Source of the DNA: Spartobacteria bacterium
GTDB taxonomy: Bacteria > Verrucomicrobiota > Verrucomicrobiia > Chthoniobacterales > UBA6821
Direction of reading: 5' to 3'
DNA: 41,524 nucleotides
Assembly: GCA_947482345.1 (NCBI GenBank)
Contig: CANKJN010000008.1
Location: forward strand, 1-41,524
Part shown: positions 1 to 41,524 of the stretch, piece by piece
Layout of the letters: each line of letters opens with the position of its first letter
Position numbering within the stretch: the stretch's first letter is position 1
Translations under genes and position numbers: made by a program
The notes under the pieces: model-generated
The model's input: only the letters and a program-made list of their open reading frames with translations
The model's database searches: none
What the model was told of the DNA's origin: nothing

Positions 1-624
1 ACTTCAAATCCAGAAATTCTAAAACCACTTCTAACCAAAATCACCCTTCCTACCCCTTCAATACTTAATCAGCACTCAGTCTTTATGCCCCTGTGGGATG
101 GCTGTGAATTGAATTAGAAGGTGGTGACAAAGAATTTTATCAGGATGCAACGGATGCGAAGCAACGGCCAAGCAAGCAAATAAGGAAAACAGGAATGGAG
201 GGAAATTGGCAGGCGGGTCGGGATTGGATACCGAAGGAACCACGAAACACAGGCACGAAATTAAGGAAGTCATTGGACTCCATTTTCCCTTCTCTCACCC
301 CTCGGCATTTCGTGACTTTCGCGTTTTGTCATGCCCGGCCGTTGCTGCGCATCAGTTACGGCGTGGTTCTACCTCCCTTGCTTCGACTTCACCATCTTGG
401 TGAACACACCAGACCTGTTGTCAGGGTTCCATTGCAAAATCTGGGTTTAATCAGCGCTTCCTTAAGGCCGAGACTCTGGGGCGCGGGTAGTGAGGCTCTG
501 GCACGGCCTTCTTTCTACTCTCGATCACCCTGAAGACCCTTCCCATCGGCATGGCCTACGCCATCTGGTCCGGGTGGGTACGGCTCTGGCCGCCGTCGAG
601 ATGACCAATGAACCAACCGGTCAG
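1..624. other. Intergenic region with repeat relics
   Basis: I see no convincing gene here; the short open frames have no recognisable domain. The stretch holds worn pieces of repeats found elsewhere in the window. At 145-180 there is a copy of a motif (core ACGGATGCGAAGCAACGGCC) also present near 41400. At 333-362 a reverse-complement relative has TGCgcaGCA in place of TGCgaaGCA. At 446-462 lies one terminus of the 277-bp MITE-like element, followed by TA at 463-464. Confidence 0.55.
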
Positions 625-1833
625 CTAGCATGCCCGATCAAGGACCTCGTCACCCCCGAAGACCGAGGCAACGCGTTTCCACTGCGGGCGCATGTCGACG
701 ACCACACCCTTCTCCATCGCTTCGTCCACGGCGTTGGCGACCACAAGCGACCTTATCCCTTCCGTGAATCCCGCGGCGGGAGCGCGACTTTCAGCCAGAA
801 CGTCTGCGAGTTCCCTGGCCATAAGTTCATCGCCCCCGGCATGTCCGGAGCCGGCAATCGGCTTGTGGCAGGAAATTAGTTTCTCCCAGCCGATCCGCCC
901 GACTTCCAATTCGCCGGTGTAGGCGTCAAAGCGCATGGATCCCTCCGTGCCACAGAAATAGAAGCGCCTTTCCGGGATGCCCGCGTTGCACTGGGTGTGG
1001 AACGTCCCCTTGATCCCGGAAGCAAAGTCGAGGATGGCCACCTGATGATCCACGATCGACTTGTCGTCGCAGAAAGGATCGACTCCGTGCGGGTCGGGCC
1101 AGGCGCGGTAGGCGGTGGCGCCGTTGGGTGAATTGCCGATCCTCGCAACGTGACGAGCGTTCTCCGGCTTGAAAAAACTGCGCCCCCCGAAGCTGGCGAC
1201 ACGGGTCGGAAGACTGCCCGTAAGCCACAATGCCAGATCGATGTCATGGCAGCACTTTTCCAGAAGATGGGTGCCCGCCAACTCGCGGTGCCGCCGCCAA
1301 TTGCCGTGGATATACCCCCCATGATTGAAGTCGAGTGTCTCGTTGAATTCGAAGGAAAGAATCTCCCCGATGCGCCCCTCCTCCAAAAACTTCCGGGCCA
1401 TGCGGTAAAGGGGGGAATAGCGCAGAACAAGTCCGAGGGCGAAGATGCGCCCGCTTGAGTTCCAGGCTTCGTGCATCTCCTCCGCCTCATCGAGCGACAG
1501 GGAGAGGGGTTTTTCACAGAAGACATTCTTGCCGGCCCTGAGTGCAACGATGGTCTGGGCAGCGTGATGAGAGTTGAACGATCCTATGAAGACCCAGTCG
1601 ACATCCTCCCTCGCGCACAGTTCGCCAACCGCACCACACACGGCCGCATCGGGGGCTACCTCCCGGCGAAACCGATCCAGAGCGGCCTCATCGGGATCGC
1701 AGAGCGCAGTCACCTTGCTGGAAGGCGACTCCCTAAGGAGGGCGGTGATGACGTGTTGAATCCGCATCCCGCTTCCTATCACACCGATGCGGACGGGGGC
1801 GGTAGTCGGGGAGGGTGATCGGGTGTTGCTCAT
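625..1833 (-). CDS. Gfo/Idh/MocA family oxidoreductase
   Basis: A 402-residue NAD(P)-dependent dehydrogenase of the Gfo/Idh/MocA family, probably cytoplasmic and acting on a sugar, inositol or related polyol. The N-terminal Rossmann fold begins with GVIGSGMR near residue 18, and the family signature CEKPLSLS (the EKP motif with its nucleotide-contacting lysine) lies near residue 106. The C-terminal half is the usual alpha/beta substrate domain, with an HLLEKCCHDIDLALWL stretch matching the catalytic histidine/aspartate helix. Length is normal for the family. The gene runs away from the glycosyltransferase-like gene at 1986 across a 152-bp spacer. Substrate cannot be told from sequence; proximity to arabinose genes hints at carbohydrate metabolism, which is inference. 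Confidence 0.9.
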   Translation of the reverse strand: MSNTRSPSPTTAPVRIGVIGSGMRIQHVITALLRESPSSKVTALCDPDEAALDRFRREVAPDAAVCGAVGELCAREDVDWVFIGSFNSHHAAQTIVALRAGKNVFCEKPLSLSLDEAEEMHEAWNSSGRIFALGLVLRYSPLYRMARKFLEEGRIGEILSFEFNETLDFNHGGYIHGNWRRHRELAGTHLLEKCCHDIDLALWLTGSLPTRVASFGGRSFFKPENARHVARIGNSPNGATAYRAWPDPHGVDPFCDDKSIVDHQVAILDFASGIKGTFHTQCNAGIPERRFYFCGTEGSMRFDAYTGELEVGRIGWEKLISCHKPIAGSGHAGGDELMARELADVLAESRAPAAGFTEGIRSLVVANAVDEAMEKGVVVDMRPQWKRVASVFGGDEVLDRAC

Positions 1834-1985
1834 CAGGCGAACCTACCCGTTTGGGAGCTCGTCTTGCTATGGCCGGAACGATGATTTATTTGTCATATTC
1901 GATGAAATTTTCAACGATGCCCCTCACTATGAAACGGGTTGGGCCTCATTCCCCGTCGGTTCCTGATTTCCTGATTTTCTGATTC

Positions 1986-3152
1986 ATGACTTCCTCCCTT
2001 CCCCCCGTCTTTGTCGGTTGCGGATTTGCCGCGAAGTATCCCGAAGGGGGAGGGAATTTCTCTGTGCCCCTTCAGTACCTGACGGGGTTGAAGCGGATGG
2101 GGCGGCGCGGCGTCTGGTTGGAGGTGCTACAGGAGAGTGGCGATTCGGAGAAGGATGCCCGTTGCGTCCGGAGTTTTCGCCGCAGGATGGACTTCTACGG
2201 TCTCGAATATTGCCTGCTACTCCGCCCACCGCAGATTGGGGGAGGTGCCGAGGAGCATCACCCGGAAGGGATGAGGGTTTTCGGAATGCCGCTCAAGGAA
2301 CTCCGCGAACTCGCTCCCGATTCCTTCCTGCTGAACCTCAGCTACTCGATCAAGCCGCCACTCACCAATCTCTTCGCCCGCCGCCTGCTCTGCAGCCTCG
2401 ACCCGACCGAGGTCCTCTACTGGATGGATCAGATGGAGATGGGGCAGTCCTGCCATGACGAGTTCTGGTCGATCGGACTCTGCATGGATGCGATCGATCC
2501 GCGTCTCCCGAAGCCCCTCGTCCCTTGGAAGAGTTACTTTCCCCTCGTCGACACGGAACTCATCAAGCCTCAGCCTCAACCGCGCCCGACCGGAAAGCCC
2601 CGCTTCACGACGATCGGCCAGTGGTATTGGGACGGTAACATCATGATCGGCGGTGAGTGGCGCGATTACTCCAAGCAGGCCGCCTTCGCCCCCTACATGG
2701 ATCTCCCGAAACGGGTGCCCGAGGCGGTCTTCGAGCTTGCGATGAATCTCAATCCCGATGACCCCGAGCGCCGGCGCCTCCACTCGCTGGGATGGAAGGT
2801 GGCCACCCCGCATGCCCTGACCCGCACGCCGGAGGCCTACTACCGCTATCTGGCGGGGGCCACGGCCGAGTTCACCGCGGTGAAGCTTGAGGCGATCATG
2901 GGAAGTGGCTGGCTGAGTGATCGCGCTGCGGCCTTTCTGGCGCTCGGTCGACCCGTGGTCACCGAACCGACCGGTGCCGAGCGCTTCCTCCCGAAGGATT
3001 CGGGAATGCTCTTTGTCTCCAACCTTGAGGAGGCGGTTGAGGCCTCGCGCCGCGTGCTGAAGGATTGGCCCGCACTCGCGAAGGCCGCCCGTGTCACGGC
3101 GATGGAGTGCTTCGACTCGGTGCGCAATCTGCGCCTGATGCTGGGCTCATGA
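1986..3152 (+). CDS. Glycosyltransferase-like protein
   Basis: A 388-residue soluble protein. Its C-terminal third reads like the donor-binding half of a GT-B glycosyltransferase: GSGWLSDRAAAFLALGRPVV, then an EPTGAERFLP stretch and a LEEAVEASRRVL helix, as in group 1 enzymes where a glycine-rich loop and an acidic residue contact the nucleotide sugar. The N-terminal part has the glycine-rich FVGCGFAAKYPEGGGNF and an LTGLKRMGRRGVWLEV helix-strand, also compatible with GT-B. No signal peptide or membrane segment is evident. The last bases overlap the convergent LacI gene by 6 bp. Donor and acceptor are unknown; the assignment rests on fold-like motifs and could be a related non-catalytic protein. 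Confidence 0.55.
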   Translation: MTSSLPPVFVGCGFAAKYPEGGGNFSVPLQYLTGLKRMGRRGVWLEVLQESGDSEKDARCVRSFRRRMDFYGLEYCLLLRPPQIGGGAEEHHPEGMRVFGMPLKELRELAPDSFLLNLSYSIKPPLTNLFARRLLCSLDPTEVLYWMDQMEMGQSCHDEFWSIGLCMDAIDPRLPKPLVPWKSYFPLVDTELIKPQPQPRPTGKPRFTTIGQWYWDGNIMIGGEWRDYSKQAAFAPYMDLPKRVPEAVFELAMNLNPDDPERRRLHSLGWKVATPHALTRTPEAYYRYLAGATAEFTAVKLEAIMGSGWLSDRAAAFLALGRPVVTEPTGAERFLPKDSGMLFVSNLEEAVEASRRVLKDWPALAKAARVTAMECFDSVRNLRLMLGS

Positions 3153-4199
3153 TCCTGCCGGGAGTGTGCTCCCATCGATCCAAGTCGGTTCGATGAGCAT
3201 GGCTCTCGGTGAGGTGGAGAGGGCTGTCTCGCCAGCATGGATCATCTGCACGAGCAGATCGACCGCGGCGGCTCCCGTGCGGTCGTTGTGCTGGTCGACA
3301 CCCGCCCAGTCACTGCGCCCGGGACGTGATTCAAGCTGCACGAGGGCCGTTGTCTCGGGCACCTTTACGCGGAGTGCCTTCAGCCATTCCTCCACGACAT
3401 GGTAAAGAGTCAAGATCGAGTCCGGACGATGACGTTCCCACCATGAGATGAATTCCGGGGAGGGTTTCGAGTCACTCCCGTGGTGATAGAACGGGGGGAT
3501 GCGGTCGCGTGCGGGGAGGTCACGCTGGGCGATCAGAAACCCTGCGGTGAAGCGACCCTGCACGAGTTCATCGATGCCGTGTTCAAGGACCAGTGCGGGA
3601 CGCCGTCGACCGGAGGCAAGGATCCGTGAGAGGGCGAGTTGGGCGACCGCATGATGATCGGCACAGGCAAACGGTAGTCGGGGATCCTCCGTTCTCACCC
3701 CCGTGACGACGCATGGCATGGCGGTCCAGAGCGGGGCCAGGGTGGAGGGGAGGCGATTTTTCTTCATGAGGCCGGTGAGGATGCACCCCCTCAGCCCCCT
3801 GGCCTGCAGGATCCGCAGAAGTCCCTTACCATCGAGGGAGGTGGCCGGTTCGTTGATTTCGTCGAGGATGTAACCGAGGGCCCCGGCGCGGGACCTGCAT
3901 CCCCTCACGTAGGCCGGGATGGTCGGGTGGGAGCGGAAGGCGGAGGGATCCTCGTTGAGGTTCAGCAGGGCGATGGTCGCCCGTTCCCCCCTCTGTTCCC
4001 CGATCCTGAGCTGGGACATCAGGTGGGCGACGACGGCATTGCGCCGGTACCTGATCCGTTTGGCCGCCTTCTCCACGCGTTGCCGGGTGGCCTTGGGGAT
4101 CCGCGGATCATGACGCAGTGCCAGCGAGACCGCTGATTTGGTCAGTCCCGTGAGGGCAGCGATGTCGCTTAGGGAGGGGGTCTTCCGGGGTGGTTTCAT
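3147..4199 (-). CDS. LacI-family transcriptional regulator
   Basis: A 350-residue LacI/GalR-type DNA-binding protein. Residues 9-28 form the classic helix-turn-helix (LSDIAALTGLTKSAVSLALR), followed by the hinge helix region ending near RYRRNAVV. The remainder is a periplasmic-binding-protein-like effector domain of normal length. It is divergent from araB with 60 bp between start codons, so it very likely controls araBAD and itself; L-arabinose or a derivative is the expected inducer (inference from position). In enteric bacteria ara genes are run by AraC and in Bacillus by the GntR/LacI hybrid AraR; a plain LacI-type regulator is a third arrangement. Its 3' end overlaps the convergent gene at 1986-3152. 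Confidence 0.9.
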   Translation of the reverse strand: MKPPRKTPSLSDIAALTGLTKSAVSLALRHDPRIPKATRQRVEKAAKRIRYRRNAVVAHLMSQLRIGEQRGERATIALLNLNEDPSAFRSHPTIPAYVRGCRSRAGALGYILDEINEPATSLDGKGLLRILQARGLRGCILTGLMKKNRLPSTLAPLWTAMPCVVTGVRTEDPRLPFACADHHAVAQLALSRILASGRRRPALVLEHGIDELVQGRFTAGFLIAQRDLPARDRIPPFYHHGSDSKPSPEFISWWERHRPDSILTLYHVVEEWLKALRVKVPETTALVQLESRPGRSDWAGVDQHNDRTGAAAVDLLVQMIHAGETALSTSPRAMLIEPTWIDGSTLPAGS

Positions 4200-4221
4200 T
4201 CAACTGTCAAACATTCTGCCC

Positions 4222-4243
4222 CTTGCCAATCGCGGGGCGCAAG
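4222..4243. promoter_or_regulatory. Candidate LacI-type operator
   Basis: A 22-bp imperfect palindrome with outer arms CTTGC and GCAAG and a central CGCG, giving 7 of 11 matched pairs around a central CG step, typical of LacI/GalR operators. It sits in the 60-bp space between the divergent regulator and araB, where a repressor could block both. No clear -35/-10 pair could be assigned in this space, and araB has no evident Shine-Dalgarno. Confidence 0.4.
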
Positions 4244-4259
4244 TTTCAACCTTCCCCTC

Positions 4260-5930
4260 ATGTCCTTCACGATTGGAATCGACTACGGCACCAACTCAGT
4301 CCGCGCCCTTGTGGTGCGCTGCAAAGACGGCAAGGAATTCGGAAGTTCCGTCTTCCATTACCCAAGCGGAAACCAAGGAATCCTGCTCGACCCCAAGGAT
4401 CATCATCTCGCCCGCCAGCATCCCGGCGACTACCTGCTGGGCCTTCGGAAGTCGGTCAAGGGAGCGCTTGCCGAGGCAGGGAAGAAGCCCGGCTTTTCCG
4501 CCAACCAGGTGATTGGTCTCGGTGTCGACACCACGGGATCGAGTCCGATTCCCATCGATCGGAAGAACCGCGCCCTGGCGATGGATCCAAAGTGGAAGCG
4601 GAATCTCGCCGCCCAGTGCTGGCTCTGGAAGGACCACACCTCCTGGGAGGAGGCGGCCCGGATCACCGAACTCGCGGCGAAGCATCGTCCCGCGTACATC
4701 GCCAAGTGCGGCAACACCTATTCCTCCGAGTGGTGGTGGAGCAAGATCTGGAGATGCCTCAAGGTGGCACCGAAGGTCTTTGACGCCGCCTATTCGTGGG
4801 TTGAGCTTTCGGATTGGATCCCGTCGGTTCTTGCCGGAGTGGAGGATCCGCTGAAGGTGAAGCGTGGCATTTGCGCCGCGGGTCATAAGGCGCTCTACAG
4901 CGACGAATGGGGCGGGTTGCCCGACAAGAAGTTCCTGGCGATGCTCCATCCCAAGCTCGCCCCCCTCCGCGACCGTCTCTACGGGAAAGCTCACGACGCC
5001 ACCGAACCCGCCGGCAGGCTTTGCGCCTCATGGGCCGCGACGCTCGGCCTTCCCGCAGGGATTCCGATCGCCATCGGTGAATTTGACGTCCATTACGGGG
5101 CTATCGCGTGCGGTGTCGCCGAGGGGACGCTCGTGAAGGTGATCGGCACCTCCACCTGTGACTGTGCTGTCGTGCCGATGACCAAAAAGGTGGCCGATAT
5201 TCCCGGCATCTGCGGCATCGTGCCGGGAGCGATCCTACCCGGGTTCTTCGGCGTGGAGGCCGGGCAATCGGCGGTCGGCGACATCTTCAAGTGGTGGGTC
5301 GAGGGAATCTGCGGAGGAGACGCGGCCCTGCACGTAACCCTGACCCGGGAGGCCGTTAAGCTGAAGCCCGGCCAGAGCGGCTTGCTGGCGTTGGACTGGC
5401 ACAACGGCAACCGCACCATCCTGGTCGATCCTCTCCTGACCGGAGGAATGATCGGACAGACCCTGCATACCACACGGGCCGAGATCTACCGGGCACTGAT
5501 CGAGGCGACTGCCTTCGGGGCACGAGCCATCATCGAGCGGATCCGCGAATACGGTGTTCCCGTCAAGCGCGTCGTCTGCGCCGGAGGCATCGCCGAGAAG
5601 AACACCCTCCTGATGCAGATCTACGCCGACATCACCGGTTGCACCATGCAGGTGGCGGGATCGAGCCAGGCCTGTGCCCTCGGATCGGCCATATCGGCCT
5701 CGGTTCTGGCCGGGGTTCACAAGGACTTCCAGGCGGCGCAGAAGGCGATGGTGAAGATCAAGCCAAAGGCCTATGTCCCCAATCCCGCCTCGAAGAAGAC
5801 CTACGACGAACTCTTCGCACTCTACCGTGCACTGCACGACGCCTTCGGGGGTGTGAACCGCAAGGCCGACCTTTCCGGCCTGATGAAGGAACTCCTCGCC
5901 ATCAGCAAGAAGAGCCTTGCACGGTCCTGA
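4260..5930 (+). CDS. araB: Ribulokinase
   Basis: A 556-residue FGGY-family sugar kinase that phosphorylates L-ribulose to L-ribulose 5-phosphate with ATP. The N-terminal phosphate-binding motif DYGTNSVRALVV begins at residue 8. The mid-protein GEFDVHYGAIACGVAEGT and VIGTSTCDCAV segments and the C-terminal VVCAGGIAEKN glycine-rich ATP site match bacterial ribulokinases, and the length is typical. It is first in an araB-araA-araD run; araA follows after 36 bp. The ATG at 4260 is chosen because the IGIDYGT strand starts only a few residues later, as in the family. The candidate operator lies just upstream. Confidence 0.95.
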   Translation: MSFTIGIDYGTNSVRALVVRCKDGKEFGSSVFHYPSGNQGILLDPKDHHLARQHPGDYLLGLRKSVKGALAEAGKKPGFSANQVIGLGVDTTGSSPIPIDRKNRALAMDPKWKRNLAAQCWLWKDHTSWEEAARITELAAKHRPAYIAKCGNTYSSEWWWSKIWRCLKVAPKVFDAAYSWVELSDWIPSVLAGVEDPLKVKRGICAAGHKALYSDEWGGLPDKKFLAMLHPKLAPLRDRLYGKAHDATEPAGRLCASWAATLGLPAGIPIAIGEFDVHYGAIACGVAEGTLVKVIGTSTCDCAVVPMTKKVADIPGICGIVPGAILPGFFGVEAGQSAVGDIFKWWVEGICGGDAALHVTLTREAVKLKPGQSGLLALDWHNGNRTILVDPLLTGGMIGQTLHTTRAEIYRALIEATAFGARAIIERIREYGVPVKRVVCAGGIAEKNTLLMQIYADITGCTMQVAGSSQACALGSAISASVLAGVHKDFQAAQKAMVKIKPKAYVPNPASKKTYDELFALYRALHDAFGGVNRKADLSGLMKELLAISKKSLARS

Positions 5931-5966
5931 TCCGGTTCTTCTTCTCACCACGTACCGACCCTTTTC

Positions 5967-7481
5967 ATGAAAAACATCCCCAACCCCGAAATCTGGTTCC
6001 TAACCGGCAGTCAGCACCTCTATGGAGAGGGGCCGCTCCGTCAGGTTGCCGAGAACTCCAAGGCCATCGTCGACCAACTCAATGCCTCGGGCCGCCTCCC
6101 TCTCAGGCTTGTCTTCAAGCCCGTCCTGACCCGTCCGGAGGAGATCCGCGCGACCCTGCTCGAGGCCAACGGCGCCCCCGAGTGCGCCGGCGTGATCACT
6201 TGGTGCCACACCTTCTCCCCTTCCAAGATGTGGATCAACGGCCTGCTCCAGTTGCGCAAGCCGCTTCTCCACCTCGCCACGCAGTTCAACCGCGATCTGC
6301 CCTGGGCCGAGATCGACATGGACTTCATGAACCTCAATCAGGCCGCCCACGGCGACCGGGAGCACGGGTTCATCCATGCCCGCCTGCGTCTTCCCCGCAA
6401 GGTGGTCGTGGGCCATTGGAGCGACGGGGAGGTCCAGGATCGTGTCGCCGCCTGGATGCGCGTTACCCGTGCATGGGCCGACTGGCAGAAGGGCAGGTAT
6501 GTCCGCTTCGGCGACAACATGCGCCAGGTCGCCGTGACCGACGGGGACAAGGTGGCCGCGGAGGCCCGCTTCGGATTTTCCGTGAATACTCACGGCGTCG
6601 GCGATCTTGTCGAGGCGATGGAGGCCGTCGACGACGCCTCGGTGGATAGTCTCTGCGCCGAGTATGCGGAGACCTACGACGTTACTTCCCCGCTTCGTAA
6701 GGGGGGCGACCGCCACGCGATCCTTCGCTACAACGCTCGTCAGGAGATCGGTCTGCGTTCCTTCCTCGAGCAGGGTGGATTCACGGGGTTCAGCGACACC
6801 TTTGAGGATCTGCACGGCCTCTCCCAGTTGCCCGGTCTCGCCGTCCAGCGCCTTATGGCGGAGGGTTATGGATTCGCCGGCGAGGGTGATTGGAAAACGG
6901 CCGCCGTCGTCCGCGCGATGAAGGTCATTTCGGCGGATCTTCCCGGAGGAGCCTCCTTCATGGAGGACTACACCTACGAGCTCAACCCCTCCGGTCAGCT
7001 CGTGCTCGGCTCCCACATGCTGGAGATCTGTCCCTCGATCGCCGCGGAACGCCCCCGTCTCGATGTCCACCCCCTTGGAATAGGCGGCAAGGCTGATCCC
7101 GCCCGGTTGGTGTTCGACGCCCGCGCCGGCGCGGCCGTCAACGTCGCCCTGATGGATCTCGGCAACCGGTTCCGCTTCCTGGTCAACGAGGTCGACGCCA
7201 TCAAGCCTCCCCACGAGCTTCCCAAGCTACCCGTGGCGCGGGCCGTCTGGAAGTGCCGTCCCGATTTCAAGACCGCCGTCGGCGCTTGGATCCATGCCGG
7301 AGGTGCCCACCACACGGGCTACAGCTACGCGGTTACCTCCGAACACATCGAGGATCTTGCCGAAATCGCGGGAGTGGAGGTGGCGGTCATCGATGAAGAG
7401 ACAAGGATGAGGGAGTTCCGCCAGCAACTCCGCAACAACGAGATCTACTATCATATCGCCCCGGGCCTCGGCCGCGTGTAA
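5967..7481 (+). CDS. araA: L-arabinose isomerase
   Basis: A 504-residue cytoplasmic isomerase converting L-arabinose to L-ribulose with a divalent metal, normally Mn2+. The metal-ligand set known from the E. coli enzyme is visible in order: glutamate in [12 protein letters not shown], glutamate in SFMEDYTYE, histidine in [11 protein letters not shown] and histidine in the late [11 protein letters not shown]. The N-terminus [14 protein letters not shown] is the family hallmark. It lies between araB and araD with short gaps (36 and 12 bp), consistent with one transcript. Nothing is missing relative to known enzymes. Confidence 0.97.
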
Positions 7482-7493
7482 AAAGATCCCATT

Positions 7494-8186
7494 ATGAATC
7501 ACCGTGACATCCGCGAGGCCTGCTGCGAGGCGAACCGCCGTCTTCCGGCCACGGGCCTCGTCGATCTCACCTTCGGGAATGTCAGCGTGATCAACCGCGC
7601 CGCAGGGGTGCTTGCCATCAAGCCGAGCGGTGTCGACTACGCCGACCTGACGCCGGAGCGGATGGTGATTGTCGATCTGGAAGGGAATGTGGTCGAGGGA
7701 TCGCTCCGTCCCTCTTCCGACACCCCGACCCATCGGAAGCTCTTTCTGGCCTTCCCTGGAATCGGCTCCGTGGTCCACACGCATTCGCGGAACGCCGTGG
7801 CCTTCGCCCAGGCGCTTCGTCCGATTCCCTGCCTCGGCACGACGCACGCTGACCATTTCCGGGGGGAGGTGCCCGTCACCCGTCACATGACCCCAGAAGA
7901 GATCTCCGGCGACTACGAGTGGGAGACAGGCAAGGTCATCGTCGAGGCTTTTGCGGAGCGCGATCCGCTTGAAGTGCCGGGCGTCCTTGTCGCCGGCCAT
8001 GGACCCTTCGCCTGGGGACCCACCGCCTCCAAGGCGGTGGAGTATGCATTGGCCCTCGAGATCTGCGCCGAGATCGCGCTTAAGACGCTGGCCTTGAACC
8101 CATCGGTTGGGGAACTCCCGGTGGCGCTTCGTGAGAAGCATTTCCTCCGCAAGCACGGCAAGGATGCCTATTACGGGCAGACCTGA
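7494..8186 (+). CDS. araD: L-ribulose-5-phosphate 4-epimerase
   Basis: A 230-residue class II aldolase/epimerase that converts L-ribulose 5-phosphate to D-xylulose 5-phosphate, feeding the pentose phosphate pathway. The sugar-phosphate loop GLVDLTFGNVSV, the IKPSGVDY segment, the zinc ligands in VVHTHSRNA and the later VAGHGPFAWG histidine are all present. Last gene of the operon; no arabinose transporter or glycosidase follows, so uptake genes must lie elsewhere. No clear terminator hairpin is seen after the stop. The next 400 bp are non-coding. Confidence 0.96.
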   Translation: MNHRDIREACCEANRRLPATGLVDLTFGNVSVINRAAGVLAIKPSGVDYADLTPERMVIVDLEGNVVEGSLRPSSDTPTHRKLFLAFPGIGSVVHTHSRNAVAFAQALRPIPCLGTTHADHFRGEVPVTRHMTPEEISGDYEWETGKVIVEAFAERDPLEVPGVLVAGHGPFAWGPTASKAVEYALALEICAEIALKTLALNPSVGELPVALREKHFLRKHGKDAYYGQT

Positions 8187-8608
8187 TCCCGTTTTCATCA
8201 CCTATTCCCCCTCCATCGCCCCCCCATGAACACGACACTCGGAACCCTCTCCGGCGTTGAATGAAAAAGTGCTCCTCGATGTTTGGCTGCGGGTAGATTG
8301 AAGAATGCCATTTCACGCAACGGGCGCAGAGGTCGCTAAGGTTGGATCGAAGAAGGCTGCACGCTGGGTCGGAAGAAGGTTAAAAACGGTGCTTTGGTGC
8401 AAATTCTTAAGAAGCGATCCCGCTAGAAAAAACTAAGTTGCGAGTAACTTCCCTTTGCGCGCGTTGCGGCCTTTGCGTGAAATTCATCCCTCTCTTTTCC
8501 GAAACATCACACAATTCAGCATACAGAAAAAACGTGGTTGTATTACATTCCAAAATCTAAGCGTTTCCACGGATTGTTGACTCCCTGCCCCGGCGTGATT
8601 CTGTATCC
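8187..8608. other. Intergenic region after araD with inverted repeat
   Basis: No gene is supported. A 12-codon frame starts at 8226 and may be a remnant. Two related blocks about 140 bp apart face each other: ATTTCACGCAA at about 8310-8322 and TTGCGTGAAAT at about 8474-8486, with the similarity extending about 30 bp into each block. The loop between them holds nothing recognisable. A TTGACT box at 8577-8582 lies upstream of the small gene at 8609, but the matching -10 is poor. Confidence 0.4.
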
Positions 8609-8767
8609 ATGATCCCCAAGGTCCCCAAAATCGTCTTCACCTTCAGGATTGATCCGCGGGTGAAGGAAGCAGCCAAGCAAGCCGCCAAGGAAGCCAAGAC
8701 GACGCTCTCCCGTTACGTGGCCGAACTCATCAGGCTCGATCTTTGGAGGAAGGGGCTGTTGCGTTAA
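8609..8767 (+). CDS. Small ribbon-helix-helix protein
   Basis: A 52-residue protein starting MIPKVPKIVFTFRIDPRVKE. An N-terminal beta strand (KIVFTFRI) is followed by two helices (VKEAAKQAAKEA and LSRYVAELIRLDLW), the layout of Arc/MetJ/CopG ribbon-helix-helix DNA-binding proteins, many of which are antitoxins. It is basic, as expected for a DNA-binding protein. No toxin gene lies next to it: the downstream stretch is a hairpin repeat and then the opposite-strand toxin remnant. It may be a solitary antitoxin or the relic of a lost pair. The ATG is the only reasonable start. Function is inferred from secondary-structure pattern only. Confidence 0.6.
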   Translation: MIPKVPKIVFTFRIDPRVKEAAKQAAKEAKTTLSRYVAELIRLDLWRKGLLR

Positions 8768-8880
8768 CGGGTCAGAGGGCTGATCAAGGCGCCAGGTGTT
8801 TCGACTCTAGGGTATTAGGAGCTGGGCCGCCTTCGACTTTCAGCCCTTGACGGTCGTCACGCGTCCCTTGGTCTAACCCC

Positions 8881-8990
8881 TAACAGCATTGACGCCACTT
8901 GCCTCCATGCAAGCGGTGGCGCCCCTATCGGGGCTGTTCGCTACGCTCGCAGTCTACCGCGCCGCATCCCAGCGGCTTGGTTCAGACTAA
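8881..8990. repeat. REP-like hairpin array (variant copy)
   Basis: A run of short hairpins in the same order as the repeats near 14240 and 14400: a CTTGC/GCAAG stem inside GCCAC/GTGGC, a GCCCC/GGGGC stem, a less regular third hairpin, the linker GTCTACC, and a GCCGC/GCGGC stem with loop atccca, ending in TTGGTTCAG. Compared with the 14395 copy (GGCAC/GTGCC, GCCC/GGGC, GCCCGA/TCGGGC), the stem bases differ on both sides so that pairing is kept. Confidence 0.65.
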
Positions 8991-9012
8991 CCCCCTTTCT
9001 TGGGGGTAGGTG

Positions 9013-9591
9013 CTATTGGCCTTCCCGAAGGCTCCTTCTGATCCAATCCGGATCTCTCCGGGCATCCAGAACGCGAAACACGATTACTTCATCCCCCGAG
9101 ACACGGTAGTAAATGCAGAAGGGGAACCGCTGCACCACGAGCCGATGGTATCCAAGACGGACGGTATGAATCCCTGCATAAAGAGTCAGGGAATCGATCT
9201 CAGAGAAAAGCGCGTCGAAAAAGTAATCACCGACGCCATCGGCTTGCCGTTCGTAGAACTCCCTTGCCGATCCGAGATCCTCTAGGGAAGCGCTGATTAA
9301 ATCGCATGGAGGCCGTTGCGGTAAGAATGGGCCGCGGGCAAGGCGGCTTCGCGGGCGCATCCCCGCAGTGGGCTGTAACCGCGAAGCCAACACAGCCCCC
9401 GGCCTGTTATCTCCGCAACCCGCAGGGCTAAAGCCATTTGTCGATCTTTTGTGGCGTTGCTCGCTCGGGCGAGACCGCTGCGGGTATCGCCCAGCACTCG
9501 CGCCTTCAAAAATCAGCAAATGGCCTTCAGCGGCCTTCATGGGATTAAATCAGCGGTTCCCAAGCGCGGAACGAAGAATCCGGAGCTTCAT
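9013..9591 (-). pseudogene. RelE/ParE-type toxin gene split by a MITE
   Basis: The C-terminal part (9013-9284) encodes a RelE/ParE-family toxin: EDLGSAREFYERQ, then FFDALFSEIDSL, GYHRLVVQRFPFCIYYRV and RVLDARRDPDWI, matching the family's helices and terminal strands. The gene's true start is ATG at 9589-9591, overlapping the antitoxin stop as ATGA and reading MKLRILRSA, before the 277-bp element at 9285-9561 interrupts it with a stop shortly inside. Removing the element together with one TA gives MKLRILRSALEDLGSAREFY, a normal toxin N-terminus with no frameshift. An open frame also runs through the element from an internal ATG at 9540 into the toxin body, so a chimeric product is possible, but its N-terminus is element sequence. 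The intact toxin would be about 100 residues, normal for the family. Most likely inactive. Confidence 0.8.
9285..9561. mobile_element. MITE-like element, copy 1 (277 bp)
   Basis: A non-autonomous element with terminal inverted repeats beginning GGGAAGCGCTGATTAAATCG at the left and GGGAACCGCTGATTTAATCC-like at the right (right end read on the minus strand, one base variable). It is 277 bp, the same as the copy at 11199-11475. TA flanks the left end at 9283-9284, and a decayed TA (AA) follows the right end. An internal 10-bp stem GGCTTCGCGG/CCGCGAAGCC encloses a smaller hairpin. It carries no transposase. TA target sites would fit an IS630/Tc1-mariner-type enzyme supplied in trans (inference). 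Confidence 0.8.
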
Positions 9592-9803
9592 TCAAACCGT
9601 GCGCGCAGCTCTTTCTTGGCCTCCTGCCAATCCAGCACCTCGATCTGACCAGCCGCCAGCGCTACCTCGGTCTTGCGGAGTGCCTCGCCGTGCCAGGCCG
9701 GACTCTCGAAGGAATCCGCATCTGCCGCAAGATCAGCCCAGAGCGCCTCGATGATCTTCAGCTTTTCAGGGGCGGGAAGCTGACGAAGTTCGGCAACAGT
9801 CAT
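9588..9803 (-). CDS. Addiction-module antitoxin
   Basis: A 71-residue protein starting MTVAELRQLPAPEKLKIIEA. It matches the putative addiction-module component family, whose members pair with RelE/ParE toxins: an N-terminal helix of the LPxxEKLKIIEALW type, an acidic middle (DLAADADSFESPAWH) and the C-terminal DWQEAKKELRARF helix that usually wraps the toxin. Its stop codon overlaps the toxin start codon as ATGA, showing original translational coupling. Because the partner is interrupted by the element at 9285-9561, this antitoxin is probably orphaned. It has the same 39-bp upstream leader as two unrelated antitoxin genes at 12989 and 13665. Confidence 0.85.
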   Translation of the reverse strand: MTVAELRQLPAPEKLKIIEALWADLAADADSFESPAWHGEALRKTEVALAAGQIEVLDWQEAKKELRARFE

Positions 9804-9842
9804 ACCCCACCACTACTCCTCCATCCAGTGCCAGTCAACTTC
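9804..9842 (-). promoter_or_regulatory. Shared antitoxin leader, copy 1
   Basis: On the minus strand this reads GAAGTTGACT, a 17-bp spacer ending GGATGGAGGAG, TAGTGG, then six bases to the ATG. Nearly the same sequence lies directly before the antitoxin genes starting at 13204 and 13922. It may be a promoter (TTGACT-N17-TAGTGG) that starts transcription at or near the ATG, or GGAGGAG may act as a ribosome-binding site 12 bases from the start; the -10 box is a weak match. Confidence 0.5.
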
Positions 9843-9884
9843 CGCCAACGCCGCTTCAACCTCTCAACCTCTCAACCGGCTTCC

Positions 9885-10310
9885 CTAGATGCGTCCCAGC
9901 TCTCGCTCCCGACGGAGAAAGTCTCCCGGCTTCATGATTTGAAGACCGTAGAATCCAATTTCCATCAAGGGGCCGAAGTCCCCCCGATCCAATGTGAGCA
10001 AAATATCTGCGTATGCCAGCGCTGTGAAAAGAATGGGACGGTCCTTCGCGGGGGAAAAGACAACGGGCCAATCCATCACAAGGCTGTCGTCGACAAGGTT
10101 GAGCTTATTGGAGAGAGCCAACCACGACGACAACGCAGCAGGGTCGAGGAAAGTGAGATTATCCTTCACTTCAGACCTGACATAAGGACTGTAAAGAAGG
10201 CTCCAGCCTCCCGACTGCTGAAGATCAAAGAGGCCCCTGGATGCTCCATGTGCACTGCCGGCGGCCGCCAGCAGGACGCTGCTATCAAGGAAGATCTTCA
10301 CGCGCCGCAC
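9885..10310 (-). CDS. PIN-domain protein (VapC-like toxin)
   Basis: A 141-residue PIN-domain protein, expected to be a metal-dependent ribonuclease. The first acidic residue lies in the strand VKIFLDSSVLLAA, a second acidic cluster in the RSEVKDNLTFLD region, and the late acidic residues in ADILLTLDRGDFGPL, the order seen in VapC/PIN toxins. It overlaps the upstream small antitoxin-like gene (10298-10498) by 13 bp, typical of a type II pair made from one mRNA. No signal peptide. The ATG at 10310 gives MRRVKIFLDSS; the overlap makes it the natural start. The RNA target is unknown. Confidence 0.8.
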   Translation of the reverse strand: MRRVKIFLDSSVLLAAAGSAHGASRGLFDLQQSGGWSLLYSPYVRSEVKDNLTFLDPAALSSWLALSNKLNLVDDSLVMDWPVVFSPAKDRPILFTALAYADILLTLDRGDFGPLMEIGFYGLQIMKPGDFLRRERELGRI

Positions 10311-10498
10311 TGAAGGCGGCGCATGTCTTCCTCATCTTCAGAGATCCATCCCTGAATCTGATCCTTGGAGAAGAGTCTGGGCTCGGGGAGAGCCGGCCCC
10401 TTAACTCGAAGACGCTCCATCAAAAAGAGCAGCAGCTCGCGCTGCTGAGTCTCAGGAAGAGTCTCAGCCGCAGTCTCGATCTCGAGGAGGGTGGTCAT
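10298..10498 (-). CDS. Antitoxin-like partner of PIN toxin
   Basis: A 66-residue acidic protein, MTTLLEIETAAETLPETQQR at its N-terminus, overlapping the PIN gene. The ETAAETLPETQQRELLLFLMERL segment looks like the dimerising helices of small antitoxins from pairs in which the toxin is a PIN protein, and the acidic tail (SEDEEDMRRLQ) could wrap the toxin. I do not recognise a named family with certainty; the role rests on size, charge and the overlap. A promoter-like TTGATT-N17-TAAGGA lies 8 bases before its ATG. Confidence 0.65.
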   Translation of the reverse strand: MTTLLEIETAAETLPETQQRELLLFLMERLRVKGPALPEPRLFSKDQIQGWISEDEEDMRRLQCGA

Positions 10499-10506
10499 AC
10501 CTGCAA

Positions 10507-10535
10507 TCCTTACAGCGGCCTTGAGGGCAAATCAA
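10507..10535 (-). promoter_or_regulatory. Candidate promoter of the PIN module
   Basis: On the minus strand TTGATT (10530-10535), a 17-bp spacer and TAAGGA (10507-10512), ending eight bases before the ATG at 10498. A start site about seven bases past the -10 would fall almost at the start codon, suggesting leaderless mRNA. No Shine-Dalgarno is visible. Confidence 0.4.
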
Positions 10536-10878
10536 GTCGAGCATCGAACGCCCTAAGAGACTCCTTTCTGCCCTGTTTTCCCTTCACCTCCGCCTCGACC
10601 CTTGGCCCCCATCCCTCGACGCTCGACCCCTCAAACCTTCCACTTTTCACTTTTCACTTTCACACCATCACCTATTCCCCATCCCCGATTTCTGCCTCTT
10701 CCCCCAGCCCTCGACGCTCGACCCCTCAAACCTTCCACTTTTCACTTTTCACTTTCACACCATCACCTATTACCCATCCCCGATTTTCCCCTCCTAACAG
10801 CCTTCAACCTTCAGCCTAAATAACCTTTCCCGGGGCCTAGGACGCTCTACGACCTACCTGGTGTGCTATGTTTCCATC
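10536..10878. repeat. Pyrimidine-rich region with 79-bp duplication
   Basis: Non-coding, strongly C/T-rich on the plus strand. A 79-bp unit at 10613-10691 (starting CCCTCGACGCTCGACCCC and ending ATCCCCGATTT) is repeated almost exactly at 10708-10786. Pieces of the same unit recur at 12594, 13245-13320 and 14040-14090, and in reverse near 28015 and 28222-28290. The motif CTAACAGCCTTCA.CCTTCAG follows, as near 13434 and 14546, and in reverse near 28100. Confidence 0.6.
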
Positions 10879-11199
10879 ATGAACACACCCATATCCCCAT
10901 CCCGGAGCCTTGTTTCTTCATGGATCAGCACTTTGGTTCTATGCCTGCTGGCCTTGATCCTTTGCTTGCCTCTTCAGGCCCAAGTCGTCGGACTACCCGT
11001 CAGTCCTTCCCAGATCAAATCCGGGATCGTGGCCAGTGGTGCCTACGACATCACCCTGACCGATGGCACAAGGCAGACCGGCAACTACCACCCTCGCCTC
11101 GATGAGAAGGGCAACGGGACGATCGTCTCCTGGCCTGACGGAGGCCCCGTGACCATCACCCGTGTTCGGGACGGGAACGCCGTGATCTTCGGGCCTTAA
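10879..11199 (+). CDS. Small exported protein, unknown
   Basis: A 106-residue protein beginning MNTPISPSRSLVSS, with a hydrophobic core (WISTLVLCLLALILCL) and an LQAQ cleavage-like site, so probably exported by Sec. The mature part is short and beta-rich (GAYDITLTDGTRQTGNY, GNGTIVSWPDGGPVTITR). No family recognised. I prefer the ATG at 10879 to an upstream in-frame GTG because it places the signal sequence normally. The stop codon is formed at the edge of the MITE at 11199: TA from the target site plus the element's first A. The pre-insertion sequence would probably have read TAG at the same place, so the protein is unchanged. The next gene (11495) encodes another small exported beta-rich protein. 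Confidence 0.6.
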   Translation: MNTPISPSRSLVSSWISTLVLCLLALILCLPLQAQVVGLPVSPSQIKSGIVASGAYDITLTDGTRQTGNYHPRLDEKGNGTIVSWPDGGPVTITRVRDGNAVIFGP

Positions 11200-11475
11200 G
11201 GAACCGCTTATTAAATCCCATGAAGGCCGCTGAAGAGCATTTGCTGATTTTTGAAGGCGCGAGTGCTGGGCGATACCCGCAGCGGTCTCGCCCGAGCGAG
11301 CAACGCCACAAAAATCGACAAATGGCTTCAGCCCTCCGGGTTGCGGAGATAACCGGCCGGGGGGCTGTGTTGGCCTCGCGGTTACAGCCCACTGTGGGGA
11401 TGCGCCCGCGAAGCCGCCTTGCCCGCGGCCCATTCTTCTCGCAACGGCCTCTATGCGATTTAATCAGCGGTTCCG
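11199..11475. mobile_element. MITE-like element, copy 2 (277 bp)
   Basis: Same 277-bp element as at 9285, in opposite orientation, starting (A)GGAACCGCTTATTAAATCCC and ending GATTTAATCAGCGGTTCC(G). TA stands at 11197-11198; the right flank has a decayed TA (TT). The internal stem is GGCCTCGCGG/CCGCGAAGCC, one mismatch from perfect. The 92-codon open frame that starts inside it at 11220 has no gene-like features and is read as chance. Confidence 0.8.
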
Positions 11476-11494
11476 TTGAAATTAATCCACGCTC

Positions 11495-11782
11495 ATGAAC
11501 TCCGCATTCTCACTTCGACTGGCAGCCCTGGCCTTGCTGACCCTGCTCCCTGCCGCAATGGCATACGATTTAGAGTACCCGACTCCCGTACTCCCGATCG
11601 GCGGAGAGGAACTCGACAGCGGCACCTACTTTGCCCCCGTCTACAGCGTCTACGACAAGGCCGGGAAAAACTACACCGGTGTTGTCATCGGTGACGGAGA
11701 CTTCTCGGTCACCTACCCCAGCGAGGGCAAAGGAACCGTCCTCCGGTATGGGAACATCCTCATCAACCTCGATCGGCAATGA
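11495..11782 (+). CDS. Small exported protein, unknown
   Basis: A 95-residue protein starting MNSAFSLRLAALALLTLLPA with an AMAYD cleavage-like site: a clear Sec signal peptide. The mature 70 residues contain alternating polar and hydrophobic strands (TYFAPVYSVYDKAG, NYTGVVIGDGDFSVTY, GTVLRYGNILINL), suggesting a small beta sandwich or barrel. I do not recognise the family. It follows the MITE at 11199-11475 by 19 bp, so its original upstream region may have been displaced. It resembles the preceding small exported protein in size and layout, though not clearly in sequence. Confidence 0.6.
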   Translation: MNSAFSLRLAALALLTLLPAAMAYDLEYPTPVLPIGGEELDSGTYFAPVYSVYDKAGKNYTGVVIGDGDFSVTYPSEGKGTVLRYGNILINLDRQ

Positions 11783-11863
11783 CACAGTTCCCTCTTCCCT
11801 CTCTTCCTTCAAACTTTAGTCTTACACCATCGACTTGACTCCATCGTCATCCACACCCACCTT

Positions 11864-12571
11864 ATGAATCATGAAGACAACGACTCGATTGCCGCATCCC
11901 GCAGACCTCGCGGCCCGAAAGGCCTTGGCGAGCATGCCGCCCGCGCCATTGAGCAGAGTCTTGGCCCAAGCCAGGGCGGGGGAGCTTTGGAGGAAGAGTC
12001 ATTCCTCAAAGATTGGCTCTCAGAGCAAGGCCGCCTGATATCCGAGGCTGACTGGGTTTCACTGAAACTCATCAGCAACAGTTCCGCGGAGCACGAAGTA
12101 CGGTATCGCGAGAGTGACCACCGGGCCGTCAAGAAGACGCTTCCCGGAACATTCGGCAACACGCCTCGCAGAGATTCTGGAGCATGGGTCGTGCGACCCG
12201 CCACTCCCTCGGAATATCTCCATCGGATGGCGCTTCAGAATGAAGTCTTTGGAGACGAGATCATCCTGGAGGCAGGGATCATCGGCCAAGGGCCTTCCAT
12301 GATCATCGGCCAGCAACCTGACGGACTCTCACTTGTCATCTCCCAACCTTGGCTCAATGCCGCCGACGAAGAGCGGCCCTATCCCTCCGAGGAACAATTG
12401 GCTCCTTATCTTAAGGAGCGTGGTTTCGAGCAGCTCTTTGCATCCTTCTATGGGTGGATCAATGACGACCAGAGCCTTGTCGTCCTCGATGCCAAGCCGG
12501 ACAACTTCATCCTCACGGCCAAGGGCATCCTTCCGATCGATCTCCTGATCACAGAGATAACGCCCCCCTAG
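11864..12571 (+). CDS. Protein-kinase-like domain protein
   Basis: A 235-residue soluble protein. The segment SSAEHEVRYRESDHRAVKKT resembles a kinase N-lobe strand with a conserved lysine. Later LDAKPDNFILTAKGILPIDL resembles the catalytic loop D-x-K-x-x-N followed by a DFG-like aspartate strand. Between them ATPSEYLHRMALQNEVFGDE and LVISQPWLNA match what I recall of the kinase domain found in large polyvalent proteins of phages and conjugative elements. Here it stands alone. The start ATG at 11864 is followed by a low-complexity, possibly disordered N-terminus. Activity is not assured: the metal-binding loop is PID rather than DFG. Substrate unknown. Confidence 0.55.
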   Translation: MNHEDNDSIAASRRPRGPKGLGEHAARAIEQSLGPSQGGGALEEESFLKDWLSEQGRLISEADWVSLKLISNSSAEHEVRYRESDHRAVKKTLPGTFGNTPRRDSGAWVVRPATPSEYLHRMALQNEVFGDEIILEAGIIGQGPSMIIGQQPDGLSLVISQPWLNAADEERPYPSEEQLAPYLKERGFEQLFASFYGWINDDQSLVVLDAKPDNFILTAKGILPIDLLITEITPP

Positions 12572-12649
12572 TTTCCCTCCCCTCAACTCCTCCAGCCCTC
12601 GACGCTCGACTCGGTCTAACCCCCAATAGCCCAAACCGCCCCCATGGCA

Positions 12650-12985
12650 TCACTTCCTGCGCACTTCCACCAACCTCTGCCCGGATTCCAGTTGCCGGAT
12701 GATTTCGGGGAAAAGGGGTTCCAGCCATGCGAAGAGAATCCGGTTCGTCGCATTCCCTATCCTCAGCCAGACAACCGGTGGACCCGCGTGAAATCCGACT
12801 TCCTCATCCGCGAAGTCATCGTCCTTGGTAATCAGAACCCATCCGCCCGACCTCGCAAAATTACGGATGCTTCCGTCATCGGATGTCAGAAAGCCTGCAT
12901 CCCTCGCCGCGGTCGCGGAGTACCCCCTCTCGCCAAGCCACCGCGCCAAAGCCAGCGGCAACTGCGCATCCACCAGAAAGCGCAT
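12650..12985 (-). CDS. DUF5615 PIN-like toxin
   Basis: A 111-residue protein of the DUF5615 (PIN-like) family. It begins MRFLVDAQLPLALARWLGE, with the first conserved aspartate at residue 6, and has WVLITKDDDFADEEV, the acidic second motif of the family. It follows a DUF433 gene with 3 bp between stop and start, the standard arrangement in which the DUF433 protein is the antitoxin and DUF5615 a probable nuclease. A second, different DUF433/DUF5615 pair is at 28393-28997. Length is normal and nothing appears damaged. Confidence 0.85.
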   Translation of the reverse strand: MRFLVDAQLPLALARWLGERGYSATAARDAGFLTSDDGSIRNFARSGGWVLITKDDDFADEEVGFHAGPPVVWLRIGNATNRILFAWLEPLFPEIIRQLESGQRLVEVRRK

Positions 12986-12988
12986 CGC

Positions 12989-13204
12989 TCAGGCGGCAGT
13001 CAGGACGGGATGATCCGTATACCGGGCGGCGTAGGCGATCGAGGCCCGGATATCCTCGGCCTCCAGATCGGGGAAATCCTCCAGGATCTCCTCCTGCGTG
13101 GCCCCTCCGGCCAGCATATCCAGCACGTCCTTCACTCGGATACGCATCCCCCTGATGCAGGGACGGCCACCGCATTGCGCGGGATTGATCGTGATGCGCT
13201 CCAT
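12989..13204 (-). CDS. DUF433 antitoxin
   Basis: A 71-residue DUF433 protein: MERITINPAQCGGRPCIRGM is the family signature (GGxPCIRGxR), followed by the helix-turn-helix-like VKDVLDMLAGGATQEEILED and LEAEDIRASIAYAAR. DUF433 proteins bind DNA and act as antitoxins to DUF5615 proteins. An in-frame start 12 codons upstream exists but lies in the repeated leader, so I use the ATG at 13204 directly before MERITIN, as in the paralogue at 28393. Confidence 0.88.
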   Translation of the reverse strand: MERITINPAQCGGRPCIRGMRIRVKDVLDMLAGGATQEEILEDFPDLEAEDIRASIAYAARYTDHPVLTAA

Positions 13205-13244
13205 AAGGCTACAACTACTCCTCCATGCACCACCCGTCAACTTC
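13205..13244 (-). promoter_or_regulatory. Shared antitoxin leader, copy 2
   Basis: On the minus strand GAAGTTGACG, a 17-bp spacer ending GCATGGAGGAG, TAGTTG and seven bases to the ATG. It is nearly identical to the leader at 13923-13961 and close to 9804-9842. Similarity to the 13923 copy continues another 30-100 bp upstream through the pyrimidine-rich repeat. Confidence 0.5.
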
Positions 13245-13485
13245 AGCCCTCGCCGCTCGACCCCTCAAACCTTCCACTTTTCACTTTTCACCTTCACACC
13301 AATCCCTCTCCCTCAACTCTGCCGCCCCTTTGATGGCATCTGCTGCCCGGCAGACGGTGCTTCGGGGCTACCTTCGGTAGTCTTCCGCGGCTCTTCCCAG
13401 AGCCTTGGTTCCCATCCCCGATGTTCCCCTCCTAACAGTCTAACAGTCTTCAGTCTAAAACCCTAGTGCCTGCCCCCCTTCTGAC
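13245..13485. repeat. Repeat-rich spacer with REP-like hairpins
   Basis: No gene seen. The first part is the pyrimidine-rich module also found at 10613. At 13329-13412 lies another hairpin array: TCTGC/GCAGA, then CTACCttcGGTAG, the linker GTCTTCC, and GGCTCTtcccAGAGCC followed by TTGGTTC. Relative to the copy at 14395 the stems have changed on both arms (for example GCCCGA/TCGGGC to GGCTCT/AGAGCC) while loop tccc and linkers remain. At 13434 the CTAACAGTCTAACAGTCTTCA motif follows. Confidence 0.6.
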
Positions 13486-13575
13486 TCAACCCGTGACAAG
13501 TTTGCGTAAATCTTCCGAGATCCAGAACCCAGCCTCGCCGTGGAGGCGATTCATCAGCGAGTTTATGCGGATTTC
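13486..13575 (-). pseudogene. DUF3368-type PIN toxin, C-terminal remnant
   Basis: The last 28 codons on the minus strand, ending in a TGA at 13486-13488, include LMNRLHGEAGFWISEDLRKL. This resembles the C-terminus of DUF3368 PIN-domain toxins (a helix, then AGFWIS, then a short helix). These toxins normally follow UPF0175 antitoxins, and a UPF0175 gene lies directly upstream at 13665-13922. The rest of the toxin, over 100 codons including the catalytic acids, is missing and its place is taken by a hairpin repeat at 13582-13660. The fragment has no start of its own. Confidence 0.6.
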
Positions 13576-13581
13576 CGAGAC

Positions 13582-13660
13582 AATACCGAAGCATGGGAAT
13601 GCTTGGGATAGCCTGCATTCATGCAGCCCAGAGGGCGCCACTCGCGGGCGCGAGGGCGGC
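13582..13660. repeat. REP-like hairpin array, GGGA-loop form
   Basis: Hairpins in order: GCATgggaATGC, linker TTGGGATAGC, CTGCattcatGCAG, GCCCagaGGGC, then CTCGCgggcGCGAG. Related copies at 29487-29557 and 30010-30080 have CCGTgggaACGG, CTGCC/GGCAG, GCCCgttaGGGC and CTCGCgggaGCGAG, so the first stem has changed at both arms while the loop and linker are kept. It separates the antitoxin gene at 13665 from the toxin remnant at 13486. Confidence 0.7.
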
Positions 13661-13664
13661 AAAG

Positions 13665-13922
13665 TCATGCAACCCGGACCCTGGAGAGAACCCTTGCATC
13701 TTCAAGAGCCTCCTCCGTTCCGTAGTGGCTACCCAGCTTCCTCGCACCCAATTGAAGCTGAAATGTCCCGACCGGAAGCCCGGCCAATTCCGCTGCTTTT
13801 CCCATCGATAGACGGCCAAGCGAGAACAGCGAGATCGCAAGCTCCAGCTTCAGGTCTGGAACCGACATCCGTGCGGACTCCAGCACATCGGCCGGCAACT
13901 CCATGGTCATTGTTGAGGGCAT
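13665..13922 (-). CDS. UPF0175-family antitoxin
   Basis: An 85-residue protein with the UPF0175 signature: a beta/helix N-terminus (TMTMELPADVLESARMS), then LKLELAISLFSLGRLSMGKA and AELAGLPVGTFQLQLGARKL, a helix-turn-helix-like region. UPF0175 proteins are antitoxins for DUF3368 PIN toxins. Its partner survives only as a C-terminal fragment at 13486-13575, cut away by a hairpin repeat, so the antitoxin is probably orphaned. The last residues (EALEDARVLSRVRVA) may already be altered by the repeat junction. It has the shared leader at 13923-13961 just upstream. Confidence 0.8.
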   Translation of the reverse strand: MPSTMTMELPADVLESARMSVPDLKLELAISLFSLGRLSMGKAAELAGLPVGTFQLQLGARKLGSHYGTEEALEDARVLSRVRVA

Positions 13923-13961
13923 ACATCACCACTACTCCTCCATGCACCACCCGTCAACTTC
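13923..13961 (-). promoter_or_regulatory. Shared antitoxin leader, copy 3
   Basis: On the minus strand GAAGTTGACG, 17-bp spacer ending GCATGGAGGAG, TAGTGG and six bases to the ATG of the UPF0175 gene. Apart from the bases next to the start codon it is the same as copy 2 at 13205-13244, although the genes behind them are unrelated. Confidence 0.5.
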
Positions 13962-13975
13962 AGCCCTCGCCGCTT

Positions 13976-14047
13976 AAACCTCTCAAACCTCTCAAACCTC
14001 TCAAACCTCTCAAACCTCTCAAACCTCTCAAACCTCTCAAACCTTTC
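13976..14047. repeat. Tandem 9-bp repeat (AAACCTCTC)
   Basis: Seven perfect copies of AAACCTCTC from 13976 to 14038, then a degenerate eighth (AAACCTTTC). A short run of CAACCTCTC-type units also occurs at about 9858-9880 at the matching position upstream of another antitoxin gene. Copy number may vary by slippage. Confidence 0.9.
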
Positions 14048-14135
14048 ACTTTTCACTTTTCACCTTCACACCAATCCCTCTCCCTCAACTCTGCTAGTCG
14101 CCTTCCCACTTCAGGTTTGATAGCCCGGCCGTTGC

Positions 14136-14210
14136 TTGCCTCGCCGCCTCCAGACGGCCTCGTCCTCCGGACTGCTGCGCAGGCTACATCATACCTCCCG
14201 GCACTCGATG
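14136..14210. repeat. REP-like element with defined ends (75 bp)
   Basis: Starts TTGCCTCGCC and ends CACTCGATG. Hairpins in order: GCCGcctccagaCGGC, linker CTC, GTCCtccGGAC, CTGCtgcGCAG, linker GCTAC, and a last stem with ATC/GAT. The flanks GGCCGTTGC and TTCGCATCCGTTACGG join directly in an uninterrupted form (reverse strand) at about 41398-41422, giving an empty-site/filled-site pair. On the minus strand the element shows GTAG just before a hairpin, as in REP sequences handled by RAYT (Y1) transposases. Confidence 0.7.
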
Positions 14211-14231
14211 TTCGCATCCGTTACGGCAGGT

Positions 14232-14557
14232 TTGACGGCACTTGCCTCCCGGCAAGCCGTGCCGCCCTCCGGGCTACCTTCCGTAGTCTACCGCGCCCGA
14301 TCCCTCGGGCTTGGTTCAGGTTTCATCCCTCATCCTTCATAATTCATCCTTCAGCTTTTGCCCCGTTCCCCCTTTCCGATCCCTCCTAACAGCATTGACG
14401 GCACTTGCCTCCCGGCAAGCCGTGCCGCCCTCCGGGCTACCTTCGGTAGTCTACCGCGCCCGATCCCTCGGGCTTGGTTCAGGTTTCATCCCTCATCCTT
14501 CATAATTCATCTTTCAGCTTTTGCCCCGTTCCCCCTTTCCGATCCCTCCTAACAGCC
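14232..14557. repeat. Two tandem 163-bp repeats with hairpins
   Basis: Unit 1 (14232-14394) and unit 2 (14395-14557) are almost identical; the few differences include CCGTAG/CGGTAG and CCTTCAG/CTTTCAG. Each contains GGCAC...GTGCC around CTTGCCtcccGGCAAG, then GCCCtccGGGC, CTACCttcGGTAG, the linker TCTACC, GCCCGAtcccTCGGGC and TTGGTTCAGG, followed by a pyrimidine-rich tail. Open frames inside are repeats of each other and are not genes. Confidence 0.85.
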
Positions 14558-14591
14558 TTCAGCCTTCAGTCTAACAGCCTTATCATTCCCC

Positions 14592-15308
14592 ATGTCCGAA
14601 ATCCCTCCATCCTCCCCCTCCTTCCAAGCCCTCATCGACTACATCGAGTCAAAGAACTTCAACCACACCCCGTACCCCGAGGAGAAGCGGGTGACCCTCT
14701 CCATGAGCGGCAAAAACGCCAACTACCGCTTCACCGCCCGGATCACCAACGACGACGACTACCTCCAGGTCTGTGCCCACTACCCCTTCAGCGTCCGCGA
14801 GGAGAAGCTCCGCTCCTCCACGGCCGAGCTCATCACCCGGGCCAACTACAACATGCCCCTCGGCAAGTTCGAGATGGATATGGAGGACGGGGAGGTCCGC
14901 TTCCACCTCACCCACGTGATCGGCGAGTTGGGACTGACCTCCGAAATGATCGAGAAGCACTTCATGACAGCCTACTTCACGACGGATCGGTACTTCCCCG
15001 CCTTCATGCAGCACATCCATGCCGGCTACACACCCGAGGATGCAGTTTTCCATGCCGAGCTCGACTACAACGCCGAGAGGGTCGAGGAGACTCCCAAACC
15101 CGCCCCCAAGCCCAAGGAGAAAGCCAAGCCTGCCTCCTCATCTGATACGTCATCAGCACACCCCGCGACTGCAGCTTCAGATGCCGGCTCCCTACCCTCA
15201 TCCAGCGACCCACGACAGGGATCCTCGACCCCACCCGCGCCAACTTCCAAAAAGAACCACCGCAAGAAGAGTGGGGGGATTAAGGGCCAGGGAGAACTGC
15301 CACTCTAA
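14592..15308 (+). CDS. YbjN-domain protein
   Basis: A 238-residue protein. Residues 1-155 fit the YbjN domain, a fold shared with type III secretion chaperones: an N-terminal helix (FQALIDYIESKNFNH), beta strands (KRVTLSMSGKNANYRFTARI, DDDYLQVCAHYPF), a helix region (ELITRANYNMPLGKFEMDM) and VRFHLTHVIGELGL. The tail from about residue 160 is a proline/lysine/serine-rich disordered region ending KSGGIKGQGELPL. No signal peptide. YbjN proteins are linked to stress and motility in enterics; no function can be assigned here. A TATCAT box five bases before the ATG could be a -10 with very short leader. The ferredoxin-like gene follows after 4 bp, so the two are probably cotranscribed. Confidence 0.75.
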   Translation: MSEIPPSSPSFQALIDYIESKNFNHTPYPEEKRVTLSMSGKNANYRFTARITNDDDYLQVCAHYPFSVREEKLRSSTAELITRANYNMPLGKFEMDMEDGEVRFHLTHVIGELGLTSEMIEKHFMTAYFTTDRYFPAFMQHIHAGYTPEDAVFHAELDYNAERVEETPKPAPKPKEKAKPASSSDTSSAHPATAASDAGSLPSSSDPRQGSSTPPAPTSKKNHRKKSGGIKGQGELPL

Positions 15309-15312
15309 TCCC

Positions 15313-16035
15313 ATGCCCAACATCCAGAACAGACACCTCGAGAACGCCCCCGGCATCTTCTACACCGACAATCAATGCATCGACTGTGATCTCTGCAAGG
15401 AAACAGCACCCGATAATTTCAGGCGCAACGATCAAGGGGGTTACGTCATCGTTTTCAAGCAACCAGAGACCCCTGAAGAGGAAGCTCTGTGCATGGAATC
15501 TATGAGAGGCTGTCCTGTGGAAGCGATTGGGAACGACGGGGATGGCGTTGATCGCTCTGCCGAGAACTTGAAGCACATGGCCACAATGATTGGCAAAAAG
15601 ATCGCTCAATTCGTGGAGGAGCATGGAGATGAAATACCTGAGGAAGACTGGGACCGGATCGATTGCCCCTTCTGTGGAAAAATGCATTACCCCGGCTCCG
15701 ATACAGCGGATGCAAACGAATGGGTATGGGAGGAGAAGAGTATCTGCGACCACCTGCTATTTCTTGCCGTCGATATATCGATCTACTCAGGGTTCCAATA
15801 CCGCTCGAATCTCTTCAATCGGCACCTCGGTCTTGAGGATTCCGAGGATGGGGTAGTAGATATCCCATCAAAGGAGGATCCCGAGGAACTCCTCACCGTA
15901 TCCGAAATCATAGCCAGCATCACGCTCCCGGGATTGGAACTCAGGAGCTACCAGGATCCTGGTGGAATCACCTGCGGGCCAGTGGGCGGTGGCACCATCA
16001 CATTCGGATTCGTGCCTGACAAAGCCAACGATTAA
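15313..16035 (+). CDS. Ferredoxin-like protein with C-terminal extension
   Basis: A 240-residue protein. Residues 1-75 are a single-cluster bacterial ferredoxin: CIDCDLCKETAPDNF gives CxxCxxC, and CPVEAIG supplies the fourth cysteine, so one [4Fe-4S] cluster is likely. The remaining 165 residues are unusual for a ferredoxin: a helix (LKHMATMIGKKIAQFVEEHG), a possible zinc knuckle CPFCGKMHYPGS, and an acidic C-terminus I do not recognise. Start at 15313 is chosen because the upstream in-frame sequence overlaps the YbjN gene; MPNIQNRHLENAPGIFYTDN is a normal start for these ferredoxins. The downstream hairpin at 16076-16139 might help end transcription. Confidence 0.8.
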   Translation: MPNIQNRHLENAPGIFYTDNQCIDCDLCKETAPDNFRRNDQGGYVIVFKQPETPEEEALCMESMRGCPVEAIGNDGDGVDRSAENLKHMATMIGKKIAQFVEEHGDEIPEEDWDRIDCPFCGKMHYPGSDTADANEWVWEEKSICDHLLFLAVDISIYSGFQYRSNLFNRHLGLEDSEDGVVDIPSKEDPEELLTVSEIIASITLPGLELRSYQDPGGITCGPVGGGTITFGFVPDKAND

Positions 16036-16075
16036 CCGCCCCTTACTGACCTCTCATGGGCTTTTTTCGCTTTTG

Positions 16076-16139
16076 TCTGCCGATCCTCCCGGATCAGGCA
16101 TCCTCGCCAAAGCTCGGACTACCTACGGTATGACTAAGC
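16076..16139. repeat. REP-like hairpin repeat (GATCC stem form)
   Basis: Reads TCTGCC, GATCCtcccGGATC, AGGCATCCTCG, then GTCC-like linker GGACTACC and TACCtacGGTA before ACTAAG. The reverse complement of 28140-28206 has the same linkers but GGTCGtccCCGACC in place of the GATCC stem and TACCtccGGTA at the end. The paired change in the first stem is compensatory. Confidence 0.65.
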
Positions 16140-16184
16140 TGCATTCCCTGGCACCTTTTGCCTTAAGCCTTCACTCATAAAACG

Positions 16185-16826
16185 ATGGGGTTTTTTCGTT
16201 TCAGAAGATCAGTTAAACTTTTCCCCGGTATCCGCTGGAACTTTGGGAAGAAGAGCACGTCCCTGAGTATCGGTGGACGGGGTGCAAATTACACCGTTGG
16301 CACCTCGGGTAGCCGCACCACGGTTGGCATCCCTGGTACTGGTCTCTCCTATACCGAGATCCACAACAGTCACTCCCGCGTCGCAGCCCGTAACCCACGC
16401 ATCCCCACGCCTTCCGAGTCATGGATCAGGAACAACCGGATCAATGTCACCATCAGCACACCGGATCGTCAGCCTGGAGAGGCTCCCATTCGTCCTGATC
16501 AACTCGACACCATCAAGTCCATCACCCCTGACTTTGACCTGAGCAAAGTGAGCGGTTTCGGCGAGGTCCAGGCCGAGAGTCTCAACGAACAGCTCCGCTA
16601 CCAGCAGAAGGAAGCCTCCAAGACCCTGCTGAAGCAGTTCTATGCCCATCACGGCCACGCCGTTTCCGACACTTCATTGACCGCTGCTACGACCATCCGG
16701 ACAGGCCCTATCAGGCACCGCGTAAGTGGGGATGCGGGACGATCCTTCTTTGCCTCTTCATCGGCTGGTTTGGATTTCAAGCAATCAGCCATTGCTCAAA
16801 GTAGAGCATTCTTAACGCACGATTAG
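16185..16826 (+). CDS. DUF4236 domain protein
   Basis: A 213-residue protein. Residues 1-50 are a clear DUF4236 domain: MGFFRFRRSVKLFPGIRWNF, then KKSTSLSIGGRGANYTVGTS and TTVGIPGTGLSYTE, a repeated short beta pattern. DUF4236 is of unknown function, often found at the start of small bacterial and phage-associated proteins. The rest (50-213) is polar, with a helix containing ESLNEQLRYQQKEASKTLLK; I recognise nothing in it. No transmembrane segment. It lies between the ferredoxin gene and the restriction island with its own upstream gap of 149 bp. Confidence 0.75.
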   Translation: MGFFRFRRSVKLFPGIRWNFGKKSTSLSIGGRGANYTVGTSGSRTTVGIPGTGLSYTEIHNSHSRVAARNPRIPTPSESWIRNNRINVTISTPDRQPGEAPIRPDQLDTIKSITPDFDLSKVSGFGEVQAESLNEQLRYQQKEASKTLLKQFYAHHGHAVSDTSLTAATTIRTGPIRHRVSGDAGRSFFASSSAGLDFKQSAIAQSRAFLTHD

Positions 16827-16847
16827 TAATACTGAATAAAATAATAC

Positions 16848-16876
16848 TTGCATTAATCACACTTGGCATATATGAA
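16848..16876 (+). promoter_or_regulatory. Candidate promoter of the R-M operon
   Basis: TTGCAT (16848-16853), a 17-bp spacer and TATGAA (16871-16876) in a short AT-rich stretch unlike the surrounding GC-rich DNA, 12 bases before the first hsdS start. The -10 matches the consensus at four positions. Confidence 0.35.
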
Positions 16877-16888
16877 TCTAAATCAAGC

Positions 16889-17473
16889 ATGCCAACGCTC
16901 TCTTCATTTGCAACGATTCGCAGTGGGGCGACTCTCCGGGGTCGGGATGCCACGCGTCCTGATCCGAAGGGGGCTTATCGCTTGGTTCGCATTGGCGATA
17001 TCACCGACCATGGGGAGATCGAGCGAGCAGACTTTCCGCGGATCTCGCCAAATGAATCCATCTCCGACGAGCAGATTCTCCGGCAGGGGGACATTCTCTT
17101 TCCGAGCCGCGGGACTCGCACGACTGCGGCAACTTACCGTCTCGATTTGGAAAATCCCATCGTAGGCGCCCAATTCTTCGTCATCCGGACGAAGAAAGAG
17201 GCCCTTCCCGAATACATCGCTTGGTATCTTCGCTCGGAGACATCACGACAGCATTTCGAGCAACGCCGGAAGGGGACCTACGTCCAGTTAATCCAGCGTG
17301 CGGATGTCGCTGAGTTGGATATTCCACTTCCTCCGATGAATGTCCAACATGCGATTGCTGAAATGGTCAAGCTCCAGCATCAGGAAACAACGCTTGTGAA
17401 GCAGATCGCCGATCTCAAGGAACAGCTTCTCGAATACCGCCTCCTCCACTCGGCAGCTCATACCTCCCATTAA
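16889..17473 (+). CDS. Half-length HsdS-like specificity protein
   Basis: A 194-residue protein that looks like one half of a type I specificity subunit: a single target-recognition domain (LSSFATIRSGATLRGRD, YRLVRIGDITDHGEI, QILRQGDILFPSRGTR, AQFFVIRTKKEALPEYIAWY, TYVQLIQRADVAELDIPLPP) followed by the conserved coiled-coil helix (QHAIAEMVKLQHQETTLVKQ). Full HsdS proteins carry two such halves; half-subunits can dimerise. It is the first gene of the island and hsdM follows after 20 bp. A complete HsdS is encoded at 20158. It may be a functional half-subunit, an alternative specificity gene, or a remnant. Confidence 0.75.
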   Translation: MPTLSSFATIRSGATLRGRDATRPDPKGAYRLVRIGDITDHGEIERADFPRISPNESISDEQILRQGDILFPSRGTRTTAATYRLDLENPIVGAQFFVIRTKKEALPEYIAWYLRSETSRQHFEQRRKGTYVQLIQRADVAELDIPLPPMNVQHAIAEMVKLQHQETTLVKQIADLKEQLLEYRLLHSAAHTSH

Positions 17474-17493
17474 CCCAGAACCCACACCTCTCT

Positions 17494-18984
17494 ATGTCCA
17501 CCGTCAATCAATCTGAAATCAATGATGTCGCCTGGAAGGCTTGCGACACTTTCCGTGGCGTCGTCGATGCCGAGAACTACCGGAACTACATTCTCGTGAT
17601 GCTCTTCTGGAAATACATGTCCGATGTCTGGCGCGATCATCGTGATGCCTACCTAGGTGAATACAACGGCGACGAGGCCCGTGTGGCCCGCCGCCTCGCC
17701 CGTGAGCGCTTCCAGCTTCCCGAGGGGTGCGACTTCTACAGCCTCTACGCCCTCCGCAATGAACCCGACATCGGCGAGCGGATGAATGTGGCCCTCGCTG
17801 GGATCGAAGAGTCCAACAAGAGCAAGCTCGAGGGGGTCTTCCGCGAGGTCGATTTCAACTCCGAGTCCAAGCTCGGCCAGACCCGCGACCGCAACGTCCG
17901 GCTGAAACTCCTCCTCGAGGACTTTGCTGATGCACGCCTCGACCTCCGCCCCTCCGTGATCGGTGAGGAAGATGTCATTGGGAATGTCTACGAATACCTC
18001 CTCGAGCGATTCGCATCCGACGCAGGCAAAAAAGCGGGGGAATTTTATACGCCGGGCCAGGTGTCCAAGCTCCTAGCTCTCCTGCTGGCTCCTAAGAAGG
18101 GCGATACCATCTGCGATCCCTCCTGCGGATCCGGTTCCCTCCTCATCAAGGTAGGCCGCCAGGCCGACGAACGCGACTTCGCCCTCTTCGGTCAAGAGAT
18201 GAACGGCACCACCCACGCCCTCTGCCGCATGAACATGTTCCTGCACGGCATGGATAACTTCCGCATCGAGTGGGGCGACACCCTGCGGAATCCCCGCCTT
18301 GTCGAGAGCGACCACCTCATGCGCTTCGACATCGTCGTGGCGAATCCTCCCTTCTCACTGGATAAGTGGGGCTGCGAAGAGGCCTCCGCCGACCCCTTCC
18401 ACCGCTACCACCGAGGCATCCCTCCGAAGTCGAAGGGAGACTACGCCTTCATCACCCACATGATCGAGACCGCCCGTGAGGGCACGGGGAAGGTCGGCGT
18501 CGTCGTTCCGCATGGCGTCCTCTTCCGAGGAGCTGCTGAAGGGAAGATCCGGCGCAAGCTCATCGAGGAGAACCTCCTCGAAGCCGTCATCGGACTCCCT
18601 GCGAATCTCTTCTTCGGCACCGGCATCCCAGCCGCCATCCTCATCTTTAATAAGGGGAAGACCCAAGGCGACGTCATCTTCATCGACGCTGCCCGTGAGT
18701 TTAAGGATGCGAAGAACCAGAGCATCCTCACCGACGAGCATCTCCAGAAAATCGTCCAGACCTATCAGGCCTTCCAGACCGTGGAGAAATATGCCTACCG
18801 CGCCACCCCACAGGAGATAGCCGATAACGACTTCAATCTGAATATCCCCCGATACGTCGACACCTTTGAGGAAGAGGCCGAGATCGACCTCGAGGGAGTG
18901 AAGAAAGAGATCGCCCGCCTGGAGAGTGAACTCACCGGTGTCCGGTCCAAGATGGAAGGGTATCTCAAGGAATTAGGACTATAA
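17494..18984 (+). CDS. hsdM: Type I restriction-modification methyltransferase HsdM
   Basis: A 496-residue N6-adenine DNA methyltransferase, modification subunit of a type I system. N-terminal HsdM_N helices (LVMLFWKYMSDVWRDH type) are followed by the SAM-binding motif DPSCGSGSLLIK near residue 207, motif IV NPPF near residue 283 with VVANPPFSLDKWG, and a C-terminal helical region ending ELTGVRSKMEGYLKELGL that meets HsdS. All catalytic motifs are intact. It works as M2S1 with HsdS and as R2M2S1 with HsdR (22491). dinD follows after 11 bp, so they are very likely cotranscribed. Confidence 0.95.
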   Translation: MSTVNQSEINDVAWKACDTFRGVVDAENYRNYILVMLFWKYMSDVWRDHRDAYLGEYNGDEARVARRLARERFQLPEGCDFYSLYALRNEPDIGERMNVALAGIEESNKSKLEGVFREVDFNSESKLGQTRDRNVRLKLLLEDFADARLDLRPSVIGEEDVIGNVYEYLLERFASDAGKKAGEFYTPGQVSKLLALLLAPKKGDTICDPSCGSGSLLIKVGRQADERDFALFGQEMNGTTHALCRMNMFLHGMDNFRIEWGDTLRNPRLVESDHLMRFDIVVANPPFSLDKWGCEEASADPFHRYHRGIPPKSKGDYAFITHMIETAREGTGKVGVVVPHGVLFRGAAEGKIRRKLIEENLLEAVIGLPANLFFGTGIPAAILIFNKGKTQGDVIFIDAAREFKDAKNQSILTDEHLQKIVQTYQAFQTVEKYAYRATPQEIADNDFNLNIPRYVDTFEEEAEIDLEGVKKEIARLESELTGVRSKMEGYLKELGL

Positions 18985-18995
18985 ATTCTACTAAA

Positions 18996-19856
18996 ATGAA
19001 CAAAGAAGAGATTGCTATTCACCAACAAAGGTTTGATGCGATTCTACAAAATCATCCTGAAGAAAAGGTGGAGTTCTGGTTTGCGAGGGATCTGCAAACA
19101 TTGCTGGAATATACCGAATGGAGAAATTTTCTTAGGGCTGTAGAGGATGCAAAAACTGCATGCGAAGAATCAGGAGTTAATGTCCGGAACCATTTTGTTG
19201 ACATCAACAAAATGGTCCCCATCGGGTCAGGTGCCGAGCGGCCTGTCGAGGACATCATGCTCACCCGCTATGCCTGCTACCTCATCGCCCAGAATGGCGA
19301 TCCTCGGAAGAGCTCCATCGCTTTTGCCCAGACCTACTTTGCCCTCCAGACTCGCAAGCAGGAACTCATCGAGGAACACATGCGTCTACAGCAGAGACTG
19401 GACGCTCGTGAGCGTCTGAAGGAATCCGAGAATGCTCTCTCTCGGAATCTCTTCGAGCGGGGAGTCGATGAGAAGGGCTTCGCCCGGATTCGCTCCAAAG
19501 GAGATGCAGCACTCTTTGGAGGCAAGGCCACGCAGCAGATGAAATCCATTCTTGCCGTGCCCGAGGGGCGCCCTCTAGCCGACTTCCTCCCCACGGTGAC
19601 CATTGCAGCGAAGAACCTGGCTAACGAAATCACCAATCACAACGTCACCGAGCATGACCTCCAGGGAGAGCAGTCCATTACCCGCGAGCACACGCAGAAC
19701 AACACCACCGTGCGAAGCATGCTCGTCGAGCGTGGTATCAAACCCGAGGCACTCCCCGCCGCAGAGGATTTGAAGAAACTCGAGCGGCGGGTGAAATCCG
19801 CAGAGAAGAAGATGATCGAGGATTCCGCCCTCCCGGAGAAAGAGAAAGAATCATGA
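18996..19856 (+). CDS. dinD: DNA-damage-inducible protein D (DinD)
   Basis: A 286-residue DinD-family protein. The N-terminal BRO/KilA-like part has VEFWFARDLQTLLEYTEWRN and the signature NHFVDINKMVPIGSGAERPV, then RYACYLIAQNGDPRKSSIAF and AQTYFALQTRKQEL. The C-terminal half has GDAALFGGKATQQMK and LANEITNHNV, as in E. coli DinD, whose product inhibits RecA filament activity. Genes of this family often sit inside type I restriction loci, as here between hsdM and hsdS. The signature is encoded by a perfect 12-bp hairpin at 19189-19216. The stop overlaps the next short frame as ATGA. No LexA box is visible because it lies within the operon. Confidence 0.9.
   Translation: MNKEEIAIHQQRFDAILQNHPEEKVEFWFARDLQTLLEYTEWRNFLRAVEDAKTACEESGVNVRNHFVDINKMVPIGSGAERPVEDIMLTRYACYLIAQNGDPRKSSIAFAQTYFALQTRKQELIEEHMRLQQRLDARERLKESENALSRNLFERGVDEKGFARIRSKGDAALFGGKATQQMKSILAVPEGRPLADFLPTVTIAAKNLANEITNHNVTEHDLQGEQSITREHTQNNTTVRSMLVERGIKPEALPAAEDLKKLERRVKSAEKKMIEDSALPEKEKES
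19189..19216. repeat. Perfect 12-bp hairpin inside dinD
   Basis: ACCATTTTGTTG, loop acat, CAACAAAATGGT. Its outer ACCAT/ATGGT pair is shared with two hairpins downstream of dinD (19998-20025 and 20070-20097). Confidence 0.8.
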
Positions 19857-20161
19857 ACCCCAGCTCCATCATCTTCTGTCAGATTGAGCAAGAAGGGTTA
19901 AAGCGGGACTCAGTTGTTGCAGATTTTGCAACAACTGCCGCCGATGGGGTACAGCAGCCATTTTGCACAAGAAGCGCCATGAAGGCTCGAGCCGAGAACC
20001 ATTTCGTGGGACTGGACGAAATGGTGCCGAGCGTGCAGCCGCGAGGAGTTGGAATGACTCATTCCAAAGACCATACCGAGGAACTCCTCGGAATGGTGCC
20101 GACCGAACAAGCCGGCGTGCGTGCGGAGATTCGGGATTATCTGGAGGGATTGGGTGTATGA
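19853..20161 (+). CDS. Small open frame between dinD and hsdS, uncertain
   Basis: A 102-codon frame that overlaps dinD by ATGA at its start and hsdS by ATGA at its end, so it is placed like a coupled gene. Its content is odd: DSVVADFATTAADG resembles a motif of RhuM/virulence-type proteins, and NHFVGLDEMVP resembles the NHFVDINKMVP of DinD next door, followed by a second MVPTEQ segment. Four strong hairpins fill the DNA (19911-20097). It could be a fossil built from pieces of DinD/RhuM genes, a non-coding linker, or a small real protein. No fold is recognised, and I would not assign a function. Confidence 0.3.
   Translation: MNPSSIIFCQIEQEGLKRDSVVADFATTAADGVQQPFCTRSAMKARAENHFVGLDEMVPSVQPRGVGMTHSKDHTEELLGMVPTEQAGVRAEIRDYLEGLGV
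19911..20097. repeat. Array of four perfect or near-perfect hairpins
   Basis: CAGTTGTTGCA/TGCAACAACTG (19911-19937, loop 5); ACCATTTCGT/ACGAAATGGT (19998-20025, loop 8); TTGGAATG/CATTCCAA (20049-20067, loop 3); ACCAT-a-CCGAGG/CCTCGG-a-ATGGT (20070-20097, loop 4). Two of them share ACCAT/ATGGT ends with the hairpin inside dinD, while the inner stem bases differ in a paired way. Confidence 0.75.
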
Positions 20162-21354
20162 GCTACATCTCCAATATCAACAAGGCATGGGAGGTTGTTC
20201 CGTTTGGCAAGTTGGTTCGCCGCTCTCAATATGGACTGTCAGAAAGCGCTACAGCGGATGGCGTTCCCTATCTGAAAATGTCCAACATTCGCGACGGCAA
20301 AGTCTTCATCGAAAACGCAGACCGTCTCCAGATGGACGACAAGACGTTTGAAGAATACGCCCTCCAGGATGGCGATCTTCTTTTTAACCGAACGAACAGC
20401 CTTGATCTTGTTGGTAAAACGGGTGTGTTTCGTGGCGTTCAAAAGGTTGTTTTTGCCTCTTACTTGGTTCGATTCCAGGTCCATGAGAGAAAAGCGGACA
20501 GCAACTTCATTGCTGCTTGGTTTGCAAGCAGTGGCGCAGCTCATAGATTAAGATGCTTAGCAACTCCCGGCGTGAGCCAGTCGAACATCAATCCGACGAC
20601 ACTTCGTTTGGCGATGCACGTTCCGTGCCCTCCTCTCCATGAGCAACGGAAGATCGCCGCGATTCTCTCCACATGGGATGAGGCGTTGGAGAAGCTGGAT
20701 GCGCTGATCGAAGCCAAAGAGAGCAGCAAGAAAGCCCTCATGCAGCAGCTGCTCACTGGCAAGAGGCGATCTCCCGCATTTTGTGGGAGTTGGAAGAAGG
20801 TAGCTTTGGGGGACGTTGCAGAAAATGTCGCCGACCAGAACAAAGGCCGAATGGGCACCAGTAGCCTTTACGGCGTAACAAAAGCCGAAGGCATGATGCC
20901 TATGAGGGATCATGTGAAAGGCGAGTCCTTTGATCGCTGTAAATGCGTGGAAACCGACTGGTTTGCTTACAACCCTATGAGGATAAACATTGGCTCCATC
21001 GCCAGGTGGCAAGGAACTAAAACCGTTATGGTGAGCGGTGATTATGTCGTCTTCCGCTGCCATCCCCACAAACTTTTGCCCGCATACCTAAACCACCTCC
21101 GCCAATCCAGAATGTGGCAGTCCTTTGTAACTCGTGGCGGGAATGGAAGCGTCCGCATCCGAATCTACTTCTCCGATCTCGCTGAGTTCACCTTTCCATG
21201 CCCACCCATCGACGAACAGCGCGAGATTGCCGCCATCCTCGACACCTCTGACCAAGAGCTCATGATTCTACGCACCCAACGCACGGCCCTCAACCAACAA
21301 AAACGCGGCCTGATGCAGCGCCTGCTGATGGGGAAGGTCCGCGTCACCGTTTGA
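20158..21354 (+). CDS. hsdS: Type I restriction specificity subunit HsdS
   Basis: A 398-residue full-length HsdS with two target-recognition domains and two conserved regions. TRD1 runs from AWEVVPFGKLV to about residue 150 (GVPYLKMSNIRDGKV, DGDLLFNRTNS), ending in CPPLHEQRKIAAILSTWDEA and the first coiled coil. TRD2 starts near KKVALGDVAENVADQN and ends CPPIDEQREIAAILDTSDQE with the second coiled coil to GLMQRLLMGKVRV. It sets the bipartite recognition sequence of the HsdM/HsdR complex. I use ATG 20158, which overlaps the stop of the preceding short frame; an upstream in-frame extension exists but reads through the hairpin array and lacks HsdS features. Confidence 0.92.
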   Translation: MSYISNINKAWEVVPFGKLVRRSQYGLSESATADGVPYLKMSNIRDGKVFIENADRLQMDDKTFEEYALQDGDLLFNRTNSLDLVGKTGVFRGVQKVVFASYLVRFQVHERKADSNFIAAWFASSGAAHRLRCLATPGVSQSNINPTTLRLAMHVPCPPLHEQRKIAAILSTWDEALEKLDALIEAKESSKKALMQQLLTGKRRSPAFCGSWKKVALGDVAENVADQNKGRMGTSSLYGVTKAEGMMPMRDHVKGESFDRCKCVETDWFAYNPMRINIGSIARWQGTKTVMVSGDYVVFRCHPHKLLPAYLNHLRQSRMWQSFVTRGGNGSVRIRIYFSDLAEFTFPCPPIDEQREIAAILDTSDQELMILRTQRTALNQQKRGLMQRLLMGKVRVTV

Positions 21355-21496
21355 CACCATGCACCGGGTGATGAGCGCTGCTTTTTCCCTCACTGCTGAG
21401 TCGGAATCCTTCCCCTGGAGAGGATTTTTTCTTGCTCCAGTTGGAGCCTCGTGCGAAGAAACACTCAACAGACCCGCCACGCCTCTCCACGATGCG

Positions 21497-21521
21497 CACC
21501 AGGGCGGGTGCTTTATTTTTA
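21497..21521 (+). terminator. Candidate rho-independent terminator after hsdS
   Basis: Stem GCACC (21497-21501) and GGTGC (21508-21512) with a 6-base loop, followed by TTTATTTTT. It lies in the 192-bp gap between hsdS and the Abi gene, which otherwise holds no supported gene. Confidence 0.5.
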
Positions 21522-21546
21522 GGGTTAATCGGAATGGGGGTGCGGT

Positions 21547-22485
21547 ATGAAGTTCCATAAGCAGGCACTTCCCATCCCAGAGCTTCTTGGCAAGTGGCGG
21601 GATCGGGGCCTACAGATTAAGGATAAGTCTGAAGCAGAGCACTATCTCCGCTTCATCGGTTACTACCGGCTTTCTGCCTACGCGCTTCCGTTGCAGGAGT
21701 CGGCTGCATCTGCCCAAGCGGGCGTCGACAAGCCATTCAAGTCGGGTGCTTCCTTCCGTGACATCCTAAATCTCTATCGCTTCGACAGGGAGCTGAGGCT
21801 TCTGTTCATGGATGCCATTGAGCGGATCGAGGTAGCCGTCCGAACCTGCATCGTGAATGAAATGAGCCTCGCTCACGGCCCTCATTGGTTCATGGATGCT
21901 GTGCATTTCAATCCCCATGCCCGCCGCTTCAAGCACCACCAGTTTCTCGATCAGGTCGATAAAGAACTCAAGATCGCCAACGGATCCAAGTCTCCAGACA
22001 AGCCTCACCACGAGGTGTTCATCAATCATTACTACGACACCTACTCTGATCCGTACCTGCCTCCGGCTTGGATGATTGCCGAGACGCTCACGCTGGGGAC
22101 ATGGTCCAGGATCTTCGAGAATCTCCGTGTTACTGAGGAGAGGAAAGCGATCGCGCGCCCTCTCCAAACCGATGAACGGGTGCTGCGCAACTGGCTCCAT
22201 GCCTTGAATTACCTCAGAAATCTCTGTGCCCACCATTCCCGTCTCTGGAATCGAAAGTTCGTCATCAAGCCGGTGATCACAAAACGCCATGAGCAGTTCC
22301 TGAAATCGAATGACCGCTGCTACTCCATGGCAGCGGTCGTGGAGGATCTGCTTCGGATCATCGCGCCGGGAACATCCTGGGCCCACCGTCTTCATCACTT
22401 GCTTACCGCCAACCCGTTTGCTGATCCAGCAGCCATGGGTTTTCCTGTCGGCTGGGAGGCTGAACCGTTCTGGAATCTGAGATAA
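21547..22485 (+). CDS. Abi_2 (AbiD/AbiF-like) abortive infection protein
   Basis: A 312-residue protein of the Abi_2 family (AbiD/AbiF/AbiD1-like), phage-defence proteins first described in Lactococcus. N-terminal KALPIPELL-type start (KQALPIPELLGKWRDRGL), then YLRFIGYYRLSAYALPLQES, LNLYRFDRELRLLFMDAIER and PPAWMIAETLTLGTWS, all family landmarks. RNLCAHHSRLWN near residue 223 contains the RxxxxH motif of HEPN ribonucleases. It sits between hsdS and hsdR with only 5 bp to hsdR, so defence functions are combined in one transcript. It may act as a back-up when restriction fails (inference). Confidence 0.88.
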   Translation: MKFHKQALPIPELLGKWRDRGLQIKDKSEAEHYLRFIGYYRLSAYALPLQESAASAQAGVDKPFKSGASFRDILNLYRFDRELRLLFMDAIERIEVAVRTCIVNEMSLAHGPHWFMDAVHFNPHARRFKHHQFLDQVDKELKIANGSKSPDKPHHEVFINHYYDTYSDPYLPPAWMIAETLTLGTWSRIFENLRVTEERKAIARPLQTDERVLRNWLHALNYLRNLCAHHSRLWNRKFVIKPVITKRHEQFLKSNDRCYSMAAVVEDLLRIIAPGTSWAHRLHHLLTANPFADPAAMGFPVGWEAEPFWNLR

Positions 22486-22490
22486 AAAGC

Positions 22491-25400
22491 ATGACCCCCT
22501 CCTTTCAAGAAGCCCATATCAGTCAGATTCCCGCGCTGCGCACCCTCCAGCAACTGGGATACAGCTATCTCAGCCCTGAGGAGGTCGCCGTGGAGCGCAA
22601 GGGGAAGATGGGACGCGTCCTACTGGAGGAGACGCTGGCCCAGCAGCTTCGCCGACTGAATAAGATCAGCTTCAAGGGGTGGGAAGTTCCTTTCTCGGAG
22701 GAGAACATCGCCAAGGCGATCGAGGCACTGCGGGATATCCCGTTCGAGGGGCTCGTCCGCACCAGTGAGAAGGTCTATGACCTGCTGACGCTCGGGAAGA
22801 GTCTCGACCAGGCCATCGATGGCGAGACGAAGGGATTCACCCTTCGCTACATCGACTGGCAGAATCCGCGTAACAACACCTTCCATGTCACAGCGGAATA
22901 CGAGGTGGAGCGCACCGGGAGCCATGAGACGCGGCGTCCCGATATCGTCTGCTTCGTCAATGGAATCCCCTTCGTCATTATCGAGTGCAAGAGACCGGAG
23001 GATAAGGGATCTCTGGAGCAGTCAATCCGGCAGAATATACGCAACTGGCAGGTGGGAGAGATCCCGCATCTCTTCATCCACAGCCAGCTGGTCCTAGGTC
23101 TGAATAAGAATGAAGGGAGCTATGCCACGACAGGGACAGCGCTGAAGTTCTGGTCGAAGTGGCAGGAGATGCACGATGTGACTTCCCAAGTGGAGGCGCT
23201 AGTGAATAGTCCCGTGCGTCCTGAGGAGCATGCGAAGCTCTTCCGGGGTCTCTTTGCCTATGCCAAGGAGCAGTTCGAGGAGATGACGATGGGCGGGCGC
23301 AAGCCGACAGGCCAAGACTTTTTGCTCTGGTCGCTCTGCCGGCCCGAACGACTGATCGAGCTGGCGCGGCAATTCCTGATCTACGATGAGGGAGGTGCTG
23401 TCAAAAAGGTGGCCCGCTATCAGCAGTATTTCTCAATCCGCAGCACGCTGGAGCGTATCCGCCAGCGTGATCCTCAGGGTCGCCGCAAGGGGGGGGTGAT
23501 CTGGCACACGCAGGGGTCGGGCAAATCGCTCACCATGGTGATGCTGGGTAAGGCGCTGGCTCTGGAACAGAGCATCCCAAACCCTCGGATCGTGCTGGTC
23601 ACAGATCGTATCGATCTGGATGAGCAGATCTGGAAGACCTTCCACCATTGCGGAAAAGATCCCCAGCAGGCCAAGACGGGTAAGCATCTCCAGGAGCTGC
23701 TGGCCGATGAACGCGTCCCGGTAATCACGACGGTGCTCGATAAGTTCCGAGCAGCGGCGAATGCTAGCGAGAGTTTCAAGAATGAGGATGAGGATCTCTT
23801 TGTTCTCGTGGATGAGAGTCACCGTAGCCAATACGGCGAGGCGAATATCAAGATGCAGAAGGCGCTGCCGCGTGCCTGCATGATCGGCTTCACCGGGACG
23901 CCGCTGATGAAGAAGGAGAAGAACACGGCGTCGAAGTTCGGGGGCTTCATTAAGCCGGAATATACGATCCGTCACGCGGTGAATGATGAGGCCGTGGTGC
24001 CGCTCCTCTACGAGGGCCGCCACGTCCTGCAGGATGTGAATCAGAAAGCAGTGGACGCGATGTTCGAGTCGATGTGCGAAGGGCTGACCACGGAGCAGAA
24101 AGCGGATCTGAAGCGGAAGTTCAGCCAACGTGATGAGCTGAATCGTCTGGAGAGTCGCCTCTATCTGATCGCCTGGGATATTTCCCAGCACTACTCCAAG
24201 CAGTGGAAGGGGACGGGATTCAAGGGACAGGTGACGGTCTCCGGAAAGAAGGAGGCGCTGATCCTGAAGCGCTTCCTCGATCAGTTCGGTAAGGTCTCTA
24301 GCGAGGTCGTGATCTCGGGGCCGGGTGAGATCGAGAATGCCGAGGAGCACCAGAGCGCCGAGCGTGACGAGAGCGTGGAGATCTTCTGGAAGTCGATGAT
24401 GGCCAAGTATGGCACGGAGAAGGAATACAATCGGCAGATCATCAATGCCTTCAAGAAGGCGGATGATCCCGAAATCCTCGTGGTGGTGGATAAGCTCCTG
24501 GTCGGCTTTGACGCACCGAGGAATGTGGTCCTCTACATTGCCCGAAGCCTGAAGGAGCATTCACTGCTCCAGGCAATCGCACGGGTGAACCGTCTCTATC
24601 CAGGCAAGGACTTCGGCTACATCATCGACTACTACGGAGTGGTCAATCAGCTCAACGAGGCGCTCGAGCTCTACAGTAGTATGGAGGAGAAGTTCGATCG
24701 GGATGACCTCGAAGGAACGCTGACGAATATCACCGAGGAGCTGAAGAAACTCCCTGCGCTCCATGATGCGCTCTGGGATACCTTTAAGCAGGTGGCCAAT
24801 AGGAAGGATGAGGAGGCCTATGAGCTGGCTCTCGAGGCACAGGAGAAGCGTGAGGAGTTCTACACGAGACTCTCCACGTTCAGCCGGGTGCTGAAGATGG
24901 CTCTCTCCACCATTCAGTGGGTCAATGAGACGCCCAAGGAGCTGGCCGAGCGCTACAAGAAGGATGCTGCGTTTTTCCAGAAGCTCCGTGCCAGTGTGAA
25001 GCTCCGTTATGCGGAGGAGATCGACTACAGCGACTACGAGAAGCAGATCCAGAAGATGCTCAACACTTATGTGCAGGCCGACGAGGTGATCCAGGTCGTG
25101 GCTCCGGTGAATATCTTCGAGCGGGAGGCCTTTGAGGCAGAAATCGATAAGCTCAAGAGCGACAGGGCAAAGGCTGATACGATCATCAACAGAACTAAGA
25201 AGACGATCACCGAAAAGATGGAGGAGGATCCCTTCCTCTATAGGAAGCTCTCCCAGCTGATTGAGCAGGCCATCGAGGACTACAAGACACAGCGCATTAA
25301 TGATGCCCAGTTGCTAGCCCGTGCCAAGGAAGTGATGGAGCAGACGCGGAGTGGAAGCGCCAAGGAGGCCCCGGATCTTCTCAAGGAAAAAGATCTCGCC

Positions 25401-25760
25401 CGAGCCTTCTATGGGGCGCTGAAGGAGAAGATAGGTGAGTCTGTTTCAGAGAGCTCTTCCTCGGAAGGAACTAGGGTGGAAGAAGATCGAGGCCAGTATC
25501 AGGGGGGGGCGAGCAGATCCCAAGCGGGACTGGAACAGATTCTTGCCGAGGCGGCATGTGGCATGGAGGAGATCATCAAAAGACACACCGTGGTTCGGTG
25601 GCGTGAAAATCCTGATGCCCAAAACCGGATGAAAAATGATCTGGATGACTATCTCTTCGACCTTCAGAAGCAGAAGGGCTTTTCACTGAATTTCTCCGAG
25701 ATGGACGGAATCATTGATGCCGTGATCGGCATCGCGATTCACCGGACAGATGATGTGTAG
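22491..25760 (+). CDS. hsdR: Type I restriction endonuclease subunit HsdR
   Basis: A 1089-residue restriction and translocation subunit. The PD-(D/E)xK nuclease core is at about residues 140-170 (RPDIVCFVNGIPFVIIECKR: D, E and K present). The SF2 helicase motor follows: Walker A TQGSGKSLTMVMLGKAL near 340, DESHRSQ near 440 as the DExx box, GFTGTPLMKKE near 464, then helicase C motifs (LLVGFDAPRNVVLYIARSLK, QAIARVNRLYPGK). The C-terminal helical region that docks onto HsdM is present. Length and motifs are normal. The stop overlaps the metalloprotease start by 11 bp. Confidence 0.95.
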   Translation: MTPSFQEAHISQIPALRTLQQLGYSYLSPEEVAVERKGKMGRVLLEETLAQQLRRLNKISFKGWEVPFSEENIAKAIEALRDIPFEGLVRTSEKVYDLLTLGKSLDQAIDGETKGFTLRYIDWQNPRNNTFHVTAEYEVERTGSHETRRPDIVCFVNGIPFVIIECKRPEDKGSLEQSIRQNIRNWQVGEIPHLFIHSQLVLGLNKNEGSYATTGTALKFWSKWQEMHDVTSQVEALVNSPVRPEEHAKLFRGLFAYAKEQFEEMTMGGRKPTGQDFLLWSLCRPERLIELARQFLIYDEGGAVKKVARYQQYFSIRSTLERIRQRDPQGRRKGGVIWHTQGSGKSLTMVMLGKALALEQSIPNPRIVLVTDRIDLDEQIWKTFHHCGKDPQQAKTGKHLQELLADERVPVITTVLDKFRAAANASESFKNEDEDLFVLVDESHRSQYGEANIKMQKALPRACMIGFTGTPLMKKEKNTASKFGGFIKPEYTIRHAVNDEAVVPLLYEGRHVLQDVNQKAVDAMFESMCEGLTTEQKADLKRKFSQRDELNRLESRLYLIAWDISQHYSKQWKGTGFKGQVTVSGKKEALILKRFLDQFGKVSSEVVISGPGEIENAEEHQSAERDESVEIFWKSMMAKYGTEKEYNRQIINAFKKADDPEILVVVDKLLVGFDAPRNVVLYIARSLKEHSLLQAIARVNRLYPGKDFGYIIDYYGVVNQLNEALELYSSMEEKFDRDDLEGTLTNITEELKKLPALHDALWDTFKQVANRKDEEAYELALEAQEKREEFYTRLSTFSRVLKMALSTIQWVNETPKELAERYKKDAAFFQKLRASVKLRYAEEIDYSDYEKQIQKMLNTYVQADEVIQVVAPVNIFEREAFEAEIDKLKSDRAKADTIINRTKKTITEKMEEDPFLYRKLSQLIEQAIEDYKTQRINDAQLLARAKEVMEQTRSGSAKEAPDLLKEKDLARAFYGALKEKIGESVSESSSSEGTRVEEDRGQYQGGASRSQAGLEQILAEAACGMEEIIKRHTVVRWRENPDAQNRMKNDLDDYLFDLQKQKGFSLNFSEMDGIIDAVIGIAIHRTDDV

Positions 25761-26451
25761 AAGCGAACTTCTGGAGACGGTCGTTGGCCCAGCCCGACTG
25801 AAGAGATCGGATCGCAGGACGCTTGCGATCAGCATCCTGCCGGATGGATCACTGGAACTCATTGCCCCCAAAGGTGCTACCGCTACTGCGATCCAGAAGA
25901 AAATCGAGAAGCGCACTCGCTGGATCGTGAAACAGCGGGATGCCTTTCGACGAATGAATGAGAAGCGTTCCGTGCCCCGCTTCTGTAATGGAGCCACGCA
26001 TCGCTACCTCGGCAGGCAGTATCGCCTGAAAATTTCCCAATCAAACGAGGCCTCCGTTTCACTCAGAGGTGCCTATCTGCATGTGAGCGTCACTCAGAAA
26101 TCTGATGACGCGGTAAAGAAAGCCCTCCATGCTTGGTATCGGGCAAAAGCCCGAGAACAGTTCCAGAAGCGCATAGTGCGATGGGAAGAGTGGTGCCGGA
26201 ACAGGAAGCTCCTCGCACCAAAGCTTCAGATCAAATCGATGCAGAAGCGCTGGGGAAGCGCGCTCAAGAACGGAACGATCATCCTCAATCCAGAATTGAT
26301 CCATGCTCCTTCTGCCTGTGTGGATTACGTTATCACGCACGAAATCTGTCACCTCAGACATCCGGATCACGGGCCACAATTCATCCGACTCCTGACCCAG
26401 CTCTTCCCTGAATGGCGGAGGATCAAGCAGCGCTTGGAAGAATTGAACTAA
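25750..26451 (+). CDS. YgjP/SprT-like zinc metallopeptidase
   Basis: A 233-residue protein of the YgjP (DUF45, M48-like) family. The zinc site is HEICHLRHPDHGPQFIRLL near residue 196 (HExxH plus a third histidine in the HGPQF motif), and the N-terminal beta region (RTLAISILPDGSLELIAPKG) and KSMQKRWGSA are typical. These genes are often found directly after hsdR in type I loci; their role there is not established. The 11-bp overlap with hsdR indicates translational coupling. A terminator follows at 26461-26482. Confidence 0.88.
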   Translation: MMCRSELLETVVGPARLKRSDRRTLAISILPDGSLELIAPKGATATAIQKKIEKRTRWIVKQRDAFRRMNEKRSVPRFCNGATHRYLGRQYRLKISQSNEASVSLRGAYLHVSVTQKSDDAVKKALHAWYRAKAREQFQKRIVRWEEWCRNRKLLAPKLQIKSMQKRWGSALKNGTIILNPELIHAPSACVDYVITHEICHLRHPDHGPQFIRLLTQLFPEWRRIKQRLEELN

Positions 26452-26460
26452 ATCTAAGTA

Positions 26461-26482
26461 ATCTCCTTATTGGAGAGTTTTT
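26461..26482 (+). terminator. Candidate rho-independent terminator ending the R-M operon
   Basis: Stem TCTCC/GGAGA with loop TTATT at 26462-26476, then GTTTTT. It lies 10 bases after the metallopeptidase stop. Confidence 0.55.
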
Positions 26483-26508
26483 AAAACAGGGGGAGATTTA
26501 TTCAATAT

Positions 26509-27171
26509 ATGTATAGGACTCCAAATCCAACTGAAGGCCAAGAAGGCACCCATTACCCGTTAGAGAAGCTTGATTTCTTCATCAAGTATATCGGGGTACA
26601 GATCGACACGATGGAGGATGACGAGGAGTGTGATCTTTGGAATAAAGACGCAGCATGCGATATGGCTCACTGCTGCTTTCTTAGAAAGATGACCAACGGG
26701 GAATATTTCTACTCGTTGTATGAACTCTTTCAGGAGCTTATCTCACCGGATCCATCTAAAGATCTGATTGCTTACAAAGAAGCGATCTTCACCGAGTTAT
26801 TTAATGATGCAACGGTGAATGCATTGGAGATGATGCCGATGGAAGATGCCACCGAACACGGAAGTTGGGCTAAAGATCTTTGGAAGCTATATGATTTTTC
26901 GATGAGCAATAAAGGGTTCCCTGTCTGGACAGATGATTCAGGGAAACCAATTGAATCACCTGCGCTGTCAAAGATGATAGATGATGATTGGCGCCACATT
27001 GTCTCTGATCTTTTTGATGAATTCTTCTGGGATACTGATTACGAAATGTTTCGCCATTTCTCAGATGATGAAGTGCAGCCTCATTACCCAACATTTCCGG
27101 AATATCGAAAGGCCCTTCTCTGGTTCAAAGATATGTACAAGACCGCCGATAAAAGAAGAGGCGAAGGCTGA
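26509..27171 (+). CDS. Hypothetical acidic protein
   Basis: A 220-residue protein that I do not recognise. It is acidic and rich in aromatic residues (EKLDFFIKYIGVQIDTMEDD, SDLFDEFFWDTDYEMFRHFS, LLWFKDMYKTADKR), probably all-helical and soluble, with no signal peptide. Cysteines at DEECDLWNKDAACDMAHCC might bind metal. Codon use is clearly more A/T-rich than in neighbouring genes, which suggests recent acquisition. It is separated from the R-M operon by a terminator and has a purine-rich GGGGGAGA about 15 bases upstream of the ATG. It may be a small accessory gene of the defence island; there is no direct evidence. Confidence 0.6.
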   Translation: MYRTPNPTEGQEGTHYPLEKLDFFIKYIGVQIDTMEDDEECDLWNKDAACDMAHCCFLRKMTNGEYFYSLYELFQELISPDPSKDLIAYKEAIFTELFNDATVNALEMMPMEDATEHGSWAKDLWKLYDFSMSNKGFPVWTDDSGKPIESPALSKMIDDDWRHIVSDLFDEFFWDTDYEMFRHFSDDEVQPHYPTFPEYRKALLWFKDMYKTADKRRGEG

Positions 27172-27322
27172 TCTTTTCATTCCCAAGGCTTGGAAGTCTG
27201 AAACCTGCGACTGACGGGAGCAGGTAGAAATGCAAAAGACAGCCCAATTTAGATGCACGAGGCTTTGTCTACAATCTGCTTGGCGATCTCTCCTCTCTCT
27301 CCCGGGATCAGGTGATGCGGGA

Positions 27323-27571
27323 TCAAGCGGCTTGCTCACTGGGCACCTCCTCTTCAAAGTGATCGGTCTCGCAGAGGAGGGAATCCCTCAGGACTCTGGC
27401 GATTGAGGAATCGCTCGTGTGAAGGCTCTTGCGGACACGCCTCTTGGTGTGGTCGGGGAGGTGCTCTGTGTAGTGGCACCACCAAGTCCCATTATTGTTC
27501 CAGAGGTGGTGGAATGGATTGTCCGTGGTCCTGATGGAGAGGACCGGCTTATCAAGGATCGCTGCGCTCAT
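27323..27571 (-). CDS. Small protein resembling integrase N-terminal segment
   Basis: An 82-residue protein. The segment NNNGTWWCHYTEHLPDHTKR followed by RVRKSLHTSDSSIARVLRDS resembles the short strand-strand-helix at the N-terminus of tyrosine recombinases (the arm-type DNA-binding domain: a W-x-H/R-Y-x strand, a basic turn, then SLxTxDxxxAxxxRD). No catalytic domain follows. It could be a free-standing DNA-binding relic of an integrase or a small regulator. The acidic tail (DHFEEEVPSEQAA) is unlike integrases. No promoter is obvious; a minus-strand terminator lies about 45 bp upstream. Confidence 0.45.
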   Translation of the reverse strand: MSAAILDKPVLSIRTTDNPFHHLWNNNGTWWCHYTEHLPDHTKRRVRKSLHTSDSSIARVLRDSLLCETDHFEEEVPSEQAA

Positions 27572-27614
27572 GTGGGTGTGATGTGTGGGTTGTCACATCA
27601 GGAACCCGGGCAAT

Positions 27615-27646
27615 AAAAAAGCGCCGTTCCGTCAGGAAAGGCGCTT
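27615..27646 (-). terminator. Candidate minus-strand terminator
   Basis: Read on the minus strand: AAGCGCC, a 14-base loop, GGCGCTT and a run of six T (27615-27620). No supported minus-strand gene lies immediately upstream of it, so the transcript it would end is unknown. Confidence 0.5.
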
Positions 27647-28357
27647 CATAAAGCCTGGAGAGATTTTTGTTCGGCGGATTTCTCCCCGCCGCACATCGAG
27701 CGAATCGCTTCGCTCAGCCACCGTGGGATTTCTCCGTCCCCGGTTGGCAGCACTGGCTTTTACCCCAATGCATTCCTGATGCTTCTACTTGTATAGCAGA
27801 AGACCTACCTCGACACAAGCCCACGTCATCCACTCCGTGTGTCATAAAGAAGGAGTCGGCGATTTCTTGGGGGGTCATTTGACTTTTTGAAAACCCGGAG
27901 CAAGTTGCATGAAGCGGTCGATTTGGCCGCCTAACCCTCCACCAACTCATCATGAAACAACTCTCAAACAAGCGCCCGGGACGATAAGGCGCCTCCCAAG
28001 GGGAAATAGGCCGAGTCGAGCGTCGACTCTCTCCCACCTGCCTCAACCCTCCGCGATCTCAGCGACTCTGCGCGAGGACAGGGGGAAGATAAGGGGTTTA
28101 GACTGAAGGCTGTTAGACAAAAGGTTCGTGGGAACGAGGCTTAATCATACCGGAGGTAGTCCTCACATCAGCGAGGATGCCTGGTCGGGGACGACCGGCA
28201 GATAATTAGGCTGTAAGGGGATAGACCGAGTCGAGCGTCGAGCGACGAGGGTTGGGGGAATGCAGATATCGGTGATAGGTGATAGGTGATAGGGGGAACC
28301 GGGGAGGAAGAGATGAAGTTGAAGTTTTAAGTTGGAAAAGTGAAGTGCCTGGAACCC
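27647..28357. other. Non-coding, repeat-rich stretch
   Basis: I find no supported gene. Hairpins near the start include GGCGG/CCGCC (27673-27692), GAGCGA/TCGCTC-like and CTTCT/AGAAG pairs. At 28015 and 28222 there are reverse copies of the GACGCTCGA module known from 10613, and at 28095-28122 a reverse copy of the CTAACAGCCTTCAG motif. At about 28269-28292 GTGATAG-type 8-bp units occur three times. The REP-like repeat is listed separately. Confidence 0.5.
28140..28206. repeat. REP-like hairpin repeat (reverse copy of 16076)
   Basis: Reverse complement shares TCTGCC, AGGCATCCTCG, GGACTACC and GGTATGA.TAAG with 16076-16139, but its first stem is GGTCGtccCCGACC rather than GATCCtcccGGATC and its second is CCTC/GAGG. 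Confidence 0.65.
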
Positions 28358-28386
28358 TTGCCGATGCCCTGCATCTGGGCTAGAAT
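28358..28386 (+). promoter_or_regulatory. Promoter of the second DUF433 module
   Basis: TTGCCG (28358-28363), 17-bp spacer, TAGAAT (28381-28386). The ATG of the antitoxin is at 28393, six bases past the -10, so the mRNA would be leaderless or nearly so. No Shine-Dalgarno is seen. Confidence 0.55.
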
Positions 28387-28392
28387 CCTAAT

Positions 28393-28629
28393 ATGCAGTT
28401 CCCCGATATCGACAGAATCACGATCGATCCCCAAGTGATGGGTGGTAAGCCCTGCATTCGCGGCATGCGTGTGACCGTGGGCATGATTACGGGATTGGTC
28501 GCTTCTGGAGCATCCTTCGATGAGATCGTGAAGCTCTATCCCTATTTGGAATCCGAGGATATCAAGGCAGCGCTCACCTACGCCGCGTGGCGCTCCGAGG
28601 AGCACGACGTTCTTCTCCAGACGGCTTGA
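28393..28629 (+). CDS. DUF433 antitoxin (second copy)
   Basis: A 78-residue DUF433 protein with the family signature MGGKPCIRGMRVTVGMITGL preceded by IDRITIDP, and the C-terminal helix ESEDIKAALTYAAWRSEEHD. Partner of the DUF5615 protein whose TTG start overlaps this stop codon. It differs in many residues from the DUF433 protein at 12989, so the two modules are not a recent duplication. The start is placed by the -10 box six bases upstream. Confidence 0.9.
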   Translation: MQFPDIDRITIDPQVMGGKPCIRGMRVTVGMITGLVASGASFDEIVKLYPYLESEDIKAALTYAAWRSEEHDVLLQTA

Positions 28630-28997
28630 AGATCCTGCTGGATATGAACCTGTCTCCTGACTGGGTTCCTTTGCTTGTCGGTGGTGGGCATGAAGCCTTG
28701 CACTGGCGCGATCTCGGCGCGGCAAATGCCCCTGATACCGAGATCATGGCCTGGGCCAGGGAGCATGGATATGTGGTCTTCACCCACGATCTGGACTTCG
28801 GTGCCCTTCTTCATGCGACTGGAGCCGTGGCGCCGAGCGTGATTCAGTTCCGCGAAGATGATGTGCGTCCGGAGATCCTCGGTAGTCAGGCCCTTCTTGC
28901 CCTTGTTCAAGCAAAGGCGGAAATCGAGGCTGGAGCATTGATCACTATCGATTTGCGCAGGATGAGGATCACCAGCCTGCCGTTAAGGAATCGCTGA
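28626..28997 (+). CDS. DUF5615 PIN-like toxin (second copy), TTG start
   Basis: A 123-residue DUF5615 protein: (M)KILLDMNLSPDWVPLLVGGG with the first conserved aspartate, then GYVVFTHDLDFGALLHATGA with the second acidic motif, and ALITIDLRRMRITSLPL at the end. I place the start at TTG 28626, which overlaps the antitoxin stop and gives the standard KILLDMNLSP N-terminus. The nearest upstream ATG would put 13 out-of-family residues in front. Probably a nuclease held in check by the DUF433 protein. Confidence 0.85.
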   Translation: MKILLDMNLSPDWVPLLVGGGHEALHWRDLGAANAPDTEIMAWAREHGYVVFTHDLDFGALLHATGAVAPSVIQFREDDVRPEILGSQALLALVQAKAEIEAGALITIDLRRMRITSLPLRNR

Positions 28998-29015
28998 TCC
29001 GGGGACTTTCCCTCG

Positions 29016-29282
29016 TCATTTCATTTTCCTGAGTCTGGTCATGATGCCGGGAGCCTCCTTTGCCTCGCAGAGAGGAGCGAGATGTTCGAAGATGTGGTTC
29101 CAATCCAGATTGTCAGCGCCTTGTCTCACGATGATCCCGCGGATGTCGTTCCAATCGAGATCCCTGTCGGCGAAGGCCTTCATCACAATGAGGTCCTCGG
29201 GTGTGCAGAGTTTCACGGAGGCGCCCGGTTCCATCTCGATCATGACAGCCCGCTCGACTGCCTTTTCCTCGAATGGGAGTGC
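29016..29282 (-). pseudogene. Nucleotidyltransferase-like gene, 5' end lost to a MITE
   Basis: Eighty-eight in-frame codons on the minus strand: ALPFEEKAVERAVMIEMEPG, then VKLCTPEDLIVMKAFADRDL and DWNDIRGIIVRQGADNLDWN, ending MTRLRKMK. This is the C-terminal part of the AbiEii/DUF6036-type nucleotidyltransferases (LPTPEDLIxxK, D..DI..I). The N-terminal catalytic part (GS...DxD) is missing: the frame meets a TGA at 29283-29285 and then TA plus the MITE-type terminus at 29288. An internal ATG at 29243 could start a 75-residue product but without the active site. Confidence 0.75.
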
Positions 29283-29287
29283 TCATA

Positions 29288-29345
29288 GGGAACCGCTGAA
29301 TAAATCCCATGGAGGCCGCTGAAGAGCATTTGCTGATTTTTGAAC
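29288..29345. mobile_element. MITE-like element, left-end fragment
   Basis: GGGAACCGCTGAATAAATCC followed by the CATGGAGGCCGCTGAAGAGC and TTTGCTGATTTTTGAA of the full element, then a break into unrelated hairpin repeat. TA stands at 29286-29287. Confidence 0.75.
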
Positions 29346-30223
29346 GGCACTGCTTTGAGGGAGCAAGGTGCAGTTCAACCGAGGGTGCGCGAGCGAGTGA
29401 ATCGGATTATCCCTCCTTTCAGGAGGGCTCTGGAGTTAGGCTTCGCTGAGTATAATTGCCGCTGATCGCGGCATGCCAATACCTGGCCGTGGGAACGGTC
29501 GGGATAGCCTGCCTATAGGGCAGCCCGTTAGGGCGCTACTCGCGGGAGCGAGAGCGGAGGCGGATGCTCAGATCCACCCCGTTCCATCAACTTTAAGTTG
29601 ATGGAGCCGGCAATACGCGCCCCTGGGGAGGGGCCGGATAGATCCCGCATTCGCGGGACCCGAAGGGCGAGCCGAGCGGGCGCGAGCGAGTCAATCGAAC
29701 CAAGGTTTTGAACTCGGGCATGCCCATGCCGCTCGCCATTCGCTTTCGCTTCGGCTGTTCATTTCAGAACAGTCCAATCTCCTCTCGCCAATCGGAGATT
29801 TCATCCGCCCCGGTCCATCAACTAAGGTTGATGGAGCCGGCAATACGTGCCCCTGGGGAGGGGCCGGATAGATCCCGCATTCGCGGGACCCGAAGGGCGA
29901 GCCGAGCGGGCGCGAGCGAGTCAATCGGATTATCCCTCCTTTCAGGAGGGCTCTGGAGTTAGGCTTCGCTGAATATAATTGCCGCTCATCGCGGCATGCC
30001 AATACCTGGCCGTGGGAACGGTCGGGATAGCCTGCCTATAGGGCAGCCCGTTAGGGCGCTGCTCGCGGGAGCGAGAGCGGCAATCGAACCAAGGTTTTGA
30101 ACTCGGGCATACCCATGCCGCTCGCCATTCGCTTTCGCTACGGCTGTTCGTTTCAGAACAGTCCAATCTCCTCTCGCCAATCGGAGATTTCATCCGCCCC
30201 GGTCGATCAACTAAGGTTGATGG
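29346..30223. repeat. Mosaic repeat block next to tRNA-Thr
   Basis: About 0.88 kb with no supported gene, built of three segment types in mixed order. Type A (29400-29557 and 29930-30083): CCCTCC/GGAGGG hairpin, GTTAGGC, GCCGC/GCGGC, and the GGGA-loop hairpin array with CCGTgggaACGG. Type B (29693-29830 and 30082-30222): starts CAATCGAACCAAGGTTTTG and includes GCTGTTC/GAACAG and CCAATC/GGAGATT hairpins. Type C (29590-29690 and 29828-29930): GTTGATGGAGCCGGCAATAC, then CCCCTGGGGAGGGG and TCCCGC/GCGGGA. Order from left: A, C, B, C, A, B, then the tRNA. Copies differ by a few bases. Confidence 0.75.
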
Positions 30224-30296
30224 AGCCGGCAGTCGGATTCGAACCGACGACCGCCTGATTACAAATCAGGTGCTCTACCAGCTGAGCTATACCGGC
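30224..30296 (-). tRNA. tRNA-Thr (anticodon TGT)
   Basis: A 73-base cloverleaf on the minus strand beginning GCCGGTATAGCTCAG. Acceptor GCCGGTA pairs with TGCCGGC (one G-T), D arm GCTC/GAGC, anticodon stem CCTGA/TCAGG with loop TTTGTAA (anticodon TGT, reads ACA threonine), T arm GTCGG-TTCGAAT-CCGAC, discriminator T. No CCA is encoded. Its 3' side borders the mosaic repeat block, whose type C units carry the last nine bases of the gene plus the downstream ATCAAC/GTTGAT hairpin. Confidence 0.95.
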
Positions 30297-30348
30297 GACT
30301 CTTGGGAGAGGGTGCCATGCCGGAGTGCGTTCGGCAAGCAGGACGGAG

Positions 30349-31125
30349 TTACTTGGCTGAAACAGCCCGGCGGGCCTGGTTCAGGAGCATGCGGTCGGTG
30401 GCATCCCTGGGCTTGAGGGCCTCTGCCTTGGCCAGTGCCTGCTTTGCTTTTTCCTGCTGGTTCATGGCCGCATAGGTCATGGCGAGCGCCGCCTGATGCA
30501 TGAGGCGGTCGGGCTTGGAGGTCACGGCACGCTGGAAGTAACCTGCCGAGGATTCAAGGGAGGCTTTCGGAATGCTGCCGTAGAGAACCTGGGCGACCTC
30601 CTTGAGCAGGGGGTTGATCCGGGAGACGGTGTAATGCCAAGTGCCGAGCACATGCAGGGCTATGTCCTGTCGCGGATCGAGCGCGATGGCCTTCTCGGCT
30701 TCGCTCTTCACGAAGCGCGCATAACGGATTTTCTGCGCCGGCCCCTCCAGTTTCGCGCTCCTGGCGTAGCAGTAGGAGAGTAGCGCATGGGCAAGGGGGC
30801 TGCGGGGGTTGCTGTCGGAGGCCTTGACCGCATAACCGAGGGCGCAGTCGGTGTAGTATTTTTCGCGGGCGCTGTCGCCCGCGTCATGGGCCTTGGAGGC
30901 GAGATCGGCATACTGCTTGGCGATGAGGCAAAGGATCTCGGTGTTGTATTCCCTGGCGATCCCCCGGAGCACCTCGTCGTCGACGGGTTCCCGGCCTTCG
31001 CTGGCCAGCAGTGACTGAAGGGTTTTTTCGGAGTCGGCCTGGTCGGGCTTTGCCGGAGGAATCGGCACCGCTGCCGGAAGTGCCGCGCTCAGCAGCAGGA
31101 AGGCGAGCGGCAGGAAGGGCTTCAC
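30349..31125 (-). CDS. Exported TPR-like protein
   Basis: A 258-residue protein with a signal peptide (MKPFLPLAFLLLSAALPAAV), so probably periplasmic. The mature part is all-helical with tetratricopeptide-type repeats: ALGYAVKASDSNPRSPLAHA, VKSEAEKAIALDPRQDIALH, then VLGTWHYTVSRINPLLKEVA and SAGYFQRAVTSKPDRLMHQA, and AKQALAKAEALKPRD. The HVLGTWHYxVSRINPLLK stretch recalls the TPR domain of RMDN-type proteins, also known in bacteria. No enzymatic motif; a scaffold or binding role is likely. Upstream (31126-31141) it directly meets the MITE at 31142-31492, so its original promoter has probably been displaced. Confidence 0.75.
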   Translation of the reverse strand: MKPFLPLAFLLLSAALPAAVPIPPAKPDQADSEKTLQSLLASEGREPVDDEVLRGIAREYNTEILCLIAKQYADLASKAHDAGDSAREKYYTDCALGYAVKASDSNPRSPLAHALLSYCYARSAKLEGPAQKIRYARFVKSEAEKAIALDPRQDIALHVLGTWHYTVSRINPLLKEVAQVLYGSIPKASLESSAGYFQRAVTSKPDRLMHQAALAMTYAAMNQQEKAKQALAKAEALKPRDATDRMLLNQARRAVSAK

Positions 31126-31141
31126 GGGTGATCAGATCTCA

Positions 31142-31492
31142 GGGAAGCGCTGATTAAATCGCATAGAGGCCGTTGCGGGAAGAACAGGCCGCGGGCAAGG
31201 CGGCTTGGCACGAGCATCCCCGCAGCGGGCTGTAAGTGCCAAGCCAACGCAGCCCCCGGCCTGTTATCTCCGCAACCCGCAGGGCTGAAGGCATTTGTCG
31301 ATTTTTGCCTCGCCGTCTCCCGACGGTCTCGTCCTCCGGACTGCTTCGCAGGCTACGACGCGGCTCCCGCCGCTCGTCGTTGTGGCGTTGCTTGCTCGGG
31401 CGAGACCGCTGCGGGTATCGCCCAGCGCTCGCGCCTTCAAAAATCAGCAAATGCTCTTCAGCGGCCTTCATGGGATTTAATCAGCGTTTCCC
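31142..31492. mobile_element. MITE-like element, copy 3 (351 bp, with nested insert)
   Basis: Ends GGGAAGCGCTGATTAAATCG (left) and AATCAGCGTTTCCC (right) with TA at 31493-31494 and a decayed CA at 31140-31141. It is the same element as at 9285 plus a roughly 75-bp REP-like insert at 31307-31381. Internal stem here is GGCTTGGCAC/GTGCCAAGCC, different from copy 1 (GGCTTCGCGG/CCGCGAAGCC) on both arms. Confidence 0.8.
31307..31381. repeat. REP-like element nested in MITE copy 3
   Basis: Inserted between GTCGATTTTT and GTGGCGTTGC, which are contiguous in the copy at 11199 (reverse strand) and nearly so at 9285. Hairpins: CCGTCtcccGACGG, GTCCtccGGAC, CTGCttcGCAG, linker GCTAC, then CGACGCGG/CCGC-TCGTCG. 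Ends GCCTCGCC...CTCGTCGTT match the ends of the elements at 14136 and 35594. The same insert begins at the same place in copy 4 (41506-41524). Confidence 0.75.
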
Positions 31493-32078
31493 TATACTGG
31501 ATCCAGCGGATCACTGTGCCGAGCACGGGGACGTGGTCCCAGACGCCCTGGGCGGAATCCCAGAAATCCTGATGGAGGAGGACGCGGCCCTGCGGATCGA
31601 AGCGGACAAGGGTCACTCCGATCGTGCGGATGGTCTTCCCCTTGGCGAGGTGCTTCATCCGGGTATCCATGGTCCATCGGAAGTAGTAGTTCCTTCCCGA
31701 AACGGCGACATCGTCGAAGGTGACGGTCATGCTATCAAGTCCTTGCGCGGTCTTGATGAAGTAGTCGCGGATGGCCGGTGCTCCATGGAGTGTCCTGATG
31801 GTGTCATTGAGGAAGGCCCCGGGGGCGTAGACCTTCTCGGTATCCTCCCGGGCGGTTTTTTCGTCGAGATGTCCGAGGAATTTCTCGAAGCGAGCGATGG
31901 CGGCCTGTTCCGCGGCACTGCCCCGCGGGGGTCCCTGGACCGATGCCGTCGCGCTCATGGCATCCTGAAAGGCGGGCACGGGAGCTTGGGCCGTGGATTG
32001 CTGGGCTGAAAGGGAGGTGGTCACCATGGCCGTGATGAGGAGGAGGGCGTGGAGGAGCGGTTTCACTCCACTATCCAT
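31458..32078 (-). CDS. Exported SnoaL/NTF2-like protein with MITE-derived C-terminus
   Basis: From ATG 32078 a 206-residue protein with a signal peptide (VKPLLHALLLITAMVTTSLS, then AQQS). The mature domain is NTF2/SnoaL-like: AAIARFEKFLGHLDEKTARE, VYAPGAFLNDTIRTLHGAPA, IRDYFIKTAQGLDSMTVTFD, RNYYFRWTMDTRM and VTLVRFDPQGRVLLHQDFWD, the usual helix-plus-cone-of-strands order. This fold serves as enzymes and binding proteins; no catalytic residues can be assigned. The last 11 residues (RETLIKSHEGR) are read from the MITE at 31142-31492; before insertion the gene would have ended YKI-stop. The longer upstream in-frame reading overlaps the divergent DUF2452 gene and is not used. Confidence 0.75.
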   Translation of the reverse strand: MDSGVKPLLHALLLITAMVTTSLSAQQSTAQAPVPAFQDAMSATASVQGPPRGSAAEQAAIARFEKFLGHLDEKTAREDTEKVYAPGAFLNDTIRTLHGAPAIRDYFIKTAQGLDSMTVTFDDVAVSGRNYYFRWTMDTRMKHLAKGKTIRTIGVTLVRFDPQGRVLLHQDFWDSAQGVWDHVPVLGTVIRWIQYRETLIKSHEGR

Positions 32079-32118
32079 CCTTGGTGAAAGGCCCCGCGTC
32101 AATCCTCCCGCTCTTGTC

Positions 32119-32541
32119 ATGTACGCCGCGAAAGGCGATAACGTACGCATGGGACGCAATGAACAGAGTTTCTTGATGGAGATCGCCGGTCCCAAGATCG
32201 AGGTGCCGGATCTCCTGAAGTTCGAGACGGCCCGCAATCACAGCCTCTCCAACAAGATCATGAGCCGTCTCAAGGATCTGGAGCGGGAATACAACGAGCT
32301 GGTGGAACTGCACCGTTGGAATGAGTTCGTGGAGGGTTTTCAGATCAACTTCCAGACCCGCCTCAATCAGGACTACTTCCTCTATGAGTCCAAGGGAGAC
32401 GCCGGGACGCGGCGCTTTCTCTCCCTGATCAGTCCCGCCGAGATGGGGGAGACTTACACCTTTCACGGGAAGACGAGGCTGCACAGCGAGGGGTACTTCG
32501 TGAAGGTGGTCGAGGAGCGGGCCGTGGCAAAGCCGCTTTAG
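32119..32541 (+). CDS. DUF2452-like protein
   Basis: A 140-residue cytoplasmic protein. After a short N-terminus, IEVPDLLKFETARNHSLSNK begins a helix continuing LKDLEREYNELVELHRWNEF, and the C-terminal part FLYESKGDAGTRRFLSLISP followed by TYTFHGKTRLHSEGYF matches the pattern of DUF2452 (Y-x-Y-x-x-x-x-G-x-R-F-x-S-x-I-S-P). This family has no known function and reaches eukaryotes (C1orf50). ATG 32119 is chosen; a second candidate is 32149 (MGRNEQ). The gene is divergent from the SnoaL gene (40-bp gap) and followed by the sialidase gene after 15 bp. Confidence 0.65.
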   Translation: MYAAKGDNVRMGRNEQSFLMEIAGPKIEVPDLLKFETARNHSLSNKIMSRLKDLEREYNELVELHRWNEFVEGFQINFQTRLNQDYFLYESKGDAGTRRFLSLISPAEMGETYTFHGKTRLHSEGYFVKVVEERAVAKPL

Positions 32542-32556
32542 CAAGGTTGCTGCAGG

Positions 32557-33726
32557 ATGAGTCTTCCGTTTCGCATCCTGTTGGCGGTCGTTGCAGGCCT
32601 GCTCTGCTGGGGGGTGATCCGGGGCATGACCCCGATGCAGCGGGGGGGCTTTGCCGATGCACTTGGAGAGAGAAGGAAGGCCGGGCGCGACGCCATCTTC
32701 CGCAAGGAATTCATCAATCCGGAGCAGGGCCTGCCAATGGTCCATGTTGCCTCCCTTGCCCAGATGCCCGACGGGATCCTGTCAGCCGTCTGGTATGCCG
32801 GGACGGCCGAGTGTCATCCCGATGTGAGGATTTATTTCTCCCAAAGGGAAGCGGGGTTGGCGGATGCCCCGTGGTCGGCTCCCCGCGTGATCATGACGCG
32901 CGGGTTGGCGGAGCATGATCTCGGCCGGCCGGTGAAAAGTCTCGGCAACGCCGTGCTGCTCGCCAATCCCGACGGCTCCCTACGGTTGCTCTTCGTGACG
33001 ATCGCGATGGGGAAGTGGTCGGGAAGCCAGCTCAACAGCTGCCTCTCCAACGACGGCGGCCTGACCTGGTCGCGGGTGGAGCACCTCACGCTCAGTCCCT
33101 TTTTCAATTTCAGCGAACTCGTCCGCAACAGGCCCGTGGCGAGGACGGGTGGTGGGTGGTGCGCTCCGATCTACCAGGAGTTCCTCGGGAAGTTTCCGGA
33201 ACTGCTTTGGCTCCAGGAGCGGAACGGGAAGCTGACTTTTTCGAAAACCCGGATCGCCGGCGGATGCTCCACCTTCCAACCCTCGCTCATCCCGGGCGAC
33301 GAGGAGCAGGCGGATGTGCTTCTTCGCGATTACACGAGTGCCCGCAGGATCCACATCGCCAGTTCGTATGACGCGGGGATGGACTGGCCCTTCGTGACGG
33401 CCACCGAGCTCCCCAATCCCGATGCGGGGATCTCGGGGCTGAGGCTTTCCGACGGACGGCTGCTGGTTGCCTTCAATGATTCGGCAAAGGACCGCTCCGA
33501 CCTCACGCTGGCCGTCTCGGCGGATCGCGGGCGCTCCTGGAAGAGAGTCGCGGTGCTGGAGAAAGAACCCGGCGCCTCCTTCTCCTACCCCTATCTGATG
33601 CGGAGTACCGACGGGATGATCCGGATGGCCTATACCCGCAAGGGAAAGGTGATCGCCCTGGGCAGCTTCAATGAGGAGTGGCTTGCCTCGCAGGAAGCTC
33701 TGGCGAACCAAGGAGGGACACCATGA
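32557..33726 (+). CDS. Sialidase-family (BNR repeat) protein
   Basis: A 389-residue protein with an N-terminal hydrophobic segment (FRILLAVVAGLLCWGVI), a signal anchor or signal peptide. The rest is a six-bladed-propeller sialidase-like domain with Asp-box repeats: SNDGGLTWS, SYDAGMDWP and SADRGRSWK. MVHVASLAQMPDGILSAVWY and TFQPSLI are typical of the exo-alpha-sialidase-like family common in Verrucomicrobiota and Planctomycetota, where many members may act on other glycans. The catalytic arginine triad cannot be confirmed by eye. It is followed by a membrane protein gene overlapping as ATGA, an arrangement that suggests a functional pair. Confidence 0.8.
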   Translation: MSLPFRILLAVVAGLLCWGVIRGMTPMQRGGFADALGERRKAGRDAIFRKEFINPEQGLPMVHVASLAQMPDGILSAVWYAGTAECHPDVRIYFSQREAGLADAPWSAPRVIMTRGLAEHDLGRPVKSLGNAVLLANPDGSLRLLFVTIAMGKWSGSQLNSCLSNDGGLTWSRVEHLTLSPFFNFSELVRNRPVARTGGGWCAPIYQEFLGKFPELLWLQERNGKLTFSKTRIAGGCSTFQPSLIPGDEEQADVLLRDYTSARRIHIASSYDAGMDWPFVTATELPNPDAGISGLRLSDGRLLVAFNDSAKDRSDLTLAVSADRGRSWKRVAVLEKEPGASFSYPYLMRSTDGMIRMAYTRKGKVIALGSFNEEWLASQEALANQGGTP

Positions 33727-34358
33727 GCCGCGAACTATCACAGCAACTTTACGCCGGTTTGGCGCCTTGGCTCGCCCTCGCCCTTCTTCTGATGGGAAGG
33801 AATCCTTACCTCTCCCGTGTCAGGATCATCGGATCGCTCCTGCTTTCCTTGATCGTGCTGAGCATCCCGGTGCCGTTGACGGGATGGAACGGCTTTGCCT
33901 GGGTCCGCGTGTTGGAGCCGAATCCAAGCTTCACGCTGACGGCACTCCTGGGCATCGCGCTCTGGGAGAGGATCTCAAGTAAAAGAATTTTCCGGCCGGC
34001 GGATTGGAAGGCGGCCTGGATCTTCGGAGCTGCATCCGCCCTCCTCCTCTATCCCATGGGCCTCGGGCTGACCTCGCTTGACCCCTACAGCTGGGGATGG
34101 TGGTCTCGGATTCCGATCCTCGTCGCCGTCGCCGCCGCGATGCTGATCCTTCGAGGGAGCCGCTTCGGGATCCTCCTGCTCCTCCCCTTTGCGGGATTCC
34201 TCATCGGACTCCAGGAATCGACCAACTTCTGGGATGCCGTGATCGATCCCTTCTACGCGATCTTCTCGATCCTTTCCGTGATCGCGACGACTGCATTACG
34301 GGGCGTGAAATCCGTTGCGTTGACTTCCCAGACCTACAAGGCGCATAGAGTATTCTAG
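33723..34358 (+). CDS. Integral membrane protein, unknown
   Basis: A 211-residue hydrophobic protein. Start ATG 33723 overlaps the sialidase-like stop (ATGA); an upstream in-frame extension would overlap that gene more and adds only polar residues. Hydrophobic segments in order: LAPWLALALLLMG, IIGSLLLSLIVLSIPV, FTLTALLGIALW, AAWIFGAASALLLYP, IPILVAVAAAMLIL, FGILLLLPFAGFLIGL and AIFSILSVIATTAL, so about six or seven membrane spans. No transporter motif is seen. Coupled translation with the sialidase-like gene suggests a common role at the cell envelope (inference). Confidence 0.65.
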   Translation: MSRELSQQLYAGLAPWLALALLLMGRNPYLSRVRIIGSLLLSLIVLSIPVPLTGWNGFAWVRVLEPNPSFTLTALLGIALWERISSKRIFRPADWKAAWIFGAASALLLYPMGLGLTSLDPYSWGWWSRIPILVAVAAAMLILRGSRFGILLLLPFAGFLIGLQESTNFWDAVIDPFYAIFSILSVIATTALRGVKSVALTSQTYKAHRVF

Positions 34359-34386
34359 GCATGCATCGCATCTCCCATCCTCCACA

Positions 34387-35256
34387 ATGATCATCGGCAT
34401 TACAGGCGGGACTGGCTTTATCGGCCATGCGGTAACGGAGGCAGCAACGGACCGGGGCGACTCGGTCGTGCTCTTCAGCCGGCGCGGCGGTGAAGGGCGC
34501 AGGGCTTTCTCCCTCAACTCCCCGATGGATGTGACCGGCTGCGACGGACTGGTTCATCTTGCGGGGGAATCGATCCTCGGCCTCTGGACCCGTGAGAAGC
34601 GCCGCCGCATACTCGAGAGCCGAATCCAAGGGACACGGCGTCTCGTCGAAGGGATCGCCGCAGCCGCCGTGAAACCGCGGGTTCTTGTGAGCGCCTCGGC
34701 CATCGGGTTCTACGGAGACACCGGAGATGGGGTCGTGGATGAGGATTCCCGGGCGGGAAGCGGTTTTCTCTCCGAAGTGGCGCAGGCCTGGGAAGCCGAG
34801 GCGGTCAAGGCCGAGGCCCTGGGGGTGCGCGTCGTGCGGCTACGGATCGGCTTTGTCCTAGGACGCGACGGCGGCGCCATGAAGCTGATCAAGCCCCTCT
34901 TCCGGATGGGACTGGGAGGTCGACTTGGTTCGGGCAGGCAGTGGATGTCGTGCATCGAGGTCGACGACCTGGCCTCCATGGTCCTGGCCTGCCTTCATGA
35001 CGACTCGATCAGCGGCCCGATGAACGCCGTCATGCCGGAACCGGTCACCAATGCCGATTTCACCAAGGCCGCCGCACGTGCCGTCCATCGGCCGGCCCTG
35101 TTCCCGGCCCCGGCTTTTGCGCTCCGTCTGGCGCTCGGCGACCTCTCTCACCTGATGCTCGACAGCCAGCGTGTGATCCCCAAACGCTTCGCGAACATGA
35201 GGTTTCACTACCGCTTTGACGGGATCGGGGCTGCGATGCGGGAGGTTTTTCGATAA
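34387..35256 (+). CDS. TIGR01777-family epimerase (SDR)
   Basis: A 289-residue NAD(P)-binding protein of the extended SDR superfamily. The nucleotide motif GITGGTGFIGHAVTEAA starts near residue 4, followed by LVHLAGESILGLWTREKRRR, the VSASAIGFYGDTGD segment with catalytic-type tyrosine, and a C-terminal DUF1731-type end (RALFP-like RPALFPAPAFALRLALGDLS, VIPKRFANMRFHYRF). This is the YfcH/SulA-like TIGR01777 family, with no firm substrate. Its length is normal. A 28-bp gap separates it from the membrane protein gene. Confidence 0.88.
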   Translation: MIIGITGGTGFIGHAVTEAATDRGDSVVLFSRRGGEGRRAFSLNSPMDVTGCDGLVHLAGESILGLWTREKRRRILESRIQGTRRLVEGIAAAAVKPRVLVSASAIGFYGDTGDGVVDEDSRAGSGFLSEVAQAWEAEAVKAEALGVRVVRLRIGFVLGRDGGAMKLIKPLFRMGLGGRLGSGRQWMSCIEVDDLASMVLACLHDDSISGPMNAVMPEPVTNADFTKAAARAVHRPALFPAPAFALRLALGDLSHLMLDSQRVIPKRFANMRFHYRFDGIGAAMREVFR

Positions 35257-35593
35257 TCAGCCAAAGGAAGCTCAGCCAAAGGAAGCTGTTGTCCGGAGAT
35301 GTCGAAGCAATGCCGGGCCGCAAAGACCAGGTGGAACAGACAGAAGAATCGGCCATCTTGATGTCAACACGCCACCTGCCCACGCACATCACCAGACCCT
35401 TATACCATCTCCACTCTTATTCCGGTAGAATCAGCTGGTTCTTTTGGCGTTCGGCGGACGTTGCCACCTCTTCGAGGCTGCGGCATGCGCCGCAGGCTAC
35501 CGCGCCCGTTTGTGCTCGCTCGCACCATGCGCGGCTCGCCCGTTCGGATCCCCCCTTTGCGGGATCTATCCAGGCCTTTCCCAAGGACCTGTA

Positions 35594-35674
35594 TTGCCTC
35601 GCCATCCCCGATGGCCTCGCCCTGAAGGGCTGTGCGTCGCACAGGCTTCATCGTGCCTCCCGTCACTCGATGTT
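35594..35674. repeat. REP-like element with defined ends
   Basis: Starts TTGCCTCGCC and ends CACTCGATGTT, the same ends as the 75-bp element at 14136. Hairpins: GCCATCcccGATGGC, GCCCTgaAGGGC, CTGTGCgtcGCACAG, linker GCTTC, then ATCG..CGAT. All stems differ from the 14136 copy, with pairing preserved. Confidence 0.7.
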
Positions 35675-35740
35675 GCCGAGCCCATCACCAAAATCCCTTT
35701 GCCAATTCCACCAGACTAATCGCGTCAATGGTATTACTTG

Positions 35741-35765
35741 GGGAAGCGCTGATTAAATCGCATGG
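35741..35765. mobile_element. Solo terminus of the MITE-like element
   Basis: GGGAAGCGCTGATTAAATCG, CATGG: the first 25 bp of the element, after which the sequence is unrelated. No other part is present within the gap before rfbC. Confidence 0.7.
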
Positions 35766-35822
35766 CGCCCACCACCCCAAGGCTTCCGCAAATCCTTTGA
35801 CTACATCTCAATCAAAAACGCT

Positions 35823-36374
35823 CTAATCATACTTCTCACATTCGGCGAAGGTGGCCGCCACAGCATCCTTGGCAGAGACGAGCGGCGTGATGCCGATCTC
35901 GACGGGCCAGGTGATGCCGAGCTCCCTATCGTCCCATCTGAGGGAACGCTCGGCGGCAGGGGCGTAGAGTGAAGTCACCTTGTAATGGAAGTCTGCCGTG
36001 TCACTGACCACCAGAAACCCGTGGGCACATCCGGGTGGAACCCAGAGCCGCTCATGAGCATCCGCCGTGAGGTAATAGCCGTCCCAGGCACCGTAGGTCG
36101 GGGAGCTTTTCCGCAGATCCACGATCACGTCGAACACCGTGCCGGATGTCACCCAGACGAGCTTTCCCTGCGCGGCATCCCCTGCCTGGTAATGAAGCCC
36201 GCGAAGAACGTGCTTGGCGGAGCGGGAGTGGTTGTCCTGAACGAAATCGAAATCGCCGACAAGTTCGCGGAATGTCTGCTTGTTCCAAGACTCGAGGAAG
36301 AAGCCACGGGCATCACCGAAGACTTTCGGCTTCAGCAGGTAGGCATCGTGGATTTTGGTGGATAACTTTTGCAT
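35823..36374 (-). CDS. rfbC: dTDP-4-dehydrorhamnose 3,5-epimerase
   Basis: A 183-residue RmlC-type epimerase making dTDP-4-keto-L-rhamnose for surface polysaccharide. N-terminal KPKVFGDARGFFLESWNKQT, the NHSRSAKHVLRGLHYQ motif with the catalytic histidine, VFDVIVDLRKSSPTYG, WVPPGCAHGFLVVSD, and the tyrosine in the YKVTSLYAPAAERSLRWDD segment are all present, as in a cupin-fold homodimer. It follows rfbA after 43 bp. rfbB and rfbD are not in this window. Confidence 0.95.
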   Translation of the reverse strand: MQKLSTKIHDAYLLKPKVFGDARGFFLESWNKQTFRELVGDFDFVQDNHSRSAKHVLRGLHYQAGDAAQGKLVWVTSGTVFDVIVDLRKSSPTYGAWDGYYLTADAHERLWVPPGCAHGFLVVSDTADFHYKVTSLYAPAAERSLRWDDRELGITWPVEIGITPLVSAKDAVAATFAECEKYD

Positions 36375-36417
36375 CTATCTAATCAAATGAGCGAGTTGTC
36401 TGGCGCGATGCAGAGAG

Positions 36418-37299
36418 CTACCTCTTCCGGCGCTTGAGGACTTCACGCAGGTAGGAGCCGTAGGTCGATTTGCCGAGAGGTTCAAGAGCCCGCTCGAATG
36501 CTGCTTCATCGAGGAATCCCATCTGGAGACCGATCTCCTCGAGGCAGGCGATTCGGAGGCCTTGGCGGTTCTGAATCGCACGCACGAAGTCCGCCGCCTC
36601 GAGCAGGGACTCATGGGTTCCGGTGTCAAGCCATGCCGTCCCTCGGCCCAACTTCTGCACGCGAAGGCGGTCGGCATCCAGATAGAGTCGGTTCAGATCG
36701 GTGATCTCGAGTTCCCCGCGCGGAGAGGGCTTCAGCGCGCGGGCCATCTCCACCACATCGCCGCTGTAGAAATAGAGCCCGGGCACGGCGTAGTTGCTTT
36801 TGGGATGCGCCGGCTTTTCCTCCAGGGAGATCGCCTTGCCTGAGGCATCGAACTCCACGACACCATAAGCGGAGGGATCAGCCACTTCGTATCCGAAGAC
36901 GGTGGCGAATTCCTTCTCCTGATCGGCCGCGGCAAGGATGTCGGTGAAATCGTGTCCGTAGAAGAGGTTATCCCCCAGCACGAGTGCGGCTGGCGATCCG
37001 GCAAGGAACTCGGCGCCGATCAGGAAAGCCTGAGCAAGGCCGTCTGGAGAGGGTTGCTCGGCATACTCGAAGCGAACCCCGTAGCGGGATCCGTCCCCGA
37101 GCAGACGGCGGAAGGCAGGCAGATCATGGGGCGTGGAGATGATCAGTATCTCGCGGATCCCGGCCAGCATGAGAACCGAGATCGGGTAGTAGATCATCGG
37201 CTTGTCGTAGACCGGCATGAGCTGCTTGCTCACTGCCATGGTCAGGGGGTGGAGCCGGGAGCCGGTGCCTCCGGCGAGAACGATGCCTTTGCGGGTCAT
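36418..37299 (-). CDS. rfbA: Glucose-1-phosphate thymidylyltransferase
   Basis: A 293-residue nucleotidyltransferase joining dTTP and glucose 1-phosphate to dTDP-glucose, first step of the dTDP-rhamnose route. The dTTP loop [20 protein letters not shown] is at the N-terminus, followed by [20 protein letters not shown], the LGDNLFYG metal/sugar site, and [20 protein letters not shown]. Length is normal. First gene of the pair with rfbC. The 201 bp upstream (37300-37500) contains no gene I can support and no clear promoter. Confidence 0.96.
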
Positions 37300-37500
37300 A
37301 AATAGGAGCCAGGGGTTAGGAGGTGGAAGTTCAGGGAAGGTGTTTCGCGGCTGAGTCTGGGGCAGTTAGCAGGGGAAGAATTCAGCGATCAGAAATCGGA
37401 AGGCGGATTGATGGCGATGTGATTGGCGGGCGAAGCAAAATCTGAATCTGGGGCCAGGGGAGCGTGACCGTGAACAGGGTGCTGTTGGTTTACGCCCGCT

Positions 37501-38622
37501 TCAAGCAAACAGGTCCTTAAGGCGTTCGGTGAAGCTGCGGTGGATCGGGGTGTTCTCCTCGCCGCAGAGTTCCGCGAAGGTTTCCAGCGCCTTGCGCTGT
37601 TCGGCGTTCAGCTTGGTGGGAACCTCGACCTCGAGGTGGACATGGAGATCCCCCTTGGCATGGCTCTGGAGACGCGGCATGCCGTGGGATTTGACCCTGA
37701 AATCGCTTCCTCCCTGCGTTCCCGCCGGGATCTTCATCTTGACGGGACCCGCGAGGGTGGGCACCTCCACTTCTCCGCCCAAGGCGGCAACCGCGAAGGG
37801 GATCGGGATCTTGCAGAAGAGATCGGTTCCCTCGCGCGAGAAGATGGGATGTTCGGCGATGTGGATGACCACGTAGAGGTCTCCGTTCCCGCCGCCCCGG
37901 GTTCCGGCCTCGCCGGCACCGGAGGAGCGGAGTCGCGAGCCTTCGTCGATGCCCGCCGGAATGTTGAGCTTGATCCGGCTGGTCTGCTCGGCGCGACCTT
38001 CGCCCCGGCATTTTTTGCACGGCTTGTCGATGGTCTTCCCTGCTCCATGACACTGGGGGCAGGGCTGGGCGACCTGGAAGAAGCCGCGCGAGGCGACCAC
38101 CTGACCGCGTCCGCGGCAAAGGGAGCAGGTCGAGACCTTGGCCCCCTTGGCGGCACCGGATCCTTCGCAATCGTCGCAGGAGTGAAGCTTGCGGAGTTCG
38201 ATCTCTTTCTCACACCCCTTGAAGGCCTCTTCGAGGGTGATGCGCAGGTCGTAGCGCAGGTCGGAACCACGTCCATCCTGGGCCCCTCCGCCTCCGCCGA
38301 AGAAATGGTCGAAGATCCCTCCGCCGCCACCCGAGGCGCCGAACATCTCGCGGAACAGGTCGAAGGGGTCGTGCGTCCCGCCGCCCGCCGCTCCTCCCTG
38401 GAATGCGGCGTGGCCGTAGCGGTCGTAGGTCGCTCGTTTTTCCTGATCGCCAAGGATATCGTAGGCCTCGGCAAGCTCGCGGAAGCGCTCCTCGGCGGAC
38501 GGGTCGCCGGGGTTCTTGTCAGGGTGATGCTTGACGGCCAGCTTGCGGTAGGAGCGTTTGATCTCCTCGAACTCGACGGTCCGGGTGACCTGCAGCACCT
38601 CGTAGTAACACCTCTTTGACAT
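37501..38622 (-). CDS. dnaJ: Chaperone DnaJ
   Basis: A 373-residue type I (class A) Hsp40, co-chaperone that delivers substrate to DnaK and stimulates its ATPase. J domain at residues 1-70 with the HPD motif (KLAVKHHPDKNPGDPSA), glycine/phenylalanine-rich region (FGASGGGGGIFDHFFGGGGG), four zinc-finger repeats (CDDCEGSG, CSLCRGRG, CPQCHGAG, CKKCRGEG) and the C-terminal substrate domains. Complete and canonical. It is last in a minus-strand run after grpE (23-bp gap). dnaK is not in the window. Confidence 0.97.
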   Translation of the reverse strand: MSKRCYYEVLQVTRTVEFEEIKRSYRKLAVKHHPDKNPGDPSAEERFRELAEAYDILGDQEKRATYDRYGHAAFQGGAAGGGTHDPFDLFREMFGASGGGGGIFDHFFGGGGGAQDGRGSDLRYDLRITLEEAFKGCEKEIELRKLHSCDDCEGSGAAKGAKVSTCSLCRGRGQVVASRGFFQVAQPCPQCHGAGKTIDKPCKKCRGEGRAEQTSRIKLNIPAGIDEGSRLRSSGAGEAGTRGGGNGDLYVVIHIAEHPIFSREGTDLFCKIPIPFAVAALGGEVEVPTLAGPVKMKIPAGTQGGSDFRVKSHGMPRLQSHAKGDLHVHLEVEVPTKLNAEQRKALETFAELCGEENTPIHRSFTERLKDLFA

Positions 38623-38645
38623 GACGATTGGGGCCCGGCGACTGG

Positions 38646-39239
38646 TCAGGCCAGCTTGTTGACGATGACGCTGGAGGGACGGATCAGCCTGTCGGCGAGC
38701 CGGTAGCCGCGGCGCATCTGGCGGAGGACGATCCCGTCTTCCTGAGAAGCGTCCGTTTCATGACCGAGTGCCTCGTGGAGTTTCGGGTCGAAGGGCTGCC
38801 CGACCGCATCGATCGGCTGGAGGCCGCTGGAGACAAGGAAATCGCCGAGCTGCCGGTGCACCATCGAGAATCCGTCGACGATACCCTTTGTCCCCGGGGT
38901 GGCTGTATCGCCGCGCGCGGCATCAAGGCCGAGCTCGAAGTTGTCGAGGATCGGAAGCAGCTTCTCGAGGATTCCGGAGTTGGCGAAGCGGATGGCCTCC
39001 TCCTTCTCGCGGATCATGCGTTTGCGGAAATTCTCCAGATCGGCTGCGGCCCGGAGCGCCTGGTCGCGGTAGCGGTCGGCTTCGGCCTTGAGCGCCGCGG
39101 TCTCGTCGATCGGTTCGGGAGCCGGTGGGGGGGTCTCCTGGCTCTGTGCTTCCTGCGCGGCTTCCGCCCCGTTTGCGGCGGTCTGATCGGCGGAGTTCTG
39201 TTCGGACTCCTGCCCGTGATTGGAATGTGATTTTGTCAT
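38646..39239 (-). CDS. grpE: Nucleotide exchange factor GrpE
   Basis: A 197-residue GrpE, the ADP/ATP exchange factor of DnaK. A polar, disordered N-terminus (about 45 residues) precedes the long coiled coil (ETAALKAEADRYRDQALRAA, then DLENFRKRMIREKEEAIRFA), the dimer helices (SGILEKLLPILDNFELGLDA) and the beta domain ending in PFDPKLHEALGHE and RRGYRLADRLIRPSSVIVNK. Fifteen bases separate it from the phosphatase gene upstream, so these are likely cotranscribed. No CIRCE inverted repeat was found in the short gap. Confidence 0.95.
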   Translation of the reverse strand: MTKSHSNHGQESEQNSADQTAANGAEAAQEAQSQETPPPAPEPIDETAALKAEADRYRDQALRAAADLENFRKRMIREKEEAIRFANSGILEKLLPILDNFELGLDAARGDTATPGTKGIVDGFSMVHRQLGDFLVSSGLQPIDAVGQPFDPKLHEALGHETDASQEDGIVLRQMRRGYRLADRLIRPSSVIVNKLA

Positions 39240-39254
39240 CGAAGGTTGGGTTGA

Positions 39255-40706
39255 TTATGAAGCGGAGGTCTTGCGGAGGGCAATCAAAGTGATGTCGTCA
39301 TGCTGGGGTTGGTTCCCCACGAAGGAGCGGACGGAACGTGCCAGCCGGTGGAGGGTTTCATTGGCCCCTTCGCCGGGATGATCGCGGAGCTCGGTCTCGA
39401 GCCTCTGCACGCCGAACTCATCGCCCCCTGCATCCAGCGCCTCGGTGATGCCGTCGGTGTAGAGAAGGAGCAGGTCTCCCGGTCCGAAGCGGAAGGGGAA
39501 ATCGGCGCAGAACCTGTCGAAGACCCCGCCACTGTCGATGCCGACGGCCATTCCCTTGGGGTTGAGGCATTCGACCCCGCCGGTGGCGGCGCGGAAGATC
39601 AGCGGGGCATCGTGACCGGCCCGCGCAAGAAGCGCCTCGCCGGTGTGCCTGTTCAGCACGACATAGGCCATGCTGATGAACATGTCCTCCTTCATGTCGG
39701 GATAGAGCTGCCTGTTGACGTTTCTCAGCACGCTCGCCGGCGAGAGTTCGCCGCGCGAGTGACTCCGAAGGGCACTCCGGCACATCGCCATGATAAGGGA
39801 GGCGGGAACGCCCTTGCCCGAGACATCGGCGATGGCGATGCCGATGTGGTCGTTGTCAATGGGCAGGAAGTCAAAGTAGTCACCGCTGAGCGTGCGCGCC
39901 GGGAGATTCAGTCCGCCGAGCTCGTATCCCGCGAGTTCGGGGGCATCGGAAGGGAGGAGGATCTTCTGGATCTCCCTGGCAATCTGGAGATCGCGGTCGA
40001 GCGCGTGTTTTTCACCGGCTGCCAGATGGATGGCCTGGTTGAAGAGGGCAAAGGCCGACTGCTCCAGGATGGCCTGGAAGAGTTCCAGCTTCGTGTCGCT
40101 GAAGGGATCCTGACCGGGTCCCCTGCAGAGGGCGAGCACGCCGAGGAGTTTCTGCCGGTAATGGAGGGGGCCGATCACGAGGGAGCCGAGCCCCTGTGCG
40201 ACGAGTTCTGCGGGTAGGTCGGTTTTCCTCCTCAGGAAGCGGGGATTGCTCCAGTTGCCCGCCTCACCGACGAGGCCCTTGCCGAGCGGAACCGCATGGA
40301 GCCGGAGATAGCTCTCGACGGAACCCGCCGAGGAATCCTCCCCTGTGGCGAGGTTGGGCGGGAGGATCACCAGCGGGGGGCACCCCTTCGTGAGGAACGC
40401 CGGAAGCAGGTTCTCTCCGGTGCGGTCGGTCAGGTAAAGCGCCCCGCCGCCCGCTTTCAGGATGTGTTCTGCACCCTCGACGATGAGGCGGTGAAGTTCC
40501 CCCGCCGGCACACCCTCGGAGAAGGCGGCTCCGAGGCCGTGGAGAAAATCAAAGACGCGCCGCTCCTCCTGGGTGATTTCGGCGGAGCTTCTCTTAAGCT
40601 GACCCACTCTTCGCCGCGATCCGAAGACGACAAACCCCAGAGTGATCACGGCCACCAACATGATGGCGATGATGATGGACTCGATCAGGGCAAGCTTCAT
40701 GGCCAT
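39255..40706 (-). CDS. SpoIIE/RsbU-type PP2C phosphatase with GAF domain
   Basis: A 483-residue protein. One membrane span at residues 7-28 (IESIIIAIMLVAVITLGFVV), a GAF-like sensor domain at about 60-230, and a C-terminal SpoIIE/PP2C phosphatase with its metal-binding acids in LSGDYFDF, IADVSGKGVPASLIM, ARAGHDAPL, LLLYTDGITEALDAGG and HDDITLIALR. Such proteins dephosphorylate an anti-sigma antagonist (STAS protein) to control a sigma factor or other output. The gene directly upstream (40774-41286) encodes a STAS protein, the expected substrate. It lies just before grpE-dnaJ, a possible link between stress signalling and chaperone synthesis (inference). Confidence 0.92.
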   Translation of the reverse strand: MAMKLALIESIIIAIMLVAVITLGFVVFGSRRRVGQLKRSSAEITQEERRVFDFLHGLGAAFSEGVPAGELHRLIVEGAEHILKAGGGALYLTDRTGENLLPAFLTKGCPPLVILPPNLATGEDSSAGSVESYLRLHAVPLGKGLVGEAGNWSNPRFLRRKTDLPAELVAQGLGSLVIGPLHYRQKLLGVLALCRGPGQDPFSDTKLELFQAILEQSAFALFNQAIHLAAGEKHALDRDLQIAREIQKILLPSDAPELAGYELGGLNLPARTLSGDYFDFLPIDNDHIGIAIADVSGKGVPASLIMAMCRSALRSHSRGELSPASVLRNVNRQLYPDMKEDMFISMAYVVLNRHTGEALLARAGHDAPLIFRAATGGVECLNPKGMAVGIDSGGVFDRFCADFPFRFGPGDLLLLYTDGITEALDAGGDEFGVQRLETELRDHPGEGANETLHRLARSVRSFVGNQPQHDDITLIALRKTSAS

Positions 40707-40773
40707 TCATCATGCACCCTCCACGGCAGGAATGCCAGCCTGCGACCTCGAAGGATAGTCGGGGTGACTCTGG

Positions 40774-41286
40774 TCAGGAGTCCGAGGGTTCGCCTGACTT
40801 GAGGTAGGCGAGGACATCCCGAAAGCGCTCGGCGTTGGTGGGATTGGCCGCTATCAGCGCCTCGTGGGCGGAGAGGACGACATCGCGCTCCGGCCCGGCC
40901 TCCATGGGAAGCTGGAGAAGCTTGGCACCCTGCTCGGCGGGGCTCACGGGGACTTCCCCTGCGGGCTCCACGCCGAAGAGCATGTCGAGCCCCAGATTCT
41001 CGAACAACTCGACATTGCGCGGGCTGACGTTGAGCGTCCGGAGCGATCCCTGGCCCAGCTCGCGGAGATTCTGGGAGATGCCGGTAAGGGTCCCCATGAA
41101 GGTGGAATCCATGTGGTCGCAGGCCGCGAGGTCGACCACGAACTCGCGGTATCCCCTGAGGATCATCGCCTGGACGAATTTCTTGAGCGGGGCGCTTCCC
41201 TGGAAGTTGCCCCTCCCCTCGACATGGATCCAGACCTCGCGGTCGAAGCAGGCGACACTGACGGTGACGGTGGGTTGAGTGCTCAC
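40774..41286 (-). CDS. STAS-domain anti-sigma factor antagonist
   Basis: A 170-residue protein starting at GTG 41286 (VSTQPTVTVSVACFDREVWI). The STAS domain has the phosphorylatable serine in CDHMDSTFMGTLTGI, matching the D-S-x-F-x-G-x-L signature of SpoIIAA/RsbV proteins, and strand-helix pairs before and after (FVVDLAACD, SLRTLNVSPRNVELFENLGL). About 60 extra C-terminal residues follow. Phosphorylated form inactive, dephosphorylated form binds an anti-sigma kinase: known for the family. An open frame continues upstream to 41439, but this extension is the MITE at 41306 and is not part of the original gene. It precedes the phosphatase gene by 67 bp. Confidence 0.88.
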   Translation of the reverse strand: MSTQPTVTVSVACFDREVWIHVEGRGNFQGSAPLKKFVQAMILRGYREFVVDLAACDHMDSTFMGTLTGISQNLRELGQGSLRTLNVSPRNVELFENLGLDMLFGVEPAGEVPVSPAEQGAKLLQLPMEAGPERDVVLSAHEALIAANPTNAERFRDVLAYLKSGEPSDS

Positions 41287-41305
41287 GGTGGAAAAAAGGG
41301 TGTTA

Positions 41306-41524
41306 GGGAAGCACTGATTAAATCGCATAGAGGCCGTTGCGGAAAGAATTGGCCGCGGGCAAGGCGGCTTGGCGCGAGCATCCCCGCAGTGGGCTGCCGT
41401 AACGGATGCGAAGCAACGGCCGGGCAAGCAAAGCGCCAAGCCAACACAGCCCCCGGCCGGTTATCTCCGCAACCCGAAGGGCTGAAGCCATTTGTCGATT
41501 TTTGCCTCGCCGTCTCCCGACGGG
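41306..41524. mobile_element. MITE-like element, copy 4 (cut by window end)
   Basis: Starts GGGAAGCACTGATTAAATCG preceded by TA at 41304-41305. Internal stem is GGCTTGGCGC/GCGCCAAGCC, again different from other copies on both arms. Its loop contains an insert of about 36 bp (CCGTAACGGATGCGAAGCAA, then CGGCCGGGCAAGCAAA), also known from 145-180. At 41506 the same REP-like insert as in copy 3 begins (GCCTCGCCGTCTCCCGACGG) and runs off the window. Confidence 0.8.

Follow-up and report, generated by a model that had tools for sequence, protein, structure and literature searches.

Short four-helix repeats with exact AA ends and matching empty sites in Spartobacteria genomes: a probable family of non-autonomous mobile elements

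Introduction

Arguments on how small palindromic repeats move have so far rested mainly on the RAYT genes with which they are associated. It is already known that palindromic repeats can be non-autonomous, that they nest in other palindromes and that some families have no dedicated transposase (PMC3733652). The window analysed here, a stretch of 41,524 nucleotides that constitutes contig C8 of a 2.36 Mb assembly in 125 contigs, contains hairpin arrays of ~75 bp that lie within other repeats, and raises the question of whether such arrays move as discrete units and, if so, what moves them. The araA protein encoded in the window is nearest to proteins of Spartobacteria MAGs (91 and 90%), and the genome is therefore that of a member of the Verrucomicrobia.

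A structured repeat family

A preliminary description of the window placed elements of ~75 bp at 14136, 31307 and 35594. All three are present and belong to one structured family, designated E (Table 1), and their boundaries were correctly drawn, differing from the register used here (14136-14212 and 31305-31381) only by an unavoidable shift of a TT. The copy lengths of 77, 77 and 81 bp include the TT at each end, with net inserts of 75, 75 and 79 bp, respectively; across the family, E ranges from 77 to 93 bp.

Table 1. Copies of E, repeats that host it and related arrays in the window
Feature	Coordinates	Strand	Remarks
E copy 1	14136..14212	minus	77 bp, AA at both ends; 93.1 bits; within GAA loop of P2 hairpin
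P2 hairpin hosting E copy 1	14123..14227	minus	split in halves 14123-14135 + 14213-14227
E copy 2, subtype A	31305..31381	minus	77 bp; 102.3 bits; within MITE
MITE filled with E copy 2	31142..31492	plus	
E copy 3, longer hp2/hp3	35594..35674	minus	81 bp; 73.9 bits
Fourth E copy, start only (contig end cuts rest)	41502..41524	minus	in MITE beginning 41306
MITE without E (empty site)	9285..9561	plus	277 bp, TA-flanked
MITE without E (empty site)	11200..11474	minus	
Unoccupied P2 hairpin (empty counterpart of copy 1)	41396..41429	plus	inside MITE at 41306
Diverged E-like array	13582..13662	plus	42.3 bits, E=2.7e-6
Diverged E-like array	30001..30083	plus	36.6 bits, E=3.8e-5

Read in register, E units begin AAC and end GGCAA. 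On the minus strand of the window, E consists of AA, a hairpin 1 (hp1) with a two-base GA bulge and a GGGA loop, a single A, a closing stem (GCCU...AGGC) around three further hairpins (hp2, hp3 and hp4), and a final AA; there are four separate helices, with hp1 standing outside the closing stem. Among 68 distinct copies, standard pairs occupy 94% of pair cells and 20 of the 26 pairs are changed on both sides, versus 14.2 in shuffles and no more than 15 in slid controls, in an alignment that was fitted to the covariance model and leans towards structure; a smaller MAFFT alignment, made with no model fitting, gives the same pairing support. G-T mispairs exceed A-C mispairs by 79:35 (p=5e-5, counted over cells that are non-independent events), which argues that the constrained, folded strand is the E strand, whether in RNA or in single-stranded DNA form. 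No Rfam 15 model matches E at 14136, 31305 or 35594, and assignment to a known RNA family was discarded.

Some 89 copies of E were read with their flanks and reduced to 32 unrelated (nonredundant) contexts, a set that omits eight copies with a non-canonical 3′-end (chimeric or decayed), and in all 32 the ends of E are base-exact. The terminal A and GGCAA carry ~1.9 bits of information per base, a value that falls to ~0 within 2-3 bases outside E. The base preceding E is G or C in 32 of 32 contexts and the base following it is A or T in 31 of 32. The termini are AA in nearly all copies, but there is no inverted repeat between the two ends, AACATCGAG and GGCGAGGCAA, which have AA alone in common. 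A weak excess of sites lies in hairpin loops (9 of 42, for a null of 4.1±1.7), and a hairpin loop as the target is thus only weakly supported; strict targeting of loops was rejected.

Empty and filled sites

In this genome and its relatives, copies share both ends in these 32 contexts, and occupied and empty versions of the same site are also present. In the MITE, the empty site reads CCAC-AA-AAATCG and, when filled, E lies between two AAs. Both MITE copies reported to lack E, at 9285 and 11199, are indeed empty and read GTCGATTTTTG-TGGCG, as do more than 30 further MITE copies in this genome, but the insertion of copy 2 is not private to its MITE, as at least 13 MITE copies of this genome carry E at the identical base. 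An empty MITE at a contig start (L137) is identical to the MITE that holds copy 2 in 82 of 82 joined flank bases.

Copy 1 was described as inserted in a motif that is contiguous on the reverse strand near 41398-41422, and this holds: in the P2 hairpin at 41396-41429 the minus strand has CCGTTGC-TT-CGCATCC, the empty site being GATGCG-AA-GCAACGG. A second empty site with the same outer flanks is present at C30:11311. The preliminary description had no partner for copy 3; one is found in contig C43 (L107; GTA-TT-GCC), with flanks that are 88% identical, the empty context being GGC-AA-TACA with a single TT/AA, and this context is filled a second time in C34 (L109).

The fourth type of site is related to a tRNA gene. 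About 50 bp past an intact tRNA-Gly gene there is a ~25-nt copy of the 3′-end of the gene, with E at the AA of the T-arm (GGG-AA-TCGAACC), and the T-arm of the intact tRNA-Gly, GGG-AA-TCGAACC, matches the E-filled fragment. Fragments split in this way by E are found in this genome in C21 and, beside another tRNA-Gly, in C116, and also in genomes G005, G014 and G015 (L173, L193, L211, L231, L245), with a degraded case in G007; several genomes have the tRNA-Gly without any such fragment. The stretch in G005 is partly tandem-repeated. The fragment has the look of a place where an integration or a duplication happened long ago.

Thus, where little or no target duplication had been claimed, there is one AA/TT when the site is empty and an AA/TT at both ends when it is filled. 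In P5 and P3-type contexts (GGGA/GGAA loop), the empty relatives have GG or GA rather than AA, so that these empty copies are unlike the true target or else two bases were replaced there, and the AA rule is not clean in GGGA-loop contexts. Orthologous empty sites were also sought in L009 and L010, the closest of the named MAGs, but this comparison was uninformative, as the intergenic regions could not be aligned. The exact pairs, together with the ends in 32 unrelated contexts, bear out the proposal that the arrays move as discrete units of ~75 bp with precise ends, as far as movement can be read from sequence comparison of MAGs; the unit, its ends, fold and site preference, the pairs, and the subtypes described below are the features that such comparison shows.

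Insertion versus passenger spread

On the MITE tree, the presence of E requires 8 changes for 9 filled copies (8.4 in shuffles), and a single origin of the filled MITEs of this genome, as one clade, is rejected (p-AU 2e-5). Given this scatter, MITE copies must exchange sequence with one another, gain E repeatedly, or lose it. By itself, the MITE set of this genome does not show repeated transposition. Insertion into a MITE, although correctly described, is alone not proof of many moves, as MITE spread and exchange between copies contribute; the local spread of E is partly MITE amplification plus recombination. As the context around many copies of E has been duplicated as well, independent insertions are fewer than the copy number.

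The MITEs and E also contain other arrays. Modules shuffle within MITEs, and several MITE copies of this genome (L143, L146, L148, L133, L138) carry further small arrays (P2, a CGTGCCACGCCACGAAGCC block and a ~100-bp block), at fixed places in some, so that the MITE holds further empty/filled pairs. At G000:C63:10395-10595 and C30:13742 (L091, L105), E is split between hp4 and hp3 by another array, GTTGATGCC...GTGTTTGGTT, which is a nested insertion into E.

Across species, the E at the MITE site is nearest to P2-type copies in G014 (95%) and to P5-type copies in G006 (90%), whereas here it is near neither and is a third subtype, and different subtypes also occupy the same tRNA-Gly-fragment site in different species. 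These differences at the same site favour repeated targeting over one ancestral insertion. Independent insertion at the MITE site in the several species would give the subtype pattern, although E-to-E conversion could imitate it.

We consider it probable that the E repeats, 77-93 bp long and with a four-helix strand, form a non-autonomous mobile family that inserted as a unit at G/C-AA-A/T, leaving AA ends, and then spread as passengers. One strand folds into the bulged hairpin with the GGGA loop followed by three hairpins closed by GCC/GGC. This folded strand, presumably as single-stranded DNA, would be the substrate of an enzyme that recognises it and cuts at AA, the unit being inserted at G/C-AA-A/T with an AA left at both ends. 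In most genomes, this enzyme would be no resident RAYT, group II/retron-type reverse transcriptase or IS110 transposase. Once inserted, copies would have been carried further by the MITEs and other palindromic repeats in which they lay, and also through exchanges among copies of the repeats.

If there were no dedicated enzyme, E would instead ride on larger repeats (the MITE, P2, P4 and tRNA fragments) through their transposition, homologous exchange, and polymerase template switching at hairpins with AA microhomology. The recurrence of E together with MITE, P2 and P4 contexts, its scatter over the MITE tree and the shuffling of modules all fit this account, but it does not readily explain why E has identical ends in 32 unrelated contexts and in another family, as AA alone is too common to fix the same two ends every time. 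The different subtypes at one site also argue against it, with the qualification as to conversion given above, and we regard it as rather unlikely.

Distribution of E

With a covariance model built from 17 copies of E (E-value <= 0.001), all 16 genomes of the genus were searched and E was found in all 16, with from at least 1 to at least 52 copies per genome, numbers that are lower bounds as part of the candidates were scored in each. This first model suggested that E is limited to one genus, which proved not to be so: E occurs sporadically elsewhere in the order, with three copies of the same ends and fold in a different family, where two genomes carry them, and a broader model detected four copies in one genome of the sister genus. 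Under stricter filters, the broader model gave no E in other genera among 286 evenly drawn genomes of the class.

Candidate enzymes

All of the genomes are MAGs of 76-97% completeness, and bins often lose repeats and transposases; with that proviso, PF01797 (Y1/RAYT) was detected in 2 of the 16 E-bearing genomes of the genus, an RVT_1 reverse transcriptase in 1 and IS110 in 2, one of these partial. No match to E lies within about 1.5 kb of the three Y1 genes, and none lies near the RVT_1 or IS110 genes; the search for Y1, reverse transcriptase and IS110 genes in these 16 genomes identified no moving enzyme or autonomous partner of E. Reverse transcriptase and IS110 were accordingly rejected as general movers on their occurrence, and a RAYT was rejected as the resident mover for most genomes. 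Two of the Y1 genes are in this genome (L089 at G000:C70:9280 and L090 at C33:2330; 312 and 352 aa, respectively). They are flanked not by REPs but by inverted GGGGTCGGT / GGGGTCAGT repeats, each gene having its own long terminal inverted repeats (GGGGTC), as do TIRYT genes (PMC3733652), and give sub-threshold hits to the NCBIfam RAYT model.

The preliminary description proposed a RAYT-type Y1 transposase as the mover of E and took GTAG as a REP trait. E would then be REP/REPIN-like and moved in trans by a RAYT (TnpA-REP) that is rare, strain-variable or missed in bins, its copies being the residue of bursts. Consistent with this are the single-strand fold with a bulged hairpin, the GTAG found in 61 of 95 scored copies (~64%), the hits of the two Y1 genes to the RAYT model, and the richness of Opitutus terrae, also of the Verrucomicrobia, in GTAG REPs (PMC3733652). 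The GTAG is, however, internal (positions 26-29 of 77), and its presence is explained by pairing of these bases within hp1 and the closing stem; TnpA-REP, guided by GTAG, cuts at CT or CA (PMC8266576), whereas the ends of E are AA. Y1 genes were found in two of the genomes, and the search for a RAYT gene flanked by the same hairpins returned only the three Y1 loci with E-free surroundings, the two in this genome being of the TIRYT type. With Y1 rare and not flanked by E, and with AA ends and an internal, variable GTAG, the RAYT inference is not supported and we judge it unlikely, although a past or strain-variable RAYT, or Y1 genes missed by the bins, may lie behind E.

It is very improbable that the empty sites arose when slippage between the AA/TT direct repeats deleted E precisely. 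Repeats of 2 bp on either side of a hairpin do offer a substrate for slippage, and the near-identical pair 31142 (filled) and L137 (empty) fits gain or loss. Against this, it is the site without E that is functionally intact or symmetric, as in the T-arm of tRNA-Gly, the loop of P2 and the palindrome of the MITE; this form is also the commoner one for the MITE and P2, and a loss model still requires insertions.

Within the reading of E as a mobile unit, it is possible, and we put it forward tentatively, that a structure-recognising recombinase, neither a RAYT, a reverse transcriptase nor an IS110 enzyme, inserts the folded strand at S-AA-W, and that in several species it reached one and the same site of the MITE, and of the tRNA-Gly T-arm fragment, by independent events.

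Relation to known repeats

GTAG REPs and REPINs with their RAYT resemble E in being short, extragenic, strand-specific bulged hairpins that are non-autonomous and present in tens of copies, and many copies of E contain GTAG. E differs in its length of 77-93 nt, its four covarying helices, its AA ends and its internal and variable GTAG, in the lack of an inverted REP pair and in the absence of a Y1 gene from 14 of the 16 genomes. In most GTAG REP families, a terminal GTAG is present in >90% of members, and a REPIN has two inverted REPs in one long hairpin; neither description applies to E. CGTC-tagged REPs, including Rickettsia RPE-4/6 (PMC3733652), are also mobile-looking palindromes with no dedicated transposase, some inside other palindromes, but E has no terminal CGTC tag (its ends are AAC.. 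and ..GGCAA), is a larger multi-hairpin unit and has a defined AA site. REP dimers nest, as E does, in other palindromes (A. variabilis GTAG-15, T. roseum GTAG-23 and H. neapolitanus CGTC-1; PMC3733652), whereas insertions of E are also seen in a MITE and in a tRNA-Gly fragment, and several of its host repeats are known both with and without it. MITEs are likewise non-autonomous and occur in tens of copies, but E has no terminal inverted repeats, and the 277-bp, TA-flanked MITE of this genome is a separate host of E. A non-autonomous element derived from IS200/IS605 would have subterminal hairpins on one strand and a Y1 transposase acting in trans; E may or may not belong here, its hairpins being strand-specific and the Y1 gene missing from 14 of the 16 genomes. 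The small dispersed repeats of cyanobacteria, reportedly described by Elhai et al. in 2008, are said to be 21-27 bp long and to occur within other repeats and RNA genes, where sites with and without them form exact pairs; E has about three times their length and, in addition, a conserved fold of several helices.

What is new is the four-helix unit with AA ends, the S-AA-W site, the several hosts with and without E, and the wide presence in RAYT-less genomes. In genomes that are mostly RAYT-less, E offers ends exact to the base, a fold with good support, a defined target and empty sites close at hand, and the question of the mover, raised for CGTC REPs, therefore becomes directly testable.

Other features of the window

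Additional repeats lie close to copy 1: a 163-bp hairpin array at 14227-14552 is a tandem duplicate (98%), and there is a 9-bp tandem repeat (CCTCTCAAA) at 13983-14050. Two DUF5615 (PIN-like) genes, 12650-12985(-) and 28587-28997(+), adjoin repeat-rich intergenic stretches. The ORF at 9013-9540(-) has a ParE-like C-terminal half, and its first ~85 codons are MITE sequence (9285-9561), which may supply a false or new start at the 5′-end of the ORF. An abiF RNA (Rfam RF03085) at 21473-21509(+) is located directly 5′ of an Abi_2 gene (21547-22485(+)), inside a type I restriction-modification locus at about 16.9-25.8 kb, and the two are predicted to constitute an abortive-infection RNA/protein pair.
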